Of a stretch of 43,912 nt of DNA, positions 1-43,912 are shown piece by piece. The notes beneath the pieces are model-generated. The model was given only the letters and a program-made list of their open reading frames with translations. It was not told the origin of the DNA and ran no database searches. Source of the DNA: a virus; the IMG/VR virus record IMGVR_UViG_3300009103_000060, positions 1 through 43,912 of that record. One strand, given 5' to 3'. Position numbers and translations under genes: made by a program. Within the stretch, counting starts at the first letter, position 1, and every line of letters begins with the position of its first letter.

Positions 1-119
1 ATGATACAGAAGAATTCATCGAAAAGGTCAATACAGTACTCTCTGAAAACAGACCTCAATTAAGACCTATGATAGTGCAGCCTAGAAGTTGGGAAACGAT
101 GTTTGGAGGGGGCTACTTA
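1..119. repeat. Left copy of the exact 119-bp contig-end overlap
   Basis: These 119 bases are identical to positions 43794-43912. The RNA polymerase reading frame runs without interruption through the shared sequence, so the two ends join into a circle of 43793 bp. The overlap lies inside a coding gene, and 119 is a k-mer size used by common metagenome assemblers. I therefore read it as a circular-assembly overlap rather than the physical terminal repeat of the virion DNA. It would be a real direct terminal repeat only if read coverage doubled across it. Confidence 0.95.
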
Positions 120-1853
120 GGTGCACTCTCAAACAACCTTCACGGCTTTGTTAGGGCTCATGAAAAAAGTACCTTATTCAAGCTTGATACTGAATTTAAC
201 ATTCCTAGTTCTATTTATAAAGCTGTGAATGCCATTCAAGCTACCCCTTGGACAATAAATAAGCCTGTATACGAGGTGGCTACACAGATTCAAGAGCTCG
301 AATTGGATATTGCGGGTATGATACCGCCTTTGAGTCGTATCGACGATTACCTGCCAATTAAACCTTGGGCAAATGATGAAGAATTCCAAAAGCTAAAACA
401 GGATAAGAATTCTAATGTCATTAAGAACTGGAAAAAACAACGGACTGAAGTCTACAATGATTTCAATTCTAAAGTTGGTAAAGCCATGCTTATAGCTGAG
501 CAGTTGAATACTGCTAAAAGTTACCTAAACGAAGAAGAAATATACTTTCCTCACAATTGTGATTATCGTGGTAGAGTGTATCCTATTCCAACATCCCTTA
601 CACCACAGGGGAATGACCTCTCTAAGGGACTTTTAATGTTCTCTGAAGGGAAACCTTTAGGGACCTATGAAGCTGCCAATTGGTTGGCTATCCACGGTGC
701 CAATAAATACGGTATTGATAAGGTCTCTTTTGATGATCGTTTAGAGTGGATTGGTGATAACGAACACCTAATCTTAGGAAGTGCTAAAGACCCTCTAAGC
801 TTTACACATTTTTGGGCATCAGACGATTGTGATAAGCCGTTTCAATTTTTAGCCTTTTGCTTTGAGTGGGCAGGTTTTACTGAAAACGGGTTAGAACACG
901 TCAGCCATATACCAGTGGCCTTAGACGGTACTTGTAATGGCTTACAGCACCTGTCAGCGATGGTTAAAGATGTCAGAGGTGGTCATGCTGTTAACTTAAC
1001 ACCTTCAGAGCTACCTAATGATATCTATTCAGAGGTAGCTAAAGTGGTGTCTGAATTAATTGAAGAGGATTTCAACTCCGACGATGCTGAGGCCCGACTG
1101 ATGGCAGGTTATTGGTACGGTAAGGTTGACCGTGGTTGGTGTAAACAAAACACAATGACAGTACCCTATGGTGTGACTAAAAATGGTATGAAAGAACAGA
1201 TTCATAACTATTACAAAAAGAAGAAAGCTAAAAATGATGCCCCTAATATTCCTTTAGAGCACCAGTCAAGAGCCTTTAAGTATCTCGCTGAGACAAACTA
1301 TAAGGCAATTGATAAAGCCATTCCTTGTGCTAACGCAGTTATGAATTGGTTCAAAGATATTGCTGAGATTGTTGGTAAGGAAGGTCAACCGATTATTTGG
1401 GAAAACCATATGGGCTTTACAATTGTACAAGATCATAAGAAACCTAACCTAAAGCACATTAAGACAGCTCAAGGCACTAGACAGGTGAAACTGACAGCAG
1501 ATATTGGTAAGACTAAAGACACAGATGTCTATGAACAAAAGAAAGGCCTTGCACCTAACTTTGTCCATTCACAAGATAGTGCTCACATGTTAGCAACCTG
1601 TAATGAATTATTAGATCAAGGTATAACAAGCTTTGCTCTGATCCACGATGACTACGGTACTCATGCTTGCCATGCTGCACAACTTAATAAAGCCATTAGG
1701 GACACCTTTATAGATCAATATAAAGATGGTTCTATGTTGGAACAATTTAGGACTCGTGTACAGGCCTCTGTAGAAACTGAGTTACCTGAATGCCCTTCTA
1801 TAGGTGACTTAGATATTGAAACTGTTAGTGACAGTCTATATTTCTTTAGTTAA
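1..1853 (+). CDS. T7-type single-subunit RNA polymerase, C-terminal portion (continues from 43118)
   Basis: This is the C-terminal part of the phage DNA-dependent RNA polymerase; the N-terminal part is at 43118-43912. Joining the ends gives 842 residues (T7 enzyme 883). The frame is open from base 3, so the ATG at 69 is internal. Full-length numbering shows the palm and finger residues of the family: Asp534 in motif A (LDGTCNGLQH), Lys607 and Tyr615 in motif B (KQNTMTVPYG, same 8-residue spacing as T7 K631/Y639), and Asp775 in motif C (LIHDDYG). These coordinate the two catalytic metals and the incoming NTP. The protein ends in the aromatic tail YFFS, resembling the FAFA C terminus of T7 polymerase. 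A terminator follows directly. It should transcribe the middle and late genes from the CTAANAGGCC-type promoters. Confidence 0.97.
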   Translation, partial: DTEEFIEKVNTVLSENRPQLRPMIVQPRSWETMFGGGYLGALSNNLHGFVRAHEKSTLFKLDTEFNIPSSIYKAVNAIQATPWTINKPVYEVATQIQELELDIAGMIPPLSRIDDYLPIKPWANDEEFQKLKQDKNSNVIKNWKKQRTEVYNDFNSKVGKAMLIAEQLNTAKSYLNEEEIYFPHNCDYRGRVYPIPTSLTPQGNDLSKGLLMFSEGKPLGTYEAANWLAIHGANKYGIDKVSFDDRLEWIGDNEHLILGSAKDPLSFTHFWASDDCDKPFQFLAFCFEWAGFTENGLEHVSHIPVALDGTCNGLQHLSAMVKDVRGGHAVNLTPSELPNDIYSEVAKVVSELIEEDFNSDDAEARLMAGYWYGKVDRGWCKQNTMTVPYGVTKNGMKEQIHNYYKKKKAKNDAPNIPLEHQSRAFKYLAETNYKAIDKAIPCANAVMNWFKDIAEIVGKEGQPIIWENHMGFTIVQDHKKPNLKHIKTAQGTRQVKLTADIGKTKDTDVYEQKKGLAPNFVHSQDSAHMLATCNELLDQGITSFALIHDDYGTHACHAAQLNKAIRDTFIDQYKDGSMLEQFRTRVQASVETELPECPSIGDLDIETVSDSLYFFS

Positions 1854-1870
1854 TCGCTACTAAACTACTG

Positions 1871-1901
1871 GCCCTCTAGTTAATTCTAGGGGGCTTTTTT
1901 T
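1871..1901 (+). terminator. Intrinsic terminator after RNA polymerase
   Basis: A 9-bp stem (1871-1879 GCCCTCTAG with 1886-1894 CTAGGGGGC, one G-T pair) has a 6-nt loop and is followed by seven T residues. It lies 17 nt after the polymerase stop codon, matching the place of the early terminator in T7, and should end host-polymerase transcription of the early operon. Confidence 0.9.
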
Positions 1902-1954
1902 GTGGCTTGATTATTAAATATAAACAGGCCATTATTTTAATCTTTTTGACCTCA

Positions 1955-1980
1955 AATTTTCTAATAGGCCATCTTAGGAA
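1955..1980 (+). promoter_or_regulatory. Candidate phage RNA polymerase promoter (copy 1)
   Basis: CTAATAGGCCATCT at 1961-1974 is one of five copies of CTAANAGGCCATCT in the window, all on the + strand and all at intergenic or operon-leading positions. The form (CTAA-A-GG) resembles the initiation region of T7/T3-type promoters (CTATAGG, CTAAAGG), so transcription probably starts at the GG at 1967-1968. A weaker relative (AAACAGGCCATTA, 1922-1934) lies just upstream. Function is inferred from recurrence and position. Confidence 0.75.
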
Positions 1981-1984
1981 AGAA

Positions 1985-2036
1985 AAGGAAATTAAAAATA
2001 AAATTAAATATATATATATAGTATTAATTAATATTA
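1985..2036. other. AT-rich tract between two phage promoters: candidate primary replication origin
   Basis: This is almost pure A/T, with a TA-alternating run at 2008-2020, flanked by candidate phage promoters at 1961 and 2118 and directly downstream of the RNA polymerase gene. In T7 the primary origin has the same layout: promoters phi1.1A/B plus an AT-rich segment just after gene 1. A near copy of the run with a promoter is at 34560-34640. Origin activity is inferred. Confidence 0.55.
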
Positions 2037-2109
2037 CCTTAAAGATAGTCCTAAGGGCTCCCTTAATAGCCCCCTATAGTTGTGCATAGAGGCTTGTACT
2101 TTTTCTTAG

Positions 2110-2152
2110 TTATTTTTCTAAAAGGCCATCTACAGAAGAAGAAACACTTTCC
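2110..2152 (+). promoter_or_regulatory. Candidate phage promoter (copy 2) with duplicated leader
   Basis: CTAAAAGGCCATCTACAG at 2118-2135 matches the promoter motif. The following approximately 18 nt (to 2152) are nearly identical to the sequence after the promoter at 4794. The whole promoter and 5' leader therefore appear to have been duplicated. It drives the small-gene array starting at 2178. Confidence 0.78.
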
Positions 2153-2177
2153 AAAAACCAAAGGAGAAAATTTAATT

Positions 2178-2564
2178 ATGAAAGCTAGAGAATCTGAAAA
2201 ATTAGTTCATACTGGTTATCTACCTGCTATTAATTTACACATCTGTAAGTTAGAAGTACGTGAGATTACTTTCTACACATTACCTGTGTCAACTAGTTAT
2301 GAATTGTTATTAACACTTGATGATGTCGATGGAAGGCCCCTTCAAGTGTACGATAGGATTGTCCCTGAGGCATACCATAATAAGTCTGCCTTCTTGGAAT
2401 GTATTAATAGCTTATGGACTCAACTTGCTTTTGAGTATATCAATTTAACTTCTGTTGTCATGCGTGAAACAGCTAAGTTTATTAGTTACACAGAAAATGA
2501 TATGGTTGTCAAAGCTACCGATGACTCAAGTGAGTTTAAGGCCTGGCTGAAAGGCGGTGAGTGA
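2178..2564 (+). CDS. Hypothetical early/middle protein, 128 aa
   Basis: First gene downstream of promoter copy 2. I chose the ATG at 2178 because AAAGGAG precedes it; an upstream ATG in the same frame would start before the promoter. The protein begins MKARESEKLV, is soluble, has no recognisable motif, and ends in LKGGE. That tail is encoded by the junction sequence CTGAAAGGCGGTGAGTGATG, which recurs at the ends of other genes in this array. The stop overlaps the next start (TGATG), so translation is coupled. I do not recognise the family. Confidence 0.8.
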   Translation: MKARESEKLVHTGYLPAINLHICKLEVREITFYTLPVSTSYELLLTLDDVDGRPLQVYDRIVPEAYHNKSAFLECINSLWTQLAFEYINLTSVVMRETAKFISYTENDMVVKATDDSSEFKAWLKGGE

Positions 2565-2869
2565 TGAGTGAGCTAAAGAAATGCCCTGCGTGTGGTGGTG
2601 AGGCTGAATTTAGTAAATATCACGCTGTTTGCAATTATCTGATTATATGTAATAACTGCGAAATTATGCAAATGGGGATGGATGAATGCAAGGTCCTAGA
2701 AGCTTGGAACAACCAACCACGCATCGAACAACTAAAACAGCGCACCAAGGAGCTAGAGCAGGCTTTGAAAATGTCTAAATGCAAGTTCGATACTGATAAT
2801 GACGGTAATTGCCACTTATGTGTTGGCAAAAGATGTTTTAGAGAACGACTACTGAAAGGCGGTGAGTGA
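2564..2869 (+). CDS. Lar-like zinc protein with C-terminal coiled coil, 101 aa
   Basis: The N-terminal half has the pattern of the Lar (restriction alleviation) family: LKKCPACGGEAEF, then CNNCE, then an acidic stretch and EAWNNQPR. Four cysteines form two CxxC knuckles that probably bind zinc. The second half is a coiled coil (EQLKQRTKELEQALKMSKCK) followed by another Cys pair (CHLCVGKRC) and the shared LLKGGE end. Lar proteins from phage Rac modulate type I restriction; that role is only a suggestion here. The coiled-coil segment is encoded by a 47-nt sequence almost identical to one in the gene at 3077. The start overlaps the previous stop. Confidence 0.72.
   Translation: MSELKKCPACGGEAEFSKYHAVCNYLIICNNCEIMQMGMDECKVLEAWNNQPRIEQLKQRTKELEQALKMSKCKFDTDNDGNCHLCVGKRCFRERLLKGGE
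2749..2795 (+). repeat. 47-nt coding repeat, copy 1 (copy 2 at 3190-3236)
   Basis: The 47-nt segment encoding ELEQALKMSKCKFDT matches 3190-3236 (ELKQALKMSKCKSDT) at 45 of 47 positions. The two copies lie in different genes whose remaining sequences are unrelated. This indicates recent duplication or exchange of a coiled-coil module between neighbouring genes. Confidence 0.9.
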
Positions 2870-2870
2870 T

Positions 2871-3065
2871 ATGGAAATAACAAGAATAAATAATGATAGA
2901 AACTTAAAGAAAGAGGTAACAAGAATTGACATCCGTATTGATGATAGAGTCTTTCAACTGACTGAAGAATTTGGAAGTTTAACAATACTTAAAATTAATG
3001 ATGGAACAGGTGAGCATCGGATCAAAGTTCAACCCCATTCAGCCAACGTAATAAATATTATTTAA
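2871..3065 (+). CDS. Hypothetical small protein, 64 aa
   Basis: The sequence MEITRINNDRNLKKEVTRID has alternating hydrophobic residues suggesting a small beta-rich fold, ending in SANVINII. I use the ATG at 2871 rather than the in-frame GTG at 2862, which lies inside the previous gene; GGCGGTGAG in the shared junction serves as the ribosome binding site. No family recognised. It sits in the small-gene array between the Lar-like protein and a lipoyl-like protein. Confidence 0.7.
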   Translation: MEITRINNDRNLKKEVTRIDIRIDDRVFQLTEEFGSLTILKINDGTGEHRIKVQPHSANVINII

Positions 3066-3076
3066 GAGGTGATTAA

Positions 3077-3421
3077 ATGAGTGAGCAGTATAAAAACCCG
3101 ATAGCTCCACGAAGAGCAAGCAAAAATGGTGCTTATTATCTGTGTGCAGAAATTGACCCCGAAATAGATCTTTTACAGCAGGAAAACGAGGAGCTAAAGC
3201 AGGCTTTGAAAATGTCTAAATGCAAGTCCGATACTGTTGAGATTGCAGAAATTTATGTAAGTGAAGGAGAAAGTGTTATTTCAGGAACACCGATTTTCAA
3301 AGATACAGACGGTAAAGTCTATTATAGCAATGTTTTATCAACCATTAGTAAAATTGTTGCTGAAGTTGGCGATAAAGTATCAAAGGGAACAGACATTTTC
3401 TACGGTACAGGTGGTGAGTGA
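3077..3421 (+). CDS. Small protein with coiled coil and lipoyl-like C-terminal domain, 114 aa
   Basis: Residues 1-30 (MSEQYKNPIAPRRASKNGAY) resemble the start of the 3921 gene product (polar, then G-x-YYL). A coiled coil follows (LLQQENEELKQALKMSKCK). The last approximately 60 residues have the shape of a biotinyl/lipoyl-type barrel-sandwich hybrid: VSEGESVISGTPIF, then a linker, then STISKIVAEVGDKVSKGTDIFY. In that fold, two half-barrels each carry a GxxVxxGxxI turn. I see no clear lipoylated lysine hairpin, so it is more likely a structural use of the fold. Good RBS (AAGAGGTGATTAA). The resemblance is by eye only. Confidence 0.7.
   Translation: MSEQYKNPIAPRRASKNGAYYLCAEIDPEIDLLQQENEELKQALKMSKCKSDTVEIAEIYVSEGESVISGTPIFKDTDGKVYYSNVLSTISKIVAEVGDKVSKGTDIFYGTGGE
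3190..3236 (+). repeat. 47-nt coding repeat, copy 2 (copy 1 at 2749-2795)
   Basis: See copy 1. It starts at GGAGCTAAAGCAGG. The GAGCTAAAGCAGG start also recurs at 4026 in the 3921 gene, so at least three genes of the array share this coiled-coil seed. Confidence 0.9.
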
Positions 3422-3615
3422 TGAGTGAATATAGTGCTAAAGTTAATATACTTAATGAAATAGTATTGATATTGGAAAGGTATAATATAGAAATAACAAT
3501 ACTAAATGGGCAAATTTGCATTAAAGATAATGGGTGCTGGAGTAATCCTATTGTGTTTGATAATCTTAATTCATTAACAGATTACTATAAATTCAAAGGG
3601 ATTTATGATGAGTGA
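3421..3615 (+). CDS. Hypothetical small protein, 64 aa
   Basis: The start MSEYSAKVNILNEI uses the recurrent MSE opening of this array. The ATG at 3421 overlaps the previous stop (the A of TGA), and the RBS is the GGTGGTGAG junction. The protein is acidic, with a C-terminal WSNPIVFDNLNSLTDYYKF segment. No recognised domain. Its last codons overlap the next gene. Confidence 0.7.
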   Translation: MSEYSAKVNILNEIVLILERYNIEITILNGQICIKDNGCWSNPIVFDNLNSLTDYYKFKGIYDE

Positions 3616-3928
3616 GCATGTTGACAATATTTTATCGGGTAAAGTCGAGAGAAAGCATTACCAAAAAGAAGTTGAAATATGGGCTAATGATTGTATTGCC
3701 AGTTATAATATATTAGCAGACCCTAAATATCCTTATCAGTTTAGGTATAAAGATTTAGCCCAAGCCATAGATCGATATAATTTAGATATGAATGTTTTAG
3801 AACAGCGCAACAAGGAGCTAAATGAGTTACTAAGGGAGTGTTTGCCTTATGTTAACAGGATTGACATTGGTGAGAATGGCTATGGTGACAAGATAAGAGA
3901 GAAGATAAGGAGAGCTATCGATGAGTGA
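3608..3928 (+). CDS. Hypothetical small protein with coiled coil, 106 aa
   Basis: Starts MSEHVDNILSGKVERKHYQK. ATG codons at 3605 and 3608 are adjacent; I chose 3608 because the other array genes open with MSE. It contains a helical C-terminal half with EQRNKELNELLRECLPYV, a variant of the shared coiled-coil module. It overlaps its neighbours on both sides, so it is part of a translationally coupled string. No function recognised. Confidence 0.7.
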   Translation: MSEHVDNILSGKVERKHYQKEVEIWANDCIASYNILADPKYPYQFRYKDLAQAIDRYNLDMNVLEQRNKELNELLRECLPYVNRIDIGENGYGDKIREKIRRAIDE

Positions 3929-4310
3929 GTTAAAGAGATATGAAGCGGTTAACCCGTATGAACAGCCTAGCGAATCTGAACATGGTGAATACTACCTAGC
4001 TGATGATGTAGACAAGCGCATTGAGGAGCTAAAGCAGGAACTGGAAGAAAAATTTGCATTAGTAAAATTACAAACAATACTACTGAATGAATATAAGCGT
4101 GATGAGAAGTTGCTTAAAAATAGTTTGACTAAGTTGCGCTGTTTTAATTGGGATCTAGAGGCATATAAGTTCGAAGCTGAGAAATTAGCTGACGCTGTTA
4201 TACGCAACAATCAACTTAGAATGGATGGCACACATGAGCAACAGTTGGTTAAACTTAATGTTATGTCTCTTATGTTAACATTAGCTAATAAACTGAAAGG
4301 CGGTGAGTGA
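3921..4310 (+). CDS. Hypothetical coiled-coil protein, 129 aa
   Basis: The N terminus (MSELKRYEAVNPYEQPSESE) leads to GEYYLADDVDKRIEELKQEL, a layout common in small phage proteins in which a short head precedes a long coiled coil. Most of the rest is predicted helical with heptad leucines, ending in NKLKGGE. The tail uses the same junction sequence as 2564 and 2869. It overlaps the upstream gene by 8 nt, and its last base is the A of the next ATG. Function unknown. Confidence 0.72.
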   Translation: MSELKRYEAVNPYEQPSESEHGEYYLADDVDKRIEELKQELEEKFALVKLQTILLNEYKRDEKLLKNSLTKLRCFNWDLEAYKFEAEKLADAVIRNNQLRMDGTHEQQLVKLNVMSLMLTLANKLKGGE

Positions 4311-4390
4311 TGATATTTATATTTGTTTTAGGTGTCCTCACAGGTGTCCTCATAGGGGCAGCCTGTTGGATGATTGAACAGTGGTTTTAG
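4310..4390 (+). CDS. Single-span membrane peptide, 26 aa
   Basis: Begins in the overlapping TGATGA after the shared GGCGGTGAG junction, which supplies the RBS. The sequence MIFIFVLGVLTGVLIGAACW is one hydrophobic span with glycines, followed by MIEQWF. Such tiny membrane peptides are common in phage middle regions. It resembles the peptides at 42262 and 43007 in kind, not in sequence. Function unknown. Confidence 0.55.
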   Translation: MIFIFVLGVLTGVLIGAACWMIEQWF

Positions 4391-4440
4391 AGCTCAAAAT
4401 GTATATTGACTTAGATTTTAATTAAATAAAGGAGATAATT

Positions 4441-4746
4441 ATGAACGAGCGAATAAAAGTTTACACCCCATACGTAGCTAACGGAGAGATCAGAGTAGAT
4501 TGGCGTTGGTCTCGTTACCCGAAAGGACAGTACACTAGCGATCAGGAGGCTAGAGAAGCTATACTTGTAGTTTTCCCTAGAGCCTTTGAGCGCTTCAACA
4601 TGATACGTGATCGTATACGCCAAATGGAGCATGATCTAGATTTTGAGGTAACTTACACTATGGACGGAGATACTCATGGTATCTACGAGGATCATCTAGA
4701 CGTAGACTTCCGTATGGACGGGTTCAATTTCAGCTTTTCGCTATAA
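4441..4746 (+). CDS. Hypothetical acidic protein, 101 aa
   Basis: Strong RBS (AAAGGAGATAATT) before the ATG. The sequence is rich in aromatic and charged residues (RVDWRWSRYPKGQYTSDQEA) and ends in alternating acidic and aromatic strands (DVDFRMDGFNFSFSL). It is preceded by about 50 nt of AT-rich spacer, so it is not coupled to the array upstream. No family recognised. Confidence 0.75.
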   Translation: MNERIKVYTPYVANGEIRVDWRWSRYPKGQYTSDQEAREAILVVFPRAFERFNMIRDRIRQMEHDLDFEVTYTMDGDTHGIYEDHLDVDFRMDGFNFSFSL

Positions 4747-4760
4747 CTAAGGAGATAATT

Positions 4761-4865
4761 ATGTTAAAAGAAGAATTAAAAGGTAAATCGATTCTAAAAG
4801 GCCATCTACAGAAAGAAGAAACACTTTGCCGAAATTACAAACAAAACAAAAGAGGAGACAATTAA
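4761..4865 (+). CDS. Possible 34-aa ORF spanning a phage promoter
   Basis: It has an excellent RBS (AAGGAGATAATT, the same leader as the 4441 gene) and ATG TTA AAA GAA GAA. It reads through the promoter copy at 4794 and ends in TAATG overlapping the SSB start. The promoter-derived part translates as LKGHLQKEETL, similar to what the other duplicated promoter would encode. It may be a leader peptide or a remnant truncated when the promoter was inserted. The RBS and coupling favour translation; I cannot assign a role. Confidence 0.4.
   Translation: MLKEELKGKSILKGHLQKEETLCRNYKQNKRGDN
4787..4830 (+). promoter_or_regulatory. Candidate phage promoter (copy 3) ahead of SSB
   Basis: CTAAAAGGCCATCTACAG at 4794-4811, plus an approximately 18-nt leader nearly identical to that after the promoter at 2118 (one extra A, and G for C near the end). 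It should drive the replication genes starting with SSB. Confidence 0.78.
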
Positions 4866-5581
4866 TGTCCAAACATAAAATTGATAAGGCAGTCAGACTA
4901 ATTAGCCCTGTAATGGAAGTTAAATTTGCAAACATTTTACAATCTTTCGATTACAACAATGCAGGTAAGCCTAAGTATTCTCTTGATGCAATGCTTGAGT
5001 CAGATGATCCTGCAACTAAAGAGTTTGTCGAGAAGCTAACCAAGCTTGCACAAGATGCATTTGATAAAGCTATGGAAAACATGGCACCGCCTGAAGGTAA
5101 CCTTAAAGATAAATACGTAGAGGCTCGTAAGAATCTTAGCCTTCATTTGCCTTTTAAGGATGATTACAAGTACGATAAAGAGGCTAAGTCAGAGACTAAT
5201 GAGAAGACAGGTAAAATTGTCTTTAAGATGGCTAAGAATGCATCCTACAAGGATTCTGATACTCAAGAAGTTAAACATGTTCCTAGTCCTGACTTGTATG
5301 ATGCTAAACGTAATAAAATTACTAACCCAGATTTCAAAGAAGTCCCTTGGGGTACTAAGTTACGTGTTCAGCTTTTAGCTAAGCAGTATCATATGCCTGC
5401 AACTAATAAAGCAGGTATCACATTAAAATTAATCATGTGTCAGATTGTTGAGCTACCTGAGCAAGGTTGTGCCTTCGATGAAGTTGATGGTTATGAGACT
5501 AATGTAGAATCAACTGCTGATGTTACTGTACCTGAAACACCTTTTGTCGAAAATACTGGTGACGAAGAAGATGACTTTTAA
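4865..5581 (+). CDS. Single-stranded DNA-binding protein, T7 gp2.5-like, 238 aa
   Basis: Binds the single-stranded DNA made at the fork and supports recombination and annealing. The start MSKHKIDKAVRLISPVMEVK is preceded by AGAGGAGACAATTA. The size (T7 gp2.5 is 232 aa), the position just before endonuclease I, and the strongly acidic C-terminal tail (ENTGDEEDDF ending in an aromatic residue) are all as in gp2.5. That tail binds DNA polymerase and primase-helicase. The body is consistent with an OB fold (APPEGNLKDKYVEARKNLSLHLPF; VPWGTKLRVQLLAKQYHM). The end overlaps the next gene. Confidence 0.9.
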   Translation: MSKHKIDKAVRLISPVMEVKFANILQSFDYNNAGKPKYSLDAMLESDDPATKEFVEKLTKLAQDAFDKAMENMAPPEGNLKDKYVEARKNLSLHLPFKDDYKYDKEAKSETNEKTGKIVFKMAKNASYKDSDTQEVKHVPSPDLYDAKRNKITNPDFKEVPWGTKLRVQLLAKQYHMPATNKAGITLKLIMCQIVELPEQGCAFDEVDGYETNVESTADVTVPETPFVENTGDEEDDF

Positions 5582-5870
5582 TATCGTAATATTAATTTCC
5601 TTTGTTTGTATAGGGGCTGCACTACTTGGTGCAGTCACCTTTTTTTATTACAAACTAACCAAGGACGTAAAAAAGATAAGGAAGTCTCAGTTCGATATGA
5701 TAAATGAGCTTGTTAGAGAACTCGCAAGTCAGAGGAGAATGATTCATGGCAAGATGGACAAAGAAGAAAAGTCCGAAGCGGAAAGCTCTAGAAGCATGGG
5801 CGAAGAAAAACAAAGTCTCACACAGAAGTGGTCTAGAGATAGAGGTTCAGAAGGATCTACTAGAAAGTAA
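5571..5870 (+). CDS. Single-span membrane protein, 99 aa
   Basis: The ATG at 5571 overlaps the SSB end. The N terminus MTFNIVILISFVCIGAALLG continues as one membrane span (to AVTFFYYKL). A basic then mixed-charge helical tail follows (KDVKKIRKSQFDMINELVRE, KMDKEEKSEAESSRSMGEEK). The last 125 nt overlap the endonuclease I start in another frame. Position and topology loosely suggest an Rz-like (i-spanin) protein, but no partner is nested here. Function uncertain. Confidence 0.6.
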   Translation: MTFNIVILISFVCIGAALLGAVTFFYYKLTKDVKKIRKSQFDMINELVRELASQRRMIHGKMDKEEKSEAESSRSMGEEKQSLTQKWSRDRGSEGSTRK

Positions 5871-6180
5871 TCTTGAGTTTGAATATGAACCAATTAAGAT
5901 AGACTTCATTAGGCCTGCCTCTAAGCACACCTATTGTCCCGACTTAAGACTCCCTAATGGAATCCTTGTGGAGATTAAAGGTGAGTTTGATGCAACGATG
6001 CGGAAGAAACACCTGAACATTCGTAACTCTAACCCTGAGCTTGACATACGATTTGTGTTTGGTAATCCAAATAACAAATTAACTAAACGTAAAAATTCTA
6101 GTACGTATGCTGAGTGGTGTGATAAGAATAAATTCAAATGGGCAGCTAAGACAGTCCCAAAGGAGTGGTTTGATGAATAA
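5746..6180 (+). CDS. Endonuclease I (Holliday-junction resolvase), T7 gp3-like, 144 aa
   Basis: Cleaves branched DNA and helps degrade host DNA and resolve replication intermediates before packaging. Catalytic residues are all in place with the T7 spacing shifted by 11: Glu31 (RSGLE), Asp66 (YCPDLRLPNG), Glu76 and Lys78 (VEIKG). The segments PASKHTYCPD and RKKHLNIRNSNPELDIRFVF follow the T7 protein closely. Length 144 (T7 149). It starts inside the preceding membrane-protein gene and ends overlapping the RNA ligase start (ATGAATAA). Confidence 0.95.
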   Translation: MARWTKKKSPKRKALEAWAKKNKVSHRSGLEIEVQKDLLESNLEFEYEPIKIDFIRPASKHTYCPDLRLPNGILVEIKGEFDATMRKKHLNIRNSNPELDIRFVFGNPNNKLTKRKNSSTYAEWCDKNKFKWAAKTVPKEWFDE

Positions 6181-7111
6181 CTTTAAGAAGTACACAAAGA
6201 TAACTAATCATTACAACGTGCCTATGGGTCGTTTAATGGGTATTCCAAACTATCATAAGACTAGTTGGATTATCACTGAGAAACTGGATGGTGCTAATTT
6301 TTCAGTTATCATCACTAAAGATAATATTCAGTTTGCTTCACGTAATCGTGTGTTAGATGAAAATGAATCGTTCTTTAACTGGCAAGAAGTTATGGGTCGT
6401 TATCGTGAGCAACTAATGACATTCACTTATTGGATGCTCAACAATGGTTATGAGTCGATGCACATCTACGGTGAGCTCTTTGGAGCAGGTGTTCAGAAAC
6501 GTATTCACTATCGGGATGATCAAGACTTCAGAATCTTTGATATGAGACTTAATGGTGAATACATTCCAGTTGGTGAGACAATCAAGATTCTAATGGATAC
6601 TGACACTACTGATATGTTTGTCCCTATAGTAACCTACAAGAACACCCTTCAGGAAGCCCTAGAAGTGAGCCCTGAGGGCCTTAAGGTGGAAGGTGTGGGT
6701 AGAGAGGTAGAAGGGTTCGTAATCGCTCCGTATGACGAATTATTGTACCTTGACCTTTATACACCAGTTCGTATTAAACATAAGACTAAAGCCTTTTGTG
6801 ATAAGATGAATGTCAAAGCAAAAGTTCGTAAGAAGTTTGAAGGTTCACATGAGTACCAGGTTCTTAAACCAATTTGGGATTCAATGATCAATGAAAACAG
6901 AGTGTTGGATTTATACTCTAAGCATGGTAAAATCCAAGACCCAAGTGAAATTGGTAAATATATTAAGTTGATGATCGAAGACGTTAAAGAAGACTTCTTC
7001 GAAGATAATATGGAACTCTTCAAAGGTCTGGACAAGGCTGAACAGAAGAAGCTTATTGGATCAACAGGAAGCTTGGTAGCCCCTCTAATCAAACAATCAA
7101 TGAAAGACTAA
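6173..7111 (+). CDS. RNA ligase, T4 Rnl2 type, 312 aa
   Basis: Seals 3'-OH/5'-PO4 nicks in duplex RNA using ATP, through a covalent lysine-AMP. Nucleotidyltransferase motifs are visible in order: motif I EKLDGANF with Lys37, motif III IYGELFGAG, motif IV VEGFVIAP, and motif V RIKHKTKAF. The opening (FKKYTKITNHYN) and length fit Rnl2 proteins (T4 Rnl2 is 334 aa). I chose the ATG at 6173 because it overlaps the endonuclease stop. An RNA ligase is not part of the T7 core set. Its position immediately before a run of tRNA and tRNA-like elements suggests tRNA repair or sealing, for example after cleavage by host anticodon nucleases. Confidence 0.93.
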   Translation: MNNFKKYTKITNHYNVPMGRLMGIPNYHKTSWIITEKLDGANFSVIITKDNIQFASRNRVLDENESFFNWQEVMGRYREQLMTFTYWMLNNGYESMHIYGELFGAGVQKRIHYRDDQDFRIFDMRLNGEYIPVGETIKILMDTDTTDMFVPIVTYKNTLQEALEVSPEGLKVEGVGREVEGFVIAPYDELLYLDLYTPVRIKHKTKAFCDKMNVKAKVRKKFEGSHEYQVLKPIWDSMINENRVLDLYSKHGKIQDPSEIGKYIKLMIEDVKEDFFEDNMELFKGLDKAEQKKLIGSTGSLVAPLIKQSMKD

Positions 7112-7112
7112 T

Positions 7113-7274
7113 GTGAAAGACTTAACAAGAATTGAAGGTATTATAAAAAAGAAACATAAAAAGTGTAAAGGAAAGGGCTGCCGAAAGTGTAACCATAGTG
7201 GTTATCTTTATGAGGTGTCCGATCTCGGAGCTAAGAACCTTCTAACATTAATTAATAACTTAATAAAGGATTGA
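7113..7274 (+). CDS. Small Cys-rich (zinc-ribbon-like) protein, 53 aa, GTG start
   Basis: Reads from a GTG at 7113, two bases after the ligase stop; the ATG at 7111 is followed at once by TGA. The protein begins VKDLTRIEGIIKKKHKK and contains CKGKGCRKCNHSGYLYE, a compact CxxxxCxxC motif of the CxGxG kind seen in DnaJ-type zinc centres. The same motif type occurs in the 7919 and 40671 products. The start is uncertain because no good Shine-Dalgarno sequence is visible. Confidence 0.6.
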   Translation: MKDLTRIEGIIKKKHKKCKGKGCRKCNHSGYLYEVSDLGAKNLLTLINNLIKD

Positions 7275-7277
7275 ACG

Positions 7278-7370
7278 ATGGAAAAGAAATTTGATACTGC
7301 TGACATGGTAGTTGTACTGGTCGTGCTGGAGCTGCAATATCTTGGATTGATCGCGTTATTGGTGGCGTAG
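7278..7370 (+). CDS. Possible small hydrophobic peptide, 30 aa (maybe frameshifted)
   Basis: An ATG at 7278 after AAAGGATTGAACG gives MEKKFDTADM followed by a hydrophobic stretch ending at TAG 7370. A different frame over the second half encodes GRAGAAISWIDRVIGGVAII then stop at 7384-7386, which looks more like a natural small membrane domain. The intact gene may have been one longer protein now split by a one-base change, or it may use frameshifting. Low confidence in either reading. Confidence 0.4.
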   Translation: MEKKFDTADMVVVLVVLELQYLGLIALLVA

Positions 7371-7499
7371 CGATTATTATACTTTAGATTAAGTGTAATT
7401 GGGTGTGACAGGTATTGCCTTGTTGTATTTAGCGATAGTGACAAAAATACTCTGCCAATTTCAAAAGAGTTTGAAGGAATCTCTCTAAAAAACCCACGT

Positions 7500-7523
7500 C
7501 GATGTGGATAACTTTACACATCG
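7500..7523. repeat. Perfect 7-bp hairpin just before the tRNA-like element
   Basis: CGATGTG (7500-7506) and CACATCG (7517-7523) form a perfect stem with a 10-nt loop, 6 nt upstream of the tRNA-like acceptor. No T tract follows, so it is more likely an RNA processing signal than a terminator. The rest of 7371-7529 holds no gene I can see. Confidence 0.6.
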
Positions 7524-7529
7524 GCATTA

Positions 7530-7665
7530 CAGCGAGTAGCTCAATCGGTAGAGCTGGAGCATTGGAGCTCTGAAGGTGCCTCGGATATGTGGGCTTCCCA
7601 AGACATGGGAACCTGACCCAACGAAGAGGATAAATGTGTAGGTTCGAATCCTACCTCGCTGACCA
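7530..7665 (+). tRNA. tRNA-like element of 136 nt with oversized central insert
   Basis: It has a perfect 7-bp acceptor (7530-7536 CAGCGAG with 7655-7661 CTCGCTG), then A and encoded CCA; a perfect D-stem (GCTC/GAGC) with loop AATCGGTA; and a perfect T-arm (GTAGG TTCGAAT CCTAC, 7638-7654). Between the D and T arms there are 83 nt instead of about 23. A 5-bp stem with a 6-nt loop (GGAGC ATTGGA GCTCT, 7556-7571) is not a canonical anticodon arm. The remainder folds as a three-tier hairpin (CCTC/GAGG, TGGG/CCCA, TTCCC AAGACAT GGGAA, 7579-7629). No anticodon can be assigned. It may be an intron-containing tRNA, a tRNA with a giant variable arm, or a tRNA mimic. Confidence 0.7.
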
Positions 7666-7716
7666 AATTGATATGAAATGAAACAAAGGAGATTCTGAAA
7701 TGAAGTGGAAAGGGTT

Positions 7717-7929
7717 ATGAGTAATAACTTAATCGAAGATGTTTCTGTATGTCGCCCTAAGAGACCCTCTAAGTGTCGCTCTTGTGGTAAGCCTATACAG
7801 TGTGATATATTAGGTATTAAGATGAAAGGTCAACGAGGTTTTAATGATCTATGGTTCCATTGGTCTTGTTGGAATCAGATTGTAAGTAAAGTTGATAGAC
7901 AACAAAGGATGGCTATAAATGACAACTGA
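7717..7929 (+). CDS. Small zinc-finger-like protein, 70 aa
   Basis: Begins MSNNLIEDVSVCRPKRPSKC. It contains CRSCGKPIQC and later WFHWSCW, four or more cysteines with a histidine that could bind zinc. The ATG at 7717 sits within TTATGA, where a six-codon ORF (ATG 7700, MKWKGL, after a strong AAAGGAG) stops. Translation may therefore be coupled to that leader; the in-frame GTG at 7705 is the alternative start. The 3' end overlaps the next gene by 11 nt. Confidence 0.7.
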   Translation: MSNNLIEDVSVCRPKRPSKCRSCGKPIQCDILGIKMKGQRGFNDLWFHWSCWNQIVSKVDRQQRMAINDN

Positions 7930-8146
7930 AGAAATTATTACATGTGGCATGTGTAACGGCTCAGGAAGAGCCCTCAAAGAGACTGGTGAAATAGACCTTG
8001 AGAGTCGTGACTTGAAGGTGAAGAAAGTGATTCCTTGTAGGACTTGTAGAGGTACTGGTAGAATGTTTAAGGTTGTCAGTACAATAATAAAACCTTTTGA
8101 CCAAGATGTCTTTGATGAATTTTTAAAGAATCAAGGTAGATATTAG
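7919..8146 (+). CDS. DnaJ-type zinc-centre protein, 75 aa
   Basis: Begins MTTEEIITCGMCNGSGRALK and has a second motif PCRTCRGTGRMFK. Two CxxCxGxG repeats are the hallmark of the DnaJ cysteine-rich zinc centre, here without a J domain. Such stand-alone proteins are seen in phages; the binding partner is unknown. It starts inside the preceding gene (ATGACAAC) and is followed by an AGGAAGGAGG ribosome binding site for the next gene. Confidence 0.72.
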   Translation: MTTEEIITCGMCNGSGRALKETGEIDLESRDLKVKKVIPCRTCRGTGRMFKVVSTIIKPFDQDVFDEFLKNQGRY

Positions 8147-8159
8147 GAAGGAGGTTACA

Positions 8160-8312
8160 ATGAAATGTATTAAAGATACAAATGGTAAAGTTACTAGAGT
8201 CTCTAATGAAGAGGCTTCTAAGAAAGTTGCTTCAGGTGAATACCAACAACTGCTCTTGATGTTACGCTTCCCTAAGAAGGAATGGAAAACATGGAGTAAC
8301 ACAATTAAGTAA
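8160..8312 (+). CDS. Small basic protein, 50 aa
   Basis: A very strong RBS (AGGAAGGAGGTTACA) precedes the ATG at 8160. The protein starts MKCIKDTNGKVTRVSNEEAS and ends in a basic/aromatic tail (RFPKKEWKTWSNTIK). The NEEASKKVASGEY segment resembles a short motif repeatedly seen in small phage proteins. It was below the usual size cutoff but has normal codon use and good initiation signals. Function unknown. Confidence 0.65.
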   Translation: MKCIKDTNGKVTRVSNEEASKKVASGEYQQLLLMLRFPKKEWKTWSNTIK

Positions 8313-8325
8313 AATCAAAACTCTT

Positions 8326-8417
8326 CTAAGAGTAAGGTTTTGATAGGTTGAAGGATCGATGGGTGAATAGAGATTCCCATCCGCCTATTAGTGAGGTTCA
8401 ATTCCTCACCTCTTAGT
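8326..8417 (+). tRNA. tRNA-like element, about 92 nt, anticodon not assignable
   Basis: A perfect 7-bp acceptor-like stem (8326-8332 CTAAGAG with 8410-8416 CTCTTAG) encloses a strong T-arm (GTGAGG TTCAATT CCTCAC, 8391-8409, 6 bp). The middle hairpin (GATGGG/CCCATC, 8358-8381) has a 12-nt loop rather than 7. The 3' end is T then CAG, so CCA is not encoded. It ends 2 nt before tRNA-His. It may be a decayed or intron-bearing tRNA, or a processing element. Confidence 0.5.
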
Positions 8418-8419
8418 CA

Positions 8420-8495
8420 GCGAGTTGTAGTGTAATTGGTAGCACTCTTGGTTGTGATCCAAGCAGTGAGGATTCGAATTCCTCCTTCTCGACCA
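8420..8495 (+). tRNA. tRNA-His (anticodon GTG)
   Basis: Canonical anticodon arm CTTGG TTGTGAT CCAAG gives anticodon GTG. There is a D-arm (GTG ... TAATTGGTAG ... CAC), a T-arm GAGGA TTCGAAT TCCTC, and encoded CCA. The acceptor (CGAGTTG with CTTCTCG) has two T-T mismatches, and the G at 8420 could be the extra G-1 typical of tRNA-His. The discriminator is A, whereas bacterial tRNA-His usually has C. The weakened acceptor raises the question of whether it is aminoacylated by the host enzyme. Confidence 0.8.
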
Positions 8496-8501
8496 AATAA
8501 T

Positions 8502-8559
8502 GGGAGTACTCTTGGTGAGATCCTAGGTAGATGTGGGTTCGATTCCCCTTGCTCCCCCA
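8502..8559 (+). tRNA. Mini tRNA-like element lacking a D-arm, 58 nt
   Basis: Acceptor GGGAGTA (8502-8508) pairs with TGCTCCC (8550-8556) over 7 bp including one wobble, followed by CCA. The T-arm is GTGGG TTCGATT CCCCT with one mismatch. Between acceptor and T-arm there are only 24 nt, containing CTTGG TGAGATC CTAGG, a 5-bp stem with a 7-nt loop but no U33. The D-arm is absent. The anticodon-arm region resembles that of the adjacent tRNA-His, so this looks like a partially deleted duplicate. Confidence 0.5.
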
Positions 8560-8588
8560 ATTAAAGTCATTAATAAAGGAGAAAAAAT

Positions 8589-8921
8589 ATGACTACTGAA
8601 GAAATGATTGAACAACGTGAGCAACAAGCTCAATGCAGACATTACTGGTTAGAAGCTATGCGGAGTGGTGAATATGCTCAGTGTACAAATTCGTATCGTA
8701 AGAAGTTTCGTCAAGGTAATGTTGAATGGGAAGAGTTTGATCCCGTTGGTGTGGCCAGGGTTATATTCGAAAACTGTTATTCAGAAGAGAATGTAAGTAA
8801 GATCACTGGTGTACGTTTGCAAGTTATCAAAGAGGCTGTCGAATTAAATGATTCGGGATACTCTTGGGATGAGATTGCAGACTTCATTGAAGAGAACTTT
8901 GAAAAGGATGTGACAATATGA
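8589..8921 (+). CDS. Hypothetical acidic protein, 110 aa
   Basis: A good RBS (AAAGGAGAAAAAAT) precedes the ATG. The sequence MTTEEMIEQREQQAQCRHYW is largely helical and acidic, ending in YSWDEIADFIEENFEKDVTI. The segment SEENVSKITGVRLQVIKEAVELND resembles a small helix-turn-helix, but this is not firm. It shares the MTTEE opening with the 7919 product. The last 4 nt overlap the dNMP kinase start. Confidence 0.75.
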   Translation: MTTEEMIEQREQQAQCRHYWLEAMRSGEYAQCTNSYRKKFRQGNVEWEEFDPVGVARVIFENCYSEENVSKITGVRLQVIKEAVELNDSGYSWDEIADFIEENFEKDVTI

Positions 8922-9526
8922 AGATAATTGGTTTTGGTCACCGCTCTAGAAGTGGTAAAGATACGGCTGCGGATTTTATTGTAGATAGTTTGAATGAATG
9001 GTCGGCCGTTGTAGAGTCCTCTTTGAATGCAGGTATCGTACCTTTCCCTGGTCAGCCCTGGTTTGTGAAGTTGTCCTTTGCAAGTCTCCTTAAGGAAACC
9101 TGTAGGGAATTCTTTCCGTTACTTGAAAGTGAACAGTACTACAACGATCATCCTGAATATCGTACTGTGTTGATTCAACCTTATGGTATGACACCAGTAC
9201 AGATTTGGGTACATGTTGGTACAGCTTTACGTGAAGTTAATCCTAAGATTTGGATTGAGCTTCTAGACCGTAAGCTTAAGAAGATGCCTGATGTAGATGT
9301 TGTAGTTATCCCCGATGTACGTCAGCATAATGAAGTTGAATATATTAAAAGTATGGGCGGTGTTTGTGTTAAAATTAATCGTGACATTGAAAAACAAAGC
9401 GGTGCATCTATCGATGATGTACTGGAAGATTTCGATGGTTGGGATTACGTTATTAATAATGATGACACTTTAGATTCCTTCCTTACAAAGATTGAAGCTC
9501 TAAAATTAAAGGTAATATATGGCTAA
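8918..9526 (+). CDS. Deoxynucleoside monophosphate kinase-like P-loop protein, 202 aa
   Basis: The P-loop GHRSRSGKDTAADF (Lys14) near the N terminus and the later VVIPDVRQHNEVEYIKSMGG fit the phage deoxynucleotide monophosphate kinase family (T4 gene 1 type). This family phosphorylates dNMPs to supply replication. The GKDT signature and the downstream PDxR motif are shared by that group. It sits between a small ORF and primase-helicase with overlapping ends, so it is part of the replication operon. Substrate specificity cannot be read from the sequence. Confidence 0.8.
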   Translation: MKIIGFGHRSRSGKDTAADFIVDSLNEWSAVVESSLNAGIVPFPGQPWFVKLSFASLLKETCREFFPLLESEQYYNDHPEYRTVLIQPYGMTPVQIWVHVGTALREVNPKIWIELLDRKLKKMPDVDVVVIPDVRQHNEVEYIKSMGGVCVKINRDIEKQSGASIDDVLEDFDGWDYVINNDDTLDSFLTKIEALKLKVIYG

Positions 9527-11102
9527 AGAAGCATGTGAAAAGTGTGGCTCAAGTGATGCTAAAGAGGTGTACGAAGATGGACACTCTCATTGCTTTTCAT
9601 GTGGTGACCATATAAGTGCTGAAGGGGAGTCAGTTAAATCTGAACTCTATGTCGAAGATAAGGTATTCAAAAGATTAAAGACTCGTAACATTGATCAAGC
9701 TACCTGTGAGAAGTATGGTTACTTCACTAAGGACGGTAAGCAGTGGGCACCTTATTATAATCAAGGCGGTAAACTAATTGGTTATAAACAACGTACCAAA
9801 GACAAAGAATTCTATTGGAAGGGTTCTTCAAAAGGTACTATGTTATTTGGACAGCAGTTATGGAAGAAAGGTAGTGGTAAGAAAGTTACCGTTACTGAAG
9901 GTGAGTTAGATGCCTTGGCAATCTCTCAAGCTTTCGATCTGAAGTGGCCTGTAGTGTCAGTTCCAAACGGTGCTCAAGGTGCCATCAAGGCAATCAAAGA
10001 AAACTTTGAATGGTTAAATTCATTTGAAGAAATTGTCTTTGCTTTTGATAATGATAAGGCAGGCCAAGAGGCAGTTAAAGAGTGTGCTGAGATATTCCCT
10101 TTTGGGAAAGTTAAAGTGGTCTCTTATCCTGACGGCTGTAAGGATGCTTGTGATTTACTTAAGTTTAATCATGCATTGGTACAACGTTTAGTTTGGGATG
10201 CTTATCAATACAGCCCTGATGACATCCTTTGTGGTGAAGACTTACGTGCTGAGATTCACAAAGAACCTGTTGTTGGTTTACCTTTTAATTGCTTTCCCGA
10301 ATTAAGTGAAAAGTTAAAAGGATTACGTAAGCATGAGTTCTACTTGTTTTCAGCAGGTAGTGGTCTAGGTAAGACTACTGCTGCACATGAGATAGGCTAC
10401 GACTTGCTTATGAATTCAAATCAAAAGATCGGAATAGTTGCCCTTGAGGATACCAAAAGGGACACTGCTGAGAGATATCTAAGTATGCACCTAGATAAAC
10501 CCTTAAGGCATGACCGTGAAGGAGTTACAAGTGAAGACTTGGATAGGGCTTATGATGAGACTATTGCATTGGGTAATTGGTTTTTGTATGACCACTTTGG
10601 TTCTCTTGATTGCGATAGGTTAATAAGTAAGCTTGAATACTTTGCAAGTGCGTTACAAGTTGACTGGATTATCCTTGATCACATTTCTATTGTGGTCAGT
10701 GGTAACGATACAGCTGATGAACGTAAAGACATTGATAAACTAATGACAGGAATGAACAGCTTAATTAAGAAGTTCCCTGTAGGTATCATTGCAATCGTTC
10801 ACTTGAAACGTCCTGCTCAAGGTAAAAGTTATAACGAAGGTAGACAGGTATCACTATCTGATCTACGTGGTTCAGCAGGTCTTGAACAAATGAGTACTGC
10901 TGTAATTGGTTTCGAAGGCGACCAACAAGATGAAGAGATTAAGAACTTACGACAGGTAAGAATCTTAAAGAATCGTGATGTTGGTTGGGTCGGTAAGGTA
11001 CCAGGCTGTCTTGAATATATTCCCGAAACAGGAAGACTTATTCAAAGCGAAGAACCTTGTCCCTTTGATGATGAAACCTCAGATGATAATAATGAGTTCT
11101 AA
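9519..11102 (+). CDS. Primase-helicase, T7 gp4-like, 527 aa
   Basis: One protein carries primase and hexameric helicase. The zinc-binding domain has Cys6, Cys9, Cys25 and Cys28. The TOPRIM motif is VTEGELDA (Glu127) with AFDNDKAGQEA downstream. The helicase Walker A is AGSGLGKTT (Lys285), Walker B lies at IILDHISIV, and motifs 3/4 at IAIVHLKRP and SDLRGSAGLEQMS. The acidic tail (DDETSDDNNEF) parallels the C terminus of T7 gp4 that contacts DNA polymerase. T7 gp4 is 566 aa. It overlaps the dNMP kinase gene by 8 nt. Confidence 0.96.
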   Translation: MAKEACEKCGSSDAKEVYEDGHSHCFSCGDHISAEGESVKSELYVEDKVFKRLKTRNIDQATCEKYGYFTKDGKQWAPYYNQGGKLIGYKQRTKDKEFYWKGSSKGTMLFGQQLWKKGSGKKVTVTEGELDALAISQAFDLKWPVVSVPNGAQGAIKAIKENFEWLNSFEEIVFAFDNDKAGQEAVKECAEIFPFGKVKVVSYPDGCKDACDLLKFNHALVQRLVWDAYQYSPDDILCGEDLRAEIHKEPVVGLPFNCFPELSEKLKGLRKHEFYLFSAGSGLGKTTAAHEIGYDLLMNSNQKIGIVALEDTKRDTAERYLSMHLDKPLRHDREGVTSEDLDRAYDETIALGNWFLYDHFGSLDCDRLISKLEYFASALQVDWIILDHISIVVSGNDTADERKDIDKLMTGMNSLIKKFPVGIIAIVHLKRPAQGKSYNEGRQVSLSDLRGSAGLEQMSTAVIGFEGDQQDEEIKNLRQVRILKNRDVGWVGKVPGCLEYIPETGRLIQSEEPCPFDDETSDDNNEF

Positions 11103-11118
11103 TTAAGGAGTGAGAATT

Positions 11119-12984
11119 ATGAACCTAAATTATGATGCTGAGTTACTAGAACATCTGTTGACTAATAAAGACAGTGTTGTAGTAGCTGACATTGAAACTG
11201 ATGGACTTCTAGATGTGTGTACTAAAGTTCATTGTATCGCTTACCAAACCTATGGTAGTGGTCAAACTGAAATTAAAGATCCTCATAATTATATGGAAGC
11301 AATAGAGGCTATTAATTCTCACAAATTATTAGTAATGCATAATGGGCATGGTTTTGACGAACCTGCCCTAAAGAAACTTGGACATGATATCAAACCTATA
11401 GTCATTGATACATTAGTATTGAGTCGTTATTTGTTCCCTAACATCAACGACATCGATTCTAAAGAGATAGCTAAAGGACGATACCATCTCAATCCAAAGA
11501 TGCGTCGAGCTCCCCATTCATTGGGTGCTTGGGGTGTCCGTTTAGGGTTCCTTAAGGGCAACTTTGGGGACACTACAGATTGGGCTGAATGGAGTCCTGA
11601 GATGTCTGAGTATTGTGGTCGTGATGTAGATGTTAATGTAAAGCTACTTGAGTTCTTACTTGAAAAGGTTAAGAGCTGGAATGCCTTTACAATGGAACAG
11701 AAAGTTAGTTCTATTATTCAACGTCAGACACAAGCAGGTTGGCAATTCGATGTACGTAAAGCTGAAGAATTGTATGGTGCTTTGATTACCCGTAAACGAC
11801 AAATTGAAACTGAGTTAAGACACACATTTCCTCAACGTCTAAAGGCTAAGAACCCAGGCAAGGTGTTTACACCTAAACGTGATAACAAAGCTATGGGCTA
11901 CAGTGCAGGTGTTCCTTGTACTAAAGTTCATTGGGTTGAATTCAATCCCTCTAGTGACGATCATATTAGATACGAGTTAGAACGTAGATATGGATTCAAG
12001 AGTTGGGAAAAAACAGGTAGTGGTAAGGGCTCCGTTAAAGGTGAGATCCTAGACCAACTTGCAGAGATAGGTTACAAAGGACAAGCAGTTCCCGAAGCTG
12101 AGTTACTTGCTGATTATAAAAACATAATCAAGATAGCAGGTATGATTGGATCGGGTGATCGTTCTTGGTTACAGCTTGTAAAGGATGGTCGTATTCACGG
12201 TAATATAATTACATGTGGTGCAGCGACTGCCCGTATGAGTCATAACAACCCTAACGTAGCTCAAGTACCGAGTGGTAAAGTTAGATGGGGTAAAGAATGT
12301 CGAGAGTTATTTATAGCTCCCGAAGGTTACTCTGTTGTAGGTGCTGATGCTAGCGGATTAGAAGCTCGTTGTTTGGCACATTACTTAGCACGTTATGATG
12401 GTGGTAAGTTTACTCGTGAACTATTGGAAGGTGATATACATACAGCAAACCAAAAAGCAGCAGGATTACCCTCTAGAGACCTTGCTAAGACGTTCTTCTA
12501 TGCATTCATGTATGGAGCAGGTAACGGAAAACTAGGGTCGTTCCTGGGTGGTTCCTTTAAGGAAGGTAAGAAGTTACGTGAAAAGTTCCTTCGAAACTTC
12601 CCTGCATTAGGTAAGCTCAGCGAAGCTGTTGTTAGGAATGCTCTAAAGAATGGTTATCTAAGAACTATTGATGGTAGACATTTACCTATACGAAGTACAC
12701 ACAGTGCACTAAACACTCTGTTACAAAGTTGTGGTGCCATTATAATGAAACGTGCGTTAGTTATTGCTGAAGAAAAGTTAAGTTCTAGGTTTAATTATGG
12801 GACTGATTATGTATTTATCGGCAATATTCACGACGAACTTCAAATGCAAGTTAGGAATGGACTTGAAGAAGAGGTTGGTAAGATCCTAGTTGAAGGTATG
12901 GTCGAAGCAGGTGAATACTATAACTTCAGATGTCCACTTGATGGAGAATATCAGTACGGCTCAAGTTGGGCAGAAACGCATTAG
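11119..12984 (+). CDS. DNA polymerase, family A, T7 gp5-like, 621 aa
   Basis: Replicative polymerase with a 3'-5' exonuclease. The exonuclease motif I DIETDG has Asp24 and Glu26. Polymerase motif A VGADASGLEAR has Asp410, motif B is AKTFFYAFMYGAGNGKLG, and motif C IHDELQM has Asp572. I chose the ATG at 11119 (TAAGGAGTGAGAATT upstream) over the in-frame GTG at 11110. It is shorter than T7 gp5 (704), with a reduced thumb region. Residues 284-294 (RYELERRYGFK) are encoded by a 34-nt stretch identical to part of the methyltransferase gene. Whether it uses a processivity factor like thioredoxin is unknown. Confidence 0.96.
   Translation: MNLNYDAELLEHLLTNKDSVVVADIETDGLLDVCTKVHCIAYQTYGSGQTEIKDPHNYMEAIEAINSHKLLVMHNGHGFDEPALKKLGHDIKPIVIDTLVLSRYLFPNINDIDSKEIAKGRYHLNPKMRRAPHSLGAWGVRLGFLKGNFGDTTDWAEWSPEMSEYCGRDVDVNVKLLEFLLEKVKSWNAFTMEQKVSSIIQRQTQAGWQFDVRKAEELYGALITRKRQIETELRHTFPQRLKAKNPGKVFTPKRDNKAMGYSAGVPCTKVHWVEFNPSSDDHIRYELERRYGFKSWEKTGSGKGSVKGEILDQLAEIGYKGQAVPEAELLADYKNIIKIAGMIGSGDRSWLQLVKDGRIHGNIITCGAATARMSHNNPNVAQVPSGKVRWGKECRELFIAPEGYSVVGADASGLEARCLAHYLARYDGGKFTRELLEGDIHTANQKAAGLPSRDLAKTFFYAFMYGAGNGKLGSFLGGSFKEGKKLREKFLRNFPALGKLSEAVVRNALKNGYLRTIDGRHLPIRSTHSALNTLLQSCGAIIMKRALVIAEEKLSSRFNYGTDYVFIGNIHDELQMQVRNGLEEEVGKILVEGMVEAGEYYNFRCPLDGEYQYGSSWAETH
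11968..12001 (+). repeat. 34-nt perfect repeat shared with the methyltransferase gene (41779-41812)
   Basis: Bases 11968-12001 equal 41779-41812 exactly. After one mismatch the next four bases agree too. Both copies are read in the same frame. Such identity between unrelated genes about 30 kb apart is not expected by chance. Confidence 0.95.
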
Positions 12985-12991
12985 GAGGTAT

Positions 12992-13177
12992 ATGAATAAA
13001 CCAACATGTCATCACGGGGTGGTAGGTTACTGCCACTCCTGTAAAGATGAATTAAGTGAAGCTTTCTTTAGTAAAGCAAATCCACTTATTGAAAAAGGTT
13101 TACCTGCAAGTCGGGTAATGAAGTTAGTTAAGACTAGTAAGAACGCACAAAAAAGAAAAAGGAAGAAAAGAAAATGA
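12992..13177 (+). CDS. Small Cys-rich basic protein, 61 aa
   Basis: The ATG at 12992 follows a perfect AGGAGG 5 nt upstream. The N terminus has a possible zinc site (PTCHHGVVGYCHSCKDE). The middle is helical, and the C terminus is extremely lysine/arginine rich (KTSKNAQKRKRKKRK), suggesting nucleic-acid binding. It lies between DNA polymerase and exonuclease and overlaps the next gene by 4 nt. No family recognised. Confidence 0.72.
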   Translation: MNKPTCHHGVVGYCHSCKDELSEAFFSKANPLIEKGLPASRVMKLVKTSKNAQKRKRKKRK

Positions 13178-13377
13178 GAACAATTGAAAACCTAAAATAC
13201 CGTACTCGTGATGATCGTCACCTTAATGCAGCCAAGAGAGTTGTGATTGCAGAACAGATTGTAAAGCAGATTGATGAACTCCTTGAGTTGTCAGTACCTT
13301 CTAGTACTCGTCATCGTGAATTGACTCAAGCAAAAGAGTCTATGGTACGTTACCACAAACATGCGAATAAGAACTAA
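13174..13377 (+). CDS. Small helical protein, 67 aa, possibly Acb2-like
   Basis: Sequence pattern: RTRDDRHLNAAKRVVIAEQI, then DELLELSVPSSTRHRELTQA, then KESMVRYHKHANKN. Two helices are joined by a proline/serine turn. The PSS.R.REL..A...M.....A pattern recalls the small phage proteins of the Acb2 (anti-CBASS, DUF7681-like) group, which sequester cyclic oligonucleotides. The usual aromatic residue near the C terminus is not clearly conserved, so this is a suggestion only. It is coupled to the previous gene by a 4-nt overlap (ATGA). Confidence 0.6.
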   Translation: MRTIENLKYRTRDDRHLNAAKRVVIAEQIVKQIDELLELSVPSSTRHRELTQAKESMVRYHKHANKN

Positions 13378-13386
13378 GGAGCCTTT

Positions 13387-14262
13387 ATGTTTGACAATGA
13401 TGAACCTTGGCATAATAAAAAGCTACTAATAGATGCCGACATCATTGCGTATCAAATGGCTACCAAATATGAAACACCTTTTGGAAATGATTTGAGTGAG
13501 GCGAAGGCAGGAGTAGATGCCTTCGTAGCTCGCCTTAAGGGTCGCCTTAAATCAACCAAAGAAATAATGTGTTTAAGTGGTGGTCATAACTTCCGCAAAG
13601 ATGTAATTAAAAGTTATAAACATAACAGGAAACCTAAGCCTGCTATGCTAAGTGCCCTAAGGGAATACATAAGTAACAACTTCGAGACACGCATGAGGCC
13701 TACCTTAGAGGCTGATGATGTTATGGGTATATTGAGTACTAAGTTCCCTAACAGTTATATTATTTGTACAATTGACAAAGACTTGTATCAGATACCAGGT
13801 TGGCATTTCAATTGGAATGGTCATGGTAAGAAGAAGCTTATGTCTATGATCAATCCTAAGTCTAAATGGAATCCAACAGGACAAAAGGAAATCAAAGCTA
13901 AGACAAAGTTCTCTGTTGATCCTTTTCATGTAGGTGAATTCGAAGCTAAAAGACTCTTTTATGTACAGACTTTAACTGGTGATTCTGTAGACAATTTTGT
14001 AGGAATTCCTGGTATTGCTGAGAAAAAGGCTTGGTGTATCCTAAATGAGGCATTAGAGGCCTACGATGCTGTTGCTGCTGAAGACTATGATGATATACTT
14101 ACAGAGGCTTTAGTTAAGGCTTATGAAGCTAACGACTTGAGTATCAAGTTCTTATGTCAACAAGCTAACTGTGCTCGTATCCTTCATAACACCGATTGGG
14201 ACTCCGAAAATAACCAAGTTATCCTTTGGAAACCCTCTGAATTTAACCCTCAAAATCTCTAA
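13387..14262 (+). CDS. 5'-3' exonuclease, T7 gp6-like, 291 aa
   Basis: FEN-type nuclease that removes RNA primers and degrades host DNA. Conserved acidic clusters are in order: LIDADIIAYQM near residue 20, EADDVMGILS, CTIDKDLYQIPG, and the helix-hairpin-helix LTGDSVDNFVGIPGIAEKKA. T7 gp6 is 300 aa. It ends 11 nt before the next start, and a candidate phage promoter overlaps its last codon and the junction. Confidence 0.94.
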   Translation: MFDNDEPWHNKKLLIDADIIAYQMATKYETPFGNDLSEAKAGVDAFVARLKGRLKSTKEIMCLSGGHNFRKDVIKSYKHNRKPKPAMLSALREYISNNFETRMRPTLEADDVMGILSTKFPNSYIICTIDKDLYQIPGWHFNWNGHGKKKLMSMINPKSKWNPTGQKEIKAKTKFSVDPFHVGEFEAKRLFYVQTLTGDSVDNFVGIPGIAEKKAWCILNEALEAYDAVAAEDYDDILTEALVKAYEANDLSIKFLCQQANCARILHNTDWDSENNQVILWKPSEFNPQNL

Positions 14263-14280
14263 TAGGCCATCTATGAATAT
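14248..14280 (+). promoter_or_regulatory. Candidate late promoter (copy 4) ahead of the virion genes
   Basis: CTAATAGGCCATCTATGAATA at 14259-14279, matching the motif found at 1961, 2118, 4794 and 34560. It is the last such motif before the structural genes. If transcription starts at the GG (14265-14266), the ATG at 14273 would lie only about 8 nt from the RNA 5' end. Confidence 0.75.
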
Positions 14281-14542
14281 ATCTAACACTTCCTCTGACA
14301 ATCTACAAGGTTTTGATGAACAAACTATTCAATTAGTAAAGGGGTTCCCGACTATTCGGGAGCACCATATAAAGCTACTTGAAGAGTACCTTCAAATAAA
14401 AGCTAACATGGACGACTCTGATGATGCCCTAAGGGCTAAAGCAGGAGCTCAATATGTTGTTGATACCCTAGTCAACGTTGCACTTCTTCAAAGCCAATTA
14501 ACACAAAAATCAGATGATGGGTTCTCATTAACCATAGACTGA
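14273..14542 (+). CDS. Small virion-region protein, 89 aa
   Basis: The sequence MNISNTSSDNLQGFDEQTIQ continues as a helical protein (REHHIKLLEEYLQIKANMDD, RAKAGAQYVVDTLVNVALLQ). Position between exonuclease and a gp7.3-like protein matches the T7 gp6.7/gp7 interval. The start ATG is inside the conserved promoter sequence and has no good Shine-Dalgarno sequence. It may be translated from a nearly leaderless late RNA or by coupling to the exonuclease stop 11 nt upstream. No family recognised. Confidence 0.65.
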   Translation: MNISNTSSDNLQGFDEQTIQLVKGFPTIREHHIKLLEEYLQIKANMDDSDDALRAKAGAQYVVDTLVNVALLQSQLTQKSDDGFSLTID

Positions 14543-14556
14543 TAAGGTAAACAATT

Positions 14557-14751
14557 ATGTGCATGTCTAAACCAAAAGCCCCAAAGATTCCCCCTCCTCC
14601 CCCTCCAGTTCCTCCCCCTGAGAAACCCCCTGAAGTGGAAGTCGCTCCTGACAAAAAGAAGAAGACTCGTAAAAACTCTTCAGGTAAAAGTAGACTGACA
14701 GTCGCCCTTGGAAACATTGGTGGTGGTTCAGGACTCGGTGGTATTCAATAA
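14557..14751 (+). CDS. gp7.3-like small virion/tail protein with polyproline head, 64 aa
   Basis: The N terminus has a polyproline run (IPPPPPPVPPPEKPPE), followed by a basic stretch (DKKKKTRKNSSGKSRLTVAL) and a glycine-rich end (GGGSGLGGIQ). The K-K-R...GK.SL.VA...GGG pattern at the C terminus matches T7 gp7.3, a small virion protein needed for tail/host-range function. RBS TAAGGTAAACAATT. An internal ATG at 14563 is an alternative start. It lies just upstream of the portal gene, the gp7.3 position. Confidence 0.75.
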   Translation: MCMSKPKAPKIPPPPPPVPPPEKPPEVEVAPDKKKKTRKNSSGKSRLTVALGNIGGGSGLGGIQ

Positions 14752-14765
14752 TACTTTTATAGCAC

Positions 14766-14803
14766 ACTCCCTAGGCCTCTCATTGAAGCTCAATATAGGG
14801 AGT
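14766..14803. repeat. 8-bp inverted repeat between gp7.3-like and portal genes
   Basis: ACTCCCTA (14766-14773) and TAGGGAGT (14796-14803) form a perfect stem with a 22-nt loop and no T run. In the late operon this is more likely an RNase processing or mRNA stability hairpin than a terminator. Confidence 0.6.
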
Positions 14804-14832
14804 CTCCCCTCTTAACCTTACTGGATTCAAAC

Positions 14833-16455
14833 ATGGAAATCTTCCCTATATCCGCAGAAGCGACTTATAAGAAACTTGAGTCAGGCCGTGAGCCTTTTCT
14901 TGAGAGAGCTCGTGATGCATCTAAATTAACGATCCCTAGTATCATGCCTGAAGAAGGTCATAATGCCTATAGTGATCTAGTTGATATGTACCAAAGTGTA
15001 GGTGCTTCAGGTTCTTTGAATCTAGCCTCTAAGATGGTACTTGCTTTACTTCCCCCCAATCAACCCTTCTTCCAACTAGCTATCTCAGAGGTCCGTAAAC
15101 AGGAGTTCATTAGGGAAGCGATGTTGAGTGGTGTTGATCCTAATCAAGTTGATCTTGTTGGTGAGCTTAACAAAGCTGTGATTCAAATGGAACGAATCAT
15201 TCAAGATGAAATTGAAAGCTCCCAAGTACGTCACCCTGCTTATAATATTTTCTTAAATTTAATAATCAGTGGTAACATCTTAATGTACGTCCCTCCTGAA
15301 ATGGGTGGACGACCTGTGCTATTCAGACTAGACCAATATGTTGTCCAACGTGACCATGATGGTACAGTCAGAGAAATAGTAGTAAAAGAAAAATTTCCTA
15401 AAGACAGACTTCCCGATGCCATAAGAAATAAAATTGACACAACTGATGTTGATTACACTCATATGGATATGGATGCAAATGGTCTTGATGATAAAGACAA
15501 CTTCTGTCTATACACCCATATAAAGCTCCATGATGGATTCTATCATACCTACCAAGAAATTGCTGGTCAAAAGGTAGAAGGATCTGAAGGTAAATTCAAA
15601 CCTGAAGATATGCCTTGGAGACCTCTTAGATGGATGTCTATGATAGGCGAACACTATGGTCGTGGTAAGATCGACGACATGTTAGGTGACCTTAACTCAT
15701 ATGAAAAATTAAACAAAGCAATTACTGAGGCTGCACATATAGGTGCTAAATCAGTATTCCTTGTTAGGCCTGGTGCTATGGCTCGCCCTAGAGACCTCGC
15801 TAAAGTACGTAATGGTGGATTTGTTAAAGGCAATCCCGATGACATTACACCCTTAGATCATGGTAATAAAGTAAGTGATCTAAGAACTGCCCAAGAACAG
15901 GCTCAGAATCTAGAAATCAGATTGAACAAAGCCTTTCTTAATACTTCCTCAATACAGCGAAATGCTGAACGTGTAACTGCTGAAGAAATCAGATTAGTAA
16001 GTCAAGAACTTGCTGAAGCTCTTGGTGGTGTATACACTCTACAGTCAACTGAATTCCAAGAACCATTGTTATTGTTAATCATTGCTAGACTTAAGAAGGC
16101 AGGTAAACTGCATTCCATGGTCAATGGTAAAGATATAAAACCTAAAGTCACTCATGGTATTGAAGCCTTAGGTCGTAACAAACAATTAAATGCAATGAGT
16201 CAGTTTATTCAGATGGTCGGTGCTTCAATGCCTGAAGCTCTTCAAGGGATTAACCCTCAGAAGTATGCTGAAAAGGTAGCTGAATTAAGTAACTTCAATT
16301 TAGATGAAATTGCTTTCACCGAGCAAGAACTAGCCGAAATGCAACAACAAGCACAGATGCAACAGTTGATGCAAGAAGCAGGCCCAGGAATTGCCCAAGA
16401 GGTAACTAAAGGGGCTGTTCAGGCACAACTCGAACAACCTAATCCATCCCAATAA
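14833..16455 (+). CDS. Portal (head-tail connector) protein, T7 gp8-like, 540 aa
   Basis: Forms the dodecameric ring at one capsid vertex through which DNA enters and leaves. Length 540 (T7 gp8 536). Recognisable segments are the N-terminal ERARDASKLTIPSIMPEEGH, NLASKMVLALLPPNQPFFQL, MSMIGEHYGRGKIDDMLGDL and NAERVTAEEIRLVSQELAEA, typical of podoviral connectors. The C-terminal region is glutamine/methionine rich. It is the first large gene of the virion module and is followed 19 nt later by a small coiled-coil gene. Confidence 0.95.
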   Translation: MEIFPISAEATYKKLESGREPFLERARDASKLTIPSIMPEEGHNAYSDLVDMYQSVGASGSLNLASKMVLALLPPNQPFFQLAISEVRKQEFIREAMLSGVDPNQVDLVGELNKAVIQMERIIQDEIESSQVRHPAYNIFLNLIISGNILMYVPPEMGGRPVLFRLDQYVVQRDHDGTVREIVVKEKFPKDRLPDAIRNKIDTTDVDYTHMDMDANGLDDKDNFCLYTHIKLHDGFYHTYQEIAGQKVEGSEGKFKPEDMPWRPLRWMSMIGEHYGRGKIDDMLGDLNSYEKLNKAITEAAHIGAKSVFLVRPGAMARPRDLAKVRNGGFVKGNPDDITPLDHGNKVSDLRTAQEQAQNLEIRLNKAFLNTSSIQRNAERVTAEEIRLVSQELAEALGGVYTLQSTEFQEPLLLLIIARLKKAGKLHSMVNGKDIKPKVTHGIEALGRNKQLNAMSQFIQMVGASMPEALQGINPQKYAEKVAELSNFNLDEIAFTEQELAEMQQQAQMQQLMQEAGPGIAQEVTKGAVQAQLEQPNPSQ

Positions 16456-16474
16456 ATAATAGGAAACATTATAA

Positions 16475-16873
16475 ATGTCTACAGAAACTAATAAAGAAAC
16501 AACTGAAGCAGTTAAAGAAGAAGCTCCAATCGTAGTTGATGAGCTTGCACTATTACGTCAAGAAGTTGCTAACCTTAAAGCAGAACGTGAAGCTGAAAAG
16601 AAAGCTGAACTTGCTGAAAAGGCTGCTGAACTTGCTGCACAAAAAGAAGCAGAACGAATTAAACCTGACTCTGAAATCCTTAAAGAAGCTGAAGCTAAAG
16701 GCGGTCTAATCGCAGAAGCCTCTATTACCATCACAGCTGATCAAAAAAAGGCTAAGCTTATGGATAAAAAGAATAAAGATAATAAGAACTACAAGCCTTG
16801 TTGTCCTGGTAAGATCGATGTAATTCGTCCCGATGGAAGACGTGACAAACCTGCTTTTGTTGTCCAACATTAA
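16475..16873 (+). CDS. Coiled-coil protein between portal and scaffold, 132 aa
   Basis: Residues 1-70 are a charged coiled coil rich in Glu, Lys and Ala (LRQEVANLKAEREAEKKAEL). The C-terminal half is compact and basic, with CCPGKIDVIRPDGRRDKPAF. T7 has no gene here, but related marine podoviruses often carry a small ORF at this place. It may be an accessory scaffold or a capsid-decoration factor. RBS AGGAAACATTATAA is moderate. Confidence 0.72.
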   Translation: MSTETNKETTEAVKEEAPIVVDELALLRQEVANLKAEREAEKKAELAEKAAELAAQKEAERIKPDSEILKEAEAKGGLIAEASITITADQKKAKLMDKKNKDNKNYKPCCPGKIDVIRPDGRRDKPAFVVQH

Positions 16874-16888
16874 TAAGGAATAAAGATT

Positions 16889-17812
16889 ATGCCCTCAGAG
16901 AACTTCAATAGAGACACTGGTACTCCTGAAGCTGAACAAGAAATTAAAAATCAAGAGGCTCTTAAAAGAGCAGGTGACGGTATCTCAGTCAATGGTAATT
17001 TATTACAACACTTTGATACTGACATCGAGAAAACTCTTGATGAACATAACGGGAACCCTCAATCAGAACCTGAGACAAAGTTATTGGCAGGAAGATTCAA
17101 AACTTCTGATGACTTAGCTAAGGGGATTGAGCAGGCTCGTAACATGCTTGGTATCCAAGATAACGTGTTGAATTACTTATCTACAGATGAACAAAAAGAA
17201 GCCTACTACAATGACCTCAATAAAGAGATTAGTCAACGAGGTAGTCAAAAGGCCCCTGAAAAGGCACCTGAAGATAAGCCCGAAGAAAACAATGAACAAA
17301 GTTCTACATTAGATGTTTCTAAGTATGAACAAGAATATTTAGCAGATGGTCAACTCTCTCAACAATCTTATGATGAACTTGAGAAAGCAGGCTACTCTCC
17401 TGAATTAGTTAATCGCTTAATCAGAGCTGAACAAGCAATTGCAGACCAATCAACTGAAGCCCTTATGTCTCAGTTAGGTGGTAAAGATTCTTGGAATGAA
17501 ACCCTTAAATGGGCTGAAGGTTTAAGTGATTATGATAAACAGATCTTTAATCGTGAGTTAGAATCTAATGATCCTGAACGTCAAAAGACAGCAGCATTAG
17601 AACTATCAAAGCGACATAAAGAAGCTGTTGGGTATTCCCCTAAAGTAGTCCTTAAAGGCTCACAGTCACAAGGCTCTTCAAAGGGTGATACATTCTATAG
17701 CAATCAAGATATGATTAATGCTATGAAAGATCCTAGATATAAATCAAGTCCTGAATACCGTAAATCGGTAGAAGCTAAAATCGATAGGTCGATGAAAGCA
17801 GGGACAATATAA
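16889..17812 (+). CDS. Capsid assembly scaffolding protein, T7 gp9-like, 307 aa
   Basis: Very acidic, Glu/Gln rich and helical, the same length as T7 gp9 (307 aa) and directly before the capsid gene. The C terminus turns basic (DPRYKSSPEYRKSVEAKIDR, SMKAGTI), as expected for the capsid-binding helix-loop-helix of gp9 proteins. Internal segments such as GGKDSWNETLKWAEGLSDYD are typical. It directs assembly of the procapsid and is released before DNA packaging. Confidence 0.9.
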   Translation: MPSENFNRDTGTPEAEQEIKNQEALKRAGDGISVNGNLLQHFDTDIEKTLDEHNGNPQSEPETKLLAGRFKTSDDLAKGIEQARNMLGIQDNVLNYLSTDEQKEAYYNDLNKEISQRGSQKAPEKAPEDKPEENNEQSSTLDVSKYEQEYLADGQLSQQSYDELEKAGYSPELVNRLIRAEQAIADQSTEALMSQLGGKDSWNETLKWAEGLSDYDKQIFNRELESNDPERQKTAALELSKRHKEAVGYSPKVVLKGSQSQGSSKGDTFYSNQDMINAMKDPRYKSSPEYRKSVEAKIDRSMKAGTI

Positions 17813-17850
17813 AATAAAAACAAAAAGAGAACTCCGAATTAAAACCTTAG

Positions 17851-17888
17851 CCTTTTAAGAGGTTGTACTGAGGTACATACTTAAAGGG
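17851..17888 (+). promoter_or_regulatory. Two-tier hairpin in the capsid gene leader
   Basis: A 9-bp outer stem (CCTTTTAAG 17851-17859 with CTTAAAGGG 17880-17888, one G-T pair) encloses a perfect 5-bp stem (TGTAC TGAG GTACA, 17864-17877). It lies in the 133-nt gap before the capsid gene. No T tract follows. A role as an RNase III-type processing or mRNA-stabilising element for abundant capsid message is likely. The CTTAAAGGGATAAC on its 3' side also resembles a T3-type promoter start, which I regard as weak. Confidence 0.6.
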
Positions 17889-17945
17889 ATAACTAGAGTC
17901 CTCCTTCAAAAGTCCTCTTTATCTAACACAAAAGAGAAATAACAA

Positions 17946-18965
17946 ATGAGTTATGATTTAGCAGCATCCCGTTTGGGTGTCGTAGATAAAGTCGGTGGTG
18001 ACGAATTAGCCCTGTTCCTTAAACGTTTCGGTGGTGAGATTCTTATGGCCTTTGATGAAAAGACAATTTTCATGGGTCGTCACTTTGTTAAAAATGTAGA
18101 GAGTGGTAAGTCTACCCAATTCCCTAAGATGGGTCGTTTGGTTGGTTATTACCACGCAGGTGATGGTAGTGCCGTTGATTTCGGTAATGCTGCTCACGGT
18201 GAAGTTGTTGTCCCTATTGACAAACAGCTAATCGTACCTGCTCTTATCTCAGAGTTCGATGAACTTGTAAACCACTATGAAGTACGTTCTAAATATGCCC
18301 ATGAAATTGGACAAGAGCTTGCCACATCTTTCGACGAACACGTTTGTATCGAAGGTCTATTAGGTGCTCGCTCTGCTAATGAGCTTGCTGAGTTACCTGG
18401 TGGTGGTCAGTACGTCGATGATTTACTTAAAAATGATGGTGGTGTTAGTGGTTCCGCAGATGATGCAGGAGTTGCTCTAGCACTTGTTACTGGTGTATTT
18501 GCAGCTGCTGAGGCAATGGATAATAAGAATGTTCCTGAAAGCGGTCGCTATATTGCCCTACGTCCTAAAGAATACAATATCCTTATTAAAGAAGCTCAGA
18601 CTAATGGTATGAGTGCAATCAATAAAGATATTGATGGTAACGGTTCTATCTCTAAAGGTACTATCTTTGAGCTAGCTGGTATCACTATTCTTAAATACCC
18701 TCGCTTACCAAGTACTAATATCCTTCAAGGTACATCTGATAGTAAGAACTTCTACCACTATGGTGACTTCTCTAAGACTGTTGGTTTTGTATGGCAAGAA
18801 GACGCAATTGGTACTGCCAAGCTACAAGGTCTTAAGATGGACGTTAAAGATCTAACTGTTACTCACCTAGCACATGCGATGTTAAGTCGCTACCTCATGG
18901 GTCATAAGGTCCTCAGACCTGAGTCATGCTTTGAGTTGACATTAGATACATTAACTGTCGCTTAA
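17946..18965 (+). CDS. Major capsid protein, T7 gp10-like, 339 aa
   Basis: HK97-fold shell subunit. Length 339 (T7 gp10A 345) and position between scaffold and tail-tube genes. Characteristic stretches are LALFLKRFGGEILMAFDEKT, KNVESGKSTQFPKMGRLVGY, RSKYAHEIGQELATSFDEHV and SGRYIALRPKEYNILIKEAQ. An AAGAGAAATAACAA leader provides the RBS. A strong terminator follows, as after T7 gene 10. I see no sign of a frameshifted second form. Confidence 0.96.
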   Translation: MSYDLAASRLGVVDKVGGDELALFLKRFGGEILMAFDEKTIFMGRHFVKNVESGKSTQFPKMGRLVGYYHAGDGSAVDFGNAAHGEVVVPIDKQLIVPALISEFDELVNHYEVRSKYAHEIGQELATSFDEHVCIEGLLGARSANELAELPGGGQYVDDLLKNDGGVSGSADDAGVALALVTGVFAAAEAMDNKNVPESGRYIALRPKEYNILIKEAQTNGMSAINKDIDGNGSISKGTIFELAGITILKYPRLPSTNILQGTSDSKNFYHYGDFSKTVGFVWQEDAIGTAKLQGLKMDVKDLTVTHLAHAMLSRYLMGHKVLRPESCFELTLDTLTVA

Positions 18966-18976
18966 TAAAAAATAAA

Positions 18977-19032
18977 AGAGTTAGTCCTAGAGGTTTTCCT
19001 CCTCCTTTCCCTCTAGGCTAGCTCTATTTTTT
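18977..19032 (+). terminator. Strong intrinsic terminator after the capsid gene
   Basis: An 8-bp stem (CCTAGAGG 18986-18993 with CCTCTAGG 19010-19017) is extended by a further 8 bp (18977-18984 with 19018-19025) across one bulged T, followed by ATTTTTT. It corresponds to the T7 late terminator (T-phi) just after gene 10 and would set higher expression of capsid than of downstream tail genes. Confidence 0.9.
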
Positions 19033-19072
19033 CCTTTTCAAAAACCCTATAAATTTCCGAAAGAGATAAACC

Positions 19073-19648
19073 ATGTTAACACTCCTTGATGCAGTCAACA
19101 AAGGCTTGTCCTACTTGGGACTACAGCCTGTAAACTCCTTAACCTTAGGTGACTCAGAAGCTAATACTATACAACGTGTTATCGATGAAGAAAGACTCTT
19201 TCTATTAAGCAGGGGAGAAGTCTATAACACTCAAATAGTTACTCTTGTCCCCGACAGCTCAGGTAATATCTTAGTACCCTCGAGCTTTATAACAACTTTA
19301 CCTGTAGCAGAGAAAACAGGAATCGTACAACGAGGTACTCACCTCTACGATACTAATAACAACACTGATGTGTTTGATGATAGTGTTGAAGTCCGTGCTT
19401 ACTTAGATTTACCCTTCGACGATCTCCCTTATCAAGCTAGAAATTACATCTCTCTTAGTGCCATGAAGAAGGCCTTGATAAGACTCGAAGCGAGTCCACA
19501 AGTAATTCAACTTGTACAGTCAGATTATATAATGGCTCAAGATGAATATGAACGTTATGTATGGGACGAGGACGATGTCAATTTCTTAGATGCTGATGAC
19601 TTACAATTTGTTAGAAACAGAAAACATACTTATAAATACAGTTGGTAA
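19073..19648 (+). CDS. Tail tubular protein A, T7 gp11-like, 191 aa
   Basis: Adaptor ring below the portal. Length 191 (T7 gp11 196). It opens MLTLLDAVNKGLSYLGLQPV and contains DLPFDDLPYQARNYISLSAM and the DVNFLDADD segment seen in podoviral gp11 proteins. RBS-like GAAAGAGATAAACC precedes the ATG. It is followed within 3 nt by the gp12-like gene. Confidence 0.93.
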   Translation: MLTLLDAVNKGLSYLGLQPVNSLTLGDSEANTIQRVIDEERLFLLSRGEVYNTQIVTLVPDSSGNILVPSSFITTLPVAEKTGIVQRGTHLYDTNNNTDVFDDSVEVRAYLDLPFDDLPYQARNYISLSAMKKALIRLEASPQVIQLVQSDYIMAQDEYERYVWDEDDVNFLDADDLQFVRNRKHTYKYSW

Positions 19649-19651
19649 AAA

Positions 19652-22039
19652 ATGACTTTAATTACTAAATCACTTCCTGAGCTTTATAACGGTGTATCTC
19701 AACAGAACCCTAATGCTCGATTAGATTCACAGTGCGAACTTCAGGACAACATGGAAGGTACTATTGTTAGTGGTCTAACTCAACGTGCTCATACTGACCA
19801 TGTAGCTGAATTAGTTACTCCTGAGTTAACCAACCCTCCCCATCCTGTGGCCTCCCCAAGTGTCTCCTCAAGGCTCCAAGCAGGGGACCCCGTACACTTT
19901 TATCAAAGAGATGCTAATGAAAAATATGCTATATTCTTTACAAGCGATGATGACTATCCTATCGAAGTTTATGACTTGGCTGATGGTTCCTCAAAGGAAG
20001 TCTTTTATGAGGACAATGATGCACGTGACTATGCTCGTAAACGTGATGGTCTTGGTGGTCTGCCAGGTGGTAACCCTTCCATACGTGCTACTACTATTGC
20101 TGACTATACTATCGTTGCTAATAATGACTTAAACACAGCTATGTCAGGGACTCTTAGCCCTTCTAACAATCCCTATGCTTTAATATGGATTAAGCAAAGA
20201 CAAGCAAATATAAACATCCGTGTTAAATTTACTAACACAGCTCTTGATGCAGATGTAACTTCAAATGCTACTGGTGATACAGGTGTGGCAGCTGCTGCAC
20301 TTGCTGGTACTATCAACTCTGATGGTAACTACGATGCCTCTGTAATACACCCTAGAAGCTCCGTTATAAGGGCTACTAGGAGCGGTGGATCATCTGACTT
20401 CGAAGTAACTAGTGGTGATGACTTTGGTAACCAAATGGTAGTCGTTGTTAAAGATGCTGTAAATAAATTTACTGATCTACCCCCACATGCTAATGATGGA
20501 GATGTTATTCAGCTACGAGGTGGGGATGATAACTATCAAGGTGTCTATTTCGAATGGAACGAGTCTGCTAATAAATGGCAAGAGACGATTGGATTTGATT
20601 TAGAAACGACCTTTGATGCACAGACAATGCCACATCAATTGGTACGTAATGCTGATGGTACATTTACCTTTAGTCGTATTGATTGGTCAGAACGTACAGT
20701 AGGTGATGATGATTCCAATCCTATACCTAGTTTTGTAGGTAAACCTATTAAAGATATCTTCCTCCATAAAGACCGTCTAGGATTTATTTCAGGAGAGAAT
20801 ACAGTAATGGGCCGTATAGGTGACTACTTCAACTTCTTTGGAGCAACAGCTACAGAGATACTTGATGATGACCCTATTGATATTCCTGCTTATAGTGGTT
20901 CTATTGTAAACCTTTTAGATGCTATCCCATTCAACGATAGTTTACTTTTAACAAGTGAGTTCCAACAATTCATATTGAATACTCAAGGATCTCCTTTAAG
21001 TCCCCTTACAGCATCCATTGATGTAACCACTGAGTTTGAAGCTAGAGATGTTCGTATGGTAGGTGCTGGTAATAATGTCTATTTTGTTTCCCCTAAAGGA
21101 TCTTATAATGACATGTATGAGTATTTTGTAAATGAAGATACAGCTAATAAAGATGCTGCTCAGATTACAGCTCATGTACCTCAATTCTTACCACCTTCAG
21201 TTAGTCAATTAGCTAGCTCTACATCACAGAAAATTATCCTAGCATTGAATGAAGAGGAAAGGAATAAGGTTTATGTTTACAGATATCTTTGGAACGGTAA
21301 CCAGAAAATCCAAAGTTCTTGGAGTACTTGGACTTTTGATTATAATATACTTGCTGCCGAATGGATTGATAGTATTGCGTTCTTTATTGTGGAAAAAGAT
21401 GGAGTCATATCGTTGGAGAGTTTGGATGTTGATGATCCAAATACGGGTACACTTAATTTCCCTGTTAATCTCGATAGACTGGCTTCTGTATTAGGTGTCT
21501 ATAATGACCCTGGAAGTCCTCTTGGAACAACCACATGGACACTCCCTTATTCAGATTCTAACCTAGAAGATATACAAGTAGTCACTAGTGATAATGGTAT
21601 GAGGCTTAATGCGACACCGCACGATACTGACCCTAATAAGGTTATAGTATTCGGTGACTACTCTTCTGCTAGCCATTGGGTTGGTAAGAAATATCAAGGA
21701 CGTTATCGATTCTCTGAATGGGTAGCTAAAGATCAAACTGGAAAACCTAGAAGTGGTTATCTCAACATTAAATTTTGTCGAGTTAAATATTTAGAAAGTG
21801 GTACATTTGAATTAGAAGTAAGAGCTCAGAACCGTGACCCATTAATTACTGTTAGTGGTGGTCTTGAGTCTAACATTAGTTTAATTGAGAATCCTAATAG
21901 AATATCAAAAGAACGTAAGTTCATGGTTGCAGGTAAATCAATTAATACAACTATTGACATTACTACTTCAAGTTACTTACCAATCAACATTGAATCAATT
22001 GAATTACAAGGATCGTTATATGGAAGAGGTAGAGTCTAA
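19652..22039 (+). CDS. Tail tubular protein B, T7 gp12-like, 795 aa
   Basis: Forms the tail nozzle. Length 795 (T7 gp12 794). The N terminus LITKSLPELYNGVSQQNPNA is a family hallmark. Other typical parts are FVGKPIKDIFLHKDRLGFIS, GENTVMGRIGDYFNFFGATA, IPFNDSLLLTSEFQQFILNT, and the C-terminal SIELQGSLYGRGRV. The 3' end overlaps the next gene by 20 nt. Confidence 0.95.
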   Translation: MTLITKSLPELYNGVSQQNPNARLDSQCELQDNMEGTIVSGLTQRAHTDHVAELVTPELTNPPHPVASPSVSSRLQAGDPVHFYQRDANEKYAIFFTSDDDYPIEVYDLADGSSKEVFYEDNDARDYARKRDGLGGLPGGNPSIRATTIADYTIVANNDLNTAMSGTLSPSNNPYALIWIKQRQANINIRVKFTNTALDADVTSNATGDTGVAAAALAGTINSDGNYDASVIHPRSSVIRATRSGGSSDFEVTSGDDFGNQMVVVVKDAVNKFTDLPPHANDGDVIQLRGGDDNYQGVYFEWNESANKWQETIGFDLETTFDAQTMPHQLVRNADGTFTFSRIDWSERTVGDDDSNPIPSFVGKPIKDIFLHKDRLGFISGENTVMGRIGDYFNFFGATATEILDDDPIDIPAYSGSIVNLLDAIPFNDSLLLTSEFQQFILNTQGSPLSPLTASIDVTTEFEARDVRMVGAGNNVYFVSPKGSYNDMYEYFVNEDTANKDAAQITAHVPQFLPPSVSQLASSTSQKIILALNEEERNKVYVYRYLWNGNQKIQSSWSTWTFDYNILAAEWIDSIAFFIVEKDGVISLESLDVDDPNTGTLNFPVNLDRLASVLGVYNDPGSPLGTTTWTLPYSDSNLEDIQVVTSDNGMRLNATPHDTDPNKVIVFGDYSSASHWVGKKYQGRYRFSEWVAKDQTGKPRSGYLNIKFCRVKYLESGTFELEVRAQNRDPLITVSGGLESNISLIENPNRISKERKFMVAGKSINTTIDITTSSYLPINIESIELQGSLYGRGRV

Positions 22040-22505
22040 ACCTTATTTTGTTCCTTACACTTCAGAGAATCATAATGATATATATGATATAGAACTCGAT
22101 GCAATTAGTCTTATAGAAATGTTTGGGATTTGCGGAAACGTAGATCCCTCTGAGACTCTCGCTTTAACGACCTTCAAAAGTACCCAAGCATGGATCATTT
22201 ATGATGCCTCAGGAAAACCCGATGGTGTCTTTGGTATAACTGATTTAGGATTCAACACAGGGTCGCCTTGGTTGTTACATTCAGGGAACGTTGCAAGGAA
22301 TCATAAAAGGGAATTCTTAGAGGGTTCCTTTGAGATCATGCAGATCTTTATGTCAAACTATTCTGAGATGTATAACTATGTATGGGTTGACCATATAGAA
22401 GCACATCGATGGTTGTCTAAGTTAGGGTTTACAGTTGACAAGACATTCAAACATTCATTCGCTAAGAACGATATTCAATTTTATAAATTTTATTACAAAG
22501 GCTAA
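22020..22505 (+). CDS. Internal virion protein A, T7 gp13-like, 161 aa
   Basis: I chose the ATG at 22020 (MEEVESKPYFVPYTSENHND), overlapping the gp12-like end. The C-terminal block YSEMYNYVWVDHIEAHRWLSKLGF followed by an aromatic end matches T7 gp13 (DTLWNYVWVGNTSHIRFLKTIG). The fold is of the acetyltransferase (GNAT-like) type in this family. In T7, gp13 is needed for virion assembly. No catalytic activity can be inferred. Confidence 0.85.
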   Translation: MEEVESKPYFVPYTSENHNDIYDIELDAISLIEMFGICGNVDPSETLALTTFKSTQAWIIYDASGKPDGVFGITDLGFNTGSPWLLHSGNVARNHKREFLEGSFEIMQIFMSNYSEMYNYVWVDHIEAHRWLSKLGFTVDKTFKHSFAKNDIQFYKFYYKG

Positions 22506-22508
22506 ATC

Positions 22509-23030
22509 ATGTGTTTACCCATTATTCCTATTATAGGGGCCAGTTTAGGTGCCATTGGAGCAGGAGCTAATATCATGGCTCAGAATGCAGCTGCGGATGC
22601 ACATAATCGTGGTCTTGAAGTACAGATGCAACAGCAACGTACAGCTGAAGCAGATATGAATTTACAACTACGTAACCAACAACAAGCAATCAATGAGAAT
22701 GGTGTCGCTGCTCGATTCCAAAGATCTCGTGAACATCTTGTTGAGATGGGACGTATTAAAGCTCAGAATGCATTTATAGGCATTTCAGGAGACAGTCGAC
22801 AAGGAGCTGTTCATTCAGCTAAAGCAGGTCTTGATCTTTCAATTATGAGAGCTAATCAAGAATCTCAATTAATTAATACTCAACAAAAGATTACTTCTAA
22901 TAGAATTAATACACAAGCTCAAGTAGAGGCTACTCAGTCTAGACAACAGTTTGGTGTCAGTCCTCTAACAGCAGGCCTACAAATTCTTAGTGGTGGCTTT
23001 AGTGGGGCAGCAACAGGAGCAAGTTTCTAA
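22509..23030 (+). CDS. Internal virion protein B, T7 gp14-like, 173 aa
   Basis: Opens MCLPIIPIIGASLGAIGAGA, a hydrophobic glycine/alanine stretch expected to enter membranes. A Gln-rich helix follows (VQMQQQRTAEADMNLQLRNQ), then GISGDSRQGAVHSAKAGLDL. T7 gp14 (196 aa) is ejected first and forms the outer-membrane part of the DNA-translocation channel. Position between gp13-like and gp15-like genes supports this. The C terminus is glycine rich. Confidence 0.88.
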   Translation: MCLPIIPIIGASLGAIGAGANIMAQNAAADAHNRGLEVQMQQQRTAEADMNLQLRNQQQAINENGVAARFQRSREHLVEMGRIKAQNAFIGISGDSRQGAVHSAKAGLDLSIMRANQESQLINTQQKITSNRINTQAQVEATQSRQQFGVSPLTAGLQILSGGFSGAATGASF

Positions 23031-25052
23031 ATGGCTGATAGACGAATTAATAGACAGAGTGCTCAGTTAAATCGTCAGGTAGAGTTAGGTCGCTTACAAG
23101 CACCTGGTATAACTGGCATGACTGAAGAAGCAAATAGTGCTATGCAGTTAGCAGGTGCTCTTGGTGGAGTTAATAGTATCTTCGGTAGTATTGGTTCCAT
23201 GATCCAACAACGTGAAGCTAGTAGACGTGAACAAGAATTAGAAGATATCAGAGCAGGTCAAACTGCTGAACGTCTTGGAGAAGAACGTCAAGAAGGTGAA
23301 TCAGAAGCATTCATTAAAGGTCGTAACCAACAATGGGGTACATCTGATGGTCTGAGTATCAAGAAGCTTGGTGAGGAATTCCTTCAAGCAAACATTGATG
23401 CAGAATCTAATGCTGACTTTCAAGCTTCCTTTCAAGAGTTCAAACAGACACACCTTCAAGGTATGGATCAATTACCTGAAGAGTATCGTGAGAAGTTTGC
23501 TAAGTATTGGGATGATACAGAAAGACGTATTGTCAATGCTTGGGAGAATGAAGAGCATCGTCGTGATATTGAACAAATGCGTATCACAACTACACATGCT
23601 GTTGATGCTGGACTCGATGATATCTTAAGTAAGGATTTAACTCCTGAGCAACGTACTGCTGAAATTAAAGCTTACGAGCAAGAGTTGCATTCCAATAAAT
23701 CGGGTGCAATGGATAAGAGACTTTACAAGAAATTAATTAATGACTTGTTTGCTGGTAAACTTATAGACTATGCTAAAGAGAATAATGACCGTTCAGTCTT
23801 AGATTATAAAGACATTGGTGATAAAGATGGTATAACCGTTGAGCTCTCTGATCCAGCCCTTAAGGCAGCCTTTGAGAAAGCTGATAAGGAACTAGAAGGG
23901 ATCTCTAAGAGTGAAACCTTTAAGGCTGTTAAAAATGAAACAGCTTTATTTGAAGGTAAGGTTAATCAATTAACTAAATCTTTTAATGAAGAAATGGACA
24001 TCATTAAAAAGATGGTCGATGATCCTGTTCAAGGTATCACTGCTGAACGTGCTCTAGGTATGTCTGAAAGAGCTACTCAAAAATATAAATTAAAAATGGA
24101 AGATGAGCGAGAAGCTTATAAAGAATATGTTCAAGGTCAAGACTTAAGTCCTGCTGAAGAACGTGCCTTTATAGCTCGCTTTGATGAAAGAGCTGAATAT
24201 GGTCAGTTAGTAGCTGAACAAATGACAAAACAAATAGCTGAAGATAAAGCCTCTAAAGAGTTAGATGCTAAGATCGCTTTTCAAGATGCCCGAATAGCTG
24301 AGCCTAATCGTGTATTTAGGTCGGACGAAATGGAAGCTATGGGTATGTCTAAAAAGGATATTGCTGCTGAACAGAATGCTCAAATAGCCATTGCTAAAAA
24401 CAAACTAAAACAAGCTGGAGATAAGATAGGTGCTAGTGTCGAAGCTAAAGGTAATCAACGTATTGCTGATGACATTAGAAAAGCCTTACGAGGTATGACA
24501 CCTTTTGATAGCCAACTTAAATTCAATGCTTTACTTAATACTGCAATGCAGAAGGTCACTAATGCTAAACTACGTGATGACCTAGTACAAGCAATTAAGA
24601 AACGTAGAGACCGTGAGTCTGACCTAAAAGGAATTAATGAATGGTTAGATGATCGTAGTAAAGCCCTTGATGAAACCTTAGCAGGTGCTGAAGTAGAAGG
24701 TACTGGAATTATTGACGATACAGATTTTACTGATCAACAGAAGTTAAATGCTCGTTGGAATATCGAAGATAAGATCCGTGAGGCCTATACTGAGGCTCGT
24801 TCTAAAGGTAAAACTCAAGTCGAAGCTCTACGTGAAGCTGAACAATTTGGTACAGGATTATTCAGAAACCTAGAAGATGATTTAGACACTTGGGCAACTA
24901 AGTATTTAACCCCTCAAACTAGTGTTAAGAAAGACCCTGACAAGTTCGCATTAACTGAAGCCCATCATCATTACATTTTACTGGACGGTAAAGTTGTAAT
25001 ATGGGATAGTAAATTAAATAAAGTAATTGATAATAATCCAAAAATGAAATAA
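23031..25052 (+). CDS. Internal virion protein C, T7 gp15-like, 673 aa
   Basis: The start ATG is immediately after the gp14-like stop (TAAATG). It is a long, mostly helical, charged protein (MADRRINRQSAQLNRQVELG; ITAERALGMSERATQKYKLK). T7 gp15 is 747 aa and forms the periplasmic conduit with gp16 during ejection. The sequence matches that role by size, composition and order, though primary sequence similarity is weaker than for other virion genes. Confidence 0.85.
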   Translation: MADRRINRQSAQLNRQVELGRLQAPGITGMTEEANSAMQLAGALGGVNSIFGSIGSMIQQREASRREQELEDIRAGQTAERLGEERQEGESEAFIKGRNQQWGTSDGLSIKKLGEEFLQANIDAESNADFQASFQEFKQTHLQGMDQLPEEYREKFAKYWDDTERRIVNAWENEEHRRDIEQMRITTTHAVDAGLDDILSKDLTPEQRTAEIKAYEQELHSNKSGAMDKRLYKKLINDLFAGKLIDYAKENNDRSVLDYKDIGDKDGITVELSDPALKAAFEKADKELEGISKSETFKAVKNETALFEGKVNQLTKSFNEEMDIIKKMVDDPVQGITAERALGMSERATQKYKLKMEDEREAYKEYVQGQDLSPAEERAFIARFDERAEYGQLVAEQMTKQIAEDKASKELDAKIAFQDARIAEPNRVFRSDEMEAMGMSKKDIAAEQNAQIAIAKNKLKQAGDKIGASVEAKGNQRIADDIRKALRGMTPFDSQLKFNALLNTAMQKVTNAKLRDDLVQAIKKRRDRESDLKGINEWLDDRSKALDETLAGAEVEGTGIIDDTDFTDQQKLNARWNIEDKIREAYTEARSKGKTQVEALREAEQFGTGLFRNLEDDLDTWATKYLTPQTSVKKDPDKFALTEAHHHYILLDGKVVIWDSKLNKVIDNNPKMK

Positions 25053-25061
25053 GGAAATAAT

Positions 25062-28000
25062 ATGTCTGAAGAATTAAATCTGCCAGTTGGTGCTCTTTTA
25101 TTAACAGAAGATCAAGCCTTTGGGCATATTAATCCTGCACCCCAAGGGCTCCCTGAAGGGGCAACTTTATTAACCGAAGATCAAGCTACTGAGAAGTTAC
25201 TTGGTACATTGCCTCCAAGGGTTGACCCTAATAAATTTGATTCATTAATTCGTAGTATTGACATCTATGGTCGTGATCAGTTTCCTGAGAAAGAAGCTAA
25301 GAGAGTTGCTAATTTATTTTATTCGATGAAATTAGATCTAGATCCTAATAGTCAGAATGGTAAGTCAGAGCATAATGCTAGAACCTTTTTAGGTCTAGAA
25401 GCTGATCAAGAGTTACCTTCTTATGTCGATCAAGTGAAATCTATTAGAGAACTTTATGATCCTAATCCAAGTAATCCTGAAATGCAAGCTTATAAAGAAG
25501 TTGCTGACATTGAATCTAGGATTAAAGCAGGAGAAGATGTTCCTGAAGTTGAGATTGAATGGGGTGTTTTAACCCATGCAGCTAATCTATTCTCTGAGAG
25601 AGCTCCTAAGAAATCTGAAGATGCTTGGACTCATCACTTCCGTAAGTCTCGTTTAGCTCAACGTGAGTTGGGTGAGCAGATTATGTCTAAAGGTGCTCAA
25701 GAGTTTGCCCTAAAGACATTAATTACAAAAGACTTTGATGAGACTACTTTCAAGACTCTTAATGAAAATGATAAACAATACTTCTTTACTTATCTTAAAT
25801 CTTTAAGTCCTAAACAAGATAAAGCTTTCTTTGATGAAGTCGGTCTTCGAGTTAAACGTGCAGGTTATGATAGCTTTGATGCTTTCGTAGAGACTGGACG
25901 TATGTTCCATGAAGGTTTAACTGGAGCTGAAGATCCTGTAGTTCTTTATAGAAATACTAAGAACATGTCTAGGAAAGAAGCTGAGGCTTGGATTAAGAAT
26001 AATATCGAACATGTACAACGTTTCCAACACGTACCTCTTAGTAAAGCTGGAGCTGTCCATCAAGGGACTAGTTCAGGGTTTGCTGATAATGAATCTAACA
26101 TACAAGAAGCAACTAGTAAATCAGTCAAGAATATCTTAGAAAACTATGATGATCTAATGGCTGAAGGTAAAGCTACGATTGAAAGTCGTAATGCTACTAA
26201 AAACTTCTATGCTTCTATCAGACCTGAGTTCAAAGAAAAAGGTATGGTACGTAATAGTTTTATGACTGCTGTTGATATGTCAGTCGACCTCGGTGCTATT
26301 ATTGCTGTCAGTATACCTACTGGTGGTTATGGTGGTGCTGTATATACTATGGGTAGATATGCAGGTCCAATGCGTCAAAGATTAATTGACGAAGGTGTCA
26401 GTGATGTTGAAGCTAATAGAGCTGCTTTAACAAGCTCAGTGCCTTATGTCGTTGCTGAGATGATTAAGCTTAAATCCCTTGCTAAGCTCGCTGGAGTTGG
26501 TACTAAGGGTACAACTAAGCTGACCTCTGAGAAAGCTAAAGAGACCTTCTTAAAAGGCCTTACAGAGCATCTTAAAAAGCAATCCACTAAAGAAGCTTGG
26601 CAGAATAACATTAAAGAGTTTGCTAAAGGAACTTATACACAAGTTTCTCAAGAAGCTTATCAGTCATTAGTTGAACAAGCTACACTTGCTTATGCTAAAG
26701 AATATCTTGGAGCTGATGACATTGCTTACCGAGAACTTGATGAGAGTTTTAGAGCTGAGATTAAAGCTGCTCTTTCAGGTATGCCTTGGATTGTTGGTTC
26801 AGGTATGGCTATTGGTAAAGCTGGTAGTGTGAAGTCTAAGACTAATTATAATCTAATAGAAGCTCAGAAGGCTATGTTAGAGCATATTAAATCTTCAGAT
26901 ACTAATATTGACTATAGTGATGTTAAAAACCGTATGGATGAGGCTAGTACTGCTAAGATGTGGAAAGACATCGCTGAAGCTGAGACTGATAAACAGATAG
27001 CTGGTACATTAAGTATGTACGGTGAAAGTATGTCAGTTGGACAAGCTAAAGCTACCTTAAAGAATATCGAAAAGATTGAAAAAGAATCCGTATTAAAAGC
27101 TGAAGCCTTACGTGTTCAGATGAATAAAGAACTTGACAACGTAGATCGTACTGTAGACTTTGGTACTATTAAAGAAGTCATTGGTAATGATTCTACTATT
27201 GAACAAAGTTCTGATACATCTTATAAAGTAACTGGTAAAGGCGGTGCTTCTTTTAATATCAATATCATGTCTGACTTGGACTTCAATGAACAGTATGAAG
27301 GTAACCTCGGTATTTGGGATGCAAGTACTAAATCTATTGTACTTCCTGAAAGTGCCACTGATGTTACCCTTAGTCACGAATTCACACATGCCCTTGAGGA
27401 CCTTGGAGTAATCTCTAAGAGTGAGCTCGAGACATTAACTAAGATGGCTCGTAAAGCTGACCCCGATAGTGGTAAGTCTGATAGTGAAGCTATTGCTGAC
27501 TTCCAACAAGAGATTCAACAAACTGGTGATTTACCTCCCGCTGTAAATGGTATCATAGACAAGATTAAAGCTTGGCTTCAAGATGCTCTTTATGTGGTCA
27601 CTAAAGGTAAAGTTAAAAGGTCAGCTAGAAGTATTTCTAAAGACATCACTTCAGGTAAAATCTTAAAACAGTCTCCAACTGATGTTAACAAGGAAGGTAT
27701 TAGACCTTCTAAAGGTGAAAACATTAGTGGTTCTAGATTAGCTAGTATTAATGTTGCTAAGGATATTATTCGTGGTAATAAATTAGATAAAGACTTAGAT
27801 CCTGAGATTGTTAAAGAAGGTAGAGCAATTGCTAAAGTAGCTCAACGTGAAATTGCTAAAGCTAAACGTAGTGATGATATTGTCAATAAGGCAATTCGTA
27901 AAGCTGAGATTACCCGTCACTTTAATAATAAAATTACAGAGGTATATCGTGAAGGTTTTAATACTGGTGTTGTCGTTGAACGTGCAGCAGCTGAAGCTAA

Positions 28001-30833
28001 GCAAAAAGAGCAAACTAAGAAATTTGAAACACCTTTCGCCATTAAGTCACTTGGAAAGAAGACTGTAGAGGGTATTCAGAAAGAAATTGATGAAGGTACT
28101 GAAATTGATATTGATCAGTTATTTGATCGTATCCAAGAAGAAGTACATCAAACATTAATTGATAAAAAGATCTTGGAACCTAAACAGGCTTTCAAATCTA
28201 ATGAAGCTTATAAACAGTCCCTTAAAGAAGTCACTGAAGAAGTTATTAAGGCGATGATGAGAAACGTTGCTCCAGGCATGTCCAAGGAAAAACTTAAGAA
28301 TCAGATTCGTGAATTCAGAACTTCTAAACAGACTGCAAGTATTATTAGTCGTGCTAAGAAATTAGTTGAATCTGTAAATGATGCTCGCTCTAAGCAGAGT
28401 TCAGATCAGATCATGAAGGAATTCAATAAGACTCTTAAGAAGTGGTTAGGTGCTAAGTTATCTAATCGTATTGTTAAGGTTAAGACTAATAAGAATAAAG
28501 ATGGTATTGAAGAGATCAAAGAGATCGATCCAATTACACATGACTTCTTAAGACTTGCTAAACAAGTTTCTAAATTGAGTGGTGTTAAACGTGCTAAGGT
28601 TCTGAAAGAAGTTCAATCTCTTATAGAGAATACAGATGGTAATGTTACTATTGATAAAATAGAAGAAACTATCGAAGCTTATTCAGAAGAATTAACAGCT
28701 CTTAAATCTCATTTCTTACATAAAGATCAAAAGACTGCTGATCCTAAGGATCGTTTGATTATGTTCCATAAAGCTCTAAGTGAGTTTGGAGCTATCAAGA
28801 GTCAGGACTTACAAGGCCGTATAAGGGCCCTAGAAGCCCTCCAAGCAACCGTCAATGGTTCTATTACTGATCTTGCTAAGAAACGTGCTCAGCATCGCTT
28901 AGAAGCTAATTCCTTAGTATCAGACCTAGAGCCTGGTATTAGAGGTGGTAAGAAGTCATCTGATATGATGAATAAAATTACTTCAGCTACAGGTATTACC
29001 TATAGTCTTAAGTCACTCTTTAGGGCAGCTACATTGAACTCTAAAGGTGAGACTCAGAAGAAAGCTGATAAAGTCTTTGATAAGTTACTTAGAATGATCA
29101 ATAGAGGTGTCCATGAAAGGGACGTTCAGATTGATGTTAATAATGCTAAGGCTTATAAAGCTATTGAAGAGATCTATGGTAAGAAACCTTTCAAGGTACT
29201 GGCTGACTTAGCTAAGCCTAAGAAAGAATATGATAAGTATAGTAAGCAAGGACGTAAGTTGTCTAAGCTTCACTTAATGCAGATTATAGGTACTATTGAA
29301 CAGGATGCTTATAAAGACAATCAAGTTATACAAGACCGTGCTAAAGATTTAGATTCTATGAAGTCAGAATTGACTGCACAGGATTTAGAATTTATGGAAT
29401 GGTTTAAGGACTTCTATCAAGATGGTATTCAACGTATCTCTGATAAGTCTCATAAAGTACTTGGTGTCCGTATTCAAGAGACTCCTGAATTTCTTCCAAC
29501 AGCAATTAAGACTAAGAAGCATGGATTACCTAATGCTTTGACAACTACTAATATTATCCCTGCCTCACTAAAGCCTCGTGTAGATCACCAAAATGATCTT
29601 AATGAAGAGTTTCATATATTTGATTTATTCCTTCGAAGGAATCGTCAGAATGAGCACTTCATGGCCAATGTAGAGACAATGCAGATGTTAGATAGTGTCT
29701 TAGGTAAGCCTGACATGCATGATGCTATTGAAGGTGCTTTAGGTGCTAAAGGTAAAGAATACTTATATGGTGGTGTTCAAGATTGGATTAACGATGGTTA
29801 TATTGATCATGGTCGTATTCCTTTTATTGATAAACTACGAAGTTGGTTTACTTGGCAGAAGTTTGCTTTTAATGCTCGAATTGGTATCAAACAGTTAACA
29901 TCTATCCCAGCCTTTGCGCACGAGATTGGTGTAGCTAATACAGTTAAATACACAGCCAATGCTATTACGACTAGTGAAGGTCGTGAAGCTATGCTCACAA
30001 TATTAAAAGATCCTCTAGCAAAGAATCGTATGAACCTTGGTAATACTGAGGAATTACAATTTGCTATTGAAAGATTTGAAGTGAGTAAACTACGTAACGT
30101 CCTTAAGCATGCTTTATGGGCTAACCGTTGGGGTGACATCATTCCTTCTTTAATTGTTGGTCAAGGAATCTATCGTTCAAAGATGGAAGAACTGACTCAA
30201 ACAATGTCGAAAGAAGATGCCCATAAGGAAGCCATTAGTCAAGTCTTTGAAGTAATTCAGAGTACTCAGCAATCAAGCTCCCTTAAGGATCAAGGTGTGG
30301 CACAACGTAGAGGTGGTTCTCTAGGACAAGTTGCTAGTATCTTTACAAATACTACCCGACAGTTCCTTGAAAGAGAACTTGTAGCTGCTCAAAGGTTAGC
30401 TACAGACCCTACTGATAGAACTAAACAAGCAGACTTTGGTCGAGCTATGTTTGTTAATCATGTTGCCTTACCTGCCCTATATAATGGTATGAACATAATC
30501 ATCAATGCAATTCTTGGGGATTCTCCCGATGAAGACGATTGGAGAATGATGTTTATATCAATGGTAGTAGGCCCTGCGTCAGGATTTATTATTGGTGGTG
30601 CTATAGCTGTAGGAATGATCGAAGCATTATTTACTGGTAAGAAAGGTCGTTCAAAAGGATTCACTCCACTAACAGGTATCATTGACGATGCTTCTTACTT
30701 AGGAGAAATGGCAAGTAATTTATTTAGTGGTGAGTTTGAAGATGCAGGTGATGATGCTATGAAGATTATTAAATCTCAATTAGCCCCTGTACGTGAAGCT
30801 CTTAAAGCTAAAGAAAACTTCATTGATAAATAA
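25062..30833 (+). CDS. Giant internal virion protein (gp16 position) with HEFTH metallopeptidase motif, 1923 aa
   Basis: Much longer than T7 gp16 (1318). The N terminus carries two copies of a LPxGAxLLTEDQA motif (residues about 6-43). A hydrophobic span lies near residues 404-430. Residues 772-776 read HEFTH after SATDVTLS, followed by DSEAIADFQQEI, a pattern of zinc-dependent metallopeptidases (HExxH plus downstream Glu). Long helical regions follow. The C-terminal third (RIGIKQLTSIPAFAHEIGVA; FTNTTRQFLERELVAAQRL) resembles large phage polyvalent/virion-injected proteins, with a glycine-rich membrane span near 1829-1857. I see no lytic transglycosylase motif as in T7 gp16. Predicted to be ejected into the cell with the DNA. 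Confidence 0.88.
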   Translation: MSEELNLPVGALLLTEDQAFGHINPAPQGLPEGATLLTEDQATEKLLGTLPPRVDPNKFDSLIRSIDIYGRDQFPEKEAKRVANLFYSMKLDLDPNSQNGKSEHNARTFLGLEADQELPSYVDQVKSIRELYDPNPSNPEMQAYKEVADIESRIKAGEDVPEVEIEWGVLTHAANLFSERAPKKSEDAWTHHFRKSRLAQRELGEQIMSKGAQEFALKTLITKDFDETTFKTLNENDKQYFFTYLKSLSPKQDKAFFDEVGLRVKRAGYDSFDAFVETGRMFHEGLTGAEDPVVLYRNTKNMSRKEAEAWIKNNIEHVQRFQHVPLSKAGAVHQGTSSGFADNESNIQEATSKSVKNILENYDDLMAEGKATIESRNATKNFYASIRPEFKEKGMVRNSFMTAVDMSVDLGAIIAVSIPTGGYGGAVYTMGRYAGPMRQRLIDEGVSDVEANRAALTSSVPYVVAEMIKLKSLAKLAGVGTKGTTKLTSEKAKETFLKGLTEHLKKQSTKEAWQNNIKEFAKGTYTQVSQEAYQSLVEQATLAYAKEYLGADDIAYRELDESFRAEIKAALSGMPWIVGSGMAIGKAGSVKSKTNYNLIEAQKAMLEHIKSSDTNIDYSDVKNRMDEASTAKMWKDIAEAETDKQIAGTLSMYGESMSVGQAKATLKNIEKIEKESVLKAEALRVQMNKELDNVDRTVDFGTIKEVIGNDSTIEQSSDTSYKVTGKGGASFNINIMSDLDFNEQYEGNLGIWDASTKSIVLPESATDVTLSHEFTHALEDLGVISKSELETLTKMARKADPDSGKSDSEAIADFQQEIQQTGDLPPAVNGIIDKIKAWLQDALYVVTKGKVKRSARSISKDITSGKILKQSPTDVNKEGIRPSKGENISGSRLASINVAKDIIRGNKLDKDLDPEIVKEGRAIAKVAQREIAKAKRSDDIVNKAIRKAEITRHFNNKITEVYREGFNTGVVVERAAAEAKQKEQTKKFETPFAIKSLGKKTVEGIQKEIDEGTEIDIDQLFDRIQEEVHQTLIDKKILEPKQAFKSNEAYKQSLKEVTEEVIKAMMRNVAPGMSKEKLKNQIREFRTSKQTASIISRAKKLVESVNDARSKQSSDQIMKEFNKTLKKWLGAKLSNRIVKVKTNKNKDGIEEIKEIDPITHDFLRLAKQVSKLSGVKRAKVLKEVQSLIENTDGNVTIDKIEETIEAYSEELTALKSHFLHKDQKTADPKDRLIMFHKALSEFGAIKSQDLQGRIRALEALQATVNGSITDLAKKRAQHRLEANSLVSDLEPGIRGGKKSSDMMNKITSATGITYSLKSLFRAATLNSKGETQKKADKVFDKLLRMINRGVHERDVQIDVNNAKAYKAIEEIYGKKPFKVLADLAKPKKEYDKYSKQGRKLSKLHLMQIIGTIEQDAYKDNQVIQDRAKDLDSMKSELTAQDLEFMEWFKDFYQDGIQRISDKSHKVLGVRIQETPEFLPTAIKTKKHGLPNALTTTNIIPASLKPRVDHQNDLNEEFHIFDLFLRRNRQNEHFMANVETMQMLDSVLGKPDMHDAIEGALGAKGKEYLYGGVQDWINDGYIDHGRIPFIDKLRSWFTWQKFAFNARIGIKQLTSIPAFAHEIGVANTVKYTANAITTSEGREAMLTILKDPLAKNRMNLGNTEELQFAIERFEVSKLRNVLKHALWANRWGDIIPSLIVGQGIYRSKMEELTQTMSKEDAHKEAISQVFEVIQSTQQSSSLKDQGVAQRRGGSLGQVASIFTNTTRQFLERELVAAQRLATDPTDRTKQADFGRAMFVNHVALPALYNGMNIIINAILGDSPDEDDWRMMFISMVVGPASGFIIGGAIAVGMIEALFTGKKGRSKGFTPLTGIIDDASYLGEMASNLFSGEFEDAGDDAMKIIKSQLAPVREALKAKENFIDK

Positions 30834-30842
30834 AATTAAATG

Positions 30843-30862
30843 GGTCACCCTTAGGGGTGGCC
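30843..30862 (+). promoter_or_regulatory. Compact hairpin between gp16-like and tail fibre genes
   Basis: GGTCACCC and GGGTGGCC pair over 8 bp (one T-G) around a TTAG loop. No T tract. In a late operon this is probably an RNA processing or stability site. TATAAGGTATAAT follows, but no paired -35 element is convincing. Confidence 0.6.
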
Positions 30863-30887
30863 TCTAACATATAAGGTATAATCGATC

Positions 30888-31739
30888 ATGGATCAATTTA
30901 TTCTATACTACGATGGAGATGGTATACAAACAGTATTCACTGCTCCCTCAGTAAATGAATTTATTTCTGAGATTCAAGTAACAGTATCGGGAACTCCTCA
31001 GTTTGAAGGAGTCGATTACACGTGGGATAATGTCCTACAGCAGGTTACTTTCACAGTCCCACCTCCTTCAGGTACAGAGAATGTAGAGATCTTTAGGTTC
31101 ACTTCTACATCAGAACCTAAGGTTGTATATCAGAAAGATGGTGTCTTAACTGAACAAGACATTAATATCTCTCTACAACAAATTATCAGTCGTATAAACG
31201 AAATGACTGAGTTTGAATATTTACAGATTACCGATGGTCACTTCTATTTTGATGATCGACAATTAAAAGACGTTAGTGATCCTACAGATCTTCAGGATGT
31301 TTTAACACTAAATTACTTCCTTAATAATGGTGGTGGTAGTATTGATAATACTGTCCTTAATGGAATCCTCGAGGGAGACCTTCCAATTGTCCTTGCAGAG
31401 GACGGTGCTAAACTTGATATTAGGTTTGAACCTCAAGTTGGTGGTCTTAGTCAGAATCCTATGCTCGTTAAGAGTGCAGGTATTTGGAGAGAGATTACTT
31501 GGCAGACATTATTAGACGGTATTATAGACTTAGTTAATGGAACTATTGTTCGTAACGGCGATCGTTTAGAAACAGCTGGTTTCTCAGGAACTCGTGATAG
31601 AGTAACTGATGTAACTTATAATACAGGAACTCATGTTCTTGAATATCATTTATTTGAAGACACTTATGTAAATGGACTTTTAACTACCTCAGTAGATCAA
31701 GGTACAGTCTTAATTAACACAGCAGTAGCGGAGAGTTAA
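30888..31739 (+). CDS. Tail fibre/adaptor protein, T7 gp17 N-terminal-like, 283 aa
   Basis: The N-terminal approximately 110 residues follow the gp17 tail-attachment domain: FILYYDGDGIQTVFTAPSVN, then EIFRFTSTSEPKVVYQKDGV, then EQDINISLQQIISRINEM. T7 has RRVTSTTDRLVDFTDGSIL at the same place. The rest is short and beta rich, without a long shaft. It is therefore likely an adaptor that anchors other receptor-binding proteins, probably those encoded at 31742, 35439 and 36765. Confidence 0.87.
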   Translation: MDQFILYYDGDGIQTVFTAPSVNEFISEIQVTVSGTPQFEGVDYTWDNVLQQVTFTVPPPSGTENVEIFRFTSTSEPKVVYQKDGVLTEQDINISLQQIISRINEMTEFEYLQITDGHFYFDDRQLKDVSDPTDLQDVLTLNYFLNNGGGSIDNTVLNGILEGDLPIVLAEDGAKLDIRFEPQVGGLSQNPMLVKSAGIWREITWQTLLDGIIDLVNGTIVRNGDRLETAGFSGTRDRVTDVTYNTGTHVLEYHLFEDTYVNGLLTTSVDQGTVLINTAVAES

Positions 31740-31741
31740 TC

Positions 31742-32350
31742 ATGGCAGATGGTGATTTAGTATATGGTAGCGGTGGTAACCTCGTGTATGGTGCAGGAGG
31801 TAACCTAGTCTATAGTGACCCAGGTGGTGGAGGAACACCTCTACCTGTAGGGTTCTCTTATTATGGTCATAGGAAAAAAGTACCAGGCAGTAACACTGGC
31901 TCATGGTCAGCTACTAGAACTGATATAGAAACTAATGGTGAAGTTGCCCCTGGCCCTACAACATTATCCACATATAGTAGAAATAGTAGCGGTACTAATC
32001 ACATTATTGAACGTCTTGGAATTCAATTTACAGCAGGTTCTTTAACATATGCTGAGATTGATACAACATGTGTTTTTAATGCAGGAGCCCTTGCAGGTGA
32101 CATCACTTGGGCTGTTCGTTATTATCATGGTAGTAATCCCACAGCTTTACAACAAAGGACATCTACTACTCCTATAACAACCTTTATTGATAGCTCCAAT
32201 AATATTGATATTAGTGCAGCTTTAGTCGGTACTTCAGGAACAGTTTATATTGTACTAATAGCACAGGCTGATGTTGATGATTCAGGCTGGCCCTCATGGA
32301 CTAACTTTAAGGAAACTAGAGCACAGATAGATGCTTTAAGAGGGTATTAA
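31742..32350 (+). CDS. Tail-associated beta-rich protein with GGNLVY repeats, 202 aa
   Basis: Opens with tandem motifs (GDLVYGSGGNLVYGAGGNLVY), then a glycine/proline linker (DPGGGGTPLPVGF), then a beta-sandwich-like domain rich in Thr and Ser. It is coupled to the fibre gene (2-nt gap). The N-terminal repeats may be an attachment tag to the fibre or tail, and the C-terminal domain a receptor-binding head. No family recognised. Confidence 0.75.
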   Translation: MADGDLVYGSGGNLVYGAGGNLVYSDPGGGGTPLPVGFSYYGHRKKVPGSNTGSWSATRTDIETNGEVAPGPTTLSTYSRNSSGTNHIIERLGIQFTAGSLTYAEIDTTCVFNAGALAGDITWAVRYYHGSNPTALQQRTSTTPITTFIDSSNNIDISAALVGTSGTVYIVLIAQADVDDSGWPSWTNFKETRAQIDALRGY

Positions 32351-32393
32351 AAATAGTCTTGGGGAAAGATATAAGACTAAAGGGAAAACTAAA

Positions 32394-32591
32394 ATGAAAG
32401 AAACAGATGAAATGGACAATAATGTACAGACAAGTAGTTCGATTCTAACACCTATAATGCAGGCAGGATTTGCAGGATTTAGTGCAATCTTAATCGGAGT
32501 AATAGTATGGCAACAAAGTAAAGTCTTTACTGTCATTGAAAATAATACTCGTGCGTTGTATGAACTGAAAGCAGAGATTGATGGAAAATAA
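32394..32591 (+). CDS. Holin-like protein, 65 aa
   Basis: The size (T7 gp17.5 is 67 aa), the location between tail fibre and small terminase, and a single membrane span (SILTPIMQAGFAGFSAILIG to VIVWQQ) fit a type II-like holin. A polar N terminus and a charged C-terminal helix (NNTRALYELKAEIDGK) follow. It would form lesions in the inner membrane to trigger lysis. It overlaps the small terminase gene. Confidence 0.78.
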   Translation: MKETDEMDNNVQTSSSILTPIMQAGFAGFSAILIGVIVWQQSKVFTVIENNTRALYELKAEIDGK

Positions 32592-32826
32592 AAAGAAACA
32601 TCTTGATAAGATATATAAACTGATGTTTAAGTATCTTACAGATAAACTATCTAGTGAGGATGCTAAGTCAACCGACTTTAAGGCAGCTCATGAGTTCCTC
32701 CTAGATCACGGTTATACATTCGAGATTAATGCTAACGATAAAGAAGATGAGAAGCAGGCGAAAGCTAAAGAGTCCCTTAAGGGCATCTCTGAAGAAGAAA
32801 TATTAAAGTTTGCTCAAGGACAATAA
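32581..32826 (+). CDS. Small terminase subunit, T7 gp18-like, 81 aa
   Basis: I chose the ATG at 32581 over the in-frame TTG at 32578. It is highly charged and helical (MENKKKHLDKIYKLMFKYLT; DFKAAHEFLLDHGYTFEINA), similar to T7 gp18 (89 aa) in size, composition and position directly before the large terminase. It recognises concatemeric DNA and regulates packaging with gp19. Confidence 0.88.
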   Translation: MENKKKHLDKIYKLMFKYLTDKLSSEDAKSTDFKAAHEFLLDHGYTFEINANDKEDEKQAKAKESLKGISEEEILKFAQGQ

Positions 32827-32829
32827 AGT

Positions 32830-34536
32830 ATGGATTATGTATTAGCTCTAAAGAATTCCTTTAGGCTTTTCTTAAAAGCATGTTGGAATCATTTAAGATT
32901 ACCTGACCCGACCCCTAAGCAGTTAGAGATTGCTGACTATTTAGAACGTGGGGTCAAACGAAGAATCATCATGGCTTTTCGAGGTATCGGAAAGTCTTGG
33001 ATTACAGCAGCTTACGTACTTTGGAGACTCTACAAAGATGGAGACTTAAAGATATTAGTTGTGTCAGGGACAAGTAAAAAAGCTGATGCAGCAGTTAACT
33101 TTATTAAAGCAGTTATACGTGAATGGGATTTATTAAAAGATCTGATTCCTAGAAAGGGTCAGAGAGATAAAGCAAACCTATTTGATGTAGGGACATGTAA
33201 ACGTATAGGTCAATCGGCCTCTGTCACTAGTACTTCTATTACAGGTACAATGACAGGTGGTCGTGCTGATGTTATTGTTTTTGATGACATTGAGACTCCT
33301 GAAAATAGTTTTTCAAACGACATGAGGGAAAAGCTTCATGACTCCCAAAGAGAATTTGAGGCATTGTTGAAGCCTGAGCCTCATGCTGAAATTGTTGGAT
33401 TAGGTACACCTCAAACTGAGGAAAGTCTTTACTGGCAATTGAATGGATATGACTATAGAATATGGCCTGCAAGGGTTCCTGAATATAGTAAAGTTGAAGC
33501 TTCTTATAAAGGATTCCTCGCACCAAGTATTAATAAGTTATCTCAAGAGGGCCATGCAGGGTTACCTACAGATACTCGTTTTGATGATAATGAGTTGACT
33601 GAGAAGAGACTTGGATATGGAGCTGCTGGTTTTGCACTTCAGTTTATGCTTGATACAGCTCTGAGTGATGAAGAGAAATATCCTCTTAAGACATCTCAAT
33701 TTAGTGTCATGCCTGAGTTAATACCAGGTAAAGGTTATAGTCCTATTAACTGGACAAACCAAAAGCATCATCAGATGGAGCTTGCAAGTGTAGGCTTTGG
33801 TGGTGATCGTTGGTACTCTCCTTTACAAAATGCTGATGGTTATAAGCTAGTTCCTTGGGAGCGTATGATCATGGCTATTGACCCAAGTGGTCGTGGTAAA
33901 GATGAAACTGCATGGGTTATTGTAGGTGAGCTTTTAGGTAAGTTCTACTTGGTACACTCAGAAGCAAGCTCAGATACAGGCTACGATGAAGCCCTTATAA
34001 CTAAGATGGCTAAGCAAGCTAAAGAATGGCAAGTTAATAAAGTTTATTACGAAGCTAACTTTGGTGATGGCATGTACGGTCAGATCATTACACCTATATT
34101 CAATAAGGTATATCCTGTTACTATTGAAGAGGTTAAGAACTATGGTGCTTCTAAAGAACAACGTATCATAGATACCCTTGAGCCCGTCCTCAGTAGACAC
34201 AAGATGGTCACCTCTGAGGCAGTTATAAAGGCAGATCTTCAGGCAGCTTCTACGAAGAAAGAGAAGTCACTCTTTTATCAGATGACTCACATTACTCGTG
34301 AGAAGGGTGCGTTGAAACATGATGACCGATTAGATGCTTTAGCTATTGCTATGGCTGTGTTCTTAGAGGACATGGATATAGACATGGAAGAGGCTATTGA
34401 AAGGTACAATGAAGAAATGCTTGAGAGATGTGCCGATAGTTTTCGTAGTGAAATAAACCTAAATGTTGACCTCTCAGGTAACATAATGTTAGGTGGTGAT
34501 GACATTTACGAAGATTGGTCAGACTTTGCTTTGTAA
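32830..34536 (+). CDS. Large terminase (packaging ATPase/nuclease), T7 gp19-like, 568 aa
   Basis: Walker A AFRGIGKSW (Lys55) is nearly identical to T7 gp19. Walker B is DVIVFDDIE, with GLGTPQTEESLYW as the coupling motif. The nuclease domain has IMAIDPSGRGKDETAW and the C-terminal DDRLDALAIAMA acidic cluster. Length 568 (T7 586). It cuts concatemers and drives DNA into the procapsid. A candidate phage promoter lies just after its stop codon. Confidence 0.97.
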   Translation: MDYVLALKNSFRLFLKACWNHLRLPDPTPKQLEIADYLERGVKRRIIMAFRGIGKSWITAAYVLWRLYKDGDLKILVVSGTSKKADAAVNFIKAVIREWDLLKDLIPRKGQRDKANLFDVGTCKRIGQSASVTSTSITGTMTGGRADVIVFDDIETPENSFSNDMREKLHDSQREFEALLKPEPHAEIVGLGTPQTEESLYWQLNGYDYRIWPARVPEYSKVEASYKGFLAPSINKLSQEGHAGLPTDTRFDDNELTEKRLGYGAAGFALQFMLDTALSDEEKYPLKTSQFSVMPELIPGKGYSPINWTNQKHHQMELASVGFGGDRWYSPLQNADGYKLVPWERMIMAIDPSGRGKDETAWVIVGELLGKFYLVHSEASSDTGYDEALITKMAKQAKEWQVNKVYYEANFGDGMYGQIITPIFNKVYPVTIEEVKNYGASKEQRIIDTLEPVLSRHKMVTSEAVIKADLQAASTKKEKSLFYQMTHITREKGALKHDDRLDALAIAMAVFLEDMDIDMEEAIERYNEEMLERCADSFRSEINLNVDLSGNIMLGGDDIYEDWSDFAL

Positions 34537-34552
34537 GTTATTGTTAATCAAT

Positions 34553-34640
34553 ATGATGTCTAACAGGCCATCTATGAATAAATTATTTTATGAATAGAAA
34601 AAATAAACATATATATATATAGTATATATTAATAAGTCCC
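34553..34640 (+). promoter_or_regulatory. Candidate phage promoter (copy 5) with AT-rich tract: secondary origin-like element
   Basis: CTAACAGGCCATCTATGAAT at 34560-34579 matches the promoter motif. It is followed by about 60 nt of almost pure A/T, including a TA-alternating run and AGTAT (34610-34627) nearly identical to 2008-2023 at the first origin candidate. T7 has a comparable promoter-origin pair near the right end (phiOR). ATGAATAAA in the initial transcript opens a 7-codon ORF that stops at once. Confidence 0.65.
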
Positions 34641-34656
34641 AAGAAAGGATCCCTAA

Positions 34657-34986
34657 ATGAAAACCTTAAATTTAATTATAGTCTCCCTAATGGCTTTTGT
34701 TGTTAGTAGTTGTCAGACTATTAGAGATGAGAGAGCTAGTCTTAGAGCTGCTCAGATTACTTACTCTTCTTCTATCAGTACTGTTATTACTTTACGTAAG
34801 GCAAATAAGATTGGTAAAGAAGACCTTGATAAGATCAAAGAAGCTAGTAATATAGTTTCAATTAACCTAGGACTGTGGAATAAATATATCCAAGCAGGTA
34901 CCTCTAGGGTTGACCTTAAGGATGTCGTAGAGACTAACCTTAAAGTCATTACTGATTTGTTAGCTAAATTTCAGAAGGAGAAATAA
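34657..34986 (+). CDS. Predicted outer- or inner-membrane lipoprotein, 109 aa
   Basis: The N-terminal signal MKTLNLIIVSLMAFVVSSC ends in a lipobox with Cys19 (VSSC). The mature part is helical and charged (TIRDERASLRAAQITYSSSI; DLDKIKEASNIVSINLGLWN). A phage-encoded lipoprotein downstream of holin and terminase could be an o-spanin-like lysis factor or a superinfection-exclusion lipoprotein. It lacks the proline-rich character of classic Rz1. The function is open; the lipoprotein nature is well supported. Confidence 0.82.
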   Translation: MKTLNLIIVSLMAFVVSSCQTIRDERASLRAAQITYSSSISTVITLRKANKIGKEDLDKIKEASNIVSINLGLWNKYIQAGTSRVDLKDVVETNLKVITDLLAKFQKEK

Positions 34987-34987
34987 G

Positions 34988-35167
34988 ATGGACGTTGGAT
35001 CAGTTATATTAATTTTTAATTTAGTTCGTGAAGCCATTGGTGCTGGTTCTAAACTACATGACCTTATGGAACGTGTAGAGAATGGAGAAGAGATCTCTCT
35101 TGAAGAACTTAGTCTTGGTGATAAAGAACAAAAAGATTTGAATGCTAAGCTACAAAACCTAGATTAG
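34988..35167 (+). CDS. Small protein, 59 aa
   Basis: The start codon lies 1 nt after the lipoprotein stop, with AAGGAG upstream. The sequence is MDVGSVILIFNLVREAIGAG, then an acidic helical tail (LMERVENGEEISLEELSLGD). A short hydrophobic N terminus may contact a membrane. It is likely co-translated with the lipoprotein and could form a pair with it. No family recognised. Confidence 0.65.
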   Translation: MDVGSVILIFNLVREAIGAGSKLHDLMERVENGEEISLEELSLGDKEQKDLNAKLQNLD

Positions 35168-35224
35168 CCATTCTAAGAGCTTTTACCCCTCAGATGGGTT
35201 CCTATATGGAAAACTGTCTGATCG

Positions 35225-35258
35225 CCCTCAGAGGTGCCTTAAAAGGCCTTCTAGAGGG
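35225..35258. repeat. Long imperfect hairpin upstream of the tRNA pair
   Basis: CCCTC (35225-35229) pairs with GAGGG (35254-35258), and inner CCTT pairs with AAGG around a 2-nt loop, with wobble pairs and mismatches between. Followed by TTATTTGAT rather than a clean T run. It could be a weak terminator or the 5' processing site of the downstream tRNA transcript. Confidence 0.5.
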
Positions 35259-35267
35259 TTATTTGAT

Positions 35268-35305
35268 ATTACCTTAGCTCAGTTGGTAGATAACATGGAG
35301 GTAAT
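35268..35305 (+). other. Truncated tRNA-like fragment (acceptor plus D-loop only), 38 nt
   Basis: A perfect 7-bp stem (ATTACCT/AGGTAAT) encloses TAGCTCAGTTGGTAGA, a textbook tRNA D-arm sequence, with no anticodon or T arm. It sits 10 nt before the intact tRNA(CAT). TATTTGAT..TTAC precedes or starts both elements, suggesting duplication of a tRNA 5' half followed by deletion. Confidence 0.6.
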
Positions 35306-35315
35306 ACTATTTGAT

Positions 35316-35389
35316 TACGGAATGATTTCGATTGGTAAGAAGAATGTTTCATATGCATTGGCATGTGGGTTCGAGCCCCACTTCCGTAA
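35316..35389 (+). tRNA. tRNA with anticodon CAT (Met, or Ile2 if the C is modified)
   Basis: Acceptor TACGGAA/TTCCGTA is perfect. The D-arm is TTC GATTGGTAA GAA. Anticodon arm AATGT TTCATAT GCATT has U33, CAT and A37. The variable loop is 5 nt. The T-arm is GTGGG TTCGAGC CCCAC. The discriminator is A and the 3' bases are CTA, so CCA must be added after transcription. The first pair is T1-A72, so it is not a normal initiator (C1-A72 mismatch) and differs from most elongator tRNAs. Lysidine modification, giving isoleucine, is possible. Confidence 0.9.
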
Positions 35390-35438
35390 CTAAGAAAAAT
35401 AACTAAACTAACTTTAACAAAATAACTATGGGAATATT

Positions 35439-36728
35439 ATGCCACAAAAGATAATAGACACAGGAAGAGGCGATCAGAGCTCTCGTAGAGATATGTCTGA
35501 TATAAATGATAACTTCAATGAGCTTTATGCTCGTACTGATTCTAATTTAACTAACATTGTAGTTGTTAGGGAGGCATCCGATCTAGCCTCTATAGATAGT
35601 ACTAAAGAATACTTTATTGACGGTATTGTTGATATGGGTAATGTAAGTATTGAAGTGCCTGCAAGTGGCCTGACTATTAGAGGTTATAGTTTTGATCTCT
35701 CAGGATTGACATCCTCTGAAGATGATTATGAATTATTTACAAGTCCTGTAGGAGGATCGGGTAATTTACTATTAACAGATTTATTTGTACAGACTTCAGG
35801 TAATAACTCTAAAGTGTTTGACTTAGTATCTAACTCAGGTTTTGATGCAGCAGAGTTTAATAGAGTTAACTTCATAGCTTGTACTTCTTTAGGATCTATT
35901 GATAATTATAGACAATACTTAGAGCTAGGAACAGGTCGATTTGGTGGTACCCCTGAATTAGAGTTTATAGGTACTTGGAATGGTGCTCGCATATCAACCT
36001 CTATAGTACGTAATGTAGGTGACCTTACAGCTCTCTTTAAGGCAGGCCTAGGGTTAACCTTTAGTAGTCGATTCTTTACTGATATTAATTGTGACTTACC
36101 TACAGTCGGTGCTTTGTTTGATTTTTCTCCTTCCAATTTCGTAAATGATGAGACCTTAGAAGTTGAGAACGCAATCATATCTAGAGATGGTGTTATTGAC
36201 ACATCTGATACTACAGCACACCCAAACATAAATGAAGATGATGTTAAATGTTTTTGGAATGGTAATGTAGGTATCCCTAATACAGTTAAATATGTTAAAT
36301 CAGATTTAACCTCTGAAATCTTAACTACAATCTCGTCTCAGAACACCTATGTGCCTCTTTTAGGTACCTTTACACTAGACACTGCATCTCACTTTGATAT
36401 GCCCTCTAATGGAGAGTATAGACTTCTTACAGGTAATGGTAAATACCATATCTCAGGGCAAGTTGATGTTGAGGGTAACCGTAATGATGTTGTAGACCTT
36501 CGCATGACAAAATCCTCTGATGGTGGTTCTACATGGCCCACTGAAGTGTTCCATATAAGAAGACAGATAAACAACCTTGCAGGTGGACGTGATATAGCCT
36601 TTGTACCTATTAACGGTATTATAGATCTAAAGAAAGATGATAGGTTACGTTTAGAGATAGCTAATCAAACTAGCACCACTAATGTGACAGCCGAACTTGA
36701 TAGTTATGTCATAATAACTGGTGCTTAA
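35439..36728 (+). CDS. Putative receptor-binding/tail fibre protein, 429 aa
   Basis: The N-terminal block (DTGRGDQSSRRDMSDINDNF-NELY) is a variant of the ...INDNFNELY motif common at the start of phage tail and fibre proteins. The central part is beta rich (LTIRGYSFDLSGLTSSEDDY), compatible with a beta-helix. The C-terminal approximately 120 residues (NGEYRLLTGNGKYHISGQVD to YVIITGA) have the pattern of jelly-roll/C1q-like head domains. It is located after the terminase, an accessory position relative to T7, suggesting a host-range gene. Confidence 0.75.
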   Translation: MPQKIIDTGRGDQSSRRDMSDINDNFNELYARTDSNLTNIVVVREASDLASIDSTKEYFIDGIVDMGNVSIEVPASGLTIRGYSFDLSGLTSSEDDYELFTSPVGGSGNLLLTDLFVQTSGNNSKVFDLVSNSGFDAAEFNRVNFIACTSLGSIDNYRQYLELGTGRFGGTPELEFIGTWNGARISTSIVRNVGDLTALFKAGLGLTFSSRFFTDINCDLPTVGALFDFSPSNFVNDETLEVENAIISRDGVIDTSDTTAHPNINEDDVKCFWNGNVGIPNTVKYVKSDLTSEILTTISSQNTYVPLLGTFTLDTASHFDMPSNGEYRLLTGNGKYHISGQVDVEGNRNDVVDLRMTKSSDGGSTWPTEVFHIRRQINNLAGGRDIAFVPINGIIDLKKDDRLRLEIANQTSTTNVTAELDSYVIITGA

Positions 36729-36764
36729 TAATAAATTAAAAATAGATAAATATGGAAGTAACTT

Positions 36765-38747
36765 ATGAGTTTAATAAGACGATGGTTTGAAGACAGATGG
36801 CCTGCTGCACGATGGAATGCCTACAGATATGCAGATTATATTTGGGGGCCTGTAAGTAGTGGTGGAGGCTTGCTTGGACTATTGTTCCCTTGGAGCGACT
36901 TTGGAGGTGCCCCTTCAGAGCAATCTACAGATATCAATGATTGTCCGTTTACTGAGAGGTGGGAACAGGTATTATCTTCTAGTGCTACTATGAATATTAA
37001 TAGTGGGCAGATGTACTTTGAAACAAATAGGACAGGTTCAACAGGGAATTCACAATTAAATGCTATAACTGATAATCCTGTTCTTGTTGAAGGTGATTTT
37101 AGTTATTCCATAGATTTTAGCAACTTAGTTGGTTTTAATCAATTCTATTATGCTCTACTAAAAGTTAATATCAATGGCTCTGAATATAGTGTCGGTGTAG
37201 GTGACTTGAGAGGTGTAGGATCAACTTATGGTAGATTTTACTATAATGGTTCTGGATTTGTCCAATTAGATATCAATATTCCTACAAGTGGTACTATAAC
37301 AATATCAAGAGTGGGAACAACACTTACAGTTGATGTAGATGGTTACAGTGCCAATATAACAACTACCACAGATGCAAGTACTATACTTCAATTTGGGCTA
37401 GATGCTAGATCGGCCAATTCGGGACAAGTTCAGTCTGTTAATATGGATAACTTTCAAGTAACTGTCAATGGACAACCTCTAGAAACCTCTATGTTCGAAG
37501 CTTCAGACTTCGGTGGTGGTCGTGATATTCAGAAGAGTTCAAGTCTTACTAGTTGGCCTTATACAGCTCGTTGGGAAGATGTTGGCAATGGATTTAATAC
37601 CTCTTCGATTACTGATGGAATCCTTACAGCTTCCTCTGTAGGAGGTACTACAGGTGATCATGGTATTAAGACTGTACTCCCTAAACAGTTGAAGTCAGGA
37701 ACACCTTGGAGAATTGAAGTTGAATTCAATAATCTAGATGTTAATATTGGTTCAGGTACTTCATTCTTAATAGTAAGAGCCCAGGCTACTGGTGGTTCCC
37801 CCTTTGCCTATTCTTCTATTGGTAAAGATACTTCAGAGAATAGTGGTAACGGTAATGTCTCCTATTGGGGCAGCTCAGGTGGTAACCCTAAATACAGTGG
37901 TGCTGTTCCTTCTAGTGGTACTATTATTGTACGCAGTGACGGTTCCAATACTTATGTAAGTGTTACAGGCTTCCCTGAACATGCCTTAGGTGCTGTTATG
38001 AATATTGATGAGATCCTTGTTATGACTACTAAGAACGTAGGAAGTAATAATGCTTCATTTGATATTGTAGGATTTACTGTTGGTGATCCAACTATAGACT
38101 GCCCTTTAAGGGTCCCTGCAATTGAAGCCTCTGACTTCGGTGGAGGTGGAGATACTAATAAGTCTGTTGATTTAGTTAACTTCCCATTTAATAAGAGGTG
38201 GACTAGAACTTCAGATTTCAATTTCCCACAGTCTGAATCTATTGCAAGTGGAGTTTTTACTGTAGTATGTCAGCCTTCAACTTCTGGCTTTCAACGTGTA
38301 TTTTATGAATCTAATATTGCAGACTTTGATAGTGATTTCGAATTTAGTTATGATGTTACTATAAGTGGTATGGAGGCAAACCCTGCTGGACCTACTTGTG
38401 TTTTGGATTTAGTAATAAACGGTACTCCTTACAATGTCGGTTTTACTCGTGGTGCTGGGGTGGGAGGTTTGTCCTACTACAACTCAGGTTTCACTACTTG
38501 GAAGACTCAAACAGAAGGCGGGACATGGACATTTAAGGTATCTAGATTAAACAATGTACTAACTCTATCTATTGAAGGTGATGATACTTACTCTGTCAAT
38601 CTAGGAACAAAGACAGGTAATGTACAAGCCTTAAAAATGACTGTTGCAAATACTGGTGGTGGTAGTGGTACGTATAGTGCTATGACTGCTGATATTAGTA
38701 ATGTTAACCTCATCTCAGATGGTAACAATGTATTAATGGAACTATAA
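36765..38747 (+). CDS. Triple-repeat adhesin-like protein, 660 aa
   Basis: After a 43-residue head (MSLIRRWFEDRWPAARWNAY) the protein consists of three repeats starting at residues 44, 247 and 456 (spacings 203 and 209; the last ends at the C terminus after 205). Each begins SDFGG followed 10-16 residues later by a P-[FY]-x-x-RW motif, and continues as a Thr/Ser/Gly-rich beta domain (FSYSIDFSNL; WRIEVEFNNL; FEFSYDVTIS) typical of lectin-like jelly rolls. It is likely a multivalent carbohydrate-binding virion protein. Similar distant repeats within one gene imply internal duplication followed by divergence. Confidence 0.78.
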   Translation: MSLIRRWFEDRWPAARWNAYRYADYIWGPVSSGGGLLGLLFPWSDFGGAPSEQSTDINDCPFTERWEQVLSSSATMNINSGQMYFETNRTGSTGNSQLNAITDNPVLVEGDFSYSIDFSNLVGFNQFYYALLKVNINGSEYSVGVGDLRGVGSTYGRFYYNGSGFVQLDINIPTSGTITISRVGTTLTVDVDGYSANITTTTDASTILQFGLDARSANSGQVQSVNMDNFQVTVNGQPLETSMFEASDFGGGRDIQKSSSLTSWPYTARWEDVGNGFNTSSITDGILTASSVGGTTGDHGIKTVLPKQLKSGTPWRIEVEFNNLDVNIGSGTSFLIVRAQATGGSPFAYSSIGKDTSENSGNGNVSYWGSSGGNPKYSGAVPSSGTIIVRSDGSNTYVSVTGFPEHALGAVMNIDEILVMTTKNVGSNNASFDIVGFTVGDPTIDCPLRVPAIEASDFGGGGDTNKSVDLVNFPFNKRWTRTSDFNFPQSESIASGVFTVVCQPSTSGFQRVFYESNIADFDSDFEFSYDVTISGMEANPAGPTCVLDLVINGTPYNVGFTRGAGVGGLSYYNSGFTTWKTQTEGGTWTFKVSRLNNVLTLSIEGDDTYSVNLGTKTGNVQALKMTVANTGGGSGTYSAMTADISNVNLISDGNNVLMEL

Positions 38748-38830
38748 AAAATAGTTACCTAAAATATTTTGGGAAAAAATCTGTGACCTATCTAATGGAA
38801 ATGGAAACCCCCGATTCCCCCCATAGGCCC

Positions 38831-38903
38831 CTCTAATGGCTCCTCTCTGGGCTCCTCTAATGGCTCCTCTCAAGGTGATCTCTAATGGCTCCTCTAATGG
38901 CTC
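38831..38903 (+). repeat. Four CTCTAATGGCTC repeats
   Basis: Exact 12-mers start at 38831, 38855, 38880 and 38892, with CTCCTCT-type filler between. They are partly complementary (GGC-CC-TCTA against TAGAGG-GCC) to the repeats at 38979-39042, so the two arrays can pair into a large folded structure. Confidence 0.9.
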
Positions 38904-38978
38904 CTCTCAGTGCTCCTCTTTGGTCAACCTCTTTGGTTGTCTGTAGAATGCGACAGCAGTCTGCATCGAAGGGGTTCC

Positions 38979-39042
38979 TGTAGAGGGTGCCTTGGAGGGT
39001 GCCTGTAGAGGGTGCCTGTAGAGGGTGCCTGTAGAGGGTGCC
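38979..39042 (+). repeat. TGTAGAGGGTGCC tandem repeat
   Basis: Copies at 38979, 39004, 39017 and 39030; the last three are perfect head-to-tail 13-mers. A 12-nt variant (TTGGAGGGTGCC, 38992-39003) lies between the first two. No spacers of unique sequence exist, so this is not a CRISPR array. Confidence 0.93.
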
Positions 39043-39181
39043 TTGAGGGGACTTTTAAGGGTGTAAATGGGCTATCTATTTTTTTGATATTGCATTAAGT
39101 ATACCCTCTTAAGCAACCCTTCAAACCCACCTTCATTAGCCTCACAAACAAAACTTTTTTAATTATTTCTTTAATTAGCAC

Positions 39182-39210
39182 TTGCAATGATTATCCATTG
39201 TCACTATACT
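39182..39210 (+). promoter_or_regulatory. Host sigma-70-type early promoter
   Basis: TTGCAA (39182-39187), a 17-nt spacer and TATACT (39205-39210) form a near-consensus promoter. An A/T-rich stretch upstream (AACTTTTTTAATTATTTC) could act as an UP element. It precedes the first early gene by about 33 nt and should let host RNA polymerase transcribe the whole early operon to the phage RNA polymerase gene. Confidence 0.85.
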
Positions 39211-39243
39211 ATAGACAACAGCAACCAAAACAAAGGAGATATT

Positions 39244-39387
39244 ATGAATAACTTAAGTGAAACAATTAAGAAGCTAGCTGAAGTCAATGAATATATTGAA
39301 TTAACTCAAGGCACTAAGTATTTTATGCCTAGTGCATTATTAGTAAGAAAACGATTAATTAGAACATTAGCGGAAGAGGTGAAGTAA
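39244..39387 (+). CDS. First early protein, 47 aa
   Basis: The ATG at 39244 follows AAAGGAGATATT. It is helical and charged (MNNLSETIKKLAEVNEYIEL), ending in RKRLIRTLAEEVK. First gene after the early promoter, the place where T7 carries small host-takeover or anti-restriction proteins; nothing in the sequence shows which. The stop overlaps the next start. Confidence 0.75.
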   Translation: MNNLSETIKKLAEVNEYIELTQGTKYFMPSALLVRKRLIRTLAEEVK

Positions 39388-39461
39388 TGAAACAACAGCT
39401 ACCTATCGCTCAAGTAGTCAAGGAACTAGAACTATACACAGACTTAAAAGTTAACAAATAA
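39387..39461 (+). CDS. Early peptide, 24 aa
   Basis: Starts in the overlapping TAATG after GAAGAGGTGAAG. The sequence MKQQLPIAQVVKELELYTDL plus KVNK is amphipathic and helical. Translational coupling and normal codon use support it; the length keeps confidence moderate. Function unknown. Confidence 0.5.
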   Translation: MKQQLPIAQVVKELELYTDLKVNK

Positions 39462-39473
39462 AGGAAAAATATT

Positions 39474-40064
39474 ATGTCTAAATTAGAACTATCATTCGGT
39501 AATAAAAAACTACCAAAGTCAACAGCAATTCTCAACATGGGTTCAGCTCATAGTTGCCCATCAGATAAGCTCGGCTTATGTGCTGTAAGTGATATTTGTT
39601 ATGCTAAGAAAGCTGAGAAACAGTATCCTAACGTGAGGCCATATAGAGACCGACAGCAGGCCTACTGGTTAGGCAATACAGCAGAGGACATTGCTTTAGA
39701 CCTCATAAGCAAGTTTAATCGTCGTAGAACAGTGACACGTTCACTTAGGCTTAATGAAGCTGGTGATTTTTGGTCTCAGGATTGTGTCACTAAAGCGGAA
39801 GAACTAGCAACAATACTCAAAGGTGCGGGTATTAGAACTTATGTCTATACTGCAAGACGTGACTTAGATTTTTCAGAGTGTCACAACTTAGTCATTAATG
39901 GCTCGGGCTTCAAAGCTGCGGGAGTTAACCACACATTTACAGCATGGTCTCAAGCACAAATAGACCGTAGTACTGAAGACTTCTTATTATGCCCTCAAGA
40001 CTGTACTAAATGTGCTCTTTGCTCGGTGCCTTCAGAGAAAACTATTGTAGTGCCAATGCATTAG
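39474..40064 (+). CDS. GP88-like cysteine-rich protein, 196 aa
   Basis: Resembles the phage gene product 88 family: NMGSAHSCPSDKLGLC, then DICYAKKAEKQYPNVRPYRD, then RLNEAGDFWSQDCVTKAEEL and YVYTARRDLDF. Nine cysteines are present, with a ferredoxin-like cluster CPQDCTKCALC at residues 173-183 that could hold an iron-sulphur cluster. The alternating strand-helix layout suggests a TIM-barrel-like core, reminiscent of radical SAM enzymes but without the CxxxCxxC near the N terminus. RBS AAAGGAAAAATATT. The biochemical function of the family is not established to my knowledge. Confidence 0.78.
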   Translation: MSKLELSFGNKKLPKSTAILNMGSAHSCPSDKLGLCAVSDICYAKKAEKQYPNVRPYRDRQQAYWLGNTAEDIALDLISKFNRRRTVTRSLRLNEAGDFWSQDCVTKAEELATILKGAGIRTYVYTARRDLDFSECHNLVINGSGFKAAGVNHTFTAWSQAQIDRSTEDFLLCPQDCTKCALCSVPSEKTIVVPMH

Positions 40065-40130
40065 GAGTGCGGAGCAGTCCGCTCTTAATTCTTGACAGAC
40101 TGAGTATCTATGTTGCAGTAGGTACTCAGT
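40065..40130. repeat. Two consecutive hairpins after the GP88-like gene
   Basis: First hairpin GAGTGCGGA-GCAG-TCCGCTC (40065-40084) followed by TTAATTCTT; second, perfect ACTGAGTA (40099-40106) with TACTCAGT (40123-40130). The first begins right at the stop codon. They could attenuate transcription or process early mRNA. The surrounding 40065-40170 has no gene. Confidence 0.6.
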
Positions 40131-40170
40131 AGTCAGCAATTAAGCTGAAAACAAATAAAGGAAAAATATT

Positions 40171-40317
40171 ATGTTACAATTCACACAATTCGAAATTAAC
40201 GGTTTTATCGTCGCAATGCAAAACGGTTATGCTGTAAGCTACTGTGAGGCACTTGGAAAGGGCTCTACTCAGGACGTTTTAGAGCAACTAATAGACTTAA
40301 CACAAGGGAGTTTTTAA
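40171..40317 (+). CDS. Small early protein, 48 aa
   Basis: RBS AAAGGAAAAATATT, identical to that of the GP88-like gene. The sequence MLQFTQFEINGFIVAMQNGY continues AVSYCEALGKGSTQDVLEQL, ending DLTQGSF. It looks like a small compact alpha/beta domain. It lies one nucleotide before the next gene, with which it is coupled. No family recognised. Confidence 0.65.
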   Translation: MLQFTQFEINGFIVAMQNGYAVSYCEALGKGSTQDVLEQLIDLTQGSF

Positions 40318-40318
40318 G

Positions 40319-40669
40319 ATGCCTGTCGAAAATTATTTATGTAAAAACTGTGGAAGTGCTCACAAAATAGGCTTTCCAGCTTATTACTGCTATCAATCAA
40401 ATTTAACTCAATCGTATGTTCTTAAGTTTGATGCAACTGTTAAGCTTGATAACTGGTCAAACTATGCTCAAGAAGTCGTTCTTAAGGCTGGTACTAGGTT
40501 AGCCTATACAGGTAAAGAACAGCCACTATCAAAGGGTAAAGATGGCTGGTGCTACTATTCCAATGGTTTTGTGGGCTTCACTACAGAATACCAGCAAAGG
40601 GTATTTATGGAACTTGGAGAAGCTTTAGAATTGCTAATTGAAAATGATCTACTAGAAAGGATTGCATAA
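40319..40669 (+). CDS. Small zinc-motif protein, 116 aa
   Basis: The N terminus has CKNCGSAHKIGFPAYYC, a likely zinc site. The middle is beta rich (SYVLKFDATVKLDNWSNYAQ; AGTRLAYTGKEQP) with DGWCYYSNGFVGFTTEYQQR, then a helical end. The RBS is the CAAGGGAG within the previous gene. Function unknown. Confidence 0.72.
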   Translation: MPVENYLCKNCGSAHKIGFPAYYCYQSNLTQSYVLKFDATVKLDNWSNYAQEVVLKAGTRLAYTGKEQPLSKGKDGWCYYSNGFVGFTTEYQQRVFMELGEALELLIENDLLERIA

Positions 40670-40670
40670 T

Positions 40671-41102
40671 ATGTCAAAAGAATTAACTATGAAAGCACTG
40701 CACGGATACGGTGATATTCGTAAAGGTGATAAAGCCGAGTTCGTAAGTATATCTCATGGTATATTTAGTGGCTATGAAAATGCCTATGTGACAACTAAAA
40801 ATCCTAGAAGTGTTGGCTATGCTACACGCTGGCTAGAGCAAGAATTCTTAAAAGCTGAATATGAGAAATTGGGAGCATTTGAATATGAGCTTAAGAAGGC
40901 AGGTAAACTGCATATGAGTAAGTATATCAGAAAACAAAGAGGTACGAACGACTACGTTAGACGTTCACAATCACAGTCATATGAGAATGACCTAATGAAT
41001 AACATCGATCCCGACAACGAAAGGACTTGTAGGTCTTGCGGTGGTCGTGGTTGCAGTTGGTGTGGTGGTTGTGGTGAAGTAAGTAGAAAGAGAGGGTTTT
41101 AA
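40671..41102 (+). CDS. Hypothetical protein with C-terminal CxxCxGxG centre, 143 aa
   Basis: I chose the ATG at 40671 rather than the TTG at 40662. The body contains IRKGDKAEFVSISHGIFSGY and helical KLGAFEYELKKAGKLHMSKY. The C terminus is a compact Cys/Gly centre (CRSCGGRGCSWCGGCGEVSR), the same motif type as the 7113 and 7919 products, and probably binds zinc. It ends just before the methyltransferase start (TAATATG). Confidence 0.72.
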   Translation: MSKELTMKALHGYGDIRKGDKAEFVSISHGIFSGYENAYVTTKNPRSVGYATRWLEQEFLKAEYEKLGAFEYELKKAGKLHMSKYIRKQRGTNDYVRRSQSQSYENDLMNNIDPDNERTCRSCGGRGCSWCGGCGEVSRKRGF

Positions 41103-41103
41103 T

Positions 41104-42006
41104 ATGAACGTTTTATCATTATTTGATGGTATGAGCTGTGGACGTATTGCCTTAGATCGTCTAGGTATGAAAGTAAACAACTACTTTGCTTGTGAGATTG
41201 ATAAGTTTGCAAGTGGTGTAACTAAGGCTAATTGGCCTAACACAATTCACCTTGGGGATGTCTGCAAAGTGGACACCTCAAAGCTACCTAAAATAGACCT
41301 CTTAATAGGTGGCTCACCATGCCAGTCGTTTAGTCATGCTGGTGATGGCTCAGGCTTTGATGGTAAGTCAAAACTATTCTTCGAATATGTCAGAATATTA
41401 GAGGAATTGAAAAAGATTAATCCCAATATAAAATTCATGCTTGAAAATGTATGTATGAAGAAAGAGTGGGAAGATACTATTACCTTCATACTTGGAGTTG
41501 AGCCAATATTCATAAACTCAGCCCTAGTATCAGCTCAAAACCGTAAAAGGCTCTATTGGTGCAATTGGTCGAACGATCTCCCAGAGGACAAAGAAATAGT
41601 CTTAAAAGATATCCTAGAGTGCGGTATTGTAGACCGTGATAAGTCACATTGCTTAGATGCAAACTACTTTAAAGGTGGTAATCTAAAGTCGTACTTTGAG
41701 AAACATCGCAGACAATTGGTTTTTGATGAATGTATTGTTAGTATAGCTGACCTAGAACCATGTACCGTTAATAAACCGAGATACGAGTTAGAACGTAGAT
41801 ATGGATTCAAGACTTGGAGAAGCTTAACACCAGTTGAATGTGAAAGGCTACAAACTGTCGACGATAATTATACTTCAAACTATATCGATGATAAGGGAAG
41901 GCTCAAACAGACCTCTAAAACACAGCGATATAAAATGCTTGGAAACGGTTGGACTGTTGACGTAATTGTACACTTACTTAATGACTTAATGAAAGGTGGT
42001 AAATAA
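41104..42006 (+). CDS. DNA (cytosine-5) methyltransferase, 300 aa
   Basis: Transfers methyl from SAM to cytosine C5. Motifs in order: I LSLFDGMSCG, IV GGSPCQSFS with catalytic Cys73, VI ENV (114-116), VIII QNRKR (145-149), IX SLTPVECERLQ, X MLGNGWTVDVI. The small size resembles stand-alone phage Dcm-type enzymes; no restriction partner is nearby. It may protect phage DNA from host restriction, acting early. Residues 226-236, in the target-recognition region, are encoded by a 34-nt stretch identical to the DNA polymerase gene. Target sequence unknown. Confidence 0.95.
   Translation: MNVLSLFDGMSCGRIALDRLGMKVNNYFACEIDKFASGVTKANWPNTIHLGDVCKVDTSKLPKIDLLIGGSPCQSFSHAGDGSGFDGKSKLFFEYVRILEELKKINPNIKFMLENVCMKKEWEDTITFILGVEPIFINSALVSAQNRKRLYWCNWSNDLPEDKEIVLKDILECGIVDRDKSHCLDANYFKGGNLKSYFEKHRRQLVFDECIVSIADLEPCTVNKPRYELERRYGFKTWRSLTPVECERLQTVDDNYTSNYIDDKGRLKQTSKTQRYKMLGNGWTVDVIVHLLNDLMKGGK
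41779..41812 (+). repeat. 34-nt perfect repeat shared with the DNA polymerase gene (11968-12001)
   Basis: Second copy of the 34-nt identity, read in the same frame (RYELERRYGFK). It lies just before motif IX, in the variable target-recognition part of the methyltransferase. Confidence 0.95.
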
Positions 42007-42191
42007 TGTTAGAATTCAGAGAATATTTAAGGTCTAAAATCATGGAATATCCCGACCTAGAACTTGCCCTCATGGACATCTTAGAAATGACCATAGATAA
42101 CATTCACGAAGGTGGCTCTGAGGATCATGAAGTAGAACTTGCTTATCAGTCTATCACGGACTTAATAAGTGAAGCCTGCGGGATGTATTAA
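42006..42191 (+). CDS. Small acidic protein, 61 aa
   Basis: The start overlaps the methyltransferase stop (TAATG) after AAAGGTGG. It is acidic and helical (MLEFREYLRSKIMEYPDLEL; GGSEDHEVELAYQSITDLIS). Co-translation with the methyltransferase suggests, but does not prove, a joint role. No family recognised. Confidence 0.68.
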   Translation: MLEFREYLRSKIMEYPDLELALMDILEMTIDNIHEGGSEDHEVELAYQSITDLISEACGMY

Positions 42192-42201
42192 AACGTCCTC
42201 T

Positions 42202-42225
42202 AGGGGCATCTTCAAGGGTGCCTCT
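42202..42225 (+). terminator. Possible attenuator hairpin in the early operon
   Basis: AGGGGCA and TGCCTCT pair over 7 bp (one G-T) with a 10-nt loop, followed after AAGGGAA by TTTTT. The CTCTA/GGGTGCC wording echoes the repeats at 38.8-39.0 kb. A weak early terminator or RNA processing site is plausible. Confidence 0.45.
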
Positions 42226-42261
42226 AAGGGAATTTTTAATAAGTAATGAAAGGAGCTTGTT

Positions 42262-42348
42262 ATGATTGCGTTATCAGTTATAGTTTTGAATTTGTTAATG
42301 GTGCCTGTTTTGATTATTGCAGGTTTAATAGTTGAAAGGAAAGGATAA
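42262..42348 (+). CDS. Membrane peptide, 28 aa
   Basis: RBS GAAAGGAGCTTGTT precedes the ATG. The sequence MIALSVIVLNLLMVPVLIIA is one membrane span, then GLIVERKG. It is one of several tiny membrane peptides of this phage (4310, 43007). Function unknown. Confidence 0.55.
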   Translation: MIALSVIVLNLLMVPVLIIAGLIVERKG

Positions 42349-42351
42349 GTT

Positions 42352-42567
42352 ATGGATGTCTATGTAGTTTTTGGTTGTATTTACTATGAGGGTGATACTG
42401 TACGTGGTATCTCAACTGAGCTTGAAAAGGCTGTAGAGATTTTTGATCAAATTCATGAAGGCTATTGCCCTAAAAAAGGTTGGGGCTATGACCAAGTTCA
42501 GATTATTAAATTACCTATGAATTCAAACATAAGTTACCGCGATGGTGACGTAATAAAGGAGAAATAA
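42352..42567 (+). CDS. Small protein, 71 aa
   Basis: The sequence MDVYVVFGCIYYEGDTVRGI continues STELEKAVEIFDQIHEGYCP and KGWGYDQVQIIKLPMNS, a compact alpha/beta layout seen in many small phage proteins that track sequence, strand and helix. RBS GAAAGGAAAGGATAAGTT. The stop abuts the next start. Function unknown. Confidence 0.7.
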   Translation: MDVYVVFGCIYYEGDTVRGISTELEKAVEIFDQIHEGYCPKKGWGYDQVQIIKLPMNSNISYRDGDVIKEK

Positions 42568-42834
42568 ATGAATACTTGTCCACTATGTAAAACTAAAATC
42601 ACTTGTCTAAATGACTTTCGTGATAATCAGTCGGTCAAAGAGTATAAAATCTCAGGTATGTGTCAAAACTGCCAAGATGGAGTCTTTGGGGCTCCCTCAG
42701 ACGAAGCTGAAAAGTCAGCTAGAATCGTTGGTCGTTGTCCTAATTGTGGCGATCATTATAACAACCTTCAAGACAACTTTGGAGGGGTTTGTAGTCAGAA
42801 ATGTTCAGAGGAATTTATAAGGAGTTTAATGTAA
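42568..42834 (+). CDS. Double zinc-ribbon protein, 88 aa
   Basis: Three to four CxxC knuckles: NTCPLCKTKITC, MCQNCQDGVFG, RCPNCGDHY and CSQKC. The second pair ends in the FGAPSDEAEK segment. Such small zinc ribbons in early phage regions often bind host transcription or restriction factors, but no target can be named. Preceded by AAGGAGAAATA. Confidence 0.7.
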   Translation: MNTCPLCKTKITCLNDFRDNQSVKEYKISGMCQNCQDGVFGAPSDEAEKSARIVGRCPNCGDHYNNLQDNFGGVCSQKCSEEFIRSLM

Positions 42835-43007
42835 TGAATAGTATGAATGAACAAAATGAAAAGTTTGCTAAAGAAACTGCTGAAAAGCTGGTGACTTTAC
42901 AAGTTAAATTTCAACATCTTAAAAACATCGTCAACGATCCTCTGTTTGACCTAACAACAAGTCGTACTATGGATCAACTAATGAAATTCTTTGAGGAGGA
43001 GTTATAA
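42834..43007 (+). CDS. Small helical protein, 57 aa
   Basis: The start overlaps the previous stop (TAATG) after AAGGAG. It is a coiled-coil-like helix (MNSMNEQNEKFAKETAEKLV; LQVKFQHLKNIVNDPLFDLT) with an acidic end. The final A of the stop is the first base of the next ATG. Function unknown. Confidence 0.68.
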   Translation: MNSMNEQNEKFAKETAEKLVTLQVKFQHLKNIVNDPLFDLTTSRTMDQLMKFFEEEL

Positions 43008-43108
43008 TGGAACTATTCGCAGATTGGACTTACATGGAATGGCTAGGTTGTGTTCTCACAGTCTTAGTTATCGCAGTTGTTTTAACAGTATCAAACGTAT
43101 TAGATTAA
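43007..43108 (+). CDS. Membrane peptide, 33 aa
   Basis: Starts in TAATG after GAGGAGG. The sequence MELFADWTYMEWLGCVLTVL has a short polar head, then a single span (VLTVLVIAVVLTV). It lies directly before the RNA polymerase gene. Function unknown. Confidence 0.58.
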   Translation: MELFADWTYMEWLGCVLTVLVIAVVLTVSNVLD

Positions 43109-43117
43109 GGAGTAAAG

Positions 43118-43912
43118 ATGGATTTAACTAAATACAGTCGACAGTTGGAGCTTGAAAACTTACAACGTGAGGAAGGTATTAACCGTTATATTTTTAACAC
43201 ATCAAAAGCTAATGAATCAGGCAGGGCTGCCATGACGGGGCCTGGAATTATCCTTATTCGTAAGTTCGCAGACACACTCGCAAAGGAAATTGAAAGGGAG
43301 CTCAAAGGGGGCTCCAATAGATCAGTTGCTATAAAGTATCTTAAAAAGATTAAAAGTAGCACAGTAGAACGTAAGTTAATGGACGGCACCGTAAAGGAAA
43401 TGGGCTTTGGTATCGATTCACATACCCTTGCGGTACTGACATTCACAACAGTACTAAACAAACATCACGGCTTAAAAGAAAATACTCTTTGTCAAGCATT
43501 AGCTAAAGAGATTTCTAATGAGTTCGAACATCGTAAGTTTAAGAAGTCTATGCCTCATTATTACAAGGCAATCATTGAGAACCTTAAACAAACTAATAAT
43601 TTAGACCACCAAAACACAGTTATTATGCGAGCCAAGAGAATGGCAGATTTGCACGATAACGAAGAATGGAAAGTAGATGCAGTTCATATCGGTTCTTTCC
43701 TTATTGGCTGTCTAATCAACTCTACAGGGCTTTTTAAGCGTATTACAAGGCAAGTTACTAGCCGTAAACGTAATAACTATATTGTCCTAGCTAATGATAC
43801 AGAAGAATTCATCGAAAAGGTCAATACAGTACTCTCTGAAAACAGACCTCAATTAAGACCTATGATAGTGCAGCCTAGAAGTTGGGAAACGATGTTTGGA
43901 GGGGGCTACTTA
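43118..43912 (+). CDS. T7-type RNA polymerase, N-terminal portion (continues at 1-1853)
   Basis: The ATG at 43118 follows TTAAGGAGTAAAG. The 265 codons present here encode the N-terminal domain (MDLTKYSRQLELENLQREEG; RAAMTGPGIILIRKFADTLA; RAKRMADLHDNEEWKVDAVH), which in T7 polymerase binds the promoter AT-rich part and melts DNA. The frame enters the 119-bp overlap and continues at base 3 of the window. The combined product has 842 residues. It is the last gene of the early operon. Confidence 0.96.
   Translation, partial: MDLTKYSRQLELENLQREEGINRYIFNTSKANESGRAAMTGPGIILIRKFADTLAKEIERELKGGSNRSVAIKYLKKIKSSTVERKLMDGTVKEMGFGIDSHTLAVLTFTTVLNKHHGLKENTLCQALAKEISNEFEHRKFKKSMPHYYKAIIENLKQTNNLDHQNTVIMRAKRMADLHDNEEWKVDAVHIGSFLIGCLINSTGLFKRITRQVTSRKRNNYIVLANDTEEFIEKVNTVLSENRPQLRPMIVQPRSWETMFGGGYL
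43794..43912. repeat. Right copy of the exact 119-bp contig-end overlap
   Basis: Identical to 1-119; see the left copy. Removing one copy restores one intact RNA polymerase gene. Confidence 0.95.

Follow-up and report, generated by a model that had tools for sequence, protein, structure and literature searches.

The window, that is, the whole 43,912-base stretch of viral DNA that we analysed, carries between its endonuclease I and primase genes a predicted complete T4 Rnl2-type RNA ligase and, 0.4-1.5 kb past it on the same strand, four tRNA-derived elements (A to D). The reading that we prefer, with a probability of about 0.5, is that the virus has acquired an RNA-repair ligase and that this is linked to a tRNA array in which elements A, B and D are rearranged or decayed tRNA genes that do not decode. 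The array as a whole is a mixture of working and damaged tRNA genes. The window is a linear record of IMG/VR type that may be incomplete, with its start inside the RNA polymerase gene, and its gene order is T7-like: RNA polymerase, SSB, endonuclease I, the cassette, dNMP kinase, primase-helicase, DNA polymerase, exonuclease, structural genes and terminase. The cassette consists of the ligase gene (6173-7111), three small CxxC proteins, two other small ORFs and the four elements. The features discussed below are as follows.

6173-7111, plus strand: T4 Rnl2-type RNA ligase, 312 aa, between endonuclease I and the tRNA array (PF09414, PF18043, phrog_548, 2hvq)
7113-7274, plus strand: small CxxC protein, 53 aa, directly after the ligase; ORF with KCKGKGCRKCNHSG, no Pfam family
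7500-7523, plus strand: 7-bp hairpin just upstream of element A (predicted fold)
7530-7665, plus strand: element A, tRNA-Pro(UGG)-like, 136 nt (Rfam tRNA, fold, likeness to phage tRNA-Pro)
7705-7929, plus strand: small CxxC protein, 74 aa (weak zf-PARP match, 3.4e-4, below cut-off)
7919-8146, plus strand: small CxxC protein, 75 aa (weak DnaJ CXXCXGXG match, 3e-4, below cut-off)
8327-8419, plus strand: element B, aberrant (T-arm and acceptor scan; fold z = -2.1)
8420-8495, plus strand: element C, tRNA-His(GUG) (ARAGORN; Rfam 57.6 bits, 8421-8492)
8502-8558, plus strand: element D, truncated tRNA with the D-arm missing (T-arm and acceptor scan; likeness to C)
35268-35305, plus strand: tRNA 5' fragment, 38 nt, just upstream of tRNA(CAU) (read directly in the sequence)
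35316-35392, plus strand: tRNA(CAU) ending in ACUA, outside the cluster (ARAGORN; Rfam 42.2 bits)

The ligase gene likely starts at ATG 6173, within a longest ORF that begins at 6107. Its product matches RNA_ligase PF09414 (2.1e-20) and T4_Rnl2_C PF18043 (1.3e-9), both above the curated cut-off, as well as the PHROG family of RNA ligases (phrog_548, 2.8e-52), and its top PDB relative is T4 Rnl2 itself (2hvq, 3e-22). Nucleotidyltransferase motifs I, Ia, III, IV and V were all found in alignment with T4 Rnl2 (EK37LDGAN42, R57, E101, F122-D123, E180-G and K202/K204). In an alignment of this ligase with six phage ligases most of the motif residues are invariant; K37, N42, R57 and E101 of the N-terminal half are also equally spaced, and R243 and D270 of the C-terminal domain are invariant too. 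Identity is 23-28% to ligases of isolates and 24-36% to environmental ones, the closest relatives being ligases of environmental viruses at 33-36%. With both domains and all nucleotidyltransferase motifs recognised, the sequence-only reading of a complete Rnl2-type ligase holds, and the conserved residues suggest that the enzyme is probably active.

No detectable relative of this ligase was present in 166 T7-like loci from known phages and IMG/VR, and in annotated T7-like relatives the place after endonuclease I is taken by lysozyme, primase or a small ORF. Searches of IMG/VR for close relatives with alignments of the ligase alone, the DNA polymerase alone, and primase plus polymerase returned only viruses at 37-49% identity, none with this ligase. 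The earlier remark that no described T7-like phage with this combination was known agrees with these searches as regards a full-length Rnl2 (0 of 166 loci), but a short RNA-ligase-domain protein of about 150-190 aa does occur in a few T7-like contigs (L237, L253 and L244/L249). A search of one literature library for T7-like phages with an RNA ligase and tRNAs found nothing on point. The three small proteins had been described as zinc-motif proteins; CxxC pairs are indeed present in all three, but their Pfam support is weak and below cut-off. Compared with a defence-system library, the small proteins near the ligase gave no convincing match.

Among the four elements, two had been noted as too long and one as too short for a tRNA, which is correct (A and B are long, D is short). 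Element A matches the Rfam tRNA family over 7530-7662 with 44 bits. It encodes CCA, has C1-G72 and A73, and in the predicted fold its acceptor, D, anticodon and T stems are all perfect. Its anticodon loop is only 6 nt long (AUUGGA, closed by GGAGC/GCUCU), in place of the 7-nt loop with U33 that defines a decoding tRNA, and with this loop the element is probably unable to decode. Between the anticodon arm and the variable loop/T arm lie about 60-62 extra nucleotides with a hairpin of their own, for which Rfam gave no match; the long form is predicted to be stable (MFE -47.3 kcal/mol, z = -2.1). The 3' half of A resembles an Acinetobacter phage tRNA-Pro, and the element was also set beside the tRNA-Pro of TAC1; BLASTN against phages matched only the generic tRNA-Pro 3' half, as it matched only the generic tRNA-His 3' half for element C. 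The latter is a complete cloverleaf with a 7-nt loop and an encoded CCA according to ARAGORN and Rfam, as expected of a decoding tRNA, with A73 and with U-U mismatches in the acceptor at 5:68 and 6:67.

Elements B and D were missed by both ARAGORN and Rfam and were picked up by a scan for a T-arm plus acceptor. Element B has a sound acceptor (6 bp) and T-arm (5/5) and ends in GUCA, but no recognisable D-arm, and its anticodon arm is non-canonical with a 12-nt hairpin loop. Element D has an acceptor of 6.5/7 and a T-arm with one mismatch (fold z = -0.25), and its middle resembles element C when the two sequences are placed side by side, so that D looks like a shortened C. When a D-arm was required as well, the stricter scan gave one match in 1.66 Mb of shuffled sequence, whereas the looser scan gave about 7 per shuffled window; because of this background, element D is assigned by its position, its CCA and its resemblance to C and not by its score. 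The 38-nt fragment near 35 kb reads ATTACCT, a consensus D-arm TAGCTCAGTTGGTAGA and AGGTAAT, without a T-arm. A search for tmRNA returned T-loop fragments only.

We then asked how often such ligases lie beside tRNAs, using 145 non-redundant environmental phage ligases from three alignment-based scans and the tRNAs called by ARAGORN. A tRNA lay at most 500 bp from the ligase for 15 of the 145 ligases, always on the same strand, where random placement expects 5.5 (P<1/3000) and a comparison with the other ORFs, 150 aa or longer, of the 32 loci that have tRNAs expects 6.1 (P<1/20000); both P values are optimistic, as kinship among the viruses and a shared preference for accessory regions lie outside the test. 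The ligase of the window is likewise linked to tRNA genes. The pairing is therefore not a coincidence and recurs in unrelated phages, and of the earlier proposal of a tRNA repair or splicing module it is the repair half that gains from this. A competing explanation is that ligase and tRNAs are independent cargo of one accessory region. Phage accessory regions do gather both, 130 of the 145 ligase loci have no tRNA nearby, and there is no second case in the 166 T7-like loci, almost all of which lack tRNA clusters. Yet the enrichment persists when other ORFs from the tRNA-bearing ligase loci serve as the reference, and ligase and tRNA are on one strand in each of the 15 pairs; we consider independent cargo unlikely, though it deserves to be kept in view.

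The splicing half, in which small introns would be cut from the long elements and the halves joined by the ligase, was approached by enumerating every single excision of 10-140 nt and accepting those that left a 5-bp anticodon stem, a 7-nt loop with U33 and a purine at 37, and a normal variable region. For element A, which with its roughly 60 extra nucleotides near a ligase invites such a reading, none of the excisions yielded a canonical tRNA, as its anticodon arm is already continuous with a loop of 6 nt; A was accordingly rejected as an interrupted, intron-containing tRNA. The intron mode of ARAGORN calls A a tRNA-Pro with a 41-nt intron, but this excision would break the anticodon stem. 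The same procedure recovered exact canonical tRNAs in other viruses, namely L292 (Asn GUU) and L332 (Glu UUC), in both of which the insert follows nt 28 or 29, and two interrupted genes of L370, whose inserts lie in the anticodon loop, whereas shuffled inserts passed in 2-7.5% of cases. The test thus has power, and its outcome speaks against splicing of A. tRNAs restored by one excision therefore exist in viruses, and the record of L332 even has a PF09414 ligase; interrupted tRNAs nevertheless show no enrichment near ligases, no splicing endonuclease could be recognised, and a search of one literature library for short tRNA introns in phages found nothing on point. In 120 tRNA-bearing IMG/VR control loci, chosen by a D-arm pattern regardless of ligase, about 6 of 401 tRNA-like elements were convincing long tRNAs, compared with 0 of 65 in ligase loci, where the four long tRNAs reported by the scan were merged neighbours or doubtful. 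PF09414 was no commoner among the records picked for their odd tRNAs (2/19) than among the other records with tRNAs (6/48), and the ligase as a companion of long tRNAs was rejected. The earlier suggestion that the ligase joins or seals the long elements is not supported, and a splicing module is very improbable. Another explanation starts from element A, whose perfect stems, CCA and C1-G72 are better kept than free decay predicts, leaving room for a decoy role. A, B and D would then be tRNA mimics kept by selection, in which the acceptor and T arm are good and CCA is often present but the anticodon region does not decode. Host effectors that target tRNA would be absorbed by these mimics, and the real tRNAs would be mended by the ligase. 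Element A retains all its stems and CCA despite the 6-nt loop, and phage tRNAs that evade nucleases through anticodon-loop changes have been proposed (PMC10264068). Moreover, tRNAs with perfect stems and odd loops were found 3 times among 52 near ligases and 3 times among 388 in controls (Fisher P = 0.024, from three elements, uncorrected for multiple looks and sensitive to scan rules), those near ligases being L424:7732-7806 (11-nt loop), L441:10207-10285 (15-nt loop) and L489:1107-1177 (6-nt loop, GCGAAA). This enrichment is a weak lead, and the inner structure of B and D is poor (fold z of D near zero), so a decoy or sensor role is rather unlikely. The broader idea that Rnl2 ligases are paired with mimics whose anticodon loops were ruined by selection, the mimics soaking up tRNA-targeting defences and the ligase mending real tRNAs, is more doubtful still; if true, its members would be A, B and D here and the elements in L424, L441 and L489.

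On the preferred reading of a repair ligase linked to a partly decayed array, a T7-like phage would have acquired the ligase and tRNA-array cassette between its endonuclease I and primase genes. Judged from its family, the ligase would most likely seal nicked RNA whose 3'-OH and 5'-phosphate ends are held in a duplex, and its likeliest targets would be tRNAs broken during infection, so that translation goes on. Element C and tRNA(CAU) may support decoding, whereas A, B and D would be tRNA genes that have been rearranged or are decaying, that do not decode and that are no substrates for splicing. Rnl2-class ligases need 3'-OH and 5'-phosphate ends, and cuts by PrrC leave 2',3'-cyclic phosphate ends. 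No end-healing kinase or phosphatase (PF13671 or PF08645) was found in the record, which is possibly incomplete, while a kinase-like domain is present in 4 of 15 comparable records. With no polynucleotide kinase or 3'-phosphatase of its own, the virus could not seal PrrC-type cuts without host help, and the nicks sealed would either already have suitable ends or get them from the host. We infer, then, that the ligase acts on tRNA, that any end-healing comes from the host and that A, B and D are relic genes. Mending of tRNAs that host defences have cut is the role ascribed to phage ligases of this class, and repair of attacked tRNAs by the Rnl2 family is an established phage strategy (PMC7824862; PMC10264068).

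Several known systems resemble parts of this arrangement. The ligase shares with T4 RNA ligase 2 (gp24.1, Rnl2) and the phage Rnl2 family the two domains, motifs I, Ia, III, IV and V and the C-terminal Arg and Asp positions, but it is 23-28% identical to ligases of isolates and 24-36% to environmental ones and is housed in a T7-like genome. As in the repair of tRNA-Lys by T4 Pnkp and Rnl1 against PrrC, a phage RNA ligase is found in a tRNA-bearing phage; here, however, no kinase/phosphatase was found, the ligase is of Rnl2 type, the record has no tRNA-Lys and there is no known nuclease target. Over-long tRNA genes recall archaeal, eukaryal or group I tRNA introns, but in A the anticodon arm is intact with the insert on its 3' side, a canonical tRNA is not regained by any excision, and the insert, at about 60 nt, is too short for a group I intron. 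In jumbo-phage RNA-repair gene sets Rnl2 ligases also accompany tRNA genes (PMC7824862), whereas the present case is a 43.9-kb T7-like virus with a lone ligase and aberrant tRNA elements. Nuclease-insensitive phage tRNAs have altered anticodon loops as well (PMC10264068), but those decode and element A probably cannot.

These results would extend phage RNA repair to a small T7-like genome. The natural role of Rnl2 has remained unclear, and the adjacency survey gives a numerical indication that Rnl2 ligases and tRNA genes travel together, in support of tRNA as the natural substrate. Elsewhere in the window, a methyltransferase at 41.1 kb matches many methyltransferase models of the defence-system library. 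In uncultured phages, tRNA genes that are odd or interrupted are widespread, and standard tRNA finders miss them.

Two tRNA genes of the viral locus L370 (IMGVR_UViG_3300028048_000281) are interrupted in the anticodon loop.

L370:5995-6148, interrupted tRNA gene
L370:7752-7913, interrupted tRNA gene

In both, an insert of 80-87 nt near U33 splits the loop, and both tRNAs are canonical once it is removed, as judged by checking all single excisions of 10-140 nt for a canonical anticodon arm and variable region. The inserts hold their own T-arm, D-like arm and acceptor-like stem, so that, as predicted from sequence, the arrangement is a mini-tRNA nested in a tRNA. Cutting by RNase P and tRNase Z would leave exons with 3'-OH and 5'-P, which are the ends required by an Rnl2 ligase. 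A search of the 36-kb L370 fragment for a ligase found none.

The same excision analysis regained canonical tRNAs from two unrelated phage tRNA genes.

L292:4109-4237 (-), interrupted tRNA-Asn gene, insert 55 nt
L332:9357-9480 (-), interrupted tRNA-Glu gene, insert 49 nt

Their inserts share an unusual site: they break the anticodon stem on its 5' strand, following nt 28 or 29. The 172-kb record of L332 encodes a ligase of Pfam domain PF09414.

Further odd tRNA-like genes lie in ligase-bearing viruses, and the window itself holds a tRNA fragment just upstream of its CAU tRNA.

L424:7732-7806, 11-nt anticodon loop, near an Rnl2-family ligase
L441:10207-10285, 15-nt anticodon loop, near an Rnl2-family ligase
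L489:1107-1177, 6-nt anticodon loop (GCGAAA), near an Rnl2-family ligase
L396:2059-2116 (= L193:59-116), 58-nt tRNA-like gene, ligase-bearing virus
Window 35268-35305, tRNA 5' fragment

The stems of the first three are perfect despite their odd anticodon loops. The L396 gene has acceptor, D-arm and T-arm without an anticodon arm, and the window fragment has a consensus D-arm enclosed by an acceptor-like stem, without a T-arm.

In the tRNA-His of the window (8420-8495), G-1 faces A73; an A at position 73 of tRNA-His is an alphaproteobacterial trait. Roseobacter and Rhizobium phages are among the nearest polymerase relatives, and together these features hint at an alphaproteobacterial host. Elsewhere in the window, a small protein (2561-2869) matches Lar restriction alleviation protein at 2.6e-6, slightly below the Pfam cut-off, and a DNA cytosine methyltransferase-like gene (41104-42006) has numerous PADLOC methyltransferase matches.
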